Source of the DNA: Buchnera aphidicola (Aphis helianthi)
Lineage (GTDB): Bacteria; Pseudomonadota; Gammaproteobacteria; Enterobacterales; Enterobacteriaceae
DNA: 64,000 nt
Assembly (NCBI RefSeq): GCF_005083845.1
Contig: NZ_CP034894.1
Location: 570,212 to 634,211 of the forward strand
Direction: 5' to 3'
The position numbers and the translations under genes were made by a program. Positions within the stretch are counted from its first letter, which is position 1. Each line of letters opens with the position of its first letter. The notes under the pieces are model-generated. The model had not been told where the DNA came from. It searched no databases and saw only the letters and a list, made by a program, of their open reading frames with translations. Of this stretch, positions 1 to 64,000 are shown piece by piece.

Positions 1-669
1 ATTAGTTCCAATAAACGGACGAGCAATAACTCGTGCTATTTTATATTTATTCTTATTTAATAAAGTACGAATAACTTGACATAATTTATAGAGATTAGAT
101 AAACCAAATATATCTTCATGACACGCTATTTGAACAACAGAATCTGATGATGTATATAAAATTGGTTTTCCTGTTTTTATATGTTTTTCGCCTAATCTTT
201 TAATTATTTCTGTTCCCGATGCATGACAGTTACCAAGAAAACCAGGTAATTCAAAATGTTTTATAATTTCATTTATTAAAATATTTGGAAATGTATTATT
301 AACTTTTTTGAAATAATACCAATTATCTAAAACTGGAACTCCTGCTATTTCCCAATGCCCAGAAGTAGTATCTTTCCCTGAAGAAATTTCACTAGCAAAA
401 CCATAACTAGCAATAATTTCAGATTGGTTTATCAAATCATGATAACCTAATGGATATTTTCCTGTTGAAGCTTTATACGCTTGTACTATCCCTAATTTTT
501 TTAAATTAGGTATCTTTAAACAACCCTCTCGTTCTTTATTAGCTTCTCCTAAAAAACATTTCTCCACTATATGCCCGAATGTATCAGCACCATAATCGTT
601 AAATTTACTAGCATCAATACTTGATCCTATTCCAAAAGAATCTAAAACCATCAAAAAAACACGTTTCAT
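1..669 (-). CDS. deoB: Phosphopentomutase, N-terminal 223 codons (partial)
   Basis: This gene runs off the left edge, so only the N-terminal 223 codons are present out of roughly 400 in the family. It begins [17 protein letters not shown], the metal-binding alkaline-phosphatase-fold start with the catalytic-site Asp, followed by [16 protein letters not shown]. The visible end, [13 protein letters not shown], is another conserved DeoB stretch. The enzyme interconverts ribose-1- or deoxyribose-1-phosphate with the 5-phosphate in nucleoside salvage. It lies 41 bases downstream of prfC on the same strand and may be co-transcribed with it. The reading frame is open throughout the visible part. Confidence 0.93.
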
Positions 670-710
670 TTTTTTAAATACCTAAAAAATAAATTAAAAT
701 ATATTTATAT

Positions 711-2297
711 TTACTGCTCTCTTATTTGATTGAAATTAATATCAATATATCTGGATATGATAATATTTAAGTTTGCTCTATTAGGTGCTAAATATGTTAA
801 ATTATTAAAATTGTCTAATGCTAAATGAGATTTGTTGTCATTTACAAATATATCAATACTTTTTTTATTATCTGATGTAATCCATCTAGCCATTGTAATA
901 TTAACTTTCTCATATATTGCATCTATTTTATACTCAATTTTTAATCTTTGAATTACTATATCAAATTGTAGTATACCAATGGCCCCTAAAATTAAATGAT
1001 TATTATTAAAAGGATAAAAAACCTGTATTGCACCTTCTTCTGATAATTGCATTAAACCTTTTTTTAACTGCTTTTGTTGCAATGGATTTTTTAAAAAAAT
1101 CCGACGAAATATTTCTGGAGCAAAACTAGGAATACCAATAAAATTAATTTCTTCGCCTTCTGTAAAAGAATCTCCAATTTTGATTGTTCCATGATTATGT
1201 ATACCAATCACATCTCCAGGATATGCTACTTTTATAGAGAATCTATCTCCTGCTATAAAATAAAAAGCATCAGAAATAATAATATTTTTTTTTATTCTTA
1301 CATGCCTTAATTTAATTCCTTTTCTATATGTACCAGATACAATTCTAATAAAAGCTATACGATCATGATGTTTTAAATCCATATTCGCCTGAATTTTAAA
1401 TACAAAACCTGTGAAATATTTTTCTTCAGGTTGTATTTTTCGTATATTGCTTTTACGATATATAGGTGCAGGGGCCCACTTTATTAAACCTTCTAATATA
1501 TGATCAATACCAAAATTAGTTAATGCACTACCAAAAAAAACAGGTGTAACAATACTTTTTAAAAAATCTTTTTTATTAAATTTTGAATATACATGACTAA
1601 TTAATTTTAATTCTTCATAAACTTGTACAGTTAAATCTGAACTAATATATTTCTCTAATAAATATTTTTCTGAATAACTAAAATTCGTTTTGAAAATATT
1701 AGATTGTTTTAATTTATTATATAAATAAATTAATTTTTCATCTAGATGAAAAACACCTTTAAAATTTCTTCCACAGCTAATAGGCCAAGTTATAGGAATA
1801 CAGGATAGTTTTAACTCTTTTTCAATTTGATCTAAAATTTCTATTGGTTCAAGACTATCTCGATCTAATTTATTGATAAATGTAATAATAGGAGTATTAT
1901 GTAATCGACTTACATCCATTAATTTTTTTGTTCGCTCTTCTATTCCCTTTGCAGCATCAATAACTAATAAACAACAATCTACTGCCGTAAGAATACGATA
2001 TGTATCTTCTGAAAAATCCTGGTGACCAGGAGTATCTAATAAATTAATTAAAATATTCTTATAATTAAATTGCATAACAGATGTTGTAATAGAAATTCCA
2101 CGATCTTTCTCGATTTTCATCCAATCTGATTTAGCATATTTTCCACTTCCTCTAGCTTTTACTGTGCCAGAACTATGAAGTACTTTCCCTAAAAGTAACA
2201 TTTTTTCTGTAATAGTTGTTTTACCAGCATCAGGATGGGAAATAATAGCAAAAGTACGTCTTTTTTTTATTTCTAATTGATGATTTAAATTACACAT
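711..2297 (-). CDS. prfC: Peptide chain release factor 3
   Basis: A 528-residue translational GTPase, the usual RF3 length. G motifs are intact: G1 HPDAGKTT at residues 21-28, G3 DTPGH at 88-92 and G4 NKLD at 142-145, followed by the EF-G-like domain 2 and the RF3 C-terminal domain. RF3 removes RF1 and RF2 from the ribosome after peptide release and acts in post-peptidyl-transfer quality control. The gene is divergent from ansA across about 200 bases of AT-rich DNA that must hold both promoters, and deoB follows it. RF3 is dispensable in E. coli, so its retention in a reduced genome is notable. Confidence 0.96.
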   Translation of the reverse strand: MCNLNHQLEIKKRRTFAIISHPDAGKTTITEKMLLLGKVLHSSGTVKARGSGKYAKSDWMKIEKDRGISITTSVMQFNYKNILINLLDTPGHQDFSEDTYRILTAVDCCLLVIDAAKGIEERTKKLMDVSRLHNTPIITFINKLDRDSLEPIEILDQIEKELKLSCIPITWPISCGRNFKGVFHLDEKLIYLYNKLKQSNIFKTNFSYSEKYLLEKYISSDLTVQVYEELKLISHVYSKFNKKDFLKSIVTPVFFGSALTNFGIDHILEGLIKWAPAPIYRKSNIRKIQPEEKYFTGFVFKIQANMDLKHHDRIAFIRIVSGTYRKGIKLRHVRIKKNIIISDAFYFIAGDRFSIKVAYPGDVIGIHNHGTIKIGDSFTEGEEINFIGIPSFAPEIFRRIFLKNPLQQKQLKKGLMQLSEEGAIQVFYPFNNNHLILGAIGILQFDIVIQRLKIEYKIDAIYEKVNITMARWITSDNKKSIDIFVNDNKSHLALDNFNNLTYLAPNRANLNIIISRYIDINFNQIREQ

Positions 2298-2499
2298 ATA
2301 TACTCTATTAAAATAATTTATTTTTATAAAATTTCATATAAAAGTTTGTATGAAAGATAATTTATTTATTAATTAAAATTATTAAATTTAGTTTCATTTT
2401 TAAAAATATTTTTTAAATAAATAAATGGGTGTAAATTAAATTATATGTAATAATAAAAATATTTATAATTAAATTGTAAATAAACAAAGAGTTACTTTA

Positions 2500-3521
2500 A
2501 TGAAAAAAAAAACATCTATATTGCATATACAGGTGGAACTATTGGAATGCAAAAATCAAATAATGGATATATTCCCGTTGCAGGTTACTTGCAAAAACAA
2601 TTAATTAAAATGCCAGAATTTCATAATCCAGAAATTCCAAATTTTATTATTAAAGAATACAGTCCGCTCATTGATTCTGCTAACATGAACCCAATAGAAT
2701 GGCAAAAAATTGCGGATGATATTAAAAAAAATTATTATAATTATGACGGATTTGTTATTCTTCATGGAACAGATACTATGGCGTATACTGCTTCAGCATT
2801 ATCTTTTATCTTAGAAAATTTAGAAAAACCAATCATTATAACTGGATCTCAAGTTCCTATATCAGAAATACAATCGGATGGACGACAAAACTTATTAAAT
2901 TCGTTACTAATAATTGTAAATTATCCTATTAATGAAGTAACTTTATTTTTTAATTATAAATTATATAGAGGTAACAGAGTTACTAAATCAAATGCTAATG
3001 GTTTTAATGCATTTTCATCTCCTAATATAGATCCTTTATTAGAAGTAGGAATTAATATTCGTCATAATAAAAGTATTTTTTTTAAAAAACATAAAAAGTT
3101 GAAGGTATATAAAATTAAAGCACAACCTATTAGTATTATTACTATATATCCAGGGATATCTAGTGCAATTTTAAAAAATTTTTTATTACATCCAGTAAAA
3201 GCATTGATTTTACGTACATATGGAATTGGAAATGCACCTCAAAATAAAGATTTTTTAAAAGAGTTATATATAGCTAATAAAAAAAACATTATTATAATCA
3301 ATCTAACACAATGTGCATCTGGGAATGTTAATATGAACGGATATGCCACGGGCAATTCACTAAAAAAATCTGGAGTGATTAGTGGTTATGATTTAACAAT
3401 CGAAGCTGCTTTAACTAAATTGCATTTTTTACTAAGCCAAAACATTTCAATAAAAAATATTCGTATTGAAATGCAAAATAATTTAAGAGGTGAACTGACA
3501 AATTATTCGCATATTTTATAA
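2500..3521 (+). CDS. ansA: Cytoplasmic L-asparaginase I, frame broken in the N-terminal poly(A) tract
   Basis: The intact 3' part encodes a type I asparaginase with HGTDTMAYTASALSF and the C-terminal NLTQC and YATGN stretches. The best start is ATG at 2500, but it is out of frame with the rest. Ten A residues (2503-2512) follow it, and eleven would give M-K-K-K-N-I-Y-I-A-Y-T-G-G-T-I-G-M, matching the E. coli AnsA start. The first in-frame ATG, at 2547, would drop the nucleophile Thr of the YTGGTIG motif, so a product starting there should be inactive. With one added A the protein is about 340 residues, the normal length. It hydrolyses asparagine to aspartate. Whether slippage rescues it, or the sequence has an error, cannot be told here. 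Confidence 0.85.
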
Positions 3522-3536
3522 AAATTTAAAATTATT

Positions 3537-4112
3537 TTAATAAAAAGAATGATGACCATGCAAATGATGAGTTTGATCAATTACTTTTTTTATTTCAGGA
3601 AAAAAAGATAGTATTTTTTTTTCAATCATTTCCTTTAAAGTAACTCCTATCATTGAGCAGCCATTACATCCTCCTGTAAATTCTATAACAGCTATACCAC
3701 TGTCAGAAATATTTATTAAATTTACTTTTCCACCGTGTAATGATAACTGAGGGTTAATTTCTACATTTAAAAAATTTTTTATTTTTTCTTGTAAAGACAA
3801 TTGTGTATTTAAAATATTCTTTGTTGCATATGGAGCTTTAAAAGTAAGTTGTGAATTTAATTTATCAACTATAAGATCAATTTCAGAATTTTTTAAAAAA
3901 CACATAATGGATTTGTTAATATAAATATAAAAATTATTATACTTTAATTTAACATCAGATTCTTCTATTTCATCTATAGCACAATAAGCTACTCTACATT
4001 CTGCATTTGACATACCTGGATTAATAATAAACACTCGGATTTGAGTTCCTACTGGTTCTTTAGATAAAAGTGACAAAAAATAATTTTGAGCTGCATTAGA
4101 AATTTTAATCAT
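3537..4112 (-). CDS. nfuA: Fe-S biogenesis protein NfuA
   Basis: 191 residues, the same length as E. coli NfuA. It has an N-terminal degenerate A-type domain (about residues 1-95) and a C-terminal Nfu domain with the cluster-binding pair C149 and C152 in GGCNGCSM. NfuA carries [4Fe-4S] clusters from the assembly machinery to client proteins and helps under oxidative or iron stress. The N-terminal domain has lost the A-type cysteines, as in the family. The gene converges on ansA with only 15 bases between the stops and diverges from bioH. It complements the isc operon near the right end of the window, which lacks iscA. Confidence 0.95.
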
Positions 4113-4235
4113 AGTAATTAATTTAATATTTTTATTGATTTTACTTGTTAGTTTTATATAATAATTTTACTAATTAATTAGTTTAAATACAAGATAATTG
4201 TAGTTTAATTTTTTAAAAATTTATAGCCATTTAAC

Positions 4236-5012
4236 ATGAAAAACTTTACTTGGGAAACTAGAGGAACTGGAAATATTAATCTTGTTATATTAAATGGATG
4301 GGGTGTTAACACAAAAATATGGTTTTTTATCGTTCAAAAACTCAGTATTTATTTTAAATTACATTTAATTGATTTGCCTGGAATAGGCATTAATAATAAT
4401 TTGAATCCTATTAAAATTCAAAAAATAGTTGAAATACTAAATTATTATATGCCTAATAATTCTATTTATTTAGGATGGTCACTTGGAGGGTTAATTGTAA
4501 CTAATTTTGCTTTATTATATCCTGAAAAAACTTTAGGACTTATTAATGTAGCCTCTTCTCCTTATTTTATAAAACAAAAAAACTGGCCAGGAATAGAAAA
4601 AAAGAAAATCTGTTATATATATCGTGATTTATTAAAAAAATATAATGAAACAATAAATAATTTTTTATCTTTACAAATATCAAAAGAAAAACAATATTTC
4701 GAAGATTTAGAGATATTAAAAAAAATATTATTTCAGCAAAATAATCAACCAAACCAGAAAACATTAAAAACAGGATTAGAAATACTTTTATCAGTTGATT
4801 TAAGATCTAAAATATCTATGATTAAAGTTCCATTTTTACGTATATATGGTTCTTTAGATCATTTAGTACCTAAAAAAATTTCAAATTTAATTGATTTAAT
4901 ATGTCCTAATAGCCATTCTATTATCATAGAAAATGCAGGACACATACCGTTTATTTCACATAAAGATAAATTTTGTTCTATTTTATTAAAATATTTTTTA
5001 AAAAAAATATAA
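4236..5012 (+). CDS. bioH: Pimeloyl-ACP methyl ester carboxylesterase
   Basis: 258 residues, matching BioH (about 256). It is an alpha/beta hydrolase with the nucleophile elbow GWSLGG (S82), an acid in YGSLDHLVP (D208) and a catalytic His in NAGHIPF (H236). These are the three positions of the E. coli BioH triad. The enzyme removes the methyl ester from pimeloyl-ACP and so ends the pimelate-making stage of biotin synthesis. No other biotin gene lies in this window, so its pathway partners cannot be judged here. A GC-rich hairpin follows the stop codon. Confidence 0.93.
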   Translation: MKNFTWETRGTGNINLVILNGWGVNTKIWFFIVQKLSIYFKLHLIDLPGIGINNNLNPIKIQKIVEILNYYMPNNSIYLGWSLGGLIVTNFALLYPEKTLGLINVASSPYFIKQKNWPGIEKKKICYIYRDLLKKYNETINNFLSLQISKEKQYFEDLEILKKILFQQNNQPNQKTLKTGLEILLSVDLRSKISMIKVPFLRIYGSLDHLVPKKISNLIDLICPNSHSIIIENAGHIPFISHKDKFCSILLKYFLKKI

Positions 5013-5031
5013 AATTATTTTTAAATGTATC

Positions 5032-5050
5032 GGCCCCAAAAAATGGGGCT
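5032..5050. terminator. Stem-loop between convergent bioH and ssb
   Basis: GCCCCA pairs with TGGGGC around a five-A loop, with a further G-T wobble at the base. This short GC-rich stem stands out in DNA of about 20 percent G+C and lies between two convergent genes, so a shared terminator is the natural reading. It lacks a clean run of T on either exit side, so it could instead be a 3'-end stabilising hairpin. Confidence 0.6.
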
Positions 5051-5074
5051 AAAATAAAAAATATTAAACTTATT

Positions 5075-5584
5075 TTAAAATGGAATTTCATCATCAAAAT
5101 CCATTTCTTCAGAATCTATGTCTTCTTTTTTTAGTTTATATTTTTCTTTGTTTTTAGATGTAGCAATAGTTTCTATTTTTTTTGTTTTTAAAATAGTGTT
5201 GTTTTCACTTGCAGAAAGATTATGAGAATTAGAATTTCGATTTCCTAGCATTTGCATTGTTCCACCGATATTTACTATTACTTCTGTTGTATATCGTTCA
5301 AAACCATTTTGGTCTTGCCACTTTCTTGTTTGAAGTGATCCTTCAATATATATTTGAGAGCCTTTTCGCAAATATTCTCCAGCTATTTCTGCTAATTTTC
5401 CAAATAAAACTACTCTATGCCATTCCGTTTTTTCTTTATTTTCACCTGTATTTTTATCTTTCCAATTTTCTGAAGTTGCAAGCGTCATATTTACTACTGC
5501 ATTACCATTTGGCATGTATCGTACTTCTGGATCTTGACCTAAATGACCAATTAAAATTACTTTATTTACACCTCTACTTGCCAT
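5075..5584 (-). CDS. ssb: Single-stranded DNA-binding protein
   Basis: 169 residues. The N-terminal OB fold (about residues 1-112) begins [20 protein letters not shown] and is very conserved. A low-complexity Lys/Ser/Asn linker follows, and the protein ends in the acidic tip DDEIPF that recruits partner proteins such as polymerase III, repair helicases and exonuclease I (sbcB is also in this window). Ssb coats single-stranded DNA in replication, recombination and repair. It is divergent from dnaB across about 770 bases of AT-rich DNA. In E. coli ssb is divergent from uvrA, which is absent here. Confidence 0.97.
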
Positions 5585-6351
5585 AATAAAAACTCCATTT
5601 CTAAACTAATTAATATAAATATATTTTTAAATAGAATTTTTAATTATTCAAAATAAGTAATAAACATTTAATTTATTATATTAATATTTAATTTGTAATT
5701 AAATAAAGAAGATATATATAAATTAAAAATTTATATATTAAGATTAATTTTTTCGGTGTTAAATTATATAAATTAAAATTATTTATTTACTTTTATTAAA
5801 TTCACTTATTATTTAATAATAAAATTATTACATATTTTTAAAAATATATTTAAAATATTTATTCTAATTCTATCTTAAATAAGAAAAAAACTTATACAAG
5901 TTTTTTTAATAAAAAAAAATAAAATTTTATATATTTAAAAAAATCTAAATATTTATAAACACATAAAATATGATAAAATTATTTAAATAAAAAAATTTAG
6001 TATTCAATTAATAATACTTTGTAATTGTAATACTTTGTAATATAAATGAATTTTATATTACTATATTAAATTAATATTTATTTTTAAATTTATTTAAAAA
6101 AATAAATTTTAATATTATTCATATTTAAAAAAAATATTCCCCTAGAAATATATTCCCATTATGTTATCAGTAACAGTGTAACTTAAAAATAATTTCATTA
6201 TAAAGAATATATAAAATATATATCTTCTAAAAAATAAATAAAAATTATAAAAATAGTATTTAAAATAATTAAAAAGATACAAAGTAAATTTATTAGCAAA
6301 TAGTTTATTATTCTAATATTAGAATATAATTTCAAAGTGATTTACTAAATA
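5585..6351. other. Gene-free region between ssb and dnaB (767 bases)
   Basis: The longest gene-free stretch in the window. It is almost pure A+T, apart from a slightly GC-richer island near 6138-6180. I see no reading frame with family resemblance and no tRNA. It must hold the divergent ssb and dnaB promoters, but the base composition makes promoter calls unreliable. A perfect terminator-like hairpin lies at 5884-5907. The region probably marks where ancestral genes decayed. Confidence 0.6.
5884..5907. terminator. Terminator-like hairpin inside the ssb-dnaB gap
   Basis: A perfect inverted repeat: seven A then CTT, loop ATAC, then AAG and seven T. Read on either strand it gives a 10-bp stem ending in a T run, the layout of an intrinsic terminator. 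Neither flanking gene is read towards it, so it has no obvious gene to terminate. It may be a relic of a lost gene or the end of an unrecognised small transcript. The AT-rich stem is weak and could be chance in this composition. Confidence 0.35.
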
Positions 6352-7749
6352 ATGGTATATGTAACATATATGGGTAAAAATAAATTATATTTAAATCAAA
6401 TTAATAGATTAAAAATTCCTCCACATTCGATAGAAGCAGAACAATCAGTACTAGGTGGTTTAATGTTAGATAATGAACAATGGGATACTGTTTCAGAACA
6501 TGTAGTTGCTGATGATTTTTTTAGTAAACCACATCGTTTAATATTTCAAGAAATGCAACAATTATTAAATTCAGGGCATCCAATTGACTTAATTACATTA
6601 TCTGAATCTTTAGAACAAAAAGGAAAACTAGAAAGTGTTGGTAGATTTTCTTATTTAGCTGAGTTATCAAAAAATACTCCTAGTACAGCAAACATAATTG
6701 CTTATGCTGACATAGTAAGAGAACGTGCAATTGTAAGAGAAATGATATTAGTTGCTAATAAAATAGCAAATGCAGGGTATGACACACAAGGAAGAAAAAG
6801 TGAAGAACTTTTAGATTATGCTGAATCCAGTGTTTTTAAAATAGCAGAAAAACGTTTTAAAAAAGATTCAGGACCTAAAAATATTGAACAAATACTTGAT
6901 GAAACGATTAATAATATTGAAAAATTATTTTTATCTCCTAATGACGGAGTAACAGGAATTAACACAGGATATCAAGATTTAAACAAAAAAACATCAGGCT
7001 TACAACGTTCTGAATTAATTATTATTGCAGCACGACCTTCTATGGGAAAAACAACTTTCGCAATGAATTTATGTGAAAATGCTGCTATGTTATATGATAA
7101 ACCAGTTTTAATTTTTAGTTTAGAAATGCCTGGGGAACAAATTATGATGCGTATGTTAGCGTCTTTATCTAGAGTTAATCAAGCTCGAATTAGAACGGGA
7201 AAACTAAACGATGAAGATTGGTCTAGAATGTCAGGTACAATAAATGTTTTACTTAAAAAAAAGAATATTTATATAGATGATTCTTCAGCTCTAACACCCA
7301 GTGAAGTTCGCTCTAGAGCACGTCGTATTTATCGTGAAAATAATGGTTTAACTTTAATTATGGTAGATTATTTACAATTAATGAGAGTTCCAGCACTTTC
7401 AGATAATCGAACTCTTGAAATTGCCGAAATTTCAAGAACATTAAAAGCACTTGCAAAAGAACTACAAGTACCAGTAATTGCGTTATCACAATTAAATCGT
7501 TCTTTAGAACAAAGATCAGATAAAAGACCGGTAAATTCAGATTTACGAGAATCTGGTTCTTTAGAACAAGATGCAGATTTAATTATGTTTATATATCGCG
7601 ATGAAATATATCATGAAAATAGTGATTTTAAAGGAATAGCCGAAATTATCATTGGAAAACAGAGAAATGGACCAATTGGTACAATAAGTTTAACTTTTAA
7701 TGGGCACTGGTCTAGATTTGATAATTATTGTAATCCTAAATATGATTAA
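6352..7749 (+). CDS. dnaB: Replicative DNA helicase
   Basis: 465 residues (E. coli 471). The N-terminal domain (residues about 20-130) contains IPPHSIEAEQSVLGGLMLDN, and the RecA-like motor has Walker A ARPSMGKTT at 227-235, Walker B around MVDYLQLM, and the DLRESG and EQDADL motifs. It unwinds the fork as a hexamer and recruits primase. Two starts are possible: the first ATG (MVYVTY), preceded by a weak AAGTGA, or the ATG six codons later (MGKNKLY). The residues before the conserved domain are not informative. Conservation is much higher than in neighbouring genes. Confidence 0.97.
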   Translation: MVYVTYMGKNKLYLNQINRLKIPPHSIEAEQSVLGGLMLDNEQWDTVSEHVVADDFFSKPHRLIFQEMQQLLNSGHPIDLITLSESLEQKGKLESVGRFSYLAELSKNTPSTANIIAYADIVRERAIVREMILVANKIANAGYDTQGRKSEELLDYAESSVFKIAEKRFKKDSGPKNIEQILDETINNIEKLFLSPNDGVTGINTGYQDLNKKTSGLQRSELIIIAARPSMGKTTFAMNLCENAAMLYDKPVLIFSLEMPGEQIMMRMLASLSRVNQARIRTGKLNDEDWSRMSGTINVLLKKKNIYIDDSSALTPSEVRSRARRIYRENNGLTLIMVDYLQLMRVPALSDNRTLEIAEISRTLKALAKELQVPVIALSQLNRSLEQRSDKRPVNSDLRESGSLEQDADLIMFIYRDEIYHENSDFKGIAEIIIGKQRNGPIGTISLTFNGHWSRFDNYCNPKYD

Positions 7750-7863
7750 CCTGATAAGTACAGATTATTTTTTTTAAAAAAATAAAATATCTTGATGAAA
7801 ATTTTTACACTATATAAAACTATAATTTTTTATAAACATTAATTTAATATAAAACTCAAATAT

Positions 7864-8826
7864 ATGAATAAAAAAAAGATATTAAAAATCGGAATAGTAA
7901 TGGATCCAATTCAAAATATTAAAATTAAGAAAGACTCAAGTTTTGCTATTTTACTTGAAGCACAAAAAAGAAATCATCAAATCTATTATATGGAAATGAA
8001 TGATCTATATTTAAAAAAAGGTCATGCATATGCAAAAACACGTTTTATAAGAATACAAAAAGAAATAAATAATTATTTCACTTTTACTCAAGAACAAAAT
8101 ATTTCATTAAACGAATTAGATGTTATATTAATGCGTAAAGACCCACCATTTAATATGGAATTTATATATGCGACATATATTCTTGAACGTGCAGAAAAAT
8201 CAGGTGTATTAGTTATTAACAAACCAAAAAGTTTAAGAGATTGCAATGAAAAAATATTTGCTTCAATATTTGAAAAATTTATACCGGATACATTAGTTAC
8301 TAGAAATATATCTCAAATACATGATTTTTGGAAAAAAAATCAAGATATAATTATTAAACCTTTAGATAATATGGGAGGATCAAGTATTTTCCGAATTAAA
8401 GAAAATGATGTAAATTTTTTAGTTATTTCAGAAACAATGACTAATTACGAAAAAAAATATTGTATGGTGCAAACTTATTTGCCATCAGTAAAATATGGTG
8501 ATAAAAGAATATTAATGATCAATGGAAAAGCAATACCATGGTGTGTAGCAAGAATTCCTAAAAAAGGAGAAACAAGAGCTAATATAGCAGCTGGAGGAAC
8601 AGCTGAAATCAAAAAACTTGATAAAAAAGATTGGGAAATAGCAAATTATTTATCTCCTGTTTTAAAAGAAAAAGGACTTATTTTTGTTGGATTAGATGTT
8701 ATAGGTGATAAATTAACAGAAATAAATATTACTAGTCCGACATGTATTTGTGAAATTGAACTAAGCACAAATATTTCTATTAGTAGTATGTTAATAGATT
8801 ATATTGAAGATAAAATATATTTATAG
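7864..8826 (+). CDS. gshB: Glutathione synthetase
   Basis: 320 residues (E. coli about 316), an ATP-grasp ligase that joins glycine to gamma-glutamylcysteine. It starts with the conserved IGIVMDP and keeps VILMRKDPPFN, IIKPLDNMGGSSIF (ATP binding) and the Gly-rich AAGGTAE loop. The C-terminal motif reads SPTCICEIE where E. coli has SPTCIREIE, an Arg-to-Cys change in an otherwise conserved stretch. The gene lies 13 bases ahead of ruvX, as in E. coli, and the two are probably co-transcribed. gshA is not in this window. Confidence 0.96.
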   Translation: MNKKKILKIGIVMDPIQNIKIKKDSSFAILLEAQKRNHQIYYMEMNDLYLKKGHAYAKTRFIRIQKEINNYFTFTQEQNISLNELDVILMRKDPPFNMEFIYATYILERAEKSGVLVINKPKSLRDCNEKIFASIFEKFIPDTLVTRNISQIHDFWKKNQDIIIKPLDNMGGSSIFRIKENDVNFLVISETMTNYEKKYCMVQTYLPSVKYGDKRILMINGKAIPWCVARIPKKGETRANIAAGGTAEIKKLDKKDWEIANYLSPVLKEKGLIFVGLDVIGDKLTEINITSPTCICEIELSTNISISSMLIDYIEDKIYL

Positions 8827-8839
8827 AGATGATAAAATA

Positions 8840-9253
8840 ATGGTAATTGCATTTGATTTTGGAATTAAAAACATTGGAGTGGCTGTAGGAGAAAAAATCC
8901 TTAAAAAAGGGAAAGCTTTAAGTAAATTAACCGCATATAATGGACATCCAAATTGGAATGATATTAAATGTTTATTAAATATATGGAAACCTAACTATAT
9001 AGTTGTCGGACTACCATTAAACATGGATGGTACAAGACAAAAAATAACAAAAAAAGCAGAAAAATTTGCTAATTTATTAAAATATAAATTTAACACTTCT
9101 GTGCAGTTACACGACGAACGTTTAAGCACAAAAGAAGCTAGATCTTTAATATTTAATCAACATGGTTTTAAAGCATTAAAAAAAGATAAAATCCATTCTA
9201 CTGCAGCTGTTGTTATATTAGAAAGCTGGTTTAATCAAACTTATTGTAATTAA
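8840..9253 (+). CDS. ruvX: Holliday junction resolvase-like protein YqgF/RuvX
   Basis: I place the start at ATG 8840 (MVIAFDFGIKNIGVAVG), which gives 137 residues against 138 in E. coli. The frame extends upstream into gshB, but that extension has no family support. The RNase H-like fold shows the first catalytic Asp in AFDFG, VVGLPLNMDG, and LHDERLST near the C-terminus. The family is essential and is linked to 16S rRNA 5'-end maturation. A Holliday junction role was inferred from its fold. It sits in the gshB-ruvX-yggS-hemW-trmB-mutY-yggX block, in E. coli-like order. Confidence 0.93.
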   Translation: MVIAFDFGIKNIGVAVGEKILKKGKALSKLTAYNGHPNWNDIKCLLNIWKPNYIVVGLPLNMDGTRQKITKKAEKFANLLKYKFNTSVQLHDERLSTKEARSLIFNQHGFKALKKDKIHSTAAVVILESWFNQTYCN

Positions 9254-9272
9254 TTAGATATAATTAAAAAAT

Positions 9273-9950
9273 ATGAAAAATATCGAAGAAAATATAAAAA
9301 TTCTTAAAAAAAAAATACAAAATTTATTAAAAAATAATAATACTTTTTTAAAAAAAATCAAAATTGTTGCAGCAAGCAAAAACCAATCATCTCAAAAAAT
9401 TCAAATGGCTTTATTATCTGGAATACATGAATTTGGAGAAAACTATGTTCAAGAAGGTATTAATAAAATTCGACAACTAAAACAATATAATAATATTATT
9501 TGGCATTTTATAGGAAAATTACAATCGAAAAAAACTAAATTAGTTGCTCAAAATTTTGATTGGTGTCAAACTATTGATCGAGAAAAAATCGCATTTTTAT
9601 TAAATCAAAATAGAACAAATACACAATGTCCAATGAATGTTTTAATACAAATTAATATTTCTAAAGAAAAAAATAAAAATGGTATTGATATAAAACAATA
9701 TCAAAAATTAGCAAAAGTTGTTTCTGAAATGCCTAATCTTAATTTTCGTGGGATTATGGCTATGCCTAAAAAAGAAAAAACATCAATAAAATATTCTGAT
9801 TATGAAAATATCCATAATATATTTAATATTTTAAAAGATAAATATAAATCAGTTGATACATTATCATTAGGTACAAGTTTTGATATTACAACAGCGCTAA
9901 TGTATAATAGTAATATGATTAGAATTGGAAGAGATATATTTGATTGTTAA
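9273..9950 (+). CDS. yggS: PLP homeostasis protein (YggS/PLPBP family)
   Basis: 225 residues (E. coli 234). It is a single-domain alanine-racemase-type TIM barrel. K36 in VAASKNQ is the Lys that binds pyridoxal phosphate, and FGENYVQE, WHFIGKLQSKK and SLGTSFD follow in family order. The protein has no known catalytic activity and is thought to buffer or deliver PLP to enzymes. It lies 19 bases after ruvX on the same strand. PLP-dependent IscS is encoded in the same window. Confidence 0.93.
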   Translation: MKNIEENIKILKKKIQNLLKNNNTFLKKIKIVAASKNQSSQKIQMALLSGIHEFGENYVQEGINKIRQLKQYNNIIWHFIGKLQSKKTKLVAQNFDWCQTIDREKIAFLLNQNRTNTQCPMNVLIQINISKEKNKNGIDIKQYQKLAKVVSEMPNLNFRGIMAMPKKEKTSIKYSDYENIHNIFNILKDKYKSVDTLSLGTSFDITTALMYNSNMIRIGRDIFDC

Positions 9951-9990
9951 ATTATCTTAAAAATATGATTTTTTTAAAATATAAAACATT

Positions 9991-11121
9991 ATGATAAAAT
10001 TGCCCCCAATTAGTTTATACGTTCATATTCCGTGGTGTATAAAAAAATGTGGATATTGTGATTTTTATTCATATGTCAGTAAAAAAAATATTCCAGAATT
10101 AGAATACGTTAAAAATTTACTAAAAGATTTAGAAAAAGATTTAAAATTAATACATAAAAGAAAAATAAGTAGTGTTTTTATCGGTGGAGGAACACCTAGT
10201 TTATTAAATAGTGAATCTATTAAAAATTTAATAAAAGGAATAAAAAAAAGAACAAAACTTTCTAAATTTTCTGAAATTACTATAGAATCTAATCCAAAGT
10301 TAATAGAATATAAACGTTTTAGAAATTATAAAAAATCAGGAATTAATCGATTTTCTTTAGGCGTTCAAACATTTAATTCTCGTTTATTAAAAGTAATAGA
10401 ACGTACATATGATAGAAAAGAAGCTATTAGAGCAATAAAAGAAATTAAGAAAATTAATAATAATTTTAATCTAGATATTATGTATGGATTGCCAGGTCAA
10501 TCATTAAAAAATGTTTTATCAGATTTGAAATACGCTGTTAAATACAATCCAACACATATATCATGGTATCAATTAACAATAGAACCCAATACTTCTTTTT
10601 ATGTAAAAAATTTAAATTTACCTCATGAAAATATTATATTTAAAATGTTTAATCAAGGCGAAAAATTTTTAAAAAAGTCAGGTTATATAAAATATGAAAT
10701 ATCTTCATATATGAAATTAAACTATACATGTCAACATAACCTTAATTATTGGAATTTTGGAGATTATATTGGCATCGGATGTGGTGCTCATGGTAAAATA
10801 ACTAAAACAAATGGAGAAATTATTAGAACTATTAAAAATAAAAATATTAATGATTTTATAAACGGCAAATATATAGATATCAAAAAATTAATTTTAGATC
10901 AAGATAAACCTTTTGAATATTTTATGAATGCTTTTAGATTATATAAACCTATCTACAAAAAACATTTTCAAGAGCGTACTAATATCAGTATTAATGATAT
11001 AAAAAAAAATATTAAAAAAGCATTGCAAAAAAAATATATAATAGAAAAATCAGATTCTTGGGAAACAACAACAAAAGGAAAAATGTTTCTTAATTCATTA
11101 CTAAAAATTTTTTTAAATTAA
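9991..11121 (+). CDS. hemW: Radical SAM heme chaperone HemW
   Basis: 376 residues (E. coli 378). The radical SAM cysteines are C16, C20 and C23 in CIKKCGYCDFYS, followed by the SAM-binding FIGGGTPS. The CxxxCxxC plus Cys/Phe pattern, the SLGVQTF stretch and the absence of HemN-specific features fit HemW, a heme-binding chaperone once taken for a coproporphyrinogen oxidase. It needs a [4Fe-4S] cluster and so depends on the isc genes here. The gene converges on trmB with 6 bases between stops. Confidence 0.92.
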   Translation: MIKLPPISLYVHIPWCIKKCGYCDFYSYVSKKNIPELEYVKNLLKDLEKDLKLIHKRKISSVFIGGGTPSLLNSESIKNLIKGIKKRTKLSKFSEITIESNPKLIEYKRFRNYKKSGINRFSLGVQTFNSRLLKVIERTYDRKEAIRAIKEIKKINNNFNLDIMYGLPGQSLKNVLSDLKYAVKYNPTHISWYQLTIEPNTSFYVKNLNLPHENIIFKMFNQGEKFLKKSGYIKYEISSYMKLNYTCQHNLNYWNFGDYIGIGCGAHGKITKTNGEIIRTIKNKNINDFINGKYIDIKKLILDQDKPFEYFMNAFRLYKPIYKKHFQERTNISINDIKKNIKKALQKKYIIEKSDSWETTTKGKMFLNSLLKIFLN

Positions 11122-11127
11122 CAATAT

Positions 11128-11844
11128 TTAAAATTGAGACTGAAACATCAAATTAAAAATTTTATTTCCTAATACATATGCTTTCTTTTCAAATCTTGTT
11201 TTTACATGAGATATAGAATCTTCAACAAAAGTATTTGTCTGAGATAAATTTAAATATTCATTAATGTTTTTAATTATATTTAATATGTAATAAGCATATT
11301 CTTTTGAATCCGTTACAATATGCAAAATACCGCCAAAAATTAATTTTTTTAAAATTTTTTTTAAAAAAACATATTGTATCATTCTTCTTTTATGATGTCT
11401 TTTTTTAGGCCATGGATCAGGAAAAAAAATTTGTATTTTTGATAGTGTATGATTTGAAATCATATTTTCAATTACTTCAACTGCATTGTAATGAATAACT
11501 TTTATGTTTTCTAAATTAGCTACATAAGCAAGACGCAAGCATGAACCTATTCCTGGTGGATACACCTCTACACCTAAAAAATTTCTGTTATAAGAATTAA
11601 TTGCTGTTTGTACTAAAGAATTTCCTGATCCAAAACCAATATCCAAAATAACAGGATAATTATATTTAAAAACTGATGAAAAGTTTAAAGGTGTTAATTG
11701 ATAATCAATACCAAAAAAAGGCCAATATTCTTTAATTGATTTAAACTGTGATTTAGTTATACGACCTTTTCGAGATACAAAACTTTGATTTTCCCTCAAA
11801 AATATCCCGTTTTTGTATTTAGGTGTTATAATATTATTTTTCAT
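11128..11844 (-). CDS. trmB: tRNA (guanine-N7-)-methyltransferase
   Basis: 238 residues (E. coli 239). It is a Rossmann-fold methyltransferase with the SAM-binding ILDIGFGSGNSLV and the catalytic/tRNA-binding FFPDPWPKKRHHKRR. The N-terminus keeps SFVSRKGRITKSQ. It methylates G46 in the variable loop of several tRNAs. In E. coli the order yggS-hemW(yggW)-trmB(yggH)-mutY-yggX is similar. Here trmB lies on the opposite strand to hemW, and it diverges from mutY across about 130 bases that must hold both promoters. Confidence 0.95.
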   Translation of the reverse strand: MKNNIITPKYKNGIFLRENQSFVSRKGRITKSQFKSIKEYWPFFGIDYQLTPLNFSSVFKYNYPVILDIGFGSGNSLVQTAINSYNRNFLGVEVYPPGIGSCLRLAYVANLENIKVIHYNAVEVIENMISNHTLSKIQIFFPDPWPKKRHHKRRMIQYVFLKKILKKLIFGGILHIVTDSKEYAYYILNIIKNINEYLNLSQTNTFVEDSISHVKTRFEKKAYVLGNKIFNLMFQSQF

Positions 11845-11974
11845 ATTTTAGTAAATTATTCATTATAAAATATTTGATATATATTTATTAATTAAAAGAT
11901 TTATATTTTAACGTTTTTTTAAATAAAAATATATCTATATTATTTTTTTAACTAACAAATAGTTTTATAATAAA

Positions 11975-13015
11975 ATGACATTTTATGTTTTTTCTCAATT
12001 AATTCTTAATTGGTATCATTTAAATGGGAGAAAAAATCTTCCTTGGCAAAAAAATAAAACATTATATAAAGTTTGGATATCTGAAATAATGTTACAACAA
12101 ACTCAAGTAAAAACTGTTATTCCATATTTTAAAAAATTTATATTAAAATTTCCTAATTTAAATTATTTAAATAATGGTAATTTAAATGATATTTTATACT
12201 TATGGAGTGGTCTTGGATATTATAAAAGAGCTAAAAATATTTACGAAACTGCTAAAATTATAAAAACTAAATTTAGTGGGAAATTTCCAAAAAATATTTT
12301 AGATTTAGTTAAATTACCCGGCATTGGAAAATCTACTGCAGGAGCTATTTTATCTTTTACATTAAATTATTTTCATTCTATTTTAGACGGTAATATAAAA
12401 AGAATTTTAATACGATATTATGGAATTATTGGATGTGAACACAATACTAAAACTGAAAAAAAACTATGGAATTTAATAGAAACTATAACTCCAATTCATA
12501 ATACTGGTAGTTTTAATCAAGGAATAATTGATATAGGTGCATTAATATGTAAACCAAAATTACCTAAATGTAATATCTGTCCATTAAATATCACATGTAT
12601 TGCACATAAAGAAAAAGAATGGATCAAATATTCTTTAAAAAAAAATCAAAAGGTTAAAGTAATAAAAGATTATTGGTTTATAATAATTCGTTTTGAAAAT
12701 AAAATTTGGATGCAAAAAAACACTACAAAAAATATTTGGAATAATTTATTTTGTTTTCCAAATTTCGAAAAAAAAAATCAATCTATAGAATGGCTCAAAA
12801 CAAATAAAATCAACATTAAAAAATATAAAAAACTTAATTCAATTAATCATGATTTTAGTCATTTTAAAATAAAAGCTCATTCAATTTTAATAGAATTATT
12901 TTTTAAACAAAATTTTTTCGATATTAAGGATAAAGGTGTTTGGTATAATTTAGAAAAACCTCAAAAAATAGGATTACCTAAATTAGTAGAAAAAATATTA
13001 AAATTATTAATATAA
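11975..13015 (+). CDS. mutY: Adenine DNA glycosylase
   Basis: 346 residues (E. coli 350), collinear with the E. coli enzyme. Catalytic E37 lies in ISEIMLQQTQV, the helix-hairpin-helix is LPGIGKSTAGAI and catalytic D138 is in LDGNIKR. The [4Fe-4S] ligands C192, C199, C202 and C208 match the C-x6-C-x2-C-x5-C pattern. The C-terminal Nudix-like domain that recognises 8-oxoG is present but divergent. MutY removes adenine opposite 8-oxoguanine, preventing G:C to T:A changes. Its cluster depends on the Fe-S machinery in this window, and yggX follows 26 bases later. Confidence 0.96.
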   Translation: MTFYVFSQLILNWYHLNGRKNLPWQKNKTLYKVWISEIMLQQTQVKTVIPYFKKFILKFPNLNYLNNGNLNDILYLWSGLGYYKRAKNIYETAKIIKTKFSGKFPKNILDLVKLPGIGKSTAGAILSFTLNYFHSILDGNIKRILIRYYGIIGCEHNTKTEKKLWNLIETITPIHNTGSFNQGIIDIGALICKPKLPKCNICPLNITCIAHKEKEWIKYSLKKNQKVKVIKDYWFIIIRFENKIWMQKNTTKNIWNNLFCFPNFEKKNQSIEWLKTNKINIKKYKKLNSINHDFSHFKIKAHSILIELFFKQNFFDIKDKGVWYNLEKPQKIGLPKLVEKILKLLI

Positions 13016-13041
13016 ATCTTTAATAGGAAAAATTAAAACTA

Positions 13042-13287
13042 ATGTATCGTAAAATTTTTTGCATATTTTTACAAAGAGAATCCGAAGGTCATGCATTTCC
13101 ACCATATCCAGGAGAATTAGGGAAAAAAATATATAATAACATTTCAAAAAAAGCTTGGAAAAAATGGACAATAGAACAAACTAAATTAATAAATGAAGAA
13201 AAACTAAATATGATTAAAGAAAAAGATAGAAAAAAATTAGAAAAATATATGAAATTATTTTTATTTAAAAAAACTATTTTAAAATAA
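13042..13287 (+). CDS. yggX: Fe(2+)-trafficking protein YggX
   Basis: 81 residues (E. coli 91). It begins [16 protein letters not shown], with the conserved Cys7 and the [21 protein letters not shown] stretch that spans most of this small fold. The C-terminal tail is about ten residues shorter than in E. coli and divergent. The protein protects Fe-S enzymes from oxidative damage and may move ferrous iron. Its position directly after mutY is ancestral. Confidence 0.94.
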
Positions 13288-13345
13288 TAATATATTAACA
13301 AAATTGGAATTTAATTTAACTTTACATATTATATTTTACTAAAAA

Positions 13346-14128
13346 GTGCTTATATTCGATTCTGGTATAGGTGGAATTTCTATATTAGAAAACATTAAAA
13401 AAAATATTCCTAATATAAATTATATATATTTACTAGATAATGAAGGATTTCCTTATGGAGAAAAAAAAGAATCTTTTATTATACAAAGATGTATTAAAAT
13501 AATTAATACCATTATTAAAATTTATCCAATTAAAATAGTTATTGTTGCTTGTAATACCGCAAGTACTATATCTTTATCTATATTAAAAAAAATTTTTAAT
13601 ATTCCTATTATTGGAGTTTTACCTTTATTAGATCAAGCAATCAAAAAAACTAAAAATAATAAAATTGGTCTTATTGCTACTACAGCAACGATAAATAGCT
13701 CATATATCAAAAATATTATGTCTGAATGTATCTATGCTAAAAGTATAAAAGTCATAGCTACAAATGAATTAGCAAAACTTGCTGAAAAAAAAATTAGAAA
13801 ACTATCAATTTCTAATATAAAACTAAAAAATATCTTTAATTCCTGGATAATGCTTTCAGTAAAACCTGATACGATATATCTTGGATGCACTCATTTTTCA
13901 TTTTTAAAAGACGAAATTCAAAATATTTTTTATCAACCCATTACTTTTTTAGACTCTCATATAACAGTTACTAAAATAGTTAAACAGTATTTTTTAAATA
14001 ATCAAACCAATCAAATTATAAAAAAAAATGTTTTTTTATATTCAGAATATAATCAAGAGATTAATAAATTATTATGGTTTTTAAAAAAATATCAGTTTAA
14101 TACTATTAAAAAAATTAATTTAAATTAA
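13346..14128 (+). CDS. murI: Glutamate racemase
   Basis: 260 residues (E. coli 285). The start is GTG at 13346: an in-frame stop lies just upstream and no ATG is available. The E. coli N-terminal extension is therefore missing and the protein opens directly at the first strand, LIFDSGIGGISI. The two catalytic cysteines are C69 in ACNTAST and C181 in LGCTHF, and FPYGEK is present. MurI makes D-glutamate for peptidoglycan. The 3' end overlaps the convergent sbcB by 14 bases, a tight packing that leaves no room for a terminator. Confidence 0.94.
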   Translation: MLIFDSGIGGISILENIKKNIPNINYIYLLDNEGFPYGEKKESFIIQRCIKIINTIIKIYPIKIVIVACNTASTISLSILKKIFNIPIIGVLPLLDQAIKKTKNNKIGLIATTATINSSYIKNIMSECIYAKSIKVIATNELAKLAEKKIRKLSISNIKLKNIFNSWIMLSVKPDTIYLGCTHFSFLKDEIQNIFYQPITFLDSHITVTKIVKQYFLNNQTNQIIKKNVFLYSEYNQEINKLLWFLKKYQFNTIKKINLN

Positions 14129-15575
14129 TTTTTTGGTAAAATAAAGTTTTATATTTTTGAAAGATATATTTTAACAATTTATTTAATAAATGTACTTTTT
14201 CTATATCGCAAGAAAATTGTTCTAAAAGATTTTCAATTTTATTTATATACTCTTTTAAAATAGATCGATGAAAAATTTTAAAGCAATGATTTAACCAAAC
14301 TTTTTTTTCATTAGTATTTAATATAAAAATAAAATTTCGAGCTTTATATCGAAAAAAAAGTTCTTTTAAACGAGAATCTTTAAAATTTAATTTAATATCT
14401 TTTAAATTAATTGGTTGAGTGTTACTAATTTTTTTAATTAATTGCTTATCACGTAAATCAAAAAAACTATTGTAAATTTGTAAATCTACATTCGCATATT
14501 CTTGAAAAATATTATTTTGAGAAATAATATTTTTTATATAATTTTTTATAAAATAATTTGATTTAATTAAATTTATTTTTATATCAGTATAAAAATCTTT
14601 TAACTTTAATCTTTTAGCATCTTCTATTTGAATTAACTGAATAGGAACTAATATAGGACAACGATTTAAATATACTAGTACTACCCCTAAATTAAATAAA
14701 GTTTTCATACTAATATCTTGATAATTATTTTTTTTAAAATAACTAATCAATTTTTTGATATCTTGAAATAAATCTATTGCAACTAATATATTATTATTAT
14801 ATTGATCGAAAAATAAAGGTAATATAAAACTCATATTATTACGAATAGAACCAAAACAACTAGAAACGTAAAGAATAGGTTGAAAATTTTCTAAATTAAT
14901 TAACTTATATAATTCATTCTTTTTTCGGTATTTAAAAAAAAAGCTAAACAATTTTGGTTGTTGTTTTTTTATTAATTTTGCAAGTTTAATAGTAGCATAA
15001 ACGTCAGACGTTGCATCATGTGCATTATTATGTAATATATTGTTTTCTTCAGTTAGATTAGATAACTTAAAAATAGGTAAACCAATATCATTTTTAGGCC
15101 ATTTAATACCATTGGGTCTTAAAAGGTAACATACTCGTATGATATTTAATAAATCCCAACGTGAGTTATTATTTTTCCAGCTCCATTCATATGGATCTAA
15201 AAAATTACGATAAAATATATTTCTTGTGATTTCATCATCAAAATTAATATTGTTATAACCTACTATACAAGTATTAGGATAAGTTAAAATATTATAGATT
15301 TTTCTAGAAAATTCATATTCATTAGTACCATTTTTAAGTGTATATTGTGGAGTAAGTTTAGTTATTAAAATAGAATAGGGTTCTGGTAAATAATCGTCTG
15401 GTGGGAAACAATAAAAACATTCTGGTTCTTTAATAATATTCAAATCTTTATCTGTTCTAATAGATGCAAATTGAGCTGGTTTATCTAATGATGTGTGTGT
15501 TCCAAAGGTTTCATAATCATAAAATAAAAAAGTAAATTGGTTTTTTTGAAAAAAAGACTTATTATATTTATTCAT
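14115..15575 (-). CDS. sbcB: Exodeoxyribonuclease I
   Basis: 486 residues (E. coli 475). The DEDD 3'-5' exonuclease domain begins with FLFYDYETFGTHTS (D20, E22) and continues with VGYNNINFDDE and HNAHDATSDVYATI. The SH3-like and C-terminal extended exonuclease I domains follow in weaker form. It degrades single-stranded DNA 3' to 5' and serves mismatch repair and recombination, being stimulated by the Ssb C-terminal tip. The long Lys/Asn-rich C-terminal half is typical of drift in this genome. Confidence 0.95.
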   Translation of the reverse strand: MNKYNKSFFQKNQFTFLFYDYETFGTHTSLDKPAQFASIRTDKDLNIIKEPECFYCFPPDDYLPEPYSILITKLTPQYTLKNGTNEYEFSRKIYNILTYPNTCIVGYNNINFDDEITRNIFYRNFLDPYEWSWKNNNSRWDLLNIIRVCYLLRPNGIKWPKNDIGLPIFKLSNLTEENNILHNNAHDATSDVYATIKLAKLIKKQQPKLFSFFFKYRKKNELYKLINLENFQPILYVSSCFGSIRNNMSFILPLFFDQYNNNILVAIDLFQDIKKLISYFKKNNYQDISMKTLFNLGVVLVYLNRCPILVPIQLIQIEDAKRLKLKDFYTDIKINLIKSNYFIKNYIKNIISQNNIFQEYANVDLQIYNSFFDLRDKQLIKKISNTQPINLKDIKLNFKDSRLKELFFRYKARNFIFILNTNEKKVWLNHCFKIFHRSILKEYINKIENLLEQFSCDIEKVHLLNKLLKYIFQKYKTLFYQKINLN

Positions 15576-15852
15576 TATATAATCTTAATAATTTAAATAA
15601 TTAAATTTTTAATATGTTTCTTTTCAATCTTAAAATATAAAGCATATATTAAGAAAACTAAAAAATGATATTATTACTTTAAAAAAAGTAAACCAAAAAA
15701 AAATAGATTATATATGAATTAAAAAGACATTAAAAAATAATTTTATAATAAAATATTTGTTATTTGTTAGAATAAATGACTATATTGAAAAAATTATGAA
15801 GAAAGAAATTAAATAAAATTAATATTAAATATCAATATTATATGAAATTTTT

Positions 15853-15925
15853 CTCCCCTGACTGGGCTCGAACCAGTGACATACGGATTAACAGTCCGCC
15901 GTTCTACCAACTGAACTACAGAGGA
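15853..15925 (-). tRNA. tRNA-Asn (anticodon GTT)
   Basis: A 73-nt cloverleaf on the minus strand: acceptor TCCTCTG with CAGGGGA (one G-T pair), D loop AGTTCAGTTGGTAGA, anticodon loop CTGTTAA and T loop TTCGAGC, with discriminator G. It is nearly identical to E. coli tRNA-Asn. No 3' CCA is encoded, so tRNA nucleotidyltransferase must add it. A good sigma70-type promoter sits just upstream. Confidence 0.97.
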
Positions 15926-15934
15926 ATATTCATA

Positions 15935-15963
15935 TTTATATCAAAAATTTATATATCTGTCAA
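15935..15963 (-). promoter_or_regulatory. Sigma70 promoter of tRNA-Asn
   Basis: Reading the minus strand, a perfect -35 TTGACA (15963-15958) is followed by a 17-base spacer and a -10 TATAAA (15940-15935). The predicted transcription start falls a few bases before the mature tRNA 5' end at 15925. This is the best promoter match I found in the window and supports a normal sigma70-type RNA polymerase. Confidence 0.8.
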
Positions 15964-16059
15964 ATATATATATAAAATTAAAAATTAACTAAAAAATTTT
16001 AAAAGAAGTCTAGATTATTCGAAGAAATTCATTTATAGTACAAGATATAAAAATATTAA

Positions 16060-16132
16060 GGCCCTTTAGCTCAGTGGTTAGAGCAGGCGACTCATAATCG
16101 CTTGGTCGCTGGTTCAAATCCAGCAAGGGCCA
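16060..16132 (+). tRNA. ileX: tRNA-Ile2 (anticodon CAT, lysidine-modified)
   Basis: A 73-nt cloverleaf: GGCCCTT acceptor pairs with AAGGGCC, anticodon loop CTCATAA, discriminator A. The CAT anticodon might suggest Met, but the body is nearly identical to E. coli IleX (GGTTAGAGCAGGCGA and the GGTTCAAATCC T arm). It is therefore the minor isoleucine tRNA that reads AUA after TilS converts C34 to lysidine. AUA is a very common codon in this AT-rich genome, so this tRNA is essential here. CCA is not encoded. The gene diverges from tRNA-Asn. Confidence 0.94.
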
Positions 16133-16184
16133 CAAAAATAAAAAATATCACTTAAATTTTCACCATTAATTAGGATTGGATTTG

Positions 16185-16828
16185 ATGGAATGGAAAAAAG
16201 AATTTATTGAATTTCTTTTAAAAAAAAAGTTTTAAATTTCGGAGAATTTATACTGAAATCTGGACGAAAAAGTCCTTATTTTTTTAATTCAGGATTATTA
16301 TCTACAGGTCAAGATACTTATAAAATTGGATCGTTTTATGCACGCGCGATAATGAATTTAAATATTAAATTCGATATACTTTTTGGGCCTGCATATAAAG
16401 GTATACCCATTGTAGTATCTACTTCCATTGCATTAAAAAATCAATATAATTTAAATATTCCATATTCTTTTAATCGAAAAGAAGAAAAAAAATATGGAGA
16501 AAAGGGACAATTAATAGGTGAAAATATAAAAAATAAAAAAATTATTATTTTAGATGATGTTGTTACATCAGGAACTTCTATAAATAATTCAATTAATATA
16601 ATTGAAAAAGAAAATTCTAAAATATCTTCAATTTTTGTACTACTTGATCGAAAAGAAAAAACAGCAAATAACTTGCATAAATTAAATATTTTAAAAAAAC
16701 AAAAAAATCATAGAATTAATTCTATTATTACAATAAATGATTTAATTATCTATATTTCCAAACAAAGAAAATTCAAAAAATATGCTTCTAAATTAATAGA
16801 CTACCATATGGAATATGGTATTTTTTAA
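16185..16828 (+). CDS. pyrE: Orotate phosphoribosyltransferase, frame broken in a poly(A) tract
   Basis: From ATG 16185 the reading is MEWKKEFIEFLLKK and then stops at TAA 16233. Nine A residues lie at 16220-16228. Ten would join this to VLNFGEFILKSGRKSPYFF and the whole enzyme, in line with E. coli PyrE (QFIEFALSKQVLKFGEF). The downstream part is intact and has GPAYKGIP and the PRPP motif IIILDDVVTSGTS. The first in-frame ATG (16352) would delete about 56 residues, including the KSGRKSPYF substrate loop. The repaired protein is about 214 residues, the normal size. It makes orotidine-5-phosphate in pyrimidine synthesis. Either slippage rescues it or the base count is wrong. Confidence 0.88.
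16802..16826 (+). terminator. Intrinsic terminator embedded in the 3' end of pyrE
   Basis: TACCATAT, a GGA loop and ATATGGTA form a perfect 8-bp stem, followed at once by six T. The stem encodes the last residues of PyrE (Y-H-M-E-Y-G) and the T run encodes Ile-Phe and begins the stop codon region. pyrE converges on dut 13 bases later, so the terminator has been folded into coding sequence for lack of space. Confidence 0.65.
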
Positions 16829-16841
16829 AAAAATTTAATAT

Positions 16842-17309
16842 TTACACGCCAGAATGACCAAATCCATTTTCACAACGAATAGTTTTATTAAATTTTTTCA
16901 CTATATAAAACTCTGGACGAATAATTGGAACAAATACTATTTGAGCAACTCTATCATTTGGGTTAATATAAAAATCTTTTGTACTTCTATTCCAAAGAGA
17001 AACCATCAATTCACCCTGATAATCCGAATCAATCAAACCTACTAAATTACCTAAAACAATACCATTTTTATGACCTAATCCAGATCGAGGTAGAATTAAA
17101 GCAGTAATATAAGGATTTTCAATGTATATTGAAATTCCAGTAGGAATTAACATAACATCTTTAGCAGGTAAAATAATTTGTTTATTTATACATGCTTTAA
17201 GATCTAAAGCAGAAGAACCGGAAGTAGCATAATTAGGTAAAAAATTATCATCTTTTTTAATTTTAGAATGTAAAATTTTAATTTGAATTTTATTTGTATT
17301 CATAATCAT
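16842..17309 (-). CDS. dut: Deoxyuridine 5'-triphosphate nucleotidohydrolase
   Basis: 155 residues (E. coli 151). The five dUTPase motifs are visible: SSALDLKA, LPRSGLGHKNGIV, NLVGLIDSDYQGEL with the catalytic Asp, the NDRVAQIVF region, and ENGFGHSG at the C-terminus. The trimeric enzyme cleaves dUTP to dUMP and diphosphate, keeping uracil out of DNA and feeding dTMP synthesis. Either of two nearby ATG codons (MIM...) could be the start. It is followed by nothing on its own strand before pyrE and lies 25 bases from cysQ, with which it probably shares a transcript. Confidence 0.96.
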   Translation of the reverse strand: MIMNTNKIQIKILHSKIKKDDNFLPNYATSGSSALDLKACINKQIILPAKDVMLIPTGISIYIENPYITALILPRSGLGHKNGIVLGNLVGLIDSDYQGELMVSLWNRSTKDFYINPNDRVAQIVFVPIIRPEFYIVKKFNKTIRCENGFGHSGV

Positions 17310-17334
17310 TTATAATTTATTAAATATTTTAAAA

Positions 17335-18084
17335 TTATGATAAAACTAAAAAATCTGGGTTTATTAAAGATAATTGAGAAAATAAAGAATAATTTAAATT
17401 TTTTCTTTCATTATATGTTATTACTTTACCTCCTGCAGCTGTAACAATTGCATGCCCGGCTGCAGTATCCCAAATATATGTCTTCCCAAATCTCGGATAA
17501 AATTGTGCCTTACCTTCTGCTACATAACAAAATTTTAAAGATGAACCTAATTTTTCAATCGTGTACTTTTTTATTGTATTTAATAAATTATATACTTTTT
17601 TATTTGAATGTGATCGACTAATAACAAATTTTGGTATACTAGAATAAGCTATAGAAATTTTATTTTTGTACCCTTTTTCATTAATTTTCCAAGCTTGTTG
17701 TTTATCAGCGCAATATAAAAGATTAAAATAAGGAGCATATATAACGCCTAAAATAGGAATACCATATTTAATTAAACTAATATTAACTGTAAATTCACCA
17801 TTTTTTTTTAAAAACTCTTTAGTTCCATCTAATGGATCAACTAACCAATAAATGTTCCAATTTTTATCATATTTGATATTATTTGAGTCTTCTTCGGATA
17901 ATATAGGAATATTAGGAAAAAGATGAACTAGTCCATTTTTAATAATTGTATTGGCAATTTTATCTGCATTAGTTACAGGACTTTGATCAGATTTATAAGA
18001 AATATTTATTAATTTATCAGAATAATATACTTCCATGAGAGCAGATCCTGCATTTCGTGCTAATTCACAAATTTCTGTTAACAT
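17335..18084 (-). CDS. cysQ: 3'(2'),5'-bisphosphate nucleotidase
   Basis: 249 residues (E. coli 246). It belongs to the inositol-phosphatase superfamily with the metal-binding ILSEEDS, WLVDPLDGTKEF and WDTAAGHAI motifs intact. It hydrolyses 3'-phosphoadenosine 5'-phosphate, a by-product of sulfate assimilation that inhibits exoribonucleases including oligoribonuclease. That is notable because orn in this window is frameshifted. It lies 21 bases after rplI and may be a distal member of the ribosomal-protein operon. Confidence 0.95.
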   Translation of the reverse strand: MLTEICELARNAGSALMEVYYSDKLINISYKSDQSPVTNADKIANTIIKNGLVHLFPNIPILSEEDSNNIKYDKNWNIYWLVDPLDGTKEFLKKNGEFTVNISLIKYGIPILGVIYAPYFNLLYCADKQQAWKINEKGYKNKISIAYSSIPKFVISRSHSNKKVYNLLNTIKKYTIEKLGSSLKFCYVAEGKAQFYPRFGKTYIWDTAAGHAIVTAAGGKVITYNERKNLNYSLFSQLSLINPDFLVLS

Positions 18085-18105
18085 TTAACACCATTTTAAA
18101 ATAAA

Positions 18106-18558
18106 TTATTTTTTTTCAATTACATTAACTATAAAATATTCGATTATTTCACTATGTGGTTGAAAAATAACTTGATGCTCTCCTATATGACGTAGTACAC
18201 CGTTAGGTAATTTTATTTCTTTTTTATTAATTTTTATACCTATTTTAGATAATTCTTTAATAATATCTCTAATACCTACAGAACCAAATATTTTATTTTC
18301 TTTTCCAACTTTTGAAGGAATGGTTATAAATTTTACTTGTTTTAATTTTTCAGCACGAGATTTAGCAATGAGTAATTTACTAATGTTTTCTTCTTTTAAT
18401 TTCACTTGCTGAGCTTTAAAAGATTCAATATTTTTTTGATTAGCTAAAATAGCTTTTCCTTGAGGAATTAAATAATTTCTAGCATAACCTGATTTAACTT
18501 TTACAATTTTACCAGAATCACCTAGTTTATTAACTTTTAATAAAAGAATTACTTCCAT
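18106..18558 (-). CDS. rplI: 50S ribosomal protein L9
   Basis: 150 residues (E. coli 149). The N-terminal rRNA-binding domain starts MEVILLLKVNKLGDSGKIVKV, with the GYARNYLIPQGKA signature. It continues into the long connecting helix and the C-terminal domain containing FGSVGIRDI. L9 bridges L1 and neighbouring ribosomes and affects frame maintenance. It is the third gene of the rpsF-rpsR-rplI operon. Confidence 0.97.
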   Translation of the reverse strand: MEVILLLKVNKLGDSGKIVKVKSGYARNYLIPQGKAILANQKNIESFKAQQVKLKEENISKLLIAKSRAEKLKQVKFITIPSKVGKENKIFGSVGIRDIIKELSKIGIKINKKEIKLPNGVLRHIGEHQVIFQPHSEIIEYFIVNVIEKK

Positions 18559-18603
18559 TATTGATTCGTCTCTTTTTAATTTAAAAATATCATTCGCCTA
18601 GTA

Positions 18604-18831
18604 TTAGCGATGTTGGTCAGTGTATGGAAGCAAAGCAAGATATCTTGCTTTTTTAATAGCTCTTGATAGCTGACGTTGATATTTAGCTCGAGTTCCAGTA
18701 ATACGACTTGGAACAATTTTACCATTTTCTGTAATATAATTTTTTAACATAGAAATATCTTTATAGTCTATTTCTTGAATACCTTCTGCTGTAAAACGAC
18801 AAAATTTTCGACGACGAAAATAACGTGCCAT
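18604..18831 (-). CDS. rpsR: 30S ribosomal protein S18
   Basis: 75 residues, the E. coli length and nearly the E. coli sequence ([17 protein letters not shown] ... [13 protein letters not shown]). It binds the 16S platform as a heterodimer with S6, whose gene lies upstream. In E. coli priB lies between rpsF and rpsR. Here the 105-base gap has no reading frame, so priB has been lost. Confidence 0.98.
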
Positions 18832-18936
18832 ATAAAATATCCTTTAAAATTAAAATAAAATAATTTTAAAATTTATGTATATTTTTAAAAAATTATATTG
18901 AAATATTTTAAATATACACAAATTACTGTTATATAA

Positions 18937-19278
18937 TTATTTCTTTTCTTTTTTCTCTTCTTTTAATTTAATTATAGGAGATGCTTCATTAATTGCTTTT
19001 TTAACTAAAATAATCATATTTCTAATAATTGCTACATTAAAACGAAAATCTGTTTCTAACAAATTAATAACTTTAGGATAAGTTTCTATATTCATAAGAA
19101 CATAATGTGCTTTATGTAATTTATTGATCGAATATGATAGTTGTCTTCTACCCCAATCTTCTAAACGATGTATAATACCTACATTATCTAAAACAATTTT
19201 TTTATATTTTTCGATTATTATACTAATTTTATCACTATAATCAGGATGAACCATAAAAATTATTTCATAATGACGCAT
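18937..19278 (-). CDS. rpsF: 30S ribosomal protein S6
   Basis: 113 residues (E. coli about 131). It starts [18 protein letters not shown] and keeps [14 protein letters not shown] and [10 protein letters not shown]. The acidic Glu-rich tail that receives extra glutamates in E. coli is replaced by a short Lys/Glu end. A strong ribosome-binding site, AAAAGGAG, sits 8 bases before the ATG. It is the first gene of the operon and carries a possible leader hairpin. Confidence 0.97.
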
Positions 19279-19302
19279 AAGACGCTCCTTTTGGATTTTT
19301 TA

Positions 19303-19360
19303 GTTTCCTAGATAATAAAAATAATAGCTATTCCGAGGAAACAAGGAACATAGAATTATA
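19303..19360 (-). promoter_or_regulatory. Candidate promoter -10 and leader hairpin of the rpsF operon
   Basis: On the minus strand a consensus -10 TATAAT (19360-19355) lies just before GTTTCCT (19342-19336), which can pair over 7 bp with AGGAAAC (19309-19303). The predicted transcript would start a few bases ahead of this stem, giving a short leader whose hairpin precedes the ribosome-binding site. In E. coli and relatives an rpsF leader structure binds S6:S18 for feedback control. I could not match the published CCG bulge here, and no good -35 is present, so the regulatory role is inference. Confidence 0.4.
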
Positions 19361-19449
19361 GCTATTTTAAATATATGGTATTTTAATTTAATCAAAAAAT
19401 CAATTAAATTTAGTTTGATTAAAAATATAAAAAATAAAAATTAATTTTA

Positions 19450-21651
19450 TTAAGGATATAAAGATAATTCTATTTTTCTTTGATGTAAATTAACAGATAC
19501 TACTTTTACTTTTAAAGTATCACCAAGACGAAAAATATTTTTAGTAGATTTTCCAATAAATTTTAATCGAACAGGATCAAAATAATAATAGTCATCATGC
19601 AAACTATCTATACGAACTAATCCATCTATAAAATATTTATTTAAACGAACGAAAAAACCAAACGAAACGACATTTGAAACTACACCAGTAAATATATTAC
19701 CAATTTTTTTTTCCATAAAATCACATTTTAACCAATCCATGACATCTCTATTAGCTTCATCTGCACGTCTTTCAGTCATAGAACAATGTATTCCGATGTT
19801 TTTTATATCATTAATATGATATAAATTACACTTAAAAGATTTATTTTTTTTAAAATCTTTTTTATAATTATTTAATTCAAATAATATATTTTTAATTACT
19901 CGATGTAATAAAAGATCAGGATATCTTCTAATAGGAGAGGTAAAATGAACATAACTAGATAGAGACAAACCAAAATGTCCTCGATTTTCTGGAGAATATA
20001 CAGCCTGCTTCATAGATCTTAATAATATAGTTTGAATCATTTCATAATCTGGACGATTTTTAATTTTCTTTAATAAATTAGAATAATTAACAGATTCTGG
20101 AACTTCACCCCCTGATAAAGATAAACCTAGCTCTTTTAAAGTCATTCGAAAATTTTTAACACTATCTTCAGTAGGACGATCATGATTTCGAAATAAAATT
20201 GGATATTGATATTTTTTTATAAATCTAGCCGAAGCTATATTTGCTAAAATCATACATGATTCGATAAATTTATGTGCATCATTTCTAATATGTTTATAAA
20301 TATGTTTAATCTTAAAATTAGAATCTAAAATAAATTTAGTTTCAAGATTTTCAAAATAAATACCTTTTTTAGAAATATTATATTTTTTGAACACTTTTTG
20401 TAATAATAATAGATTTTTAATATACTTTAACAATTTATTGTATTTTGTACAAAGTTTAATATCACCATTCCAAATTTTAAATATTTCATCGTATGTAAAA
20501 CGACCCTTCGAACATATAACTGCTTCATAATGTTTATATTTAATCAACTCGCCTTGATTTGATAAACTCATTTCACATATTACACATAAACGTTCTACAT
20601 AGGGATTTAAAGAACATAAATCTATAGATATTTTTTCTGGCAGCATAGGTACTACTAATGAAGGGAAATATACGGAGTTACCTCTTTTTATAGCTTCTTT
20701 ATCTAAAGGAGAATCGGATTTAATATAATAACTAACATCTGAAATAGCCACCCATAAATCCCACCCTTCTTCATTATTTTTTTTTTTACAAAATATAGCA
20801 TCATCAAAATCGCAAGCATCTTTTTCATCAATGGTGAAAAATGGGATATGTCTTAAATCTATACGATTTTTTAACTCTTTTTGATCAATTTTATCATTTA
20901 TTTCATATATTTGATTTTTTACTTCTTTAGGCCACAAATAAGGGATAGAATGTGTTCGTATAGCAATATCTATAGCGAGAGTCGTCCTCATTTCTTTTCC
21001 ACCAAGAATCTCTACTATTATTCCTTTAATTTTATTTTTCTTCTTTAAAAAATTTTTATTTAATTTAACAACAACTATAGATCCTATAGCAAGTTTTTTT
21101 GTTAAAGTTGATGAAAAAACAAATATTTTAAAATTAAATCGATTATCATCTGGAATAACAAATTTTATCTTTTTTTCAACATAATATCGACCGACAATTA
21201 AAACATTATTTGGTTTTAATACTTTTAATACTTTTGCTGAATTTCTTCCTTTTTTTTCAGATTTTATAACACGTGCTAAAATAATATCACCATGAATACA
21301 TAGTTTCATTTGTTTAATAGAAAGCCAAAGATCTTCTTTTAATGTTTCAGTTCTAAGAAAACCATAACCATCTCTATGACCTATTACTTTTCCTGTAACT
21401 ATATTAAGATTTTCTGAAATAATATAATAACGATTACATGTATATATAATTTGATTATCTCGTTCCATTGCTTTTAATCTAAAATGTAATGCTTTTTTAT
21501 CTTCTTGATTATTAATACTAAATTTATTTTCTATTTTTTTTTGATTTATTAAATTTTTATGTTCTTTTAAAAAAGATAAAATAGATTCTCGACTTGGAAT
21601 ACGATTTATATATTTTTTATAATCGTTTTTTTGGTAGGTATCTACTACCAT
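19450..21651 (-). CDS. rnr: Ribonuclease R
   Basis: 733 residues (E. coli 813). Order: N-terminal helix-turn-helix-like region with IPSRESILSFL, cold-shock domains with VIGHRDGYGFLR, the RNB catalytic core with IDEKDACDFDDAIF (metal-binding Asp residues), RGNSVYFPSLVVPMLPE and SYVHFTSPIRRYPDLLLHR, and an S1 domain ending KIELSLYP. The long basic Lys-rich tail of E. coli RNase R, used in ribosome and tmRNA contacts, is absent. The enzyme degrades structured RNA 3' to 5' and helps mature small RNAs and rRNA. It lies about 170 bases upstream of the rpsF start on the same strand. Confidence 0.96.
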   Translation of the reverse strand: MVVDTYQKNDYKKYINRIPSRESILSFLKEHKNLINQKKIENKFSINNQEDKKALHFRLKAMERDNQIIYTCNRYYIISENLNIVTGKVIGHRDGYGFLRTETLKEDLWLSIKQMKLCIHGDIILARVIKSEKKGRNSAKVLKVLKPNNVLIVGRYYVEKKIKFVIPDDNRFNFKIFVFSSTLTKKLAIGSIVVVKLNKNFLKKKNKIKGIIVEILGGKEMRTTLAIDIAIRTHSIPYLWPKEVKNQIYEINDKIDQKELKNRIDLRHIPFFTIDEKDACDFDDAIFCKKKNNEEGWDLWVAISDVSYYIKSDSPLDKEAIKRGNSVYFPSLVVPMLPEKISIDLCSLNPYVERLCVICEMSLSNQGELIKYKHYEAVICSKGRFTYDEIFKIWNGDIKLCTKYNKLLKYIKNLLLLQKVFKKYNISKKGIYFENLETKFILDSNFKIKHIYKHIRNDAHKFIESCMILANIASARFIKKYQYPILFRNHDRPTEDSVKNFRMTLKELGLSLSGGEVPESVNYSNLLKKIKNRPDYEMIQTILLRSMKQAVYSPENRGHFGLSLSSYVHFTSPIRRYPDLLLHRVIKNILFELNNYKKDFKKNKSFKCNLYHINDIKNIGIHCSMTERRADEANRDVMDWLKCDFMEKKIGNIFTGVVSNVVSFGFFVRLNKYFIDGLVRIDSLHDDYYYFDPVRLKFIGKSTKNIFRLGDTLKVKVVSVNLHQRKIELSLYP

Positions 21652-21725
21652 ATTTACTTCTCCAATAGCATTATTTAATTAAAAATATTTATTAAATATT
21701 TTTATATTTAACACTTAATTTAAAA

Positions 21726-23018
21726 TTATAAAAAAATATTTTTTATTAAAATAGTATCATTTCGATCTGGACCTGTAGAAATTATATGCACCGGAACCTT
21801 TGCAATTTTTTCAATACATTTTATATAATGCCTTGCAGCATTAGGTAAGTCTTCTATGTTCTGCACACCTGAAGTATTTTCCATCCAACCTGGATACGTT
21901 TCATATATTGGTTTTATATTTGTTAAATTAAAAAAAGATAAACTAGAATAAATTTTTAACGTATTTATGTCTTGATAAGCTGTACAAATTTTAATTTCTT
22001 TTAAACCATCTAAAACATCTAATTTTGTTATACATAATGCAGACAAAGAGTTTAATTTAACAGAGTAACGTAAAGCCACACCATCTAGCCAACCAGTACG
22101 TCTTTTCCTACCAGTAGTAGATCCGAATTCGTTTCCTTTTTTAGTAAGATAATCATCTATACTATTAAAAACCTCGGTAGGAAATGGACCATTACCTACT
22201 CGCGTAGAATAAGATTTCGTTACTCCTAAAATATAATTTAAATTTTTTGGACCAACTCCTGTTCCTGTAATAACTCCACCTATAGTACTATTAGAGGATG
22301 TAACATAAGGATATGTTCCATGATCAATATCTAATAAACTTCCCTGAGCACCTTCAAAAATAATAGTTTTTTGATTTTTAATTGCATTATGTAGCATAAT
22401 AGTAGTATCTGCTATCATATCATCAATGATATTTTTAGCTTTTAATAAATCTTTTAAAATAACTTTATAATTAAATGGTTCATGTTTATAAATATATACT
22501 AATTGATCATTATAATAATTAACTATTTTTTTTAATTTTATAGATAATTGTTTTTCGTTTTTTAAATCGCCTATTCGTAAAGAACGACGCGCAATTTTAT
22601 CTTCATAAGCTGGTCCAATACCTCTTCCTGTTGTACCAATAGCATTAATTCCTAGTTTTTTTTCACGTGCTACATCCATTGCAATATGAAACGGTAAAAT
22701 TAAAGCAGCAGACTGAGAAATAAAAAGACGTTTGTTAATAATAAAACTATTTTTTTTAAGCATTTCTATTTCTTTTATTAATTCAGAAATAGAAATAACA
22801 ACTCCATTAGAAATTATCCCAATAACATTTGTATGTAATAAACCTGATGGAATTAAATGAAGAATAATTTTTTTTGTATTTACTACTAAGGTATGACCTG
22901 CGTTATGCCCTCCATGATATCTTACTACATAAGAACTTTTTTTAGATAAATAATCAACTATCTTACCTTTACCTTCATCACCCCATTGAGTACCTAATAT
23001 TACAATATTTTTTTTCAT
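21726..23018 (-). CDS. purA: Adenylosuccinate synthetase
   Basis: 430 residues (E. coli 432). The GTP-binding loop GDEGKGK is at residues 13-19, with the catalytic Asp13 and the HNAGH His. [32 protein letters not shown] and [11 protein letters not shown] follow. It converts IMP and aspartate to adenylosuccinate in AMP synthesis. It follows hflC by 31 bases, as in the E. coli hflX-hflK-hflC-purA region, and rnr follows it. The intervening yjeT and nsrR genes of E. coli are missing. Confidence 0.97.
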
Positions 23019-23049
23019 TTATCTTACATACCTATTTTTTAAAATATTT

Positions 23050-23973
23050 TTAATTTGTAATAATTTGATTCATATATTGAAAAAATTTATTATTAGAACT
23101 AATTAGCATAATATTATCTTTATTTTTAAAACTATTTTCATAAGCATGTAAACTTCGCACAAAAAAATAAAAAGAAGAATCTTGTTGAAAGTTATCTGAA
23201 AATAATTTAGCTACTTCAGCTTCTCCTTGTCCTTTTAATATTAATGCTTGTTTTCTTGCTTTTGCTAATATCATTGATACTTTATAGTCAGCCATTGCAC
23301 GTAATTTTTCTGCTTTTTCTTGTCCTTGAGAACGTTGACTTCTAGCAACTGCTTCTCGTTCTGCTCGCATTCGATTATATATAGCTTCAGAGACTTCAGC
23401 AGGTAAATTAATTTGCTTAATACGAACATCTACTATTTCAATTCCCAAGGCATTCATACTATTAACATTAATTTCAGATAAATTTGTTGAATTTACTGTT
23501 CCTTTATTTAAAGATTTCAATACATCTATTGTTAATCTTCCTCTAGAATCAGTTACAATTTCTTTTACATTTAAACATCCTATTTCAGAACGTAATCGAT
23601 CACTAAATTTTCTTTTTAATAACACTTCAGCTTGAAAAATATCACCATTTCCCGTAGCTAAATAATAACGACTAAAATCACTAATACGCCATTTTATATA
23701 AGAATCAACAATAAGATCTTTTTTTTCTTTTGTAACAAAACGATCTGCTTGATTATCCATCGTATGAATACGAGCATCTAACATTTTAACAGTTTCTAAA
23801 AACGGAATTTTAAAATGCAATCCAGGCTCATAAACTAAAGTTTTTTGATTATTATTTCTTAAAACTTTGCCGAATTGTAAAACAATGCCACGTTCTCCTT
23901 CTTTAACAATAAATAATGATGAAGAAATAAAAAAAAGAAAAATACTTGATAAACAAATTAATAATTTATTCAT
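23050..23973 (-). CDS. hflC: HflC, membrane regulator of FtsH protease
   Basis: 307 residues (E. coli 334). An N-terminal membrane anchor (residues about 4-22) is followed by the SPFH/band-7 domain starting KEGERGIVLQFGKV, with the coiled coil MRAEREAVARSQRSQGQEKAEK. HflC and HflK form a large periplasmic cage around the FtsH protease and modulate membrane-protein degradation. The gene starts 4 bases after hflK. The C-terminus is shorter and AT-drifted. Confidence 0.95.
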   Translation of the reverse strand: MNKLLICLSSIFLFFISSSLFIVKEGERGIVLQFGKVLRNNNQKTLVYEPGLHFKIPFLETVKMLDARIHTMDNQADRFVTKEKKDLIVDSYIKWRISDFSRYYLATGNGDIFQAEVLLKRKFSDRLRSEIGCLNVKEIVTDSRGRLTIDVLKSLNKGTVNSTNLSEINVNSMNALGIEIVDVRIKQINLPAEVSEAIYNRMRAEREAVARSQRSQGQEKAEKLRAMADYKVSMILAKARKQALILKGQGEAEVAKLFSDNFQQDSSFYFFVRSLHAYENSFKNKDNIMLISSNNKFFQYMNQIITN

Positions 23974-23977
23974 ATAT

Positions 23978-25207
23978 TCATTTTCTCTCTAGATTTTTAA
24001 TATCATTTCGTATTGAATTTATACGTCTTTGTTTAAAAAAATTATTAGGAGATAATGAAGATAAATAATTAATCTCTCGATTTTTTTTTAAAAAATTAGA
24101 CTCATTTTTTATTGGTTTATTTAAACTTAATAAAGAATTCTTATTTTTTTGTATACTATTAATAAAATTATTTAAGGACAAAAATAACATTGAATTATTA
24201 TTTTTATCAATAAATACTTTTTTAGTATGACTTAATAATCGCTCCATAGATTCTATGTAAATTCTTTTGAGAGTAATTTCTTTTGCTTTTTTATACTCTG
24301 GTAAAATTTTTAAAAATCGAACAACTTCTCCTTCCGCTTCTAAAATTATACGAGAAGAATATGCTTTAGCTTCTTCTAAAATACGTTGAGCTTTTCCATT
24401 CGCTTTAGGTTGAACTTCATTTGCATATGCCTCGGCTTCACGTACATATTGTTCTCGATTTTCACGAGCTGCAATTGCGTCATCAAAAGCCGCTTTTACT
24501 TCCTCAGGTGGTCTAGCTGTTTGAAAATTAACATCTAAAATAGTTATTCCCATATTGTATGGTTTAATAGTTTCTTCAATTTCTTTCTGAGTATCATGCC
24601 TAACAAGAGTTCTTCCTTCCGTTAATATACGATCCATAGTAGAACGACCAATCACCCCACGTAAAGCACTGTCAGTTGCCTGCCTTAAGCTATCATCAGG
24701 ATATGCAACAGAAAAAAGATAACTAGAGGGATCAGTAATTTTATATTGTACATTCATTTCTACACGTACTACATTTTCATCAGAAGTTAACATTACGCCT
24801 GAAGTTGCTAGTTCTCGGACTGTTTCTACATTAACAGGTTCCACATCACTAATAAAAACTGGCCTCCAATTTAATCCTGGTTCAACTAAATGACTAAATT
24901 TACCAAAATTAGTAACTACTCCACGTTCAGCTTCTTTAATAGTATAAAATCCACTAGCACACCAGATAAAAAAAATTATAAAAATAATGATTAAAAAAGG
25001 ATGAATTTTTTTATTTAATGCATTTGAAGAATTAGCTGTATTTTGAATTATATTATTAATATTATGTAAAAACTTTTTAAAATCTATTGGAATATTTTTT
25101 TCTTTACTTTTTCGTTCTTTTTTATCAGAATAATCTTTTTTTGAACCATTCTTTTTCCCCCAAGGATCTAATTCTGGTTCACGATTATTTTTTTTATCCC
25201 AGGCCAT
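23978..25207 (-). CDS. hflK: HflK, membrane regulator of FtsH protease
   Basis: I use ATG 25207 (MAWDKKNNREPELDPWG), matching the E. coli start MAW. An ATG four codons upstream overlaps the GAGG ribosome-binding site and is unlikely. The product is 409 residues (E. coli 419). It has a hydrophilic N-terminal tail with the DPWG motif, one transmembrane segment (about residues 69-89) and the SPFH domain GFYTIKEAERGVVTNFGKFSHLVEPGLN. A coiled coil follows, and then a degraded low-complexity tail. hfq and hflX, which precede hflK in E. coli, are absent. The 180 bases upstream hold no gene. Confidence 0.95.
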   Translation of the reverse strand: MAWDKKNNREPELDPWGKKNGSKKDYSDKKERKSKEKNIPIDFKKFLHNINNIIQNTANSSNALNKKIHPFLIIIFIIFFIWCASGFYTIKEAERGVVTNFGKFSHLVEPGLNWRPVFISDVEPVNVETVRELATSGVMLTSDENVVRVEMNVQYKITDPSSYLFSVAYPDDSLRQATDSALRGVIGRSTMDRILTEGRTLVRHDTQKEIEETIKPYNMGITILDVNFQTARPPEEVKAAFDDAIAARENREQYVREAEAYANEVQPKANGKAQRILEEAKAYSSRIILEAEGEVVRFLKILPEYKKAKEITLKRIYIESMERLLSHTKKVFIDKNNNSMLFLSLNNFINSIQKNKNSLLSLNKPIKNESNFLKKNREINYLSSLSPNNFFKQRRINSIRNDIKNLERK

Positions 25208-25398
25208 TTGATGCCTCATTTATTAGTTTTAATACCATCATATACTTTTAAAAAAAATTTAAAATAATATATCTTATATTATATGAAAACTATATTTTTT
25301 TACAATTTTTTAAAAATTAATTAATACAAAATATTTGAATAATATAAAGAATAAAATTTTATTTTATTGAAAATATAATATTTTATATAATTTAAAAA

Positions 25399-26367
25399 TT
25401 AAATGTTAAATTTATGTTTTGTTTTAAGAATATCTAACATTTCTTTTAAAATAATACTTGGAGTAGAACTAATTAACGAATAAACATTACTCCATTTTTT
25501 CAACCATGTTAATTGATGTTTAGCTAATTTTCTTGTTGCAAAAATAATTTTTGATACCATTTCTTCATAATTAATTTGATTTTCAAGATATTCCCACATT
25601 TGTCGGTATCCTATACATCGTATAGATGGTAATTGCTTATTTAAATCTCCTCTAAAAAATAAATTTTCTACTTCTTTTTGAAAACCTAACGTTAACATTT
25701 TTTTTACACGGAATTCAATTTTATTGTATAACCATTCTTTACTTTGAGGTAAAATAGAAAATTGAATAATATTATATGGTAATTCAATAAATGTATTATT
25801 TTTAAAAGATGTTAATGTTTTTCCAGAAATATAAAATACTTCTAATGCTCTTAATAATCTTTGAAAATCATTTTTATGAATACTACTGGCAGATAATGGG
25901 TCTATTAAATTTAATTTTTCATGTAAAAAAAATTTATTATATTTGACTTTATCTAATAAATATTTTCGAATTTCATAATTAGAAGGAGGTAAATTAGATA
26001 AACCATGTAATAATACATGGTAATAAAACATTGTACCCCCAACAAGTAATGGTATTTTTCCTAACTTTAAAATGCTTTTAATTTCTTTATAAGCATCTTT
26101 TCTAAATTCAGCAGCCGAATAAGTTTCACTAGGATCTTTAATATTTAATAAACGATGAGGATGGATTTTTAAATCTAAATGGTTTGGTTTATCTGTACCA
26201 ATATCCATATCACGATAAATTAAAGCTGAATCTACGCTAATTATTTCTATCGGTAAATATTTTCTAAGATATATAGCAATTTTACTTTTTCCACATCCAG
26301 TAGGACCTATTAAAAAAAAAATAATTGGTTTTTTTGATTGAAAAAATTTTATATTTTTAGTGTACAT
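25399..26367 (-). CDS. miaA: tRNA dimethylallyltransferase
   Basis: 322 residues (E. coli 316). It has the P-loop GPTGCGKS at residues 21-28, ISVDSALIYRDMDIGTDKP, and LVGGTMFYYHVLLHGLS. It adds the isopentenyl group to A37 of tRNAs that read codons starting with U. The start overlaps the end of mutL by 19 bases, so the two are translationally linked, as in the E. coli mutL-miaA order. Confidence 0.96.
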   Translation of the reverse strand: MYTKNIKFFQSKKPIIFFLIGPTGCGKSKIAIYLRKYLPIEIISVDSALIYRDMDIGTDKPNHLDLKIHPHRLLNIKDPSETYSAAEFRKDAYKEIKSILKLGKIPLLVGGTMFYYHVLLHGLSNLPPSNYEIRKYLLDKVKYNKFFLHEKLNLIDPLSASSIHKNDFQRLLRALEVFYISGKTLTSFKNNTFIELPYNIIQFSILPQSKEWLYNKIEFRVKKMLTLGFQKEVENLFFRGDLNKQLPSIRCIGYRQMWEYLENQINYEEMVSKIIFATRKLAKHQLTWLKKWSNVYSLISSTPSIILKEMLDILKTKHKFNI

Positions 26368-28091
26368 AACGCTTCATTAATATTTATTTTGTATAATAAC
26401 TGTGAAGGAGGTTTTTTAAATACAAACGGGCAAAAATATTCCATTTCTAATAATAATAGAACTCCATCTAAATAATTCCAAGGTTTTTTTTGTATTAATA
26501 TATTATCATTAAACCATTTTAAAATTTTTTTAATATTTAATATATCCTTTAAAAAAATAAACGAAAAAAAATCTAACATTAATAAATTAATATCTTGCGT
26601 TTTTAAAATACAAGGTATTTTGTTAAAGTTAATATATTTTTCTGATAAAATAAAGGAAAATCCAAACTTATAAAGTATTGATTGATTGTTAAATAAAATT
26701 TTATATTGTATCGGATTAATAATAATTTGAAAATTAACTATATAAGATTCAGGTGTAATATTATTTTTAATGTAGTATTCTAATTTGTATTGGTCAATAA
26801 TTTTTCTTGCTACAGGAAATGAAATTAATACAAAATCGTTGAGATAATAAATTAAACCATAATATTTTTTGATAATTATTAATAATTTTAAAGAACAAAA
26901 AAATTGATTTTTTAAAAATTTTCTTGAATAAACATTAATCAGATTATTATTAATCATACTTTTTAAAAAAATATTTTTTTGTTTTTCTAAAAATTTTTTT
27001 CTAATTAACTGAACATAAAACATATCAAAATCTTTAATAAAATATTCATCATTGTTTTGTGGAAGAAAATTATATGTAAACGATTTAATTTGATTCTTTG
27101 TTAAAATACTTAAAATAGTATTATATATAAGAGAATAAATTTCATTAGGTTTATTAAACCTAACTTGACTTTTAGTAGGATGAATATTAACATCTATTTC
27201 ATAAGTAGGAATATAAATATATAAAATAAATGATCGATTAATCTTAACTCCTGTTAATTTATAATAAGCATTTAAAATCGCCCTATTTACTATGCTACTA
27301 AAAATAAATCGATTATTAATATAACAATATTGAATATTTTTTAAAGAATTTAAAAAATATGAAGGACGTACTATCCATCCAAACAATTTAACATCACCAA
27401 TGTTTTTTTTAACTGTTAATAAAGAATTAACATCAAGTTTTTCAAAAATTTGATTGAGTCGAAAAATTCTTTCATCAAAATTTTTTATTTTATTATAAAA
27501 AATAACTAATTCTTTATCTTTTTTAAATAAAATGTTTAATTCAAAATGAGATAAAGCTACTTTTTTAATAACATCATAAATTTTTAAAAATTCTGAATTT
27601 TTGTTTTTTAAAAATTTCAGACGAATAGGTATATTATAAAATAAATTTTCTACTATAATAGTAGTGCCAACAGGATGTGCTATAGGGTTTAATATAGTTT
27701 TTTGGTTAAATCCTTCAGAATATATTTTCCATCCAATATTATTATATTTACGACAAGAAACTAATGTTATTCTTGAAACTGATCTAATACTTGATAATGC
27801 TTCTCCACGAAATCCAAATGTATTAATCGTAGTTAAATCAGAAACAGAAGAAATTTTACTTGTAGCATGAGGCGAAAGTGCAAGTAATAGTTCATCTTTG
27901 TGAATTCCAAAACCATCATCTTTAATAGTAATTGATTTAAAACCATTTTGTTCGATATTAATAATAATATTTTTAGATTTTGCATCAATACTATTTTCTA
28001 AGAGTTCTTTAACAACAGAAGCAGGTCTTTCAATTATTTCTCCAGCTGTAATTTGACTAGATACACTAATTGGTAATATACGAATAGGCAT
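26349..28091 (-). CDS. mutL: DNA mismatch repair protein MutL
   Basis: 580 residues (E. coli 615). The GHKL ATPase domain is well conserved: ITAGEIIERPASVVKELLENSIDA with E29 and N33, DDGFGI, HATSKI and FGFRGEALSS. The middle and C-terminal dimerisation region is AT-drifted and hard to align. It ends with a plausible ALCTL. MutL links mismatch recognition by MutS to strand excision. Retention with mutY and sbcB shows that part of DNA repair survives here. The N-terminal domain alone makes the call certain. Confidence 0.96.
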   Translation of the reverse strand: MPIRILPISVSSQITAGEIIERPASVVKELLENSIDAKSKNIIINIEQNGFKSITIKDDGFGIHKDELLLALSPHATSKISSVSDLTTINTFGFRGEALSSIRSVSRITLVSCRKYNNIGWKIYSEGFNQKTILNPIAHPVGTTIIVENLFYNIPIRLKFLKNKNSEFLKIYDVIKKVALSHFELNILFKKDKELVIFYNKIKNFDERIFRLNQIFEKLDVNSLLTVKKNIGDVKLFGWIVRPSYFLNSLKNIQYCYINNRFIFSSIVNRAILNAYYKLTGVKINRSFILYIYIPTYEIDVNIHPTKSQVRFNKPNEIYSLIYNTILSILTKNQIKSFTYNFLPQNNDEYFIKDFDMFYVQLIRKKFLEKQKNIFLKSMINNNLINVYSRKFLKNQFFCSLKLLIIIKKYYGLIYYLNDFVLISFPVARKIIDQYKLEYYIKNNITPESYIVNFQIIINPIQYKILFNNQSILYKFGFSFILSEKYINFNKIPCILKTQDINLLMLDFFSFIFLKDILNIKKILKWFNDNILIQKKPWNYLDGVLLLLEMEYFCPFVFKKPPSQLLYKININEALCTLKI

Positions 28092-28157
28092 TTTACCTTA
28101 TTCTCTAATTTATTTAAGAAAAAACATTTAAAAAAAGTAAAATTAATTATATATTTT

Positions 28158-29321
28158 TTAGAAAAATTTTTTTTTAATTGAAATATATTCAAAAACAATC
28201 AAGTTCATTTCATGACTATCTAATGGTAAATTAGAGATTTGAAATAATGCTTCTTTTATTCCTAATATTTTTATTAAATTAAAAATTTTTATAGATTCTA
28301 AATCATTTTTATTTTTATAACATAAAGCTGCTGCAATACCTTTTATTAAATTATGATATGAAAAACTATATTTTTTCGCTATTAATAAAGGTTTTATTAA
28401 ACGTTCGTTTTCAGCTAATTTTTGCAATGGATTTCGTGCAATACGTTCAACTTTATCTAATAAAAGGGGATTTTGAAAACGATGTAAAATTTGAGTAATA
28501 TAAGAAAAATGATTTTTTTTGTTGAAACTATATTTTTTAATTAATGTTAATCCGCTTTCTTCCATTGCGCCTTGCACAATATTTTTTATATCATTATCTT
28601 TGATACTTTCATAGATAGTTTTATACTTCTTTATCCAACCTAAATAAGCTGTTATAGCATGTCCTGTATTTAATGTAAAAATTTTTCTATCTATAAAAGA
28701 TTTTAAATTATTACTTATTGTCATATCAACAATTTTAGGGATAGTTCCTTTAAATTGTTTTTTATCTACGATCCATTCTCTAAAATTTTCAGCAGTCAAA
28801 GATAAGTTATTTTTTTCAAAAGAAAATATTGATGGAATAATAGTATCAATACTGCAATCTATAAATCCAATATAATTATTAAAATACTCATGGTATTTAA
28901 TAGGAATTATTTTTAAAACAATTCCTTTTAAATAAGAACTTGCTTGAACTTTATTTTCGCAAGCAATAACATTTAATAGATTTGTAGATTTTAATTTTAT
29001 CTTTAATATAATTCCTTGTGCTAAAATTAATGCTATTTTATCTAGGGAAAGAGCTCCAATTGCAGTTGTGATTAAATCAACATTAGATACAATATTTAAA
29101 ATATCAGGATTATTTAATTGAATTGCACGAAAATTATTTATATTAAAAATTTTTTCATATTTATATCCTACTAATTTTACTTTGTATTTTTTATGATAAT
29201 TTAAAGAATCTATTATATTTTGATTTATATCAGTAAAAGTAAGATCAAAACCAGATTGTAATATTGCTCTTCCAATAAAACCACGACCAATATTTCCAGC
29301 ACCAAAATGTAAAACTTTCAT
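28158..29321 (-). CDS. mtlD: Mannitol-1-phosphate 5-dehydrogenase
   Basis: 387 residues (E. coli 382). The NAD-binding FGAGNIGRGFIG lies at residues 5-16, and the long-chain mannitol dehydrogenase signature, including TLNTGHAITAYLGW, follows. It oxidises mannitol-1-phosphate to fructose-6-phosphate. It starts 20 bases after mtlA, forming the mtlAD operon. The mtlR repressor gene of E. coli is missing, so expression is probably constitutive. Its product enters glycolysis next to pgi, which lies upstream. Confidence 0.96.
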   Translation of the reverse strand: MKVLHFGAGNIGRGFIGRAILQSGFDLTFTDINQNIIDSLNYHKKYKVKLVGYKYEKIFNINNFRAIQLNNPDILNIVSNVDLITTAIGALSLDKIALILAQGIILKIKLKSTNLLNVIACENKVQASSYLKGIVLKIIPIKYHEYFNNYIGFIDCSIDTIIPSIFSFEKNNLSLTAENFREWIVDKKQFKGTIPKIVDMTISNNLKSFIDRKIFTLNTGHAITAYLGWIKKYKTIYESIKDNDIKNIVQGAMEESGLTLIKKYSFNKKNHFSYITQILHRFQNPLLLDKVERIARNPLQKLAENERLIKPLLIAKKYSFSYHNLIKGIAAALCYKNKNDLESIKIFNLIKILGIKEALFQISNLPLDSHEMNLIVFEYISIKKKFF

Positions 29322-29341
29322 ATAAAATCCTAATTAAATTT

Positions 29342-31234
29342 TTAAATGTTTAAATATAATAAAACCTCTTTTATATTTTTTGTTTTAGATAGTTTATCAA
29401 TGATTTTTTTATCATCTAATGCATTTGTAATTTTACTAACCACCATAACATGTTCATTATTTTTAGCAGCAATTCCAATTACAAGATAAGCAATATCATC
29501 AATATTATCTCCAAAACGTACACCTTTAGGAAATTGACAGAAAATTATTCCAGTTTTTAAAATAGTATCTTTTGCTTGTATAGTACCATGTGGTAACGCA
29601 ATGTTTTCACCTAACCACGTAGACGTAATTTTTTCTCGTTCTAACATTGAATCAATGTAATCAATTTTAACGTAACCTTGTTCTACTAAATATTTTCCAA
29701 CAATTTTGATCGCTTGCTCTTTATTATCAGCAAATTGATTAAGAAAAATATTTTTTTCACTTAATTGAAATAACTTTTCTAGTTCATTTGATTTATTAAA
29801 ATTATTTATTTTAGTTATATTTTCTGTATTATAAAAGTTTTTATTTTGAATTAATTTATTTACTAAAAATTCATAGAAACCATGATCAAGAAAATTAGTT
29901 AAAGATATATGTTTGGCATTAGGAGCGTATTCTTTAGCACGAGGAGTTAAATTTTTATGTGTTATTACAATATCAACATTTTTAGGTATAGAATGAATAG
30001 AAACATTAAATACAGATATATTTATTAAATTTTTTTTTCTTATTTGTTTTCGAAGAATACTAGCACCTATCGCACTAGATCCCATACCCGCATCACATGC
30101 TACTACAATAGTATTGATATTTTCAAAAAAATCATCTGATTTATTATTGTTATAATTTAATAAATTATCATTAATTGCACTATTATTGGGGTGAATAGAC
30201 TTTACATTTTTATTATTAACAAATTTTAATAATATAATAGCTGTTAAAAAAGAAATAATAAAAGAAGAAAAAATAGAAAAAATATTAATGAAATATAAAT
30301 CTTTTTTTGTCATTGCTAGAATAGATATAATAGATCCTGGTGAAACCGCTCCAATTAAACCACCTTGAAAAAAAACAAGCATGAAAATACCAGTCATACT
30401 TCCTAAAATAAGCGAGAATATTAATTTTGGATTAATTAAAACGTAAGGAAAATAAACTTCATGAACTCCTCCTAAAAATTGAATAATTGAAGCTCCTCCT
30501 GCTGATTTATAATAGTTTCCTTGTCCGAAAAAAAAACATGCAAGCAATACACCTAATCCTGGTCCGGGATTAGATTCTATTAAAAAAAATATAGAACTGT
30601 TGTTTACTAAAATATCTTGAAGACCTAATGGAGACAAAATTCCATGATTAATTGTATTATTTAAAAAAAATATTTTAGCAGGTTCAATTATAATAGCTAT
30701 GAGTGGTAATAAATTATAATGTACAATAATTTTTAATAAATAACCTATAAAATTTGAAATAAATTCAATACAAGGTCCAATAAATAAAAATGAAATAATC
30801 GTTAAAAATATTCCAATTATTGCAATAGAAAAATTATTAACTAACATTTCAAAACCATATTTTATTTTATCTTTTACTAGATCATCAAAACTTTTAATAG
30901 TCCAACCACCTAATGTTCCAGAAACCATCGCTCCTAATAACATAGGTATTTTAGTACTTGCAATCATACCAACAGTAGTAATACTTCCAATAATACCACC
31001 TCTTTCTCCACCAATTAATCGTCCTCCAGTATATCCAATAAGAATTGGTAAAAGATAAAATATCATAGGTGAAATTAATTCTGCTAAAACTTTATTTGGT
31101 TGCCATCCTAGAGGTGTAAAAAATGCACTCATAATACCCCAAGCAATAAAAACACTTATATTGGGCATCATTATATTACTTAAAAATTGACCAAAATTTT
31201 GTATTTTTGATTTAATTAATTTAAACATATTCAT
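29342..31234 (-). CDS. mtlA: PTS system mannitol-specific EIICBA component
   Basis: 630 residues (E. coli 637). The membrane IIC domain spans about residues 1-340, with SNPGPGLG and [10 protein letters not shown]. The IIB domain follows with its phospho-Cys at C380 in [11 protein letters not shown]. The IIA domain carries the phospho-His at H549 in NIALPHGT. All three domains are intact, so the protein can import and phosphorylate mannitol given HPr and EI from elsewhere in the genome. The IIC-IIB and IIB-IIA linkers are Asn-rich and have drifted. mtlD follows directly. Confidence 0.97.
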
Positions 31235-31352
31235 TGCTCATATACTGAAAAATATATTAATTACAAATAATAAAATATTACTTAGTATTTAATATTAAAT
31301 CTAATATTTATTATTTAATATTAATTTATAACTAAAAAAATTGATTAAAATT

Positions 31353-33014
31353 TTATTTATAAAAAGAATTATAAAAACTTATTAAACCTTGTGTAGACGA
31401 ATCGAAATTTTTATCATTTTCTATATCAAAAAAATTTTTGTAAATATTTTTAGCTAATTTTTTTCCTAATTCTACACCCCATTGATCAAAACTAAAAATA
31501 TTTAATAAATGACCTTGTACAAATATTTTATGTTCATATAAAGCAATCAAAACACCTAAATTATAGGGTGTAATTTTTTGTATTAAAATAGAATTAGTAG
31601 GTTGATTTCCTACACAGTGTGTAAATAAAAAATTTCTATTGATTTCATTTGTAATATTTTTTATATTTTCTTCAAAAAAAGTAAATTTTTTTACAAAAGA
31701 TATTTCTGAACTTCCAAAAGCAAGTGCTTGAGTCTGCGCAAGAAAATTAGATATTAATTTTATATGATGATTTCTTAAATTATTATGCGAAATAATAGGA
31801 ACAATAAAATCACTTGGAATTAATTTAGTGCCTTGATGCATTAATTGGAAGAATGCATGTTGACCATTAGTTCCTGGTTCTCCCCAAATAATAGGTCCTG
31901 TTTGATAAGATATTTTTTGACCTCTTTTATCTATTGATTTACCATTAGATTCCATATTAGATTGCTGAAAATAAGCTGAAAACCGATGCATATATTGATC
32001 ATATGGAAATATTGCCTCTGTTTCTGAACCAAAAAAATTAGTATACCAAATACTAATAAGAGCTAATATTATTGGTATGTTTGTTTCATATTCTGAATTA
32101 TAAAAGTGATTATCCATAGCATGGGCGCCATTTAAAAATTTTTCAAAATTCTTAAATCCGATAGATAAAATAATAGATAATCCTACTGAAGACCATAATG
32201 AAAAACGACCACCGACCCAATTCCAAAATTCAAAAATATTTTTAATATTAATACCAAAATTTAAAGCATTTTTTATGTTAGCGGATAAAGCAAAAAAATG
32301 TTTATCAAGAGTAGAAATTTCTTTGGAATTTTTTAAAAACCATATTTTTGCACTATTGGCATTTGTTATTGTTTCTTCTGTAGTAAAAGTTTTGGAAGCT
32401 ATTAAAAAAATTGTTGTCTCAGGATTAATTTTTTTAAAAACTTCAGAAAGATGAGTACCATCTATGTTTGAAACGTAATGTATATTTAAATGGTTTTTAT
32501 ATGGACGTAATGCTTCTGTAACCATATACGGACCTAAATCAGAACCTCCGATACCTATATTAACTACATCTGAAATAGATTTTCCAGTATAACCTTTCCA
32601 TTGTCCACTAATTACTAATTCTGAAAAAATTTTCATTTTTTTTAAAACATAATTTACCTTTAACATAACATTACAGTTATTTACAAAAATTGGAGAATTT
32701 TGTCTGTTTCGTAAAGCAATATGCAGTACAGAACGATTTTCTGTTTCATTTATTTTTTCTCCAGAAAACATTGATCTGATAGCTTTTTTTACGTTCAGTT
32801 CCTTAGCTAAATCTAATAAATATTTTAAAGTATTTTGAGTAATTCGATTTTTTGAAAAATCAACTAATATTTTATTTTCAAAACAAATAGAAAACTTTTT
32901 AAATCTATTAGAATCTAATAAAAAAAGATCTCTTAAATGTACATTTTTTACTATATCAAAATGATTTTTTAAAACATTCCAAGATCTTGTTTGGATAAGA
33001 TTAATATTTTTCAC
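31353..33014 (-). CDS. pgi: Glucose-6-phosphate isomerase
   Basis: 553 residues (E. coli 549). The signatures [19 protein letters not shown] (catalytic Glu) and [14 protein letters not shown] (catalytic His) are intact, and [14 protein letters not shown] carries the catalytic Lys. It interconverts glucose-6- and fructose-6-phosphate. It is the first gene of a minus-strand run that continues with mtlA and mtlD. A good promoter lies 38-65 bases upstream. Confidence 0.97.
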
Positions 33015-33051
33015 TTAAATAATCTCTTAAATAATTTATAAATATTTAATT

Positions 33052-33079
33052 ATTATACTATAATGTTTAAAGTGTCCAA
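33052..33079 (-). promoter_or_regulatory. Candidate sigma70 promoter of pgi
   Basis: On the minus strand, TTGGAC (33079-33074) is followed by a 16-base spacer and a perfect -10 TATAAT (33057-33052). Predicted transcription starts about 30 bases before the pgi ATG at 33014. The GC-containing -35 makes this more than background AT noise. Confidence 0.55.
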
Positions 33080-33164
33080 TATCTATTAATAACAAAAAAT
33101 TATTAAAATATTTTAAAAATAAAAAATTGTTATCTAATAAAAAAATAGTCATTAAAAAAAACTT

Positions 33165-33705
33165 ATGAAATTTAATAATAAAAATCTAATTTGGATTGAT
33201 TTAGAAATGACAGGACTAAATCCTACAATTCATCGAATTATTGAAATAGCTACTTTAATTACAGATGCAAAACTAAATATTATTTCAAAAGGACCAGTTA
33301 TTGCTATTAATCAACAAGAAAAGCATATGTTATTAATGAATGAGTGGAATAAAACAACTCATAAAAAAAATGGATTAATCGAAAGAGTAAAAAAAAGCTC
33401 TTATAATGAATCTAAAGCTGAATCTAAAACTATATTTTTTTTAAAACAATGGGTTCCTCTAAAAACATCACCAATGTGTGGTAATAGTATTTATCAAGAT
33501 CGAAAATTTTTACATCAGTACATGCCAGATTTAGAAAATTATTTTCATTATCGCTGCATTGATGTTAGTACTATTAAAGAATTGGTATCTCTTTGGTATC
33601 CTAAAATAAAAGGGTTTAAAAAAAAAAAATCATACTGCATTAGAAGATATAACAGAATCAATAATGGAATTACGTTTTTATAAAAAAATATTTTTTAATA
33701 TCTAA
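33165..33705 (+). CDS. orn: Oligoribonuclease, frame broken in a 12-base poly(A) tract
   Basis: The frame from ATG 33165 gives [12 protein letters not shown] (D12, E14), [12 protein letters not shown] and [14 protein letters not shown]. It then enters twelve A residues (33618-33629) and continues into unrelated residues, ending at 33683. With eleven A the frame gives [23 protein letters not shown] up to TAA 33703-33705. This restores the last two catalytic residues of the DEDD-h site, His and Asp, and a product of 179 residues (E. coli 181). Orn degrades 2-5-base RNA fragments and is essential in E. coli. The unrepaired form should be inactive, so the gene is either rescued by slippage or misread by one base. 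Confidence 0.88.
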
Positions 33706-33771
33706 TTAAATTAAAAATTTTATAAAAATAAATAATAAATATTAAGTAAAAAAAGTTTTTTAAAGTAAAGC

Positions 33772-33800
33772 TTGATTAATAAGTTTTATCTATATAAAAT
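33772..33800 (+). promoter_or_regulatory. Candidate sigma70 promoter of tRNA-Gly
   Basis: TTGATT (33772-33777), a 17-base spacer and TAAAAT (33795-33800) lie 34 bases before the mature tRNA-Gly. Match to consensus is four and five of six. AT-rich DNA throws up many near matches, so the correct spacing and position carry most of the weight. Confidence 0.45.
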
Positions 33801-33833
33801 ATATAAAATATTTTAAAAAATAGTTTAAACTTT

Positions 33834-33909
33834 GCGGGAATAGCTCAGCTGGTAGAGCACAACCTTGCCAAGGTTGGGGTCGCGAGTTCGAATCTCGTTT
33901 CCCGCTCCA
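33834..33909 (+). tRNA. tRNA-Gly (anticodon GCC)
   Basis: A 76-nt gene with encoded CCA: acceptor GCGGGAA with TTCCCGC, D arm AGCTCAGCTGGTAGAGC, anticodon loop TTGCCAA, T loop TTCGAAT, discriminator T, then CCA. It is close to E. coli GlyV. It lies alone between orn and amiB, the position of glyV/X/Y near orn in E. coli. Confidence 0.97.
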
Positions 33910-33951
33910 AAAATTAAAAATAAATATTTGCTAAAAAATTAAGGAAAATTT

Positions 33952-34862
33952 ATGATTTTTTATTGTTCTTATAAATGGATAATATTAGCTTGTTTATTAG
34001 TTAGTTTTCAAGGTAAATTTAAGAAAAATATTGAAAAAAATGTTATTCATAAAACAATATTTGAAAAAAAAATAAAAAATTATCAAAAAAAAAATAATTT
34101 TTTTTTCATAAATTTAAAAAAAATACAATAAAAAAAACAAAAAAAATTACTATATTAATAGATGCAGGGCATGGCGGACAAGATCCAGGATCAATTGGAC
34201 ATAACGGACTAAAAGAAAAAGAAGTAACATTAAAAATTGCTATTAATCTAAAAAAATTATTAAATAATAATAAAATGTTTCATGCAGTTTTAACGCGTAA
34301 CAATGATTCTTATCTGTCTTTAAAAAAAAGAAAAAACTTGTTAAAAAATCAAAAAACAAGTCTATTACTTTCGATTCATGTAGATTCTTCAAGACAACAA
34401 TATGTATCAGGAATATCAATCTGGATTGTTTCAAGTAATCGAATGTATCGTGAAATTAACAATTTCATAAGTGACAAAACAGAAAAAATCTATTTTTCTA
34501 AAAATATTGAAGATATCTTTAAAAACAATAAAAATGATATGTATTTAAAAAAAACTATTCTCGATTTGCAATTTAACAATTTTCAAACTATGGAAATAAA
34601 CTTATCAAGTTATATATTTCAAGAATTTAAAAAAATTGTAAAAATTAATAAAAAACGACCAAATTATGCTAGCTTAGGAATATTAAGTTCTATAAATACA
34701 CCTTCTATTTTAATTGAAACTGGATTTATTACAAATTTCGAAGAAGAAAAAAAATTACGAACAATTTCCTATCAAAAAAAAATTGCTAATGCTATTTATA
34801 TTGCATTAAAAAATTATTTCCAAAACAAATCTATATCTAATGTTTTAAAAAACATTGAATAA
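33952..34862 (+). CDS. amiB: N-acetylmuramoyl-L-alanine amidase AmiB, shortened and frameshifted
   Basis: A good ribosome-binding site (AAGGAAA) precedes ATG 33952, which opens a signal-peptide-like segment (WIILACLLVSF). That frame ends at TAA 34129. The amidase domain follows in another frame: ILIDAGHGGQDPGS, LLLSIHVDSS and ILIETGFITN, with the zinc-binding His and Glu positions. One extra base in the nine-T run (34098-34106) or the eight-A run (34116-34123) joins them. Slippage at the earlier ten-A run would hit TAA 34095. The joined protein is about 303 residues (E. coli 445) and lacks the AMIN domain that targets AmiB to the septum. The enzyme splits daughter-cell peptidoglycan. Confidence 0.82.
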
Positions 34863-34895
34863 GAATAATTAGATTAATTTTTATGTTAAATATAT

Positions 34896-34930
34896 TTTAA
34901 GCATCAAAATATTATTTAGATGCTTAAAAT
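34896..34930. terminator. Bidirectional terminator between amiB and rpmE
   Basis: TTTTAAGCATC and GATGCTTAAAA form an 11-bp perfect stem around a 13-base loop. The T runs at the outer ends serve both directions, which suits the convergent amiB and rpmE genes. Confidence 0.65.
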
Positions 34931-34970
34931 TAAAAATTATTATTTAAAATATAAAATAAAAAAAATAATT

Positions 34971-35189
34971 TTATATCGTTTCTGTTTTAGTCATTTTAAA
35001 ACGTTTTTTAAATCTTTCAACACGTCCTCCAGTATCAATAATTCTTTGTTTTCCAGTATAAAATGGATGACATTTTGCACATATATCTAGATTTAGATTA
35101 TGATTAACAGTTGAAAAAATTTCAATTTTATTTCCACATGAACAAGTAGCTATTATCTGAGAATAATAAGGATGTATTTTTTTTTTCAT
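34971..35189 (-). CDS. rpmE: 50S ribosomal protein L31
   Basis: 72 residues (E. coli 70). All four zinc-binding cysteines of the C+ form are present: C16, C18, C37 and C40 in ATCSCGN and [14 protein letters not shown]31 forms an intersubunit bridge. No zinc-independent paralogue is in the window. It is divergent from the ftsN-like gene. E. coli has priA and cytR between these two genes, and both are lost here. Confidence 0.97.
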
Positions 35190-35280
35190 AGAAATTTCCT
35201 ACATTTATTAAAATATTTATTCTATTATACGACTATTAGTTATTAACTATTATGTTTTTTTAAAAATAAAAAATAAAAAT

Positions 35281-35526
35281 ATGTATAAAAATCAAAATAA
35301 AATTAATTCGATGTATTTTAAAAAAAAGAAAAAAAAAAAAATTAAATTTAATAAATATAATTTATTTATTATCTTAATAGTAATAATTATTTTTTTGATT
35401 TTTTTTAAAATATTTTCAAAAAATACAAATCAAAAAGTACTTATTCAAAAAAAAGAAAATGAAAATATATTACCTGCTGAACCAAAAGAAAGATGGAAAT
35501 ACATTAAAAAATTAGAAAATTTATAA
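35281..35526 (+). CDS. ftsN: Miniature FtsN: membrane anchor plus essential E peptide only
   Basis: 81 residues against 319 in E. coli. Order: a short cytoplasmic tail with a Lys-rich block (residues 14-20), one transmembrane helix (about 28-45), a short linker, and ILPAEPKERWKYIKKLENL at the C-terminus. That end aligns with LPPKPEERWRYIKELES of E. coli FtsN (residues 75-91), keeping W72, Y74 and L78 for W83, Y85 and L89, which are needed for septal activation. The Gln-rich periplasmic rod and SPOR domain are gone. The position between rpmE and hslVU is that of ftsN. A 13-base A run (35329-35341) lies in frame. The gene is easily missed as a hypothetical ORF. Confidence 0.82.
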   Translation: MYKNQNKINSMYFKKKKKKKIKFNKYNLFIILIVIIIFLIFFKIFSKNTNQKVLIQKKENENILPAEPKERWKYIKKLENL

Positions 35527-35661
35527 AAATAAATACTTTTAAAAAAAAAATATTCAAAGAAATATATTGTTTTAATCGATTAATTATACATAATAAAAAA
35601 ATTTATATATAAATTTTTATATATTTCAAAATAAAAACGTTATTTTTAAGAGGTTTTTCTT

Positions 35662-36192
35662 GTGACCACAATACTTAGTGTAAGATTAAAAAATAAAGTA
35701 GTAATTGGAGGTGATGGACAAGCAACTTTAGGCAATACTATCATGAAAAGTAATGTCAAAAAAATTAGAACTCTTTATCACGAACAAGTAATTGCTGGTT
35801 TTGCAGGAGGAACTGCAGATGCCTTTACTTTATTTGATATGTTTGAAAAAAAACTATCTATATATCAAGGTCAATTACAACGATCAGCTATAGAATTAGC
35901 AAAAGATTGGAGATCTGATAAAATGCTTAGAAAATTAGAGGCTCTATTAGCGGTTGCTGATAAAGAGACTTCATTAATTATTACTGGAAATGGAGATGTA
36001 ATACAACCTGAAGATGATTTAATTGCAATTGGATCAGGAGGATCTTATGCTCAATCAGCTGCTCGAGCATTAATAGAAAATACTAATCTTAGTGCTAAAA
36101 AAATCGTAGAGAAATCACTCAATATTGCTGCAAATATTTGTATATACACAAATCATATTTTCACTATAAAAGAACTACTTTCAGAAAAGTAA
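35662..36192 (+). CDS. hslV: HslV, peptidase subunit of the HslUV protease
   Basis: 176 residues, the E. coli length. The start is GTG at 35662, preceded by AAGAGG. After Met removal the catalytic Thr is exposed (TTILSVR). [24 protein letters not shown] and [13 protein letters not shown] are conserved. HslV forms a double hexamer that degrades proteins unfolded by HslU. The GTG start is the same choice as in several relatives. hslU follows 11 bases later. Confidence 0.97.
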
Positions 36193-36203
36193 GGATTATT
36201 TAT

Positions 36204-37535
36204 ATGTCTGAAATGACTCCTCCTCAAATTGTTGCTGAACTTGATAAATTCATTGTTGGTCAAGAAAAAGCAAAAAAAGCGGTATCTATTGCATTAAGAA
36301 ATCGTTGGCGTAGAATGCAATTAAATAACGAACTAAGACAAGAAATTACACCGAAAAATATTTTAATGATTGGTCCAACTGGGGTAGGAAAAACAGAAAT
36401 TGCTAGAAGATTAGCAAAATTAGCTCATTCTCCATTTATTAAAGTAGAAGCAACTAAGTTTACTGAAGTAGGATATGTAGGGAAAGAAGTAGATTCAATT
36501 ATTCGAGATTTAACAGATGCCGCTATAAAAATGATTCGAATAAAAAATATAGAAAAAAATAAAATTAGAGTTGAAGAAATTGTTGAAGAAAGAATACTAG
36601 ATGTTTTAGTTCCAAGGCCTAAAAATAATTGGACAGAAAATGAAAAAAATAAAAGTCTTTCAAATACTCTACAAGTATTTCGTAAAAAATTAAGAGAAGG
36701 TGTCCTTGATGATAAAGAAATTGAAATTAACTTATTAGCTACTACTATGGGTGTAGAAATTATGGCCCCTCCTGGGATGGAAGAACTAACAAGTCAATTA
36801 CAATCTTTATTTCAAAATTTAGGTGGACATAAAAAAAATACAAGAAGATTAAAAATTAAAGACGCAATTTTATTATTAAAAGAAGAAGAAGCTGCAAAAT
36901 TAGTTAATCCAGAAGATATTAAAAAAGAAGCAATTAATGCAGTCGAACAACATGGAATAGTATTTATAGATGAAATTGATAAAATATGCAAACGAAGTGA
37001 CGCATCTGGTCCGGACATTTCAAGAGAAGGTGTACAAAGAGATTTACTTCCATTAATTGAAGGTTGTACCGTATCTACAAAATATGGTATGGTAAAAACA
37101 GATCATATTTTATTTATCACATCTGGCGCTTTTCAAACTTCTACACCTTCCGATTTAATACCTGAATTACAAGGCCGACTTCCAATAAAAGTAGAATTGC
37201 AAGCATTGACAATAAACGATTTTGAAAAAATACTTACTGAACCTACTGCATCAATTACAACACAATATAAAGCACTTATGGAAACAGAAGGGGTTTATAT
37301 ACATTTTACAAAAGAAGGTATTAGGAATATTGCAGAAGCTGCATGGAAGGTAAATGAATCTATGGAAAATATAGGAGCAAGGAGATTGCATACAATATTA
37401 GAAAAATTAATGGAAGATATTTCGTTTAATGCTAGCAGTAATAGTGGCAGTAAAATTGAAATAAATTCAGATTATGTTGGGAAACATTTAGATCAGTTAA
37501 TATCTAATGAAGATCTTAGTCGTTTTATTTTGTAA
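36204..37535 (+). CDS. hslU: HslU, ATPase subunit of the HslUV protease
   Basis: I place the start at ATG 36204 ([20 protein letters not shown]), which has AAGGA upstream and gives 443 residues, exactly the E. coli length. An upstream in-frame ATG inside hslV is not credible. Walker A GPTGVGKT is at residues 57-64 and Walker B in [11 protein letters not shown]. The intermediate domain spans roughly 110-240, and sensor II is in ENIGARRLH. HslU unfolds substrates and feeds HslV. A strong terminator follows the stop. Confidence 0.97.
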
Positions 37536-37542
37536 AATAATA

Positions 37543-37589
37543 AAAATATTTATCCATTAAAATATAATCTAAATGGATGAATATTTTTT
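37543..37589 (+). terminator. Intrinsic terminator of the hslVU operon
   Basis: AAAATATT-T-ATCCATT pairs with AATGGAT-G-AATATTTT, giving a continuous 16-bp stem counting one T-G wobble, with a 13-base loop and a T run at the end. It lies eight bases after the hslU stop codon and isolates hslVU from ibpA. Confidence 0.75.
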
Positions 37590-37714
37590 ATTTGTAAATT
37601 ACTATTGAAAAAAAAAAATAAGATCATATATAATTTAAGAAACTTTTTTAAGCTTTAAAAATATTATTTAAATTAAAAATTAAAATATATTTTATAAACA
37701 AAAAGGAGTTTTTT

Positions 37715-38191
37715 ATGTCCTATCGTTCATTTTCTTTTTTACCAAATATTAATCACAATAGCGCTTTTTCAAATAGATTTAATCAAATTGATAAAATTTT
37801 TAGTACTTTAACAGGAGAAAAACCAATATCAGATACACCACCATATAATTTAATTGAGACTAATGAGAAAAAATATAAATTAATATTAAGTATACCTGGA
37901 TATAAAGAGAAAGAGTTAGATATATCTGTTCATAATAATCAACTCGTAATTCAAGGGAAAAAAGAAAAAAAACATCAAAATAATGAAAAAATAAATAAAT
38001 ATTTAAATAAAGATATAATTTTTAATGATTTTTCTTTAAGTTTTAATTTTGATCATAAAATACAAGTAAGCAAAGCAAATTTATCTTTAGGTTTATTAGA
38101 ATTAATTTTTGAATATCAAATTCCAGATAAAGAAAAACCTAAAAAAATATTTATTAATATTCCTAATAATACACAAATTGAAAATAAATAA
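37715..38191 (+). CDS. ibpA: Small heat-shock protein IbpA/IbpB type
   Basis: 158 residues (E. coli IbpA 137). The alpha-crystallin domain spans about 45-145, starting PYNLIETNEKKYKLILSIPGYKEKELDISVHNNQLVIQGKK as in IbpA. The N-terminus MSYRSFSFLPN also matches, and I-x-I-like residues (FINI) occur near the C-terminus. It holds unfolding proteins for later refolding. A strong ribosome-binding site, AAAGGAG, precedes the ATG. Only one of the E. coli ibpA/ibpB pair is present. The gene is flanked on both sides by strong terminators, so it forms a single-gene unit. Confidence 0.94.
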   Translation: MSYRSFSFLPNINHNSAFSNRFNQIDKIFSTLTGEKPISDTPPYNLIETNEKKYKLILSIPGYKEKELDISVHNNQLVIQGKKEKKHQNNEKINKYLNKDIIFNDFSLSFNFDHKIQVSKANLSLGLLELIFEYQIPDKEKPKKIFINIPNNTQIENK

Positions 38192-38221
38192 AATATAAGT
38201 AATGTTTAAACAAAGTCTTTT

Positions 38222-38263
38222 AATAATCATTGTGCTTATTCTAACATAAGTACAATGATTATT
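38222..38263 (+). terminator. Terminator after ibpA
   Basis: AATAATCATTGTGCTTA pairs with TAAGTACAATGATTATT over 17 bp (one G-T wobble) around an 8-base loop, about 30 bases after the ibpA stop. The exit side reads TAAATAATTT, a weak T tract, but the length of the stem makes a terminator or 3'-end stabiliser very likely. Confidence 0.7.
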
Positions 38264-38294
38264 TAAATAATTTTAAACAATATAGGAACATTCA

Positions 38295-39047
38295 ATGAAT
38301 CCATGGATTAATGCTGAAGTTTTACAAATAAAAAAATGGACAAAAAATTTATTTAGTATTTTTTTAAATGCAGATATATCGAATTTTCAAGCAGGACAAT
38401 TTACAAAACTAGCATTATATGAAAATAATTCAACTAAAAAAATTCAAAGAGCATATTCTTTTGTTAATGCTCCTAGTAACAAAAATTTAGAAATTTATAT
38501 TGTTCGTGTTTTAAACGGAAAATTAAGTAATTTATTATATAATTTAAAAATTGGAGATAATATATTTATTAAAAAAAATTCATTTGGATTTTTTATCTTA
38601 AAAGAAATACCTGATTGTGAAACATTATGGATGTTTGCTACTGGAACTGCAATTGGTCCTTATTGTTCTATTTTACAAGAAGGAAAAGATATAGAAAAAT
38701 TTAAAAATATTGTTTTAGTACATGCTGTAAGATACAAAAACGAATTAATTTATCTTCCATTAATGAAAAAATTATATATAAAATATCATGGAAAATTAAA
38801 AATTCAAACTATAGTAAGTAGAGAAAAAGATAATGATTCTTTATCAGGTAGAATTCCCTTTTTATTGGCACACAATATAATAGAAAAAAAAATCGGATTA
38901 AATATTAACAATCAAAACTCACATATTATGTTATGTGGAAATCCACTTATGGTTAAAGATACATATTTATTTTTAAATAAACACAAAGGTATGAATAAAC
39001 ATTTAAGAAAAAAAAATGGACATATTACTATAGAAAATTATTGGTAA
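38295..39047 (+). CDS. fpr: Ferredoxin/flavodoxin-NADP reductase
   Basis: 250 residues (E. coli 248). The FAD-binding [13 protein letters not shown]-binding [11 protein letters not shown] and CGNPLMVKD motifs are intact, and it ends in NYW with the terminal aromatic residue typical of bacterial Fpr. It passes electrons between NADPH and ferredoxin or flavodoxin. The ferredoxin of the isc operon (fdx) is a plausible partner, giving reducing power for cluster assembly. It converges on epmA with about 7 bases between. Confidence 0.96.
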
Positions 39048-39054
39048 TTTTTTT

Positions 39055-40029
39055 TTAACAACGATCAAATGCAAACGAAAGTACTTCATTAATATTTTTT
39101 TTCTCTAATGCAATCATTATTAAACGATCTATACCTATTGCAACTCCTGAACTAGAGGGTAAACCATGATGTATTGCATTTAAAAAATTATTATCTATTT
39201 TTTGTATCGGTAGATTCATTTTATATCTTATTTTATTGTTATTAATCAAACGTTTTTTGTTTTCCGAATAATCTGTTAATTCATAAAAACCATTTCCTAA
39301 TTCAATTCCTTTAAAAAATATTTCAAATCTTTCTGCAATACGATTATCTTTATTATTTAAAGCAGCAAGAGATGCTTGTTCAACAGGAAAATGATATATA
39401 AATATAGGTCTTTTTTTTCCCAAAATAGGCTCTATGATCAGAGTAAATAATATTTCTATTAATGTATTTAAATTATTTTCAGAATATGTTAAATGTTCTA
39501 AATCAAACTTTTTTGAAATTTTATATAGCTCAGAAAGATTCGTAGAAAATGGATCTATATTTAAATGTTTTATAAATATTTTTTGATAAGAAATTTTATC
39601 TGATTTTTCACATTTTAATATTTTTTGAAAAAAAAAATCTATTTGATTAATAAATTTCTTCATAGAGTATGAAATTTGGTACCATTCAAGCATAGTAAAT
39701 TCTGGATTATGATATTTACCGTATTCTTTATTTCTAAAACTATGACATATTTGATATATTGGTCCACTTTTAGCTGCTAGTAAACGTTTCATATGGTATT
39801 CTGGACTTGTTATTAACCATAATTTTAATGCATTTAAATTGCTTTCTGAAGAAAAATAATTAGTTTCAAAAGGAGTTAAATTTATATCTGTAACTGTTGA
39901 TTTAGATAAAAAAGGAGTTTCTACTTCCAAAATTTTTTTTTCTAAAAAAAATAAACGAATATTAGCAATAATTTCAGCTCTTTTAATTAAATCTTTAATA
40001 GAAGCACTTGGCCTCCAACTTTGTTGCAT
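39055..40029 (-). CDS. epmA: Elongation factor P--(R)-beta-lysine ligase
   Basis: The start is ATG 40029 (MQQSWRPSASIKDL), which has AAAAGGAAA seven bases upstream and gives 324 residues (E. coli 325). An ATG six codons earlier lies before that site. It is a class II lysyl-tRNA synthetase paralogue without the anticodon-binding domain, with LWLITSPEYHMKRLL, CHSFRNKEYGKYHNPEFTMLEWY and the C-terminal GVAIGIDRLIMIA motif. It attaches beta-lysine to a Lys of EF-P. The other pathway proteins (EpmB, EF-P) would be encoded elsewhere. Confidence 0.95.
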   Translation of the reverse strand: MQQSWRPSASIKDLIKRAEIIANIRLFFLEKKILEVETPFLSKSTVTDINLTPFETNYFSSESNLNALKLWLITSPEYHMKRLLAAKSGPIYQICHSFRNKEYGKYHNPEFTMLEWYQISYSMKKFINQIDFFFQKILKCEKSDKISYQKIFIKHLNIDPFSTNLSELYKISKKFDLEHLTYSENNLNTLIEILFTLIIEPILGKKRPIFIYHFPVEQASLAALNNKDNRIAERFEIFFKGIELGNGFYELTDYSENKKRLINNNKIRYKMNLPIQKIDNNFLNAIHHGLPSSSGVAIGIDRLIMIALEKKNINEVLSFAFDRC

Positions 40030-40123
40030 ATAATTTCCTTTTAACATTTATATGAAAATAAAGTTTAATATTTTAATTTTATTACAGTTAAATAAAATTA
40101 TCTATAAATAAAAAATAATAAAA

Positions 40124-40624
40124 ATGAAAAAAACAGCAATATATCCAGGTACATTTGATCCAATTACATATGGACATTTAGACATTATAACTCGTGCAAC
40201 AAAAATTTTTGACAATATAATTATTGCTATTTCCTCTGACAATATAAATAAAAAAACTATTTTTAGTCTAAAAGAACGTATTCAATTAGCTAAATTAGCT
40301 ACGTTACATCTTAATAACATAAAAAAAATAATTGGTTTTAATGATTTACTAGCTAATTTGGCAAAAAAAGAAAATACTAATATTTTAATTAGAGGGGTAC
40401 GTACAATATTTGATTTTGATTATGAAATTAAATTAGCCGCTATAAATAAACAGATATATCCTGAATTAGATAGTATATTTTTACTTTCATCTAAAGATGT
40501 TTCATTTATATCATCATCTTTTGTAAAAGAAATCGCAAAATATAAAGGAAATGTAAAACCATATCTTCCTAAAGAAATACATTTTGCTTTTTTAAAAAAA
40601 ATTAAAAAAATATCAAATAAATAG
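40124..40624 (+). CDS. coaD: Phosphopantetheine adenylyltransferase
   Basis: 166 residues (E. coli 159). The nucleotidyltransferase motif TFDPITYGHLDI is intact (T10, H18), followed by IRGVRTIFDFDYE and the SSKDVSFISSSFVKEIA loop. It makes dephospho-CoA from phosphopantetheine, the penultimate step of coenzyme A synthesis. A symmetrical terminator follows and separates it from the convergent orphan gene. The E. coli waaA neighbour is absent. Confidence 0.96.
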   Translation: MKKTAIYPGTFDPITYGHLDIITRATKIFDNIIIAISSDNINKKTIFSLKERIQLAKLATLHLNNIKKIIGFNDLLANLAKKENTNILIRGVRTIFDFDYEIKLAAINKQIYPELDSIFLLSSKDVSFISSSFVKEIAKYKGNVKPYLPKEIHFAFLKKIKKISNK

Positions 40625-40643
40625 TATTTTGTTAATATAATTT

Positions 40644-40683
40644 AAAAAAAAATAATAGGGTTAGATAACCCTATTATTTTTTT
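40644..40683. terminator. Bidirectional terminator between coaD and the orphan gene
   Basis: AATAATAGGGTTA and TAACCCTATTATT form a perfect stem, flanked by an A run on the left and a T run on the right. It therefore works as a terminator in both directions. It is the cleanest such element in the window and marks the 3' end of the orphan gene as a real transcription unit. Confidence 0.8.
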
Positions 40684-40708
40684 AAAAATAGATATGTTTT
40701 TTAAAATA

Positions 40709-42222
40709 TTAATGAATAACATATGAATGTTTTATTATTGGTGCTTTTCTATATGAAAAAATAACATTTGTTTCTATTCCATAAGAATGATGTCTTCTTA
40801 TATTATTTGCATCTATAGAATAAAAATCAGATAAATTAGTAATAATGATTCTAATACTACCATCTTCTAGATGAGTGATCTCATAAAAATTTTTTGCTCG
40901 TACAATTCGAGCATTATTTAATTCTGGATGTTCAGCCATTAGTTTTAAATAAGATGGTCTTAATAAAGATGGGTTTGCATATTGAGAAATGAATTTTTGC
41001 TCGATATCATTAGTAATTAATTCTTTAAATCTTTGAAGCATCTTCTCTTTAGTTGAAGATGGAATTAAACGTCCATCAATTACGAAAACAGAAGAGTTAA
41101 AATCTATCATAAAATATTTATTTAAATCTTTAGGGACCTCTAGTTTTTCATACATCGGTGAATAAGAAGAGATTGTTGTAGTATCATTTTCCTCGGAAGA
41201 CGATTCTTCTTTTTTATCAAATATTGTCCAAATATCTTTATTTTTTTCAAAGTCATAATGAGAGTTTTTGATAGTTTTGTTTATTTTATCTTGAAAATTT
41301 TTATTTAACTTGATATTTCTTAATTTTAGTTTGAAATCGAAACTATCATCAAAATCATTTGGATGCCGCTGATCAATTTTTTGTGATATTGGAGTTTCAT
41401 AGTTTAAATCAGGAAAAGAACTTTCATATTCAGGGTGTTTAGGATTATGATTCAGTTTGTTAATTATTTTTAATCTTCCTTGTTCTCTTATTTTTTTAAT
41501 AAGAGCATGTATCAATAATTTTGAAGATTCAATTGTCTTTTTTAACTTTTCAACATATTTAACTAAACTATCAATCTTATCATTTACCTTTCTTGTTGAC
41601 TCATCCATTGAAGATCCAACAATAAAATTATAACCTGCATCAAAAATCTTTTTAAATGTAGTTCCATTTAATAAATTTATAGCTTCATCTTTGATGATTA
41701 TATAAGTTGTATATATTGCTTCTTTAAGCTGATTAATTATATTATTGGCAATTTCTTTAAAATTTATACTATCAATTGTATCGTTAATAAAATTAAGTAA
41801 AGTATTTAAAGTGTTAGGGATAAATTCTAGGATAGTTTGAATCGTGGTTTTATAAGAGGATTCAGAATCAGTTTTTTTTTCACAGAGTTTTCAGGGTTTA
41901 ATTCATCTAAATCGCCGATTTCACCGGTTTCTTTAATTTTTTGTTCTATTTTTTGTAAATCATTTAAGTATTTTTCATGTAATTTTTCTAACTCAACTAA
42001 ATCTAAATCATTTTGAGGAAAATCGATTGTAATTTTAGTACTTTTATGTGTAGTATTTTTAGTACCGTGTGTATTTTTATTGTTTCTAGGATTATTAATT
42101 GGGTCTTCAATACGTGAAATTATTTCATTATTATCAAAAGGCTTTATTTTAGTCTTGAATTTTTCATTTTGTTCAAAAGATATTGGATTTAATTTATCAA
42201 CTAGATTAATATTAGATGACAT
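40709..42222 (-). CDS. Orphan hydrophilic protein of about 504 residues, frame broken at a poly(A) tract
   Basis: Two open frames read as one gene. The first, from ATG 42222, ends at 41827. It contains nine A at 41880-41872, read as K-K-K. With ten A the frame runs stop-free through TDSESSYKTTIQTILEF and about 90 further codons straight into the second open frame (from 41608). This gives about 504 residues. The N-terminal third is Asn/Lys/Ser-rich and disordered-looking, with a predicted helical DLVELEKLHEKYLNDLQKIEQ. The middle has further amphipathic helices, and the C-terminal ~130 residues look folded (FVIDGRLIPSSTKEKMLQRF ... SYGIETNVIFSYRKAP). I see no signal peptide. Sampled lines run near 30 percent G+C against 15-25 in the neighbours. 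I do not recognise the family. By position it may be one of the Buchnera-only yba orphans (memory, unchecked). Confidence 0.75.
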
Positions 42223-42493
42223 AATTTTATTTCCTTTTTTTTTAACTAACTTCTTTAAATAAAAATATTTTTGTTAAAAATTTGACAAAAAATATTTTTA
42301 AAGCAGTTTCAACTAAATTTTTAGTAGTTTTATTTTTTACTTTTTAAAACAACATTGTTAAAATTAGTATTTAAAAATAATTTTTAAGTTGCTAGTTGCT
42401 TAAGAGATGTAAAAAATAAAATGCTCTTATTTCGTATATTTTAAATCTATTTTTAGAAAAGTCAATTATTAATAACAAAAAAATACAAATATT

Positions 42494-43237
42494 ATGAATA
42501 TATATTTAATTACAAGAAATATTAATACAAGAATACAGAAAATAATTAATGATTATAATATAAAACATGATGAAAATGCTTCTTTAGCATTAATAATAAA
42601 TAATAATACATTAGAATTATATAATCGTCTAGAATCTCGGAAAAAAATTATTAAAGTTGATTTTTTATCTAATCAAAATAATTATAGATGTTCAAATTTT
42701 AAAAAAAAAAATGAAGCTCTTTATAAAGCATTAGGAATTAAAAAAAATTATTTTCCCTATGTTGTAGATGCTACAGCTGGATTTGGTAAAGACGCATTTT
42801 TAATTTCTTTTTGGGGTTGCTATGTAGTTATGATTGAACGTCATCCAATAATTGCTGCCTTATTGAAAGATGGTTTACAAAGAGCATATGAAAATAAAAA
42901 TATTGGAAATTGGTTAAAAAAAAGATTACATTTAATGTTTTCCGATAGTTGTAAAATTCTTAATACATCAATGTTAAAACCAGATATTATTTATTTGGAT
43001 CCAATGTATCCTACAAATAAAAAAAAAGCATTGCCTAAAAAAAATATACAATTTTTACGAAATATTATTCAAAATAATGATAATTGTGAAAATTTATTAA
43101 ATGTTTCTAGAAAATTTGCAAAAAAAAGAATTATTGTTAAAAGACCTTCTTATGCAAAACCTTTATCTAATGAAAAAGTTGAATTTTCAATAAATAATAA
43201 AAATAATCGTTTTGATATATATTTACCCTTTAAATAA
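42494..43237 (+). CDS. rsmJ: 16S rRNA (guanine(1516)-N2)-methyltransferase
   Basis: 247 residues (E. coli 250). SAM-binding VVDATAGFGKDAFLISFWGCYVVMIERHP is followed by the catalytic-type DIIYLDPMYP motif. It methylates G1516 of 16S rRNA. The orphan gene lies upstream on the other strand with a 271-base divergent gap, which contains no further gene that I can see. A terminator follows directly after the stop. Confidence 0.95.
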   Translation: MNIYLITRNINTRIQKIINDYNIKHDENASLALIINNNTLELYNRLESRKKIIKVDFLSNQNNYRCSNFKKKNEALYKALGIKKNYFPYVVDATAGFGKDAFLISFWGCYVVMIERHPIIAALLKDGLQRAYENKNIGNWLKKRLHLMFSDSCKILNTSMLKPDIIYLDPMYPTNKKKALPKKNIQFLRNIIQNNDNCENLLNVSRKFAKKRIIVKRPSYAKPLSNEKVEFSINNKNNRFDIYLPFK

Positions 43238-43273
43238 AATAGGAGTACGATTAATTTAATCTGTACTCCTATT
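43238..43273. terminator. Bidirectional terminator between rsmJ and pitA
   Basis: AATAGGAGTAC pairs perfectly with GTACTCCTATT around a 14-base AT loop. It begins right after the rsmJ stop codon. Flanking A and T runs fit use from both convergent genes. Confidence 0.75.
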
Positions 43274-43294
43274 AAAAAATTAATATTAATATTT

Positions 43295-44749
43295 TTATAT
43301 TAAAAATAATGCTATCCAATATAAGAAACTAGAAAGTAAAATTGAAACAGGTAAAGTTAATATCCAGGCAAGAATAATATTTTTTATAGTACTTTTTTGA
43401 ATTTGATCACCATCAGCTAACATTGAGCCTGCTACTGACGATGATAGAATATGTGTTGTAGAAACAGGAATACCTGTATAACTAGCTATCCCAATAGAAA
43501 CAGAAGCAGTTATTTGTGCTGACATAGCTTGTGCATATGTCATTCTTTTTTTTCCTATTTTTTCACCAATAGTTACAACTATACGTTTCCAACCAAACAT
43601 TGTACCTATAGACAAAGCAAGAGCAATAATCAATATTATCCAAATTGGTGCATATTCAACAGTTATAAGTATGTTTTTTTTAATCTTATATAAAAAAATC
43701 TTTTCATTATTTGAAATATTCGAATTAGTTATTTGATCAATATTTTCAGAAATATAAAGTAAAAAATGACGTAATTGAAATCTCTGTTGTATATTTAATA
43801 TATTATAATCATAAACATGATTTAATAAATTTTGAGTATCTTTAATATTTTTTATTATATTAATATAATTAAAATATAATTTATTGTTTTTATATTTTTT
43901 TTTAATTATTTGAAAATAGTCGTTTGAATAATATTTATCTAAATCATTAATTGCATTTTTTGTATAAATAATTTCTTTTTTCGAAGCATTTAAATTGACT
44001 AAAAAATTTACTGGTGCAATACTGACCAATACAAGCATAATTAATCCAATTCCCTTTTGACCATCATTTGCTCCATGAGCATAACTTACTCCAATAGACG
44101 ACAAAATCAATGCTATTTTTATTGAAATAGGTGGGTTTTTTTTTCCATCATTTTGTTTGCGTTCTAATGGAGTCATATGAATTTTATTAAATTTTTTATA
44201 TTTATTTGAAATATATCTTAATAAAAATATTAAACTTCCAGAAATAATTAATCCTATGATAGGAGATAAAACTAAAGATACGAAAATATTTAAAATTTTA
44301 GGAATATTTAATGCATTAACTAAAGATGATCCTGTAGTAAGTGCATTAGTTAAACCAATTCCTATAATTGCTCCAATAAGAGAATGAGAACTAGATGCAG
44401 GTAAACAAAAATACCAGGTAGATAAATTCCATAAAATAGCAGCAAGTAAAATAGAAAAAACCATTGCAAGTGCTTGCTTTGAACTTCCATTTAATAAAAG
44501 ATCATTTGGCAGTAAATGAATAATAGCATACGCTACTGTTAAACCCCCAAATAAAACACCTAAAAAATTAAATATACCAGACATGATTACAGCAAGATTA
44601 GAAGACATTGCTCTAGTATAAATTAAAGTTGAAACAGCATTAGCTGTATCATGAAAACCATTAATAGCTTCATAACATAAAACAAAAAACAAAGCCAAAA
44701 AAATAAATAAACTATGATTCAAGTCAGAATAAGAAAATAAATATAGCAT
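43295..44749 (-). CDS. pitA: Low-affinity inorganic phosphate transporter PitA
   Basis: 484 residues (E. coli 499). It is a PHO4-family membrane protein with two homologous halves: GFHDTANAVSTLIYTRAM in the first and SYAHGANDGQKGIGLIML plus AQITASVSIGIASYTGIPVSTTHILSSSVAG in the second. A central loop (about residues 260-360) is Asn/Lys-rich. About ten membrane segments are visible. It imports phosphate as a metal-phosphate complex driven by protons. No pst genes are in this window. Confidence 0.95.
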   Translation of the reverse strand: MLYLFSYSDLNHSLFIFLALFFVLCYEAINGFHDTANAVSTLIYTRAMSSNLAVIMSGIFNFLGVLFGGLTVAYAIIHLLPNDLLLNGSSKQALAMVFSILLAAILWNLSTWYFCLPASSSHSLIGAIIGIGLTNALTTGSSLVNALNIPKILNIFVSLVLSPIIGLIISGSLIFLLRYISNKYKKFNKIHMTPLERKQNDGKKNPPISIKIALILSSIGVSYAHGANDGQKGIGLIMLVLVSIAPVNFLVNLNASKKEIIYTKNAINDLDKYYSNDYFQIIKKKYKNNKLYFNYINIIKNIKDTQNLLNHVYDYNILNIQQRFQLRHFLLYISENIDQITNSNISNNEKIFLYKIKKNILITVEYAPIWIILIIALALSIGTMFGWKRIVVTIGEKIGKKRMTYAQAMSAQITASVSIGIASYTGIPVSTTHILSSSVAGSMLADGDQIQKSTIKNIILAWILTLPVSILLSSFLYWIALFLI

Positions 44750-44851
44750 AATATTTTAGCCATTTTGATGAATTGAACTAAGCTTATTATCCTTGAGAAA
44801 CTATCTTTTAGGAAAGTAAAATATAATAAATTTTTATAAAAAATATTTTAT

Positions 44852-46057
44852 CTAATTAAGTTTTTTTAACTTTAGAGATAAAAATATTCCACAAATTAAA
44901 ACAATTATCATAAATATTGAAATTCCTAACCATTTTGAATAAAACCAAAAATAACCACTGAATGTTCCAAATATACTTGAACCTAAATAATAAAAAAATA
45001 AATATAAAGAAGTAGCTTGAACTTTAGCAAATTTAGCATATGCGCTAACCCAACTACTAGCAATTGAATGGGAAGCAAAAAATCCTCCTGAAAAAATGAT
45101 TAGTCCTAAAATAATAGTTGTAATTTGATTAAATTGTGTAATTAACAAACCTACAATCATTAATAATAGTGATATTACTAATATTTTTCCCTTGTTATAT
45201 TTATTAATTAAAATCCCAGCTTTAGGAGAACTATAAACTCCCGTTAAATAAATAATAGATAATAAACCTATACTTGATGGGGTAAATAAAAATGGTTTTA
45301 ATATTAATCGATATCCAATATAATTAAAAATAGTAACAAAACTTCCCATTAATAAAAAACCTAACATAAAAAGATTAAATAATATTGGATTTTTTAAATG
45401 TGAATAAAAATTACTTAAAAATTTTTTATAATTAATAGAAATTGGATAAAAGTTTTTTGAAGATGGTAAAAAATATAAAAAAAGAAAAGATGATATTAAA
45501 GAAAAAACACCAATAATAAATAATGAAACATTCCAAGAAAAATATTCAGCTATCATACTACTTAAAATCCTACCAGAACATCCACCTATAGTATTTCCGC
45601 TAATATATAGTCCAATACATAATGATAGTGAATTAGAATGTACTTCTTCAACTATATATGTAATAGTAATTGCAACAACTCCACTTAAAGATAATCCTAT
45701 TAAAGCACGAATAAAAATTATCATATTCCAATGATCTATAGTAGAACAAATAATTGTTAAAACTGATGCTATTAATAAAGATATAGACATAATTAGTTTT
45801 CGGCCAATTATATCTGATAAAACTCCAGTAAACAATGCACCGATAGCCATCATTGCAGTTGTAGCTGATAAAGACAAACTACTTTCTGTGGCAGTTAAAC
45901 AAAATTGTTTAGAAAATATTGGTAAAATTGCTTGAACGCAATATAAAATCGAAAAACTAGAAAATCCTCCTAAGAAAAGAGATAAAACAATTTGATTAAA
46001 TTTTTTTGTATTTTTTTTAATATACATTTTCTGTTTAGTAATATTTTTATTGTTCAA
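44852..46057 (-). CDS. ynfM: Major facilitator superfamily transporter, YnfM-like
   Basis: 401 residues with twelve likely membrane segments. It follows E. coli YnfM closely: GGFSSFSILYCVQAILPIFS, then GVLSDIIGRKLIM (the MFS motif between helices 2 and 3), RALIGLSLSGVVA, GLYISGNTIGGCSGR and SLYLFFYYLGSSIFGTFSG. The substrate is unknown; YnfM relatives were linked to arabinose or drug export by homology only. Few broad transporters survive in such genomes, so this one may move a metabolite exchanged with the host. It lies 30 bases after dapF and could be read from the dapF transcript. Confidence 0.85.
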   Translation of the reverse strand: MNNKNITKQKMYIKKNTKKFNQIVLSLFLGGFSSFSILYCVQAILPIFSKQFCLTATESSLSLSATTAMMAIGALFTGVLSDIIGRKLIMSISLLIASVLTIICSTIDHWNMIIFIRALIGLSLSGVVAITITYIVEEVHSNSLSLCIGLYISGNTIGGCSGRILSSMIAEYFSWNVSLFIIGVFSLISSFLFLYFLPSSKNFYPISINYKKFLSNFYSHLKNPILFNLFMLGFLLMGSFVTIFNYIGYRLILKPFLFTPSSIGLLSIIYLTGVYSSPKAGILINKYNKGKILVISLLLMIVGLLITQFNQITTIILGLIIFSGGFFASHSIASSWVSAYAKFAKVQATSLYLFFYYLGSSIFGTFSGYFWFYSKWLGISIFMIIVLICGIFLSLKLKKLN

Positions 46058-46086
46058 AACTCTAAAAAACTCCTATAATTTCAATT

Positions 46087-46941
46087 TTATATATATATAA
46101 AACCTTCGTAAATATAGTTCGCTGGTCCTATCATGTATAGAGATTTTCCAAAACCTTTCCATTTAATTGATAAATTTCCACCTAATAATTCAACTTTAAC
46201 ATTATTAGCAAGAAGATTTTTTGCAATACCTATTGCAACGGCAGCACATGCGCCGCTTCCACAGGATTGAGTTTCTCCTTCATTACGTTCATAAACTCTT
46301 AATTTAATATGATTTTTATTTAAAATTTGCATAAATCCTATATTTATTCCACAAGGAAAAATAGATTTTTTTTCTATTATTTTACTAATATTTTTTACAG
46401 GTGCATGCTTGATAGATTCCACTTGAATAACACAGTGAGGATTACCAATAGAAACTAAACTACATAATAAATTATTATTAATAATTTTTACTGAAAAATT
46501 ATGATTTTTTAAATATTCTAAACTTTTTATTGAACTTAATTGAAAATCAGGTTCATTCATATTTACTTCAATTATATCTTGAGAAATAAAATTAATAATT
46601 ATATTTTTTTTATTAGTACTAAGATGAATTTGCTTTTTATTAGTTAAACCTTTTAATACAAGAAATAATCCAACACATCGAGCACCATTTCCACATTGTT
46701 CTACTTCATTTCCATTTGAATTAAAAATACGATAATGAAAATCATATTTAGAATTATATGATTTTTCAATTAACAATAATTGATCGAATCCTATTCCAGT
46801 ATTTCGATTTGATAATTCTTTTATTTTTAATGAAGGTAGAACAAAATCTTGTGTAATTGATTCAATAACCATAAAATCATTGCCTAAACCATGCATTTTA
46901 GAAAAATTGATTTTATTTTTTTTATAAGCATTTAAATACAT
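46087..46941 (-). CDS. dapF: Diaminopimelate epimerase
   Basis: 284 residues (E. coli 274). The two catalytic cysteines are C83 in EQCGNGARC and C227 in QSCGSGAC. The ATG at 46941 is preceded by TTGGA at good spacing, so the N-terminal extension of about 10 residues before [11 protein letters not shown] appears real. It converts LL- to meso-diaminopimelate, the precursor of both lysine (an essential amino acid for the host) and peptidoglycan. It diverges from cyaY, its neighbour in E. coli too. Confidence 0.96.
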
Positions 46942-47053
46942 TAGAATTCCAATATTTGTTAGTTTTTTATAGAAAATTTTTTAAAAATTAAATAATATTA
47001 TATAAATCTTATTTTTTTTTAAAAATTAATTAAATAAATTTTAGGAAGCGTTA

Positions 47054-47401
47054 ATGAAAACTAAAATAATTTCTAATCAAATAAACAATTATTATAAATT
47101 AATAGATGAATTATTTTTTAAGATTGAAGATAATTTAAATTTATATATTAATAAAATTGATTTTGATTATGAAATACAAAATTATGTAATGACTATTACC
47201 TTTTCAAATAAAAGTTTGATTATAATTAATAAACAAGAATTTTTGCAACAAGTTTGGTTGGCTACAAAATTAAATGCATATCATTTTAGCTATAATATAG
47301 ATAAGTGGATTTGTAATCGAAGTAATAAAAATTTTTGGAAAATATTTCAAAAATCTTTTTCCATACAATCTAATACAAATATAACATTTTATAATATTTA
47401 A
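47054..47401 (+). CDS. cyaY: Frataxin-like iron-sulfur regulator CyaY
   Basis: 115 residues (E. coli 106). The frataxin core is clear: [35 protein letters not shown] and [11 protein letters not shown]. The acidic N-terminal helix that binds iron and IscS is less acidic than in E. coli. AGGAAG precedes the ATG. CyaY modulates IscS/IscU cluster assembly, and both are encoded near the right end of the window. It diverges from dapF and precedes hemC, preserving the cyaY/hemC neighbourhood without cyaA. Confidence 0.92.
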
Positions 47402-47518
47402 AATATTTTTAATAGATTGTATAAATATCATTTTTATATTTTCACTAATTACATAATTTTATTATGAGTACATAGTAATTTCTATATAAAACATTTTTAT
47501 TTTAATATGAACAGTAAT

Positions 47519-48445
47519 ATGCAAAAAAAAATATTAAGAATTGCTACTAGAAAAAGTCCTTTAGCTTTAGAACAGACTAAATACGTTGAAAAAAAAATAT
47601 TATCTTTATATCCAAATGTCAATATACAATTAGTACCTATAGTTACACATGGAGATAATATTTTAAATAAATCGCTTTCTAAAATTGGAGGAAAGGGACT
47701 TTTTATAAAAGAATTAGAATTTGCTCTTCTTGATAATCGAGCAGATATTGCAATACATTCAATGAAAGATTTACCTGTTCATATTACTAAAGAATTGTGT
47801 TTAGCTAGTATTTGTAAAAGAGGAAATCCATTAGATTCATTAGTTTCTAATTATTATAAATCTATCAATCAACTACCTAAAGGAGCAATAGTTGGAACAT
47901 CGAGTTTAAGAAGGCAATGTCAATTAATAACTTATCGCCCTGATTTAGTAGTTTCTCCTTTAAGAGGTAATATCGAAACAAGAATAGCAAAATTAGATCA
48001 AGGTAAATATGATGCAATAATTTTAGCAACTGAAGGACTAAATAGATTAAATTTAAAAAATCGGATTTCTCAAATTATACCAGCCGAATTATCACTTCCT
48101 TCATGTGGTCAAGGAGCAATTGGAATACAATCTAGATTACATGACAAAAAAATGCTATTTTTTTTATCACGTTTAAATCATTTTAATACTTATATTGAAA
48201 TTAATGCAGAACGTGCATTTTGTAAAAATTTGGAAGCTGGATGTCAAATTCCAATTGGAAGTTATGCAATTCTTAAAAAAAATAAAATTTGGCTTAGAGG
48301 ATTAATTGGCTCTCCTGATGGTAGTATTATATTAAAAGGAGAACGAATAGGATGGTATAATACTGCAGAAGAAATGGCGTTTTCTTTAGCTAATGAATTA
48401 CTTGAAAATGGTGCACGTAAAATTCTTGATGACATTTATGCTTAA
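47519..48445 (+). CDS. hemC: Porphobilinogen deaminase (hydroxymethylbilane synthase)
   Basis: I choose ATG 47519 ([16 protein letters not shown]) over the ATG four codons earlier because it puts the cofactor Cys at C242 ([10 protein letters not shown]), the exact E. coli number. Neither ATG has a clear ribosome-binding site. The product is 308 residues (E. coli 313). [27 protein letters not shown] and [11 protein letters not shown] are present. It joins four porphobilinogens into hydroxymethylbilane. hemD follows 15 bases later. Confidence 0.95.
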
Positions 48446-48460
48446 TATAATTAAATTAAA

Positions 48461-49209
48461 ATGAAAATATTAGTAATGAGACCTTCTCCTGAAGGTGAAA
48501 AATTAGCAAAGATACTAAATTATATAGGAATTTCATCTTGGCATTTTTCTTTATTTAATTTTTTACCTAGTACAAGTCCAATTAGTTTATCAAAAAAAAT
48601 TTATGAACTATATACATCAGATGTTATCCTTATTTTTTCTAAAAAATCTATCTATTATACAAATTTATACTTAATTAACAATAACTTAAATTGGCCTATT
48701 AGTCCAGATTATTATGCTATTGGTAAAGGTACTGCTCTTTTTCTTAAAAAATATATTAAAAAAAAATTTTAGTACCAGAGAACAAAGAAAATAGTGAAGC
48801 TCTATTAGAACTAATATATAAAAAAGATCTTAATAAATCTAAAATAATTTTGTTAAAGGGAGAAAATGGTAGAAAATTAGTAGAAACAAGTTTAATAAAA
48901 AATAATTATAATATATCTATTATTGAATGCTATAAAAAAGTTTTTAAAATAATAAATAATCATGTAGAAATAAAAAAGTGGCGTTCTTATAAAATTAATA
49001 CATTAGTAGTAACTAGTGGTGAACTTTTGAAAAGATTAAACGAAATAGTTGACATTTCAAATAAACAAGAATGGTTATTTAAATGCAAAATATTTGTTGT
49101 AGGAAATCGTTTAAGTAGAATAGCCCAAAAAATAGGATGGAGGGATATTATTATATCGAATTATGCTAATAACAAAAATTTATTAAATATTATTAAAAAA
49201 TATAATTAA
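48461..49209 (+). CDS. hemD: Uroporphyrinogen-III synthase, frame broken at a poly(A) tract
   Basis: The first frame (from ATG 48461) opens with ILVMRPSPEGEKLAKIL and stops at TAG 48770-48772, after nine A (48758-48766). With ten A it continues KKKILVPENKENSEALLEL and joins the second half (ILLKGENGRKLVE, LVVTSGELLKRL, FVVGNRLSRIAQKIGW) without a stop. The joined product is 249 residues (E. coli 246). HemD closes hydroxymethylbilane to uroporphyrinogen III. Neither half alone would fold as the two-domain enzyme. Sequence conservation in this family is low, and position after hemC supports the call. Confidence 0.85.
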
Positions 49210-49217
49210 GTTCTATT

Positions 49218-49291
49218 TCGGCGAAAGAGGATTTGAACCTCTGACCTACTGGTCCCAAACCAGTTGCGCTACCAAGCTGCGCTATTCGCCG
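49218..49291 (-). tRNA. tRNA-Pro (anticodon TGG)
   Basis: A 74-nt cloverleaf: acceptor CGGCGAA with TTCGCCG, anticodon arm ACTGG-TTTGGGA-CCAGT, T loop TTCAAAT, discriminator A. It is close to E. coli ProM. CCA is not encoded. It is the last gene of the minus-strand Arg-His-Pro cluster. E. coli has argX-hisR-leuT-proM, so leuT has dropped out. Confidence 0.96.
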
Positions 49292-49302
49292 TTTTTAAAT
49301 TT

Positions 49303-49379
49303 TGGGGTGGCTAATGGGACTTGAACCCATGACCACTGGAATCACAATCCAGCACTCTACCAACTGAGCTATAGCCACC
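49303..49379 (-). tRNA. tRNA-His (anticodon GTG)
   Basis: A 77-nt gene with the extra G at position -1 and encoded CCA. The anticodon arm is CTGGA-TTGTGAT-TCCAG, and the acceptor GTGGCT pairs with AGCCAC. It is close to E. coli HisR. It is the middle gene of the tRNA cluster. Confidence 0.96.
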
Positions 49380-49408
49380 AAATAAAAATATAATTATTTT
49401 ATATTAAA

Positions 49409-49482
49409 TGCGCTCGACAGGATTTGAACCTGATACCCCTATCTTCGGAAGATAGTGCTCTATCCAAATGAGCTACGAGCGC
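49409..49482 (-). tRNA. tRNA-Arg (anticodon CCG)
   Basis: A 74-nt cloverleaf: acceptor GCGCTCG with CGAGCGC, anticodon arm CTATC-TTCCGAA-GATAG, discriminator A, no encoded CCA. Compared with E. coli ArgX the anticodon stem has become AT-rich. It reads CGG, a very rare codon in this genome. It is the first gene of the cluster. Confidence 0.95.
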
Positions 49483-49502
49483 ATTTATAAAATATAAATT
49501 AA

Positions 49503-49531
49503 ATTTTATGACTAATCATTGTTATTGTCCA
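49503..49531 (-). promoter_or_regulatory. Promoter of the tRNA-Arg/His/Pro cluster
   Basis: On the minus strand, TGGACA (49531-49526), a 17-base spacer and TAAAAT (49508-49503) each match the sigma70 consensus at five of six positions. They lie about 20 bases before tRNA-Arg. No other gene on this strand reads through from rho without crossing about 100 bases. Confidence 0.65.
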
Positions 49532-49623
49532 GCTTTTTTTGTAAAAATTTCAAGATTAAAAAATTATTTTTTTTAAATTAAATTATATTGATTTATAATT
49601 TATAATTATTAAATAAAAAATAT

Positions 49624-50883
49624 TTAAGAACGTTTCATCATATCAAAAAATTCGTCATTAGTTTTAGTCATAGATAATTTATTTAACAAAAATTCCATTG
49701 CATCTATTTCACTCATAGGGTGAATAATTTTTCTTAATATCCACATTTTTTGAAGTTCATCTGGTAAGGTTAATAACTCTTCTTTTCTTGTTCCAGATCT
49801 GTTGTAATCAATCGCTGGAAAAACACGTTTTTCTGCTATTTTTCTAGATAATGGTAATTCCATATTTCCTGTACCTTTAAATTCTTCATAAATTACTTCA
49901 TCCATTTTTGAACCAGTATCAACTAATGCAGTTGCAATAATTGTTAAACTACCACCTTCTTCTACATTACGAGCAGCTCCAAAAAATCGTTTAGGTCGAT
50001 GTAGTGCATTTGCATCAACTCCTCCTGTTAATACCTTACCTGAAGCTGGAACAACAGTATTATAAGCACGTGCCAAACGTGTAATAGAATCAAGTAATAT
50101 AATAACATCTTTTCTGTGTTCGACTAATCGTTTTGCTTTTTCAATTACCATTTCTGCTACTTGTACATGTCTTGATGCTGGTTCGTCGAAAGTAGAAGCA
50201 ACAACTTCCCCTTTAACTAATCTTTGCATTTCAGTAACTTCTTCTGGTCTTTCGTCAATTAATAAAACCATTAAAACACAATCTGGATGATTATAAGCTA
50301 TACTTTGTGCAATATTCTGTAATAATATAGTTTTTCCTGCTTTTGGAGGTGCTACAATTAAACCTCTTTGACCTCTTCCTATAGGTGAAGCTAAATCTAA
50401 TACTCTTGCAGTTAAATCTTCTGTTGAACCATTTCCTCTTTCCATTCTTAGACGAGAATTAGCGTGTAAGGGTGTTAAATTTTCAAATAAAATTTTACTT
50501 CTTGCATTTTCAGGTTTATCATAATTAACTTCATTAACTTTTAATAAAGCAAAATATCTTTCACCTTCTTTAGGTGGTCTTATTTTTCCAGAGATAGTAT
50601 CACCAGTTCTTAAGTTAAACCTACGAATTTGACTAGGTGATACATATATATCATCAGGACCAGCTAAATAAGAGCTATCAGCAGAACGAAGAAATCCAAA
50701 TCCATCTTGTAATATCTCTAAAACTCCGTCTCCAAATATATCTTCTCCACTTTTTGCATGTTGTTTAAGGATGGCAAAAATAATATCTTGTTTACGCATA
50801 CGCGCTAAATTTTCCAACCCCATTTTTTCACCAAGAATAATTAATTCGGAAACTGGCATATTTTTAAGTGCGGTAAGATTCAT
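49624..50883 (-). CDS. rho: Transcription termination factor Rho
   Basis: 419 residues, exactly collinear with E. coli Rho. The RNA-binding domain has DGFGFLRS, and the P-loop APPKAGKT carries K181 and K184. [12 protein letters not shown], the Q-loop [13 protein letters not shown] and the R-loop region [24 protein letters not shown] are conserved. It is one of the best conserved proteins here. It lies about 120 bases after trxA, its E. coli neighbour, without rhlB. Retention of Rho alongside several intrinsic terminators means both termination modes operate. Confidence 0.98.
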
Positions 50884-50999
50884 AATGGTGGGTTCTTAGT
50901 AAAATCGGGGTAAATCTTGAAATGATAATTTTGACATAATGTATATTTTTATTAAAAAATTTTTATAAAATTTAATTATTAAATTAAAAATTAGTAAAT

Positions 51000-51326
51000 T
51001 TATTTAATATTCTCATCTAAAAATGTTTGGAGTTGTAATTTAGAAATCGCTCCAATTTTAGTTGCGAGAACCTGACTATTATGAAATAATAATAATGCAG
51101 GAATACCTCGAATAGAATACATAGGTGCTGTTTTTGGACTTTTTTCGATATTCAGTTTTCCAATTTGAATTTTATTAACATATTCATTTGCTATTTCTTC
51201 TAAAATAGGTGCTAACATTTTACATGGATTACACCATTCAGCCCAAAAGTCAACTAATATAAAACCTGTTTTTTTTAATACTTTTTCTTCAAAGTTTTGA
51301 TCAGTCAATTCAATGATATTATTCAT
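51000..51326 (-). CDS. trxA: Thioredoxin 1, with an altered active site CNPC
   Basis: 108 residues (E. coli 109). The thioredoxin fold is complete: [21 protein letters not shown], and [12 protein letters not shown] with the cis-Pro. The active site reads W-C32-N-P-C35-K instead of the usual WCGPCK, read directly from the codons TGT AAT CCA TGT. The dipeptide between the cysteines strongly influences redox potential, so this may not be a standard reductant. It lies between rep and rho, the E. coli order. Confidence 0.95.
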
Positions 51327-51457
51327 TTTTTATTTACTCCATAAAAAAATTTAAAAACTTTAATTTTTTATAAATGTTATTTATAATATTATCATTTTTA
51401 AAAATTGATTTAAACTAAAATTATAGAATTTTTGTGTTTTAATATATTCTAAAAAAA

Positions 51458-53473
51458 TTATTTTTTTATTTTTATTATTTGTTTTAGATCATTTATTTTT
51501 TTTATATTATATTGTATATTATTTGCAGAATTAGTTAAAAGAATATTTTGATCCCAATGTAAATCTTCTTTAGGCAATTCATATAAAAATCTACTCGGTA
51601 CTGTATATAATTTTTGACCATATTTTATTCTTGTTTGACAGTATGTTAAAAATAGTTGTTTTTTTGCCCGAGTCATTCCTACATAAGCTAATCTACGTTC
51701 TTCTTCTATGTTATTTTCAGTAATGCTTTTGATATTTGGTAAAATACCTTCACTCATACCAATAATAAAAACAGAAGAAAATTCTAATCCTTTAGATGAA
51801 TGTAATGTCATTAATTGTACTTGATTAGCATCTTTAGGTTTTTTTGTATTGTTAATTATATCACGAAGTGTCATTTTTGTAATAATTTCTAGTAAATTCA
51901 TAGGTTTTTCAAAATTATTTCCTTTTAATAAACTTTTTATCCAATTAGATAACATATAAATATTATTCACACTGTTTTTTATCTTATCAGATTCTTTTAA
52001 ATTTTTAGACAACCATGATTCATATTGAATATCATTAATAATTACATCTAAAATACAAGAGGGTTTAGAAAAAGATAACAAAGTGATTTCATTAATCCAA
52101 GTAATAAATTTTGTTATTTTATTGACTGTTGAAACTCTTAAAATTTTTTTTATTTCTGGATCACTACTAATTTGAAAAAAACTTGTATTTTTTTTAATAG
52201 CAAGTTCTTCTATTTTATTAAGTGTAGTGATTCCTATGCGACGACATGGAGTATTTAATACTCTTATAAATGCATAATTATCATTATGATTAATAATTAA
52301 TCGTAGATAACTTAATAAATCTTTAATTTCAGGACGTGAAAAAAATGATGAATTATTAGAAATGTTATAAGGAATATTTCGTTTTAAAAAAATTTTTTCA
52401 AGAATTTGAGATTGATAATTACCTCGATATAATATAGCGTAATCTTTATATTGTATTTTACCTTTAGTACATTGACAAATTATTTTTTGTGCTATTTTTT
52501 CTGCTTCACTTTCTTCATTTTTAGCAATTATAATTTTAATTTTATTTCCATATTTTAATTTAGAAAATAATTTTTTTTTAAAATAGTTTGGATTACATGA
52601 AATCAGTTTATTTGCAACATTTAGTATTCTTCCATAAGAACGATAATTTTGTTCCATTTTAATAATTTTTAAATTAGGAAAATCTTTTTGTAACAAAAAA
52701 ATATTTTGAGTTGTAGCACCTCTCCATGAATATATTGATTGGTCATCATCTCCTACTAAAGTAAAATTAGAATTTTTATTAGTTAGCGTTTTTATTAATT
52801 CGTATTGACTAGTACTAGTATCTTGATATTCATCGATCAATAAATATGTAATTTTTTTTTGCCAACGATTTTTTATAATTTGATTTTTTTTAAATAATAA
52901 TGTGGGTATGCAAATCAAATCATCAAAATCTAATGTATTTGATTCACGTAAATAAATAGTATATTTTTTATAAAAATATGCAAAATCTTTTTCTTCATTA
53001 GATTTAACTAATAATTGTACATCTTCAGGTGTATAAAATTTATTTTTCCAATAAGAAATCATAAAAATTAAATGTTTTAATAATTTTGTATCATTTTTAA
53101 TTTTTTTATTAGTAATTTTTTTTAATAATGCAATTTGATCTTTTTCATCGAATAAAGAAAAATTAGAATTTAATTCTAAAAAATCAATTTCTTTTTTAAT
53201 AATTTTTAATCCAAATGAATGAAACGTTGAAATAATCATTTGTTGTATTTGAAATATACTTAAATATTCTAAAAGACGTAGTTTTATTTCATGAGCAGCT
53301 TTATTGGTAAAAGTTAAAGCAATAATATTATTAGGTTGATATTGACAATATTTGATTAAATAAATAATTTTATTAATAATTACTTTTGTTTTTCCTGAAC
53401 CAGCCCCTGCTAGTATTAAACAGGGACCATTAACAAATTCTACAGCATTTTTTTGAATGTAATTAAGAGGCAT
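51458..53473 (-). CDS. rep: ATP-dependent DNA helicase Rep
   Basis: 671 residues (E. coli 673). It is a superfamily 1A helicase with the Q motif MPLNYIQKNAVEF, Walker A AGAGSGKT near residues 22-29, Walker B LLIDEYQDTS and GDDDQSIYSWRGA. It also has MTLHSSKGLEFSSVFIIG and EERRLAYVGMTRAKKQL. Rep removes proteins ahead of forks and works with DnaB. The uvrD paralogue can be confused with it, but length and position beside trxA-rho and ilvC favour Rep. It follows ilvC on the same strand. Confidence 0.95.
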   Translation of the reverse strand: MPLNYIQKNAVEFVNGPCLILAGAGSGKTKVIINKIIYLIKYCQYQPNNIIALTFTNKAAHEIKLRLLEYLSIFQIQQMIISTFHSFGLKIIKKEIDFLELNSNFSLFDEKDQIALLKKITNKKIKNDTKLLKHLIFMISYWKNKFYTPEDVQLLVKSNEEKDFAYFYKKYTIYLRESNTLDFDDLICIPTLLFKKNQIIKNRWQKKITYLLIDEYQDTSTSQYELIKTLTNKNSNFTLVGDDDQSIYSWRGATTQNIFLLQKDFPNLKIIKMEQNYRSYGRILNVANKLISCNPNYFKKKLFSKLKYGNKIKIIIAKNEESEAEKIAQKIICQCTKGKIQYKDYAILYRGNYQSQILEKIFLKRNIPYNISNNSSFFSRPEIKDLLSYLRLIINHNDNYAFIRVLNTPCRRIGITTLNKIEELAIKKNTSFFQISSDPEIKKILRVSTVNKITKFITWINEITLLSFSKPSCILDVIINDIQYESWLSKNLKESDKIKNSVNNIYMLSNWIKSLLKGNNFEKPMNLLEIITKMTLRDIINNTKKPKDANQVQLMTLHSSKGLEFSSVFIIGMSEGILPNIKSITENNIEEERRLAYVGMTRAKKQLFLTYCQTRIKYGQKLYTVPSRFLYELPKEDLHWDQNILLTNSANNIQYNIKKINDLKQIIKIKK

Positions 53474-53548
53474 AATAAATAATCAAATAGTAATTAAATT
53501 AATTGAATAAAGGTTTTTTTAAATTTTTTTAAACAGATTAAATATATA

Positions 53549-55021
53549 TTATTGAGCTACTGAAATGGTTTTCATTTCTTTCATATAGTTTCTTAACTTG
53601 TACCCAATAATTTCAATTGGATGATTTCTTATTTTTTCGTTAATTTTATATAATTCAATATTATCTATTGGTGTTTTAGGTAATGATAATCCTAAATCAT
53701 ATTTATCAAGATTCATTATAAAATTTTTTAAAATAGGATAAGCCGAATCAGAAAAAAGATAACTACCATATTCAGCTGTATCTGAAATAACCATATTCAT
53801 TTCATATAATTTTTTTCTTGCAATTGTATTAGCAATTAATGGTAATTCATGTAAAGACTCATAATAAGCTGATTCACTTTTAATACCTGATTTTAACATC
53901 GTTTCAAAAGCTAATTCAATTCCTGATTTTAATATTGCAACCATTAATGTGCCATGATCATAATATTCTTGTTCACATATTTTTTTTAAATAAATAGGAG
54001 ATTTTTCAAAAGATTTTTCTTTTATATTGCTACGCCAGTTTAATAATTTTATGTCATTATTATCCCAATCTTTTATCATTTCATTAGAAAATTCACCTGA
54101 AATAATATCGTCCATATGCTTCTGAAATAATGGTGTTAACATTATTTTTAATTTTTCAGATAATTTAAAAGCTCTTATTTTAGATTGATTTGAAAGTCGG
54201 TCCATCATTAATGTAATACCTCCATGTTTTAATGATTCAGTTATCGTTTCCCATCCATATTGTATTAATTTTCCAGAATAGCTAGGATCATTTTGATCTT
54301 TAATTAATTTTTCATAACATATTAATGATGCTGTTTGTAACATTCCACATAAAATTGTTTGTTCTCCCATTAAATCAGATTTGACTTCTGCTATAAATGA
54401 AGATTCTAAAACTCCAGCACGATGACCGCCTATTGAAAATGCCCATGCTTTAGCAATATCTAAACCATTTTTTTTTGGATCATTATCAGAATGAACAGCA
54501 ATCAATGTTGGTACTCCAAAACCTCGGTTAAATTCTTCTCTAACTTCTGTGCCTGGACATTTTGGTGCAACCATAATAACTGTTATATCTTTTCTTATTT
54601 TTTCAGCACATTCTACAATATTAAAACCATGTGAATATCCTAAACATGAATAAGGTTTCATTAATTTTTGAACTTCTTGAATTACATTTTTATGTTGTTT
54701 ATCAGGTGTTAAATTAATAACTAAATCAGCGTATGGAATTAAATTTTCGTAACTATTTACTTTAAAGTTATGATTTTTAGCATTACACCAAGATTTATTT
54801 TTTTTTAAAATACTTGTCTTTTTAAGTGCAAAAGCAATATCTAATCCAGAATCCCTCATATTTAAACCTTGGTTTAAACCTTGTGATCCGCATCCTATAA
54901 TAACAATTTTTTTATTTTTTAAAATATTATTTTCATTATTAAATTCTTTTCTTTTCATAAAACGACATTTTTTAATTTCTTTAATTTTTTGACGAAAACA
55001 TAGTTTATTAAAATAGTTCAT
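53549..55021 (-). CDS. ilvC: Ketol-acid reductoisomerase (class II, long form)
   Basis: 490 residues (E. coli 491), with the duplicated C-terminal knotted domain typical of class II. NADPH-binding [45 protein letters not shown] and the Mg-binding [13 protein letters not shown] are intact, and [15 protein letters not shown] marks the second repeat. It makes the dihydroxy acids of valine and isoleucine synthesis. It lies 42 bases after ilvD on the same strand. The ilvY regulator found beside ilvC in E. coli is absent. Confidence 0.97.
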
Positions 55022-55063
55022 GTTAGTATTTCCAACTATAAAATTAATTTATTATTAAATATT

Positions 55064-56917
55064 TTAAAGATTGAATAATTTGTTTTTATCTCTTATTGCA
55101 CCAGTATCTGAACTAGTTGCACAAGAAGCATAAAATTTTAATGCTAAAGAAATTTTTCTTTTCCGATTTAACGGTTTAAAAGCTTTTTTGCCTTTTAATT
55201 TTTCTTTTATCATTCGATTTTTCAGTTCTTGTTCAGTAACATTTAAATGAATTTTCTTTTGGTGAATATTAATTTGAATATTATCTCCATTTTGAACTAA
55301 TGCTATAATTCCTTGATTTGCAGCTTCAGGTGAAACATGTCCTATTGATAATCCTGATGTACCTCCAGAAAATCGACCATCAGTAATTAATGCACATTCT
55401 TTATCTAAGTTCATAGATTTTAAATATGTTGTAGGATATAACATTTCTTGCATTCCAGGTCCTCCCTTCGGACCTTCGTATCGAATTACTATAACATCGC
55501 CAGGGATAATTTTTCCTTCTAATATTGATTTAACTGCTTCTTCTTGACTTTCGTATACCTTTGCTATTCCAGAAAAAATATAATTTTCTTTATTTATACT
55601 AGCAGTCTTTATTATACAGCCATTTTTCGCTAAATTTCCATATAAAACAGATAAACCACCTTCTTTACTATAAGCATTGTCACAAGATCGAATACATCCT
55701 GTACTTCTGTTTTTATCTAATTTATTCCATCTAAAATTTTGAGAAAACGGTTTTACTGTTCGAACACCTCCAGGTCCTGCATGAAACATTTTTATTATAT
55801 TGCTTTTTTTAGTACATAAGATATCATAATCGTTTAATGTTTTTTCTAAAGTTAATCCTAATATATTTATAGTTTTATTATTTAATAAATTATAACGATT
55901 TAGTTCTCCTAATATACCCATCACACCACCGGCTCGGTGTACATCTTCTACATGATATAATTTTGTACTTGGAGCAACTTTACAAATATGTGGAGTTTTT
56001 TTTGAAAGATAATCAATGTTAGACATCTTAAAATTAATATCTCCTTCATTTGCAGCAGCTAATAAATGCAATATAGTGTTTGTAGATCCACCCATTGCAA
56101 TATCTAACGTCATTGCATTTTTAAAAGATTCTTTATTTGCAATATTTCTAGGTAAAAATTGTTCGTTATTATTTTCATAATATTTTTTTGTGATTTTTAC
56201 TATTGTTTTAGCTGCTTGTTTAAATAATCTTTTTCGGTCAACATGAGTAGCTAGTAATGTTCCATTTCCTGGCAAGGCTAAACCAATTGCTTCCATTAAG
56301 CAATTCATAGAATTAGCAGTAAACATACCTGAACAAGATCCACAGGTAGGACATGACGATAATTCTATATTTTTAATAAATTCATCTGAATTTTTAGTAT
56401 TTCCTCCATGAATAATTGAATCAACTAAATCAATTTTTTCTATTTTTTGTTTTATTTTTATTTTTCCTGCTTCCATTGGCCCCCCTGAAATAAAAACAGA
56501 AGGTATATTTAAACGCATTGCAGCCATAAACATTGCAGGTGTAATTTTATCGCAATTCGAAACACATATCATTGCATCTACACAATGAGCGTTAATTACA
56601 TACTCTATAGAATCTGCAATTAGTTCACGAGAGGGAAGGGAATATAACATTCCCGAATGTCCCATGGCAATTCCATCATCTATTGCAATAGTATTAAATT
56701 CTTTAGGAACACCACCTGATTTAAATATTTCTTTTGAAATTATTTTACCTACTTCTTGTAAATGAATATGACCTGGTACAAATTGAGAAAATGAATTAAC
56801 TATTGCAATAATTGGTTTTTTAAAATCTTCATCTGTCATGCCTGTAGCACGCCATAAAGATCTAGCTCCAGACATATTTCTTCCTTGAGTGGTTGTAAAA
56901 GAACGATATTTAGGCAT
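55064..56917 (-). CDS. ilvD: Dihydroxy-acid dehydratase
   Basis: 617 residues (E. coli 616). The Fe-S ligands lie in [16 protein letters not shown] and [41 protein letters not shown] is conserved near the C-terminus. It dehydrates dihydroxy acids to the keto acids that yield isoleucine and valine. With ilvC it forms a two-gene operon that feeds the host two essential amino acids. The upstream gap to tRNA-Trp shows no attenuator leader peptide, so E. coli-type attenuation is not visible. Its Fe-S cluster depends on the isc genes next door. Confidence 0.97.
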
Positions 56918-57058
56918 GTTTTAGATTACCTCATAAAATATTATTTTTTAAGATAATTTTTGAAATATATATATTTTATATATTAAAATATAAGAATAAT
57001 ATTTTATACAATTAATTGATTTTAAAGGAAATTATTTTATAATCTGATGAGTGAAATT

Positions 57059-57134
57059 TGGCAGGGGTGGAAGGATTCGAACCTACAACTTTCGGTTTTG
57101 GAGACCGATGCTCTACCAATTGAACTACACCCCT
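57059..57134 (-). tRNA. tRNA-Trp (anticodon CCA)
   Basis: A 76-nt gene with encoded 3' CCA: acceptor AGGGGTG with CACCCCT, D arm AGTTCAATTGGTAGA, anticodon loop CTCCAAA, T loop TTCGAAT, discriminator G. It is close to E. coli TrpT. It lies between ilvD and iscS. Confidence 0.97.
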
Positions 57135-57163
57135 TAATGATGTTTAAATCTTTAAAAAAAATA

Positions 57164-57192
57164 ATTATATTCTTAATTAATAAAAAAGTCTA
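57164..57192 (-). promoter_or_regulatory. Promoter of tRNA-Trp
   Basis: On the minus strand, -35 TAGACT (57192-57187), a 17-base spacer and a perfect -10 TATAAT (57169-57164) precede tRNA-Trp by 30 bases. Confidence 0.6.
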
Positions 57193-57299
57193 GTTTGTAT
57201 TTTATAAAAATTCTATCTTAAAAGTATATTTATTTTTAGATCTAAATTTTTGTTAAAATGATAGAATATTAATTTTATTATAGAAAGGTAAGTAATTCT

Positions 57300-58514
57300 A
57301 TGAAAACTCCAATTTATTTAGATTATGCAGCTACTACTCCAGTAGATTTTCAAGTTGCTAAAAAAATGATGAATTATCTAACAATAGATGGAATATTTGG
57401 AAATCCAGCTTCTCGGTCGCATAAATTCGGTTGGGAAGCAGAAGAAATAGTTGATATTGCTCGAAATCAAATATCTGATTTAATTGGAGCGGATTCACGT
57501 GAAATCATATTTACTTCTGGTGCAACCGAATCAAATAATTTAGCTATTAAGGGTATTGCTTTATTTCATAAAAAAAAAGGGAATCATATTATTACAAGTA
57601 AAACTGAACATAAATCAGTATTAGATGCTTGTAGATATTTAGAAAGTCAAGGTTTTTCTATAACTTATTTAACTCCTAAAAATAATGGAATTATTGATTT
57701 AAACGATTTAAAAAAACACATAAAGAAAAATACTATACTTGTTTCTATAATGCATGTAAATAATGAAACTGGAATTATACAAGACATTAATAGTATTTCT
57801 GAAATTTGTAAATCTCGTGATATTTTTTTTCATGTAGATGCTACTCAAAGCATAGGTAAGATAGATATTAATATAAAGAATTCATTTGTAGATTTAATGT
57901 CTTTTTCAGCGCATAAATTATATGGACCAAAGGGTATTGGAGGGTTATATATTCGTCGTAAACCTCGTGTTCGTTTATTAGCATCTTTACATGGTGGGGG
58001 GCATGAAAGAGGTATGAGAGCTGGAACTTTACCGGTACATCAAATTGTTGGAATGGGAGAAGCATTTGAATTAGCACGAAAAAAAATAAAAGATGATTTT
58101 ATTCATTTAAATAATTTAAGAAATGATTTATGGAATGGAATTAAAAACATTGAAGAAGTATATTTGAATAGTGATTTAAAACAGGGAGCACCTCATATTT
58201 TAAATGTTAGTTTTAATTATGTTGAAGGTGAATCATTAATTATGTCACTTAAAGATTTAGCAATTTCTTCGGGTTCAGCATGTACTTCATCTAGTTTAGA
58301 ACCTTCTTATGTATTAAGAGCATTAGGAATAAAAGATGAATTAGCACATAGTTCTATTCGTTTTTCTATTGGTAGATTTACAACAAAAGAAGAAATTCAA
58401 CATACAATCAAATTAGTTCATAAATCTATTTTTAAACTTCGGGAACTGTCACCATTATGGGAAATGTTTAAATCAGGAGTTGATTTAAATAGTATAGAAT
58501 GGGATCATAGTTAA
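57300..58514 (+). CDS. iscS: Cysteine desulfurase IscS
   Basis: 404 residues, identical in length to E. coli IscS. PLP-binding K206 sits in [14 protein letters not shown] and the persulfide Cys is C328 in [14 protein letters not shown]. The sequence is highly conserved throughout. It supplies sulfur for Fe-S clusters and for tRNA thiolation. It is the first gene of the isc operon. The iscR repressor that normally precedes it is missing, so the feedback control by cluster status is lost. Confidence 0.98.
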
Positions 58515-58546
58515 AGCAATAAAATCTAAATAAAAAGGTTGTTAAA

Positions 58547-58933
58547 ATGGCATATAGTAAAAAAGTTATGGATCATTATGAAAATCCTCGTAACGTTGGT
58601 TCATTTTCTAATTTAGATATTAATGTTGGTAGTGGATTAGTTGGAGCACCTGCTTGTGGTGATGTAATGAAATTACAAATCAAAGTTAATTCAAAAGGTA
58701 TTATTGAAGATGCTTGTTTTAAAACATATGGTTGCGGTTCTGCAATCGCTTCTAGTTCACTCGTAACAGAATGGATAAAAGGAAAATCAATTAAAGAAGC
58801 AGAATCCATTAAAAATACAAGTATTGTAGAAGAATTAGAATTGCCTCCAGTAAAAATTCATTGTTCTATTTTAGCAGAAGATGCTATTAAAGCTGCTATT
58901 GCAGATTATAAAAATAAAAAAAATAGAGAATAA
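58547..58933 (+). CDS. iscU: Iron-sulfur cluster scaffold IscU
   Basis: 128 residues, the E. coli length. The cluster ligands C37 (with D39), C63 and C106 are in place. The LPPVK motif (residues 99-103), which HscA binds, is intact. It accepts sulfur from IscS and builds [2Fe-2S] clusters. It lies 32 bases after iscS. iscA, which follows iscU in E. coli, is absent, and the gap to hscB holds only a hairpin. Confidence 0.98.
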   Translation: MAYSKKVMDHYENPRNVGSFSNLDINVGSGLVGAPACGDVMKLQIKVNSKGIIEDACFKTYGCGSAIASSSLVTEWIKGKSIKEAESIKNTSIVEELELPPVKIHCSILAEDAIKAAIADYKNKKNRE

Positions 58934-58948
58934 TATTTCTTCTTTAAT

Positions 58949-58986
58949 AATTTAATGTTGAAATATTTTCTTTTCAACATTAAATT
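58949..58986 (+). terminator. Hairpin between iscU and hscB, at the site of the lost iscA
   Basis: AATTTAATGTTGAAA pairs perfectly over 15 bp with TTTCAACATTAAATT around an 8-base loop. It lies 16 bases after the iscU stop. Without a strong T tract it may be a partial terminator or a processing and stability element that sets iscSU expression above hscBA-fdx. Confidence 0.55.
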
Positions 58987-59026
58987 TTGATTAAATATTT
59001 TTCAAACAGTGTAATTTAGGTGATTT

Positions 59027-59524
59027 ATGGATTATTTTACATTATTTATGTTGCCCAAAAAATTTAGAATAAATAAAGAATTATTAAATAATAATTTTTA
59101 TAAATTACAATTACAATTTCATCCTGATTTATTTATAAACGATTGTGAATCTAAAAAAAAATGGATTCTAGAAAAATCTATCAATATCAATAAGGGATAT
59201 AAAACTTTAAAAAGTTCATTGAATCGATCTATATACTTATTGTTATTACATGGTATTGAAATAAATCAAAAAAAACTATTATCTGACAATCAATTTTCTT
59301 TAAAAAAATATTTTTTTTTATATGAAGAATTAGAAAGTTTAAAAATAAATAATAATTACAATATAATTCATCTTAACGATTTTTCTAAGAAAATAGAAAA
59401 TGAAATAGAAAATTGCAAAAATATAATTGATTGTGAATTTAATAATAAAAATTGGAATCAAATTATTAATACAATATCTCAACTGTTGTTTTTAAAAAAA
59501 ATTAAAAAAAACTTAAAAACATAA
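59027..59524 (+). CDS. hscB: Co-chaperone HscB
   Basis: 165 residues (E. coli 171). The N-terminal J domain keeps the HPD tripeptide (32-34) in QFHPDLF. The C-terminal three-helix IscU-binding domain is present but strongly AT-drifted, rich in Asn, Lys and Ile. HscB delivers IscU to HscA and stimulates its ATPase. It is far less conserved than iscS and iscU. Confidence 0.94.
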   Translation: MDYFTLFMLPKKFRINKELLNNNFYKLQLQFHPDLFINDCESKKKWILEKSININKGYKTLKSSLNRSIYLLLLHGIEINQKKLLSDNQFSLKKYFFLYEELESLKINNNYNIIHLNDFSKKIENEIENCKNIIDCEFNNKNWNQIINTISQLLFLKKIKKNLKT

Positions 59525-59565
59525 CAATTTTTTACTTAAATTAAATAAATTAGGATGTTTTTAAT

Positions 59566-61392
59566 ATGATTTTTTTAAAAGAAAAATTTAATAAAAAATT
59601 AGTTTTAGGTATAGATTTTGGTACTACTTATTCTCTTGTATCTACGATAAAAGAAAATCGCGCTATACTATTACATGATGATAAAAAACGTTATTTATTA
59701 CCATCTATTGTACATTATACAAAAAATAATGTTTTAGTTGGTTGGGAAGCTGAAAATAAAATACTGCAAGATCCAACTAATACAATTTGTTCAGTAAAAC
59801 GTTTAATTGGTCGTTCTATTGATTTTATTAAAAAAGAATTTCCAATTTTGCCTTATATTATTGAATCAAGTAAAACTCAAGATATTTTGTTTTATACTAA
59901 ATCAGGAAAAATTTCTTCTATTGAAGTTGTTAGTGAAATATTAAAAAATTTAAAAAAAAGAGCTTATTTTTTATATAATATTAATATGGATGCAACAGTT
60001 ATAACTGTACCAGCATATTTTAATAATATTCAACGATCTTTAATAAAAAAAGCTTCTATTATTTCAGGAATTAATTTAATTAGATTATTGAATGAACCTA
60101 CATCTGCTGCTATAGCATATGGTTTAGAGATAAATAAACAGGGTATTATTGTTGTATATGATCTTGGAGGTGGTACTTTTGATGTTTCTATATTAAAATT
60201 AAATAAAGGATTATTTGAAGTATTAGCTACAAGTGGTGATTCTAATTTAGGTGGTGATGATTTTGATGTTCTTTTAGCAAATTATATTTATAAAAAAGCA
60301 AACTTATCATATCATAAATACAATGATTCCTTTCAATCGTTATTATTATCAGTCGCAAAAGAAACAAAAATAAAATTAACCTATTATGAAATAGTAGAAG
60401 TTAATATTTTGAATTGGAAAGGAGTTATTACTCGAAATGAATTTAATAAAATTATTACACATTTAGTTAAAAAAACTTTATTAATTTGTATGAAAATTTT
60501 ACAGGAGATAGATTTAAAAATAGAAAATATTAAAGAAATTATTATGGTAGGTGGATCAACTCGAGTACCATTGGTATATCAAGAAGTGAAAAATTTTTTT
60601 TCAATTAATCCTTTGATTTCAATTAATCCAGATCAAGTAGTTGCAATTGGAGCTGCATTACAATGTAATATGCTTATTCAAAATACTATTAAAAATAGAA
60701 CAATATTACTCGATGTCATACCACTTTCATTAGGAATTGAAGTAATGGGTGGTTTTGTTGAAAAAATTATTCCGCGTAATAGTCATATACCTATTTCAAA
60801 AACAAAAGAATTTACAACTTCAAGAGATAATCAAACAGGTATTGTTATCCATGTACTACAAGGTGAAAGAGAACTTGTAAAACATTGTATTTCACTTTCT
60901 CGTTTTGTTTTAAAAGACATTCCGCCTAAAAAAGCAGGGATAGTTCGGATTTTAGTTACATTTCAAATTGATACTGATGGCTTAATTAGTGTTAAAGCAT
61001 TTGAAAAGAATAGTAATAAAGAAAAAATCATTCAAATTGATAATTCTTTGTTAGAATATCAAAATATTTCTAAACTTGTGAATGATAATAATAATGATGT
61101 TAAAAATGATTATTATTTTAGAGTTAAGGAAGAAAAAAAAATTGAATCTAAAAATATTTTAAATTTATTAAATAATGCTTTAAAACAAGATTCACATTTA
61201 GTTAGTATAAAAGAATTAAAGAAAATTAGATTAAATCAAATAGAATTAGAAAAATCAATTAACGAAGATGATTTTTATTCTATTAAATTAAATTTAAAAA
61301 AATTAGATGAAGTAACTAAAAATTTTTTTTCATTGCGTTTAAAAAATTCAATTAAAAATTCTTTAAATTATAAGATAGATGAGATTAAATAA
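59566..61392 (+). CDS. hscA: Hsp70-type chaperone HscA
   Basis: 608 residues (E. coli 616). The ATPase domain has [28 protein letters not shown] and [13 protein letters not shown]. The substrate domain includes [23 protein letters not shown]. The C-terminal lid is AT-drifted. HscA pulls on the LPPVK motif of IscU to release clusters to acceptor proteins. Its stop codon overlaps the fdx start by one base (TAATG), indicating coupled translation. Confidence 0.97.
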
Positions 61393-61727
61393 TGCCTAAA
61401 ATTGTTTTTTTACCTCATAAATTTATTTTACCAAAAGGTGCTGTTTGTAAATGTCAAAAGGGTGAAACTATTCTAAATGTTGCATTGCTTAATAATATTA
61501 AATTAGAACATGCATGTGAAAAATCATGTGCATGTAGTACTTGTCATTGTATTATACGAAAAGGTTTTTTTTCTCTTTCAGGATGGTCTGAAAAAGAAGA
61601 AGATGTATTAGATAAAGCATGGGGGCTTGAATCTACTAGTCGATTAAGTTGTCAAGCAATTATTGGAGATGTCGATATAGAAGTAGAAATTCCTTTATAT
61701 AATGCAAACCATGTTTCTGAGAATTAA
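61392..61727 (+). CDS. fdx: [2Fe-2S] ferredoxin of the isc system
   Basis: 111 residues, the E. coli length. Cluster ligands C42, C48, C51 and C87 are in place ([11 protein letters not shown] and LSCQA). It supplies electrons for cluster assembly on IscU and may be reduced by the Fpr encoded in this window. It is the last gene of the operon; iscX is absent. It converges on der with 10 bases between stops. Confidence 0.97.
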
Positions 61728-61737
61728 CTTATTATAT

Positions 61738-63087
61738 TTAAATATATGGATTTATTGTTTCTTTAAATTTAATTGTAATTGGTACTCCGTTTATTTGAAG
61801 AGCTTGATAAAAAAAATTTTTTAAATATTTTTTGTACGTTAATGATAAATATCTTGTTTGATTTCCATGTATAATAATTCGAATTGGATAAGAGCTTCCT
61901 AAATGTACATATTTTAATTTTATTCGACGTCCATTTATAATTGGAGGTTGATGTTTTTTTACTGCTTCTTGCATAATTTGCATAAGTTTTGAGGTGTTTA
62001 TTTGTTTTTTATCAGATTGGTTAAAATTATTAACGAATTTAAATATTTCAAATATTCCTTCACTATTCAGTGCTGATACAAAATGTATTTTAAAAACAAA
62101 AGAGTTTTTTAACTGATATTTGATTAGTTTTTTAAATTTATTTTTTTCTGAAAAACTTAATAAATCCCATTTATTAATTATTACAATTAGCGGTTTTCCG
62201 CATTTTTCAATAATATTTATTAATAATAAATTTTGGTTACATATTTCATTTTGTTCGTTCTTTGCATCTATAATTAATAATGTTATGTCTGTCTTATTAA
62301 CGGTTTCTAAAGTTTTAATTACAGATATTTGTTCTATTTTATTTTTTTTTCTTTGCTTTTTTGATATTCCTGCAGTATCAATTAAAATGTAATTTTTATT
62401 ATTATATTGAATAGGTACAGATATAGTATCTAATGTTGTACCGGGTATATTAGAAGTAATAATTCTATTTTGCATTACAAGTGCGTTAATTAATGTTGAT
62501 TTTCCGACATTGGGTTTACCTATACATGCAATTTTCATTGATTTTTTTTCTATTTCTAATTTTTTTGGTATTATATTTTTTTTAAATTTTAATTGCATCC
62601 AAGGAATTAGGTATTTATTAATAAAATAATTAATTCCTTGGTTATGACTTGCAGAAATTTTTATGATTTTTTTTATTCCTAAGGAATAAAAATCGTTTAT
62701 TTTTTCATCTTCTTTTATTCCATCTATTTTATTAATCACTAAAAATGTTTCTTTTTGATATTTTCTAATTTTTTTTAAAATTTCATATTCTTGTGGTAAA
62801 ATTCCTTCTCGAGCATTAACCATAAATAAGATTAAATCAGCTTCTTGAATTGCGATTAATGTTTGTTTATAAGCTTGTGTTTTTATTATTTTTGATTCGA
62901 AATCAAAACCTGAAGTATCTGTTAAAATAAATTTTTTATTTTTTTCTAAATAACAAAAATCATAGTTCCTATCTCGCGTAAGACCTGAGATATTCGAAAC
63001 TAGTGCATTTCTTTTTTTAGTCAATATATTAAATAAAGTAGATTTTCCTACATTAGTACGACCAATTAAAACAATAATAGGTAACAT
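61738..63087 (-). CDS. der: GTPase Der (EngA), ribosome assembly
   Basis: 449 residues (E. coli 490). Two tandem GTPase domains are clear: the first with P-loop GRTNVGKS (residues 9-16) and NKID, the second with CIGKPNVGKSTLI and NKWD. A C-terminal KH-like domain includes PPIINGRRIKLKY. The acidic linker between G domains is shorter than in E. coli, which explains the lower length. Der is essential for 50S subunit maturation. It follows yfgM by about 50 bases; the E. coli bamB gene between them is lost. Confidence 0.97.
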   Translation of the reverse strand: MLPIIVLIGRTNVGKSTLFNILTKKRNALVSNISGLTRDRNYDFCYLEKNKKFILTDTSGFDFESKIIKTQAYKQTLIAIQEADLILFMVNAREGILPQEYEILKKIRKYQKETFLVINKIDGIKEDEKINDFYSLGIKKIIKISASHNQGINYFINKYLIPWMQLKFKKNIIPKKLEIEKKSMKIACIGKPNVGKSTLINALVMQNRIITSNIPGTTLDTISVPIQYNNKNYILIDTAGISKKQRKKNKIEQISVIKTLETVNKTDITLLIIDAKNEQNEICNQNLLLINIIEKCGKPLIVIINKWDLLSFSEKNKFKKLIKYQLKNSFVFKIHFVSALNSEGIFEIFKFVNNFNQSDKKQINTSKLMQIMQEAVKKHQPPIINGRRIKLKYVHLGSSYPIRIIIHGNQTRYLSLTYKKYLKNFFYQALQINGVPITIKFKETINPYI

Positions 63088-63138
63088 TTCAGTTTAAACT
63101 CTTTTATTTTAAATATAAAAAGATATATTTTTTGGTTT

Positions 63139-63744
63139 TTAATTTGTTTGTATTTCGTTTATTTTCATATTAATAATTTCTTTTGATGTTTTAGAGTCTT
63201 CAAAATGTTTGCTTTTTTTCCATGCATTTATAGCCTCTTTTGTATTTTTATTTTTTATAAAAATATCTCCTTTTATATTTTCTACAATATTTTTCCAAGA
63301 ATCATCTTTAATTTCTTGGATAATTTCTATTGCATCTTTTTCTTTATTTTGTTCTATTTTTATTTTTGCCATTCTTATTCTTAAAATATTTTTTAAATTT
63401 TCTTCTTTTGTATATTCTAAGCTAGTTTTTAATTGTATGAATGCTTTTTCTAAATTATTTTTTAAAATATATTGTTTTGCTAATGATAAAGAAATTAAAG
63501 TTCCGTAAATATTTTTATTGTCTATTATAAATTTTTCTATGTTAATAAAATTTAAATTCTTTTTTGCATTTATCTCTTTTATAATTTCTTCATATTTCGG
63601 TTTATTTAAACTTTTTATTGTATTTTTTGGTTTTATTACAAAAAATAATATAATAAAAATAAAAACTAAGAAAAATATTATTAAAAAAACCTTTTTTTTA
63701 GAGACACTTAGTTTTTTAATTTTATGATTTTGCATTAAATGCAT
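63139..63744 (-). CDS. yfgM: YfgM-like membrane-anchored TPR protein
   Basis: 201 residues (E. coli 206). A short cytoplasmic N-terminus is followed by one membrane helix (about residues 21-40) and a helical periplasmic region with TPR-like repeats (LISLSLAKQYILKNNLEKAFIQL, IRMAKIKIEQNKEKDAIEII). GAAGGA precedes the first ATG (63744). In E. coli YfgM is an ancillary factor of the SecYEG/PpiD periplasmic chaperone network. Sequence similarity is modest, and the call leans on architecture and on position before der. Confidence 0.8.
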   Translation of the reverse strand: MHLMQNHKIKKLSVSKKKVFLIIFFLVFIFIILFFVIKPKNTIKSLNKPKYEEIIKEINAKKNLNFINIEKFIIDNKNIYGTLISLSLAKQYILKNNLEKAFIQLKTSLEYTKEENLKNILRIRMAKIKIEQNKEKDAIEIIQEIKDDSWKNIVENIKGDIFIKNKNTKEAINAWKKSKHFEDSKTSKEIINMKINEIQTN

Positions 63745-64000
63745 TTTATTATCCTTCTATGTTAAACGCAGAAAAAGTTTTTATTAAATAAACATTATAA
63801 GTTTAATCTTTTTTAAAATAAAAAGATATTTTTAAAATTTTTCTATAATGAATGCAATACTAATTGTTTAAAAATATTTTTTTTTTGTATTTTTTTAGAA
63901 ATAAATCAATTTTTATAAAGTTATTCTCATAAAAAACACTAATTGTACACAGTTAATTAATACAAGAAGTTCTTTTATTATCAATGCTACAGATAACTTA
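63745..64000. other. AT-rich region upstream of yfgM with DnaA-box-like words
   Basis: No gene is visible in these 256 bases. TTATTCTCA (63921-63929) and TTGTACACA (63943-63951) each match the DnaA box TTATNCACA at eight of nine positions. A weaker reverse-strand word lies at 63988-63996. The region could be one edge of a replication origin or only the yfgM promoter region; the sequence to the right is needed to tell. Confidence 0.35.

Follow-up and report, generated by a model that had tools for sequence, protein, structure and literature searches.

A nine-adenine tract invariant within a genus of Buchnera probably links two orphan reading frames as one slippage-dependent gene

Introduction

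In insect endosymbionts, genes are known whose reading frame is broken in the DNA at a poly(A) tract. The available portions of papers dealing with Buchnera and Blochmannia (PMC5009743, PMC3164680, PMC3017870), which cite Tamas 2008 and Wernegreen 2010, describe slippage at such tracts as shown or proposed to yield a portion of full-length RNA, and some breaks that are conserved between species. Two of these portions report poly(A) slippage in Buchnera itself (PMC3164680, PMC5009743). Slippage rescue of broken insect-symbiont genes, in some cases common to several species, is therefore already known. The locus described here is similar in that a poly(A) tract lies in an insect-endosymbiont gene with a broken DNA frame. 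However, the genes described in those portions are known enzyme, cell-wall or replication genes, whereas the present gene is a symbiont-specific orphan; unlike the cases described there, its break is present in 33 of 34 genomes of the genus, at a run whose length does not vary.

Programmed slippage forms a second group of related systems, including dnaX on nine-A runs, type III secretion genes of Shigella, and IS elements (PMC5009743, PMC3711429, PMC1088944). As far as the available text of these papers goes, the nine-A run is alike, and both situations share the expectation of a short and a long product and a run apparently kept by selection. In contrast to those systems, we infer slippage here from sequence, and the relatives with a single frame indicate that the arrangement arose by breaking an existing gene. 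In the parts of the sources at hand, nine is also the length of the RNA:DNA hybrid in an indel study of Buchnera and E. coli (PMC5574713), and it is the run length cited for bacterial slippage (PMC5009743). According to the accessible part of a further paper, yba3 and yba4 are the only two orphan genes of Buchnera, are highly expressed, and are conserved in the strains from A. pisum and S. graminum (PMC1899503). The two reading frames studied here are probably this pair, judging from an inferred match of names.

Results

Layout of the locus

The window, a stretch of 64,000 nucleotides, was taken from the genome of Buchnera aphidicola (Aphis helianthi), which comprises 645 kb in 3 contigs. One contig, of 7.6 kb, resembles over its first 3 kb Buchnera plasmids that bear repA and leuCD, with the best identity (~86%) to plasmids from Aphis species. 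The features of the locus are as follows.

41827..42222, minus strand: ORF1, the N-terminal part of the gene, 131 aa; codons 1-114 lie upstream of the A tract, and the 14 codons past the tract form the unslipped tail
40709..41608, minus strand: ORF2 counted from its first ATG, 299 aa, as given in the ORF listing
40709..41890, minus strand: the open frame of ORF2, 393 codons counted from the preceding stop, 387 of them between the tract and the terminal stop
41872..41880, minus strand: the A9 tract, proposed slippage site; context in the window G-A9-CT
41609..41871, minus strand: the "spacer" that separates the tract from ORF2's first ATG, conserved and coding in the ORF2 frame by alignment and dN/dS
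42231..42240, minus strand: the ribosome-binding site of ORF1, AAAAAAGGAA, preceding ATG TCA TCT AAT
40647..40682, minus strand: a terminator-like hairpin followed by T's, between the gene and coaD (-16.3 kcal/mol, z -4.78)

The two minus-strand ORFs of 131 and 299 aa lie where the initial annotation had placed them and meet at the A9 tract. Its claim that a single register change at the tract joins them was also borne out: one change opens another 386 codons, giving a total of ~504 residues. The unslipped register ends at a stop 14 codons past A9, and the third register meets a stop immediately. Runs of at least nine A occur 57 times in the window (32 and 25 by strand), and the run at 41872-41880 is the sole one that joins two long open frames, that is, frames of at least 100 codons each extending at least 240 bases past the other.

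The unit is isolated from its neighbors, with a divergent gene upstream (42494-43237) and a convergent gene (40124-40624) beyond the hairpin; from their sequences, we take these two genes to be rsmJ and coaD, respectively. The hairpin at 40647-40682 was absent from the output of a simple terminator pattern scan. A G+C-rich short inverted repeat at 40895-40913, inside ORF2, was terminator-like by scan on both strands. A site resembling the ribosome-binding site of ORF1 precedes the start in most of the relatives inspected. Both ORFs have a G+C fraction of ~0.25; the higher G+C that had been ascribed to them holds only against the immediate neighbors coaD (0.222) and rsmJ (0.208). The window overall is at 0.233, and several of its other genes are higher than the two ORFs.

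Coding evidence and relatives outside the genus

The interval that runs from A9 up to ORF2's first ATG had been described as non-coding spacer, a description that has to be given up. The stretch, like ORF2 over its whole length, aligns as protein across 33 genomes (locus L010 excluded), mostly at low dN/dS: over its first 85 codons, the ratio was 0.26-0.51 in 10 of 11 close pairs, which are not all independent, and 1.0 in the other one. In the body of ORF2, dN/dS was 0.17-0.45 across the same 11 pairs, and the relaxed selection expected of a pseudogene after the break was not seen. ORF2 is under purifying selection. Four control genes gave 0.03-0.28. ORF1 was nearly neutral (0.46-1.28), which indicates loose constraint everywhere but at its start. 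A tblastn search with the window's ORF1 recovered it in just 8 of the 34 flanking regions.

The two ORFs might be two separate genes, as the names yba3 and yba4 suggest, with ORF2 started internally or by translational coupling. Both halves look like ORFs, codon 89 past the tract is an ATG in the ORF2 of the window, and the two orphans are treated as two genes in the accessible part of PMC1899503, whereas we see one gene. However, the genomes have no ORF2 start codon in common. The first ATG of ORF2 lies anywhere from 27 to 195 codons past the tract in 33 genomes, and none of the alignment columns ahead of column 240 shows a start codon (ATG, GTG or TTG) in more than 9 of the 33. In addition, conservation as protein extends upstream of the ATG, and every matching genome of other genera carries the gene as a single ORF. 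We regard two separate genes as very unlikely.

A profile search with ORF2 across 295 genomes sampled from the family gave matches in 31, which represent 13 of 154 genera. Outside the genus there were 28 matches from 12 genera, and all 28 carry the conserved C-terminal domain in one uninterrupted ORF, with open frames of 274-537 codons. Eighteen of these 28 begin with MSS at their likely starts, mostly preceded by a ribosome-binding site like that of ORF1. The N-terminal halves of the genus and of the outside relatives are too divergent for confident alignment, and N-terminal homology thus rests on position, start and context. The claim of a single gene is upheld by these 28 relatives and by the conservation of the ORF2 frame back to the tract. 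Orthologues in two ORFs had been named as an observation against that claim; they are literally what is found within the genus, but outside it all 28 are single. This indicates that one ancestral gene was broken and remained so. The simplest history would be that a single gene suffered one break in the common ancestor of the genus and has stayed in that state.

Two scans of genome contigs returned no relatives; they had no positive control, the aphid-symbiont records being missing from them too, and say little on absence elsewhere. In the searches made, no credible relative was found beyond reduced genomes (~400-700 kb) of the same family, consistent with the orphan status proposed at the outset.

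The tract and the frame break within the genus

Of the 36 genomes available for the genus, 34 have a match to ORF2, a count that takes in the genome of the window. The other two, G024 and G029, are excluded from every count of 34. Neither the orphan gene nor pitA was matched in them, and their match to coaD was absent or weak and partial; they are therefore uninformative on the gene, and the region may be lost or unassembled in them. In 33 genomes, a script picked as the tract the first A9 that stands isolated close to where the ORF2 frame begins, and in L010 the tract was set by hand; its homology among genomes rests on common context and phase.

Exactly nine A were present at the junction in all 34 genomes. 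The base before the tract is G in 30 of 34, and the tract is followed by C or T and then by T in 34 of 34. At the tract, the two halves are out of frame in 33 genomes, 29 joined in one way and four in the opposite way. In the 29, the tract is preceded by G and ORF2 is joined by A10 (one extra A, or two fewer). In the four (L028, L029, L030 and L034), the tract is preceded by CAT, and it takes A8 (one A fewer) or A11 to join the frames; here, too, the run is A9. In these four genomes an earlier ATG before the tract has turned into CAT, with the same TCAT-A9 form each time; on the tree, this would correspond to three such alterations, two of them firm.

L010 (genome G015) is the only genome of the genus with a straight-through frame. 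Its A9 is unchanged, but ~38 bases further downstream GAA has become GAAA, and this additional A gives a continuous 508-codon frame; the change may be a true reversal or an error of sequencing. In 33 of the 34 genomes, ORF1 stays open all the way from its start codon to the tract, while the other two frames hold 5-27 and 12-34 stops. In L034 (genome G016), there are two additional frame breaks in ORF1 upstream of the tract, with ORF2 open; they may reflect decay of the N-terminal half. Because of these extra breaks, the joining direction in L034 was judged from the last ORF1 segment before the tract.

The initial annotation had viewed the break as one missing base, a flaw of this sequence or strain. 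Its presence together with A9 in 33 of 34 genomes corrects this view and indicates an old, fixed state. An ordinary homopolymer pseudogene, or an assembly error in the A run, would look similar in a single genome, and homopolymer frameshifts are common in Buchnera: Table 1 of PMC3164680 gives between 8 and 18 for each genome in its six Aphidinae columns. Against this, A9 and the break recur in 33 of 34 assemblies, selection past the break is purifying, and ORF2 is open in all 34 genomes. We give this explanation almost no weight: it is unlikely for the genus as a whole, although it could hold for L034.

Phase-variable loci usually contain a run within a gene. The tract could accordingly belong to a contingency locus, in which the DNA run switches between A9 and A10 within the population. 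A mixture would be expected of a switching locus, whereas A9 was found in 34 of 34 consensus genomes, which makes such a locus highly improbable. A tenth A in the run would bring the frames together in the DNA of the 29 G-A9 genomes, and none of the 34 has the longer run.

Constancy of the run length

The constancy of A9 was compared with that of control runs on trees built from flanking genes, the nucleotide tree comprising 14 genes with a total length of 5.38. The junction run length showed 0 changes on the tree, as against 2-19 changes for 20 control A-runs (at least 8 A in at least 17 genomes, runs shorter than 7 pooled as one state). The bases around the tract, compared without gaps, turn over: each of the 12 bases upstream changed 3-13 times, with a minimum of three changes for the base that precedes the tract. 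Downstream, the first two positions changed 1 and 0 times and the next ten 3-10 times.

Control genes were drawn from 20-kb regions with both orphan ORFs set aside; 509 copies in 16 genes were kept after a length filter of 0.8-1.25, which led to one gene with only 11 passing copies being dropped. Across the 16 flanking genes, 54 sites hold an A-run of nine or more in at least one genome, and not one of these sites is invariant. Counts of exact A9 peaked at 21/31, 18/34 and 17/22, and one A8 site reached 32/34. Lys-Lys-Lys triplets contain at least one AAG in 76 of 262 cases in the flanking genes, compared with 0 of 30 at the junctions with the run in phase. In eight close pairs, A/T runs of at least nine were unchanged in 12 of 29 non-coding cases (17 changed) and in 20 of 38 coding cases (18 changed), the last count possibly containing the junction itself, at most once per pair. 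Since many control runs are also unchanged in close pairs, the invariance of A9 is telling only over the whole tree.

The run length was kept through at least two, and probably three, reversals of the joining direction. The grouping of L034 with L037 has a support of 1.0. For L022 with L028/L029, support is 0.958 from nucleotides, 0.988 from the gene itself and 0.55 from codon positions 1 and 2; for L018 with L030, it is 0.678 and 0.457, and 0.013 from proteins. Given the moderate support that separates L030 from L028/L029, two direction reversals are firm and the third is likely.

Programmed -1 ribosomal frameshifting on A_AAA_AAA could also join the frames, with RNA polymerase uninvolved. 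The heptamer A AAA AAA lies in zero-frame phase in the 30 genomes with a preceding G (of 34), 29 of which are out of frame. Yet a -1 frameshift needs only seven of the nine A's, and the first two never change. No Shine-Dalgarno-like sequence was present 5-18 bases upstream of the tract in any of the 34 genomes, and there was little downstream structure (mean folding z -0.11, 2 of 34 below -2, in a folding test of pseudoknot-free structures). Nor is the -1 direction constant, as L028, L029, L030 and L034 need the opposite shift. This reversal of the linking direction in four genomes, with A9 retained, favors slippage of the polymerase over -1 ribosomal frameshifting, which we consider unlikely.

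The encoded protein

The protein opens with a conserved start (MSSN...), continues with a hydrophilic region that is variable, and has at its C-terminal end a conserved domain of ~170 residues. The initial annotation had recognized no known family, and the database searches concur. In Pfam, ORF2 and the single-ORF relatives found no credible match (best E-values 0.0018-0.0019, from one member each; the best 25 of 54 and 19 of 19 families). The same was true of NCBIfam for ORF2, the single-ORF relatives and ORF1 alone, of PHROGs, where ORF1 alone was also scanned (best 0.0061), and of the PDB sequences for ORF2 and the single-ORF relatives (best 0.033). An AlphaFold model of the window's ORF2 frame alone had a mean pLDDT of 36.6 and was not usable; it hints at a tendency to long helices after the tract, a stretch that is probably helical, and at mixed helix and strand in the C-terminal part.

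With regard to a reading of the protein as a substrate of flagellar type III export, FlhA was found in 30 of the 31 carriers searched, the exception being genome G161. G024 and G029 have FlhA and gave no match to the orphan gene. Six other genomes of the family lack both FlhA and a match to the gene, and these need not be aphid symbionts. In G161 (locus L102), the orphan gene is a single ORF and FlhA was not matched, and the gene may thus outlive the flagellar export gate in that lineage. A putative role of the gene in the symbiosis, as suggested in the initial annotation, is plausible.

Discussion

We consider it quite likely that ORF1 and ORF2 form one slippage-linked gene, which was broken in the ancestor of the genus and whose A9 tract yields a mixture of transcripts. 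The gene would have a single ribosome-binding site, that of ORF1, and a single terminator, and RNA polymerase would slip on the A9 tract to produce mixed transcripts. Unslipped transcripts would give a short product of ~130 residues with the N-terminal region only, and transcripts with one extra A (or two fewer) would give the full ~504-residue protein with its conserved C-terminal domain. The full protein would probably be made only upon slippage of RNA polymerase. The tract has sequence features expected of a slippage gene: it is an A run of about nine in a coding region, it joins two frames, and it is conserved beyond its protein context.

Data on transcription errors in Buchnera bear on this mechanism in two ways. 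In the accessible part of PMC5574713, homopolymers hold 151 of 157 insertions and 16 of 57 deletions in Buchnera transcripts; at another place, the paper puts the number of deletions at 70. This excess of insertions in homopolymers fits the common G-A9 form, which needs one extra A. The same part of that survey, in which the Buchnera counts are small, records no Buchnera error that restored a reading frame. This result counts against slippage, although two separately annotated ORFs might not have been scored there. Further points against the single slippage-linked gene are the near-neutral evolution and low tblastn recovery of ORF1, the one pair whose spacer has a dN/dS of 1.0, and the additional ORF1 breaks of L034.

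Selection likely favors having both products side by side, or less of the long one; like the slippage itself and the ratio of the products, this is proposed from comparison of the genomes. Alternatively, the broken state may be merely tolerated, with A9 kept solely to preserve the rescue. The constancy of the run length while neighboring bases turn over suggests a break that is in use and not just tolerated. The genus can do without a broken frame, since L010 reads through, unless its extra A is a sequencing error. The genome of Buchnera is poor in regulators. We lean slightly toward the view that selection holds this symbiosis-specific gene out of frame genus-wide and that slippage on A9 serves as a switch of fixed ratio between the short and the long product.

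Among the matches listed in the openly licensed literature, the titles and abstract openings include none that reports both orphans as one gene and none that reports a slippage site fixed across the genus. The frame break described here has lasted across nearly the whole genus at a run of invariant length. If the reading of a single slippage-linked gene is true, the two named orphan genes that Buchnera probably has would merge into one. The tract offers a direct test of polymerase slippage as a regulatory device in a highly reduced genome.
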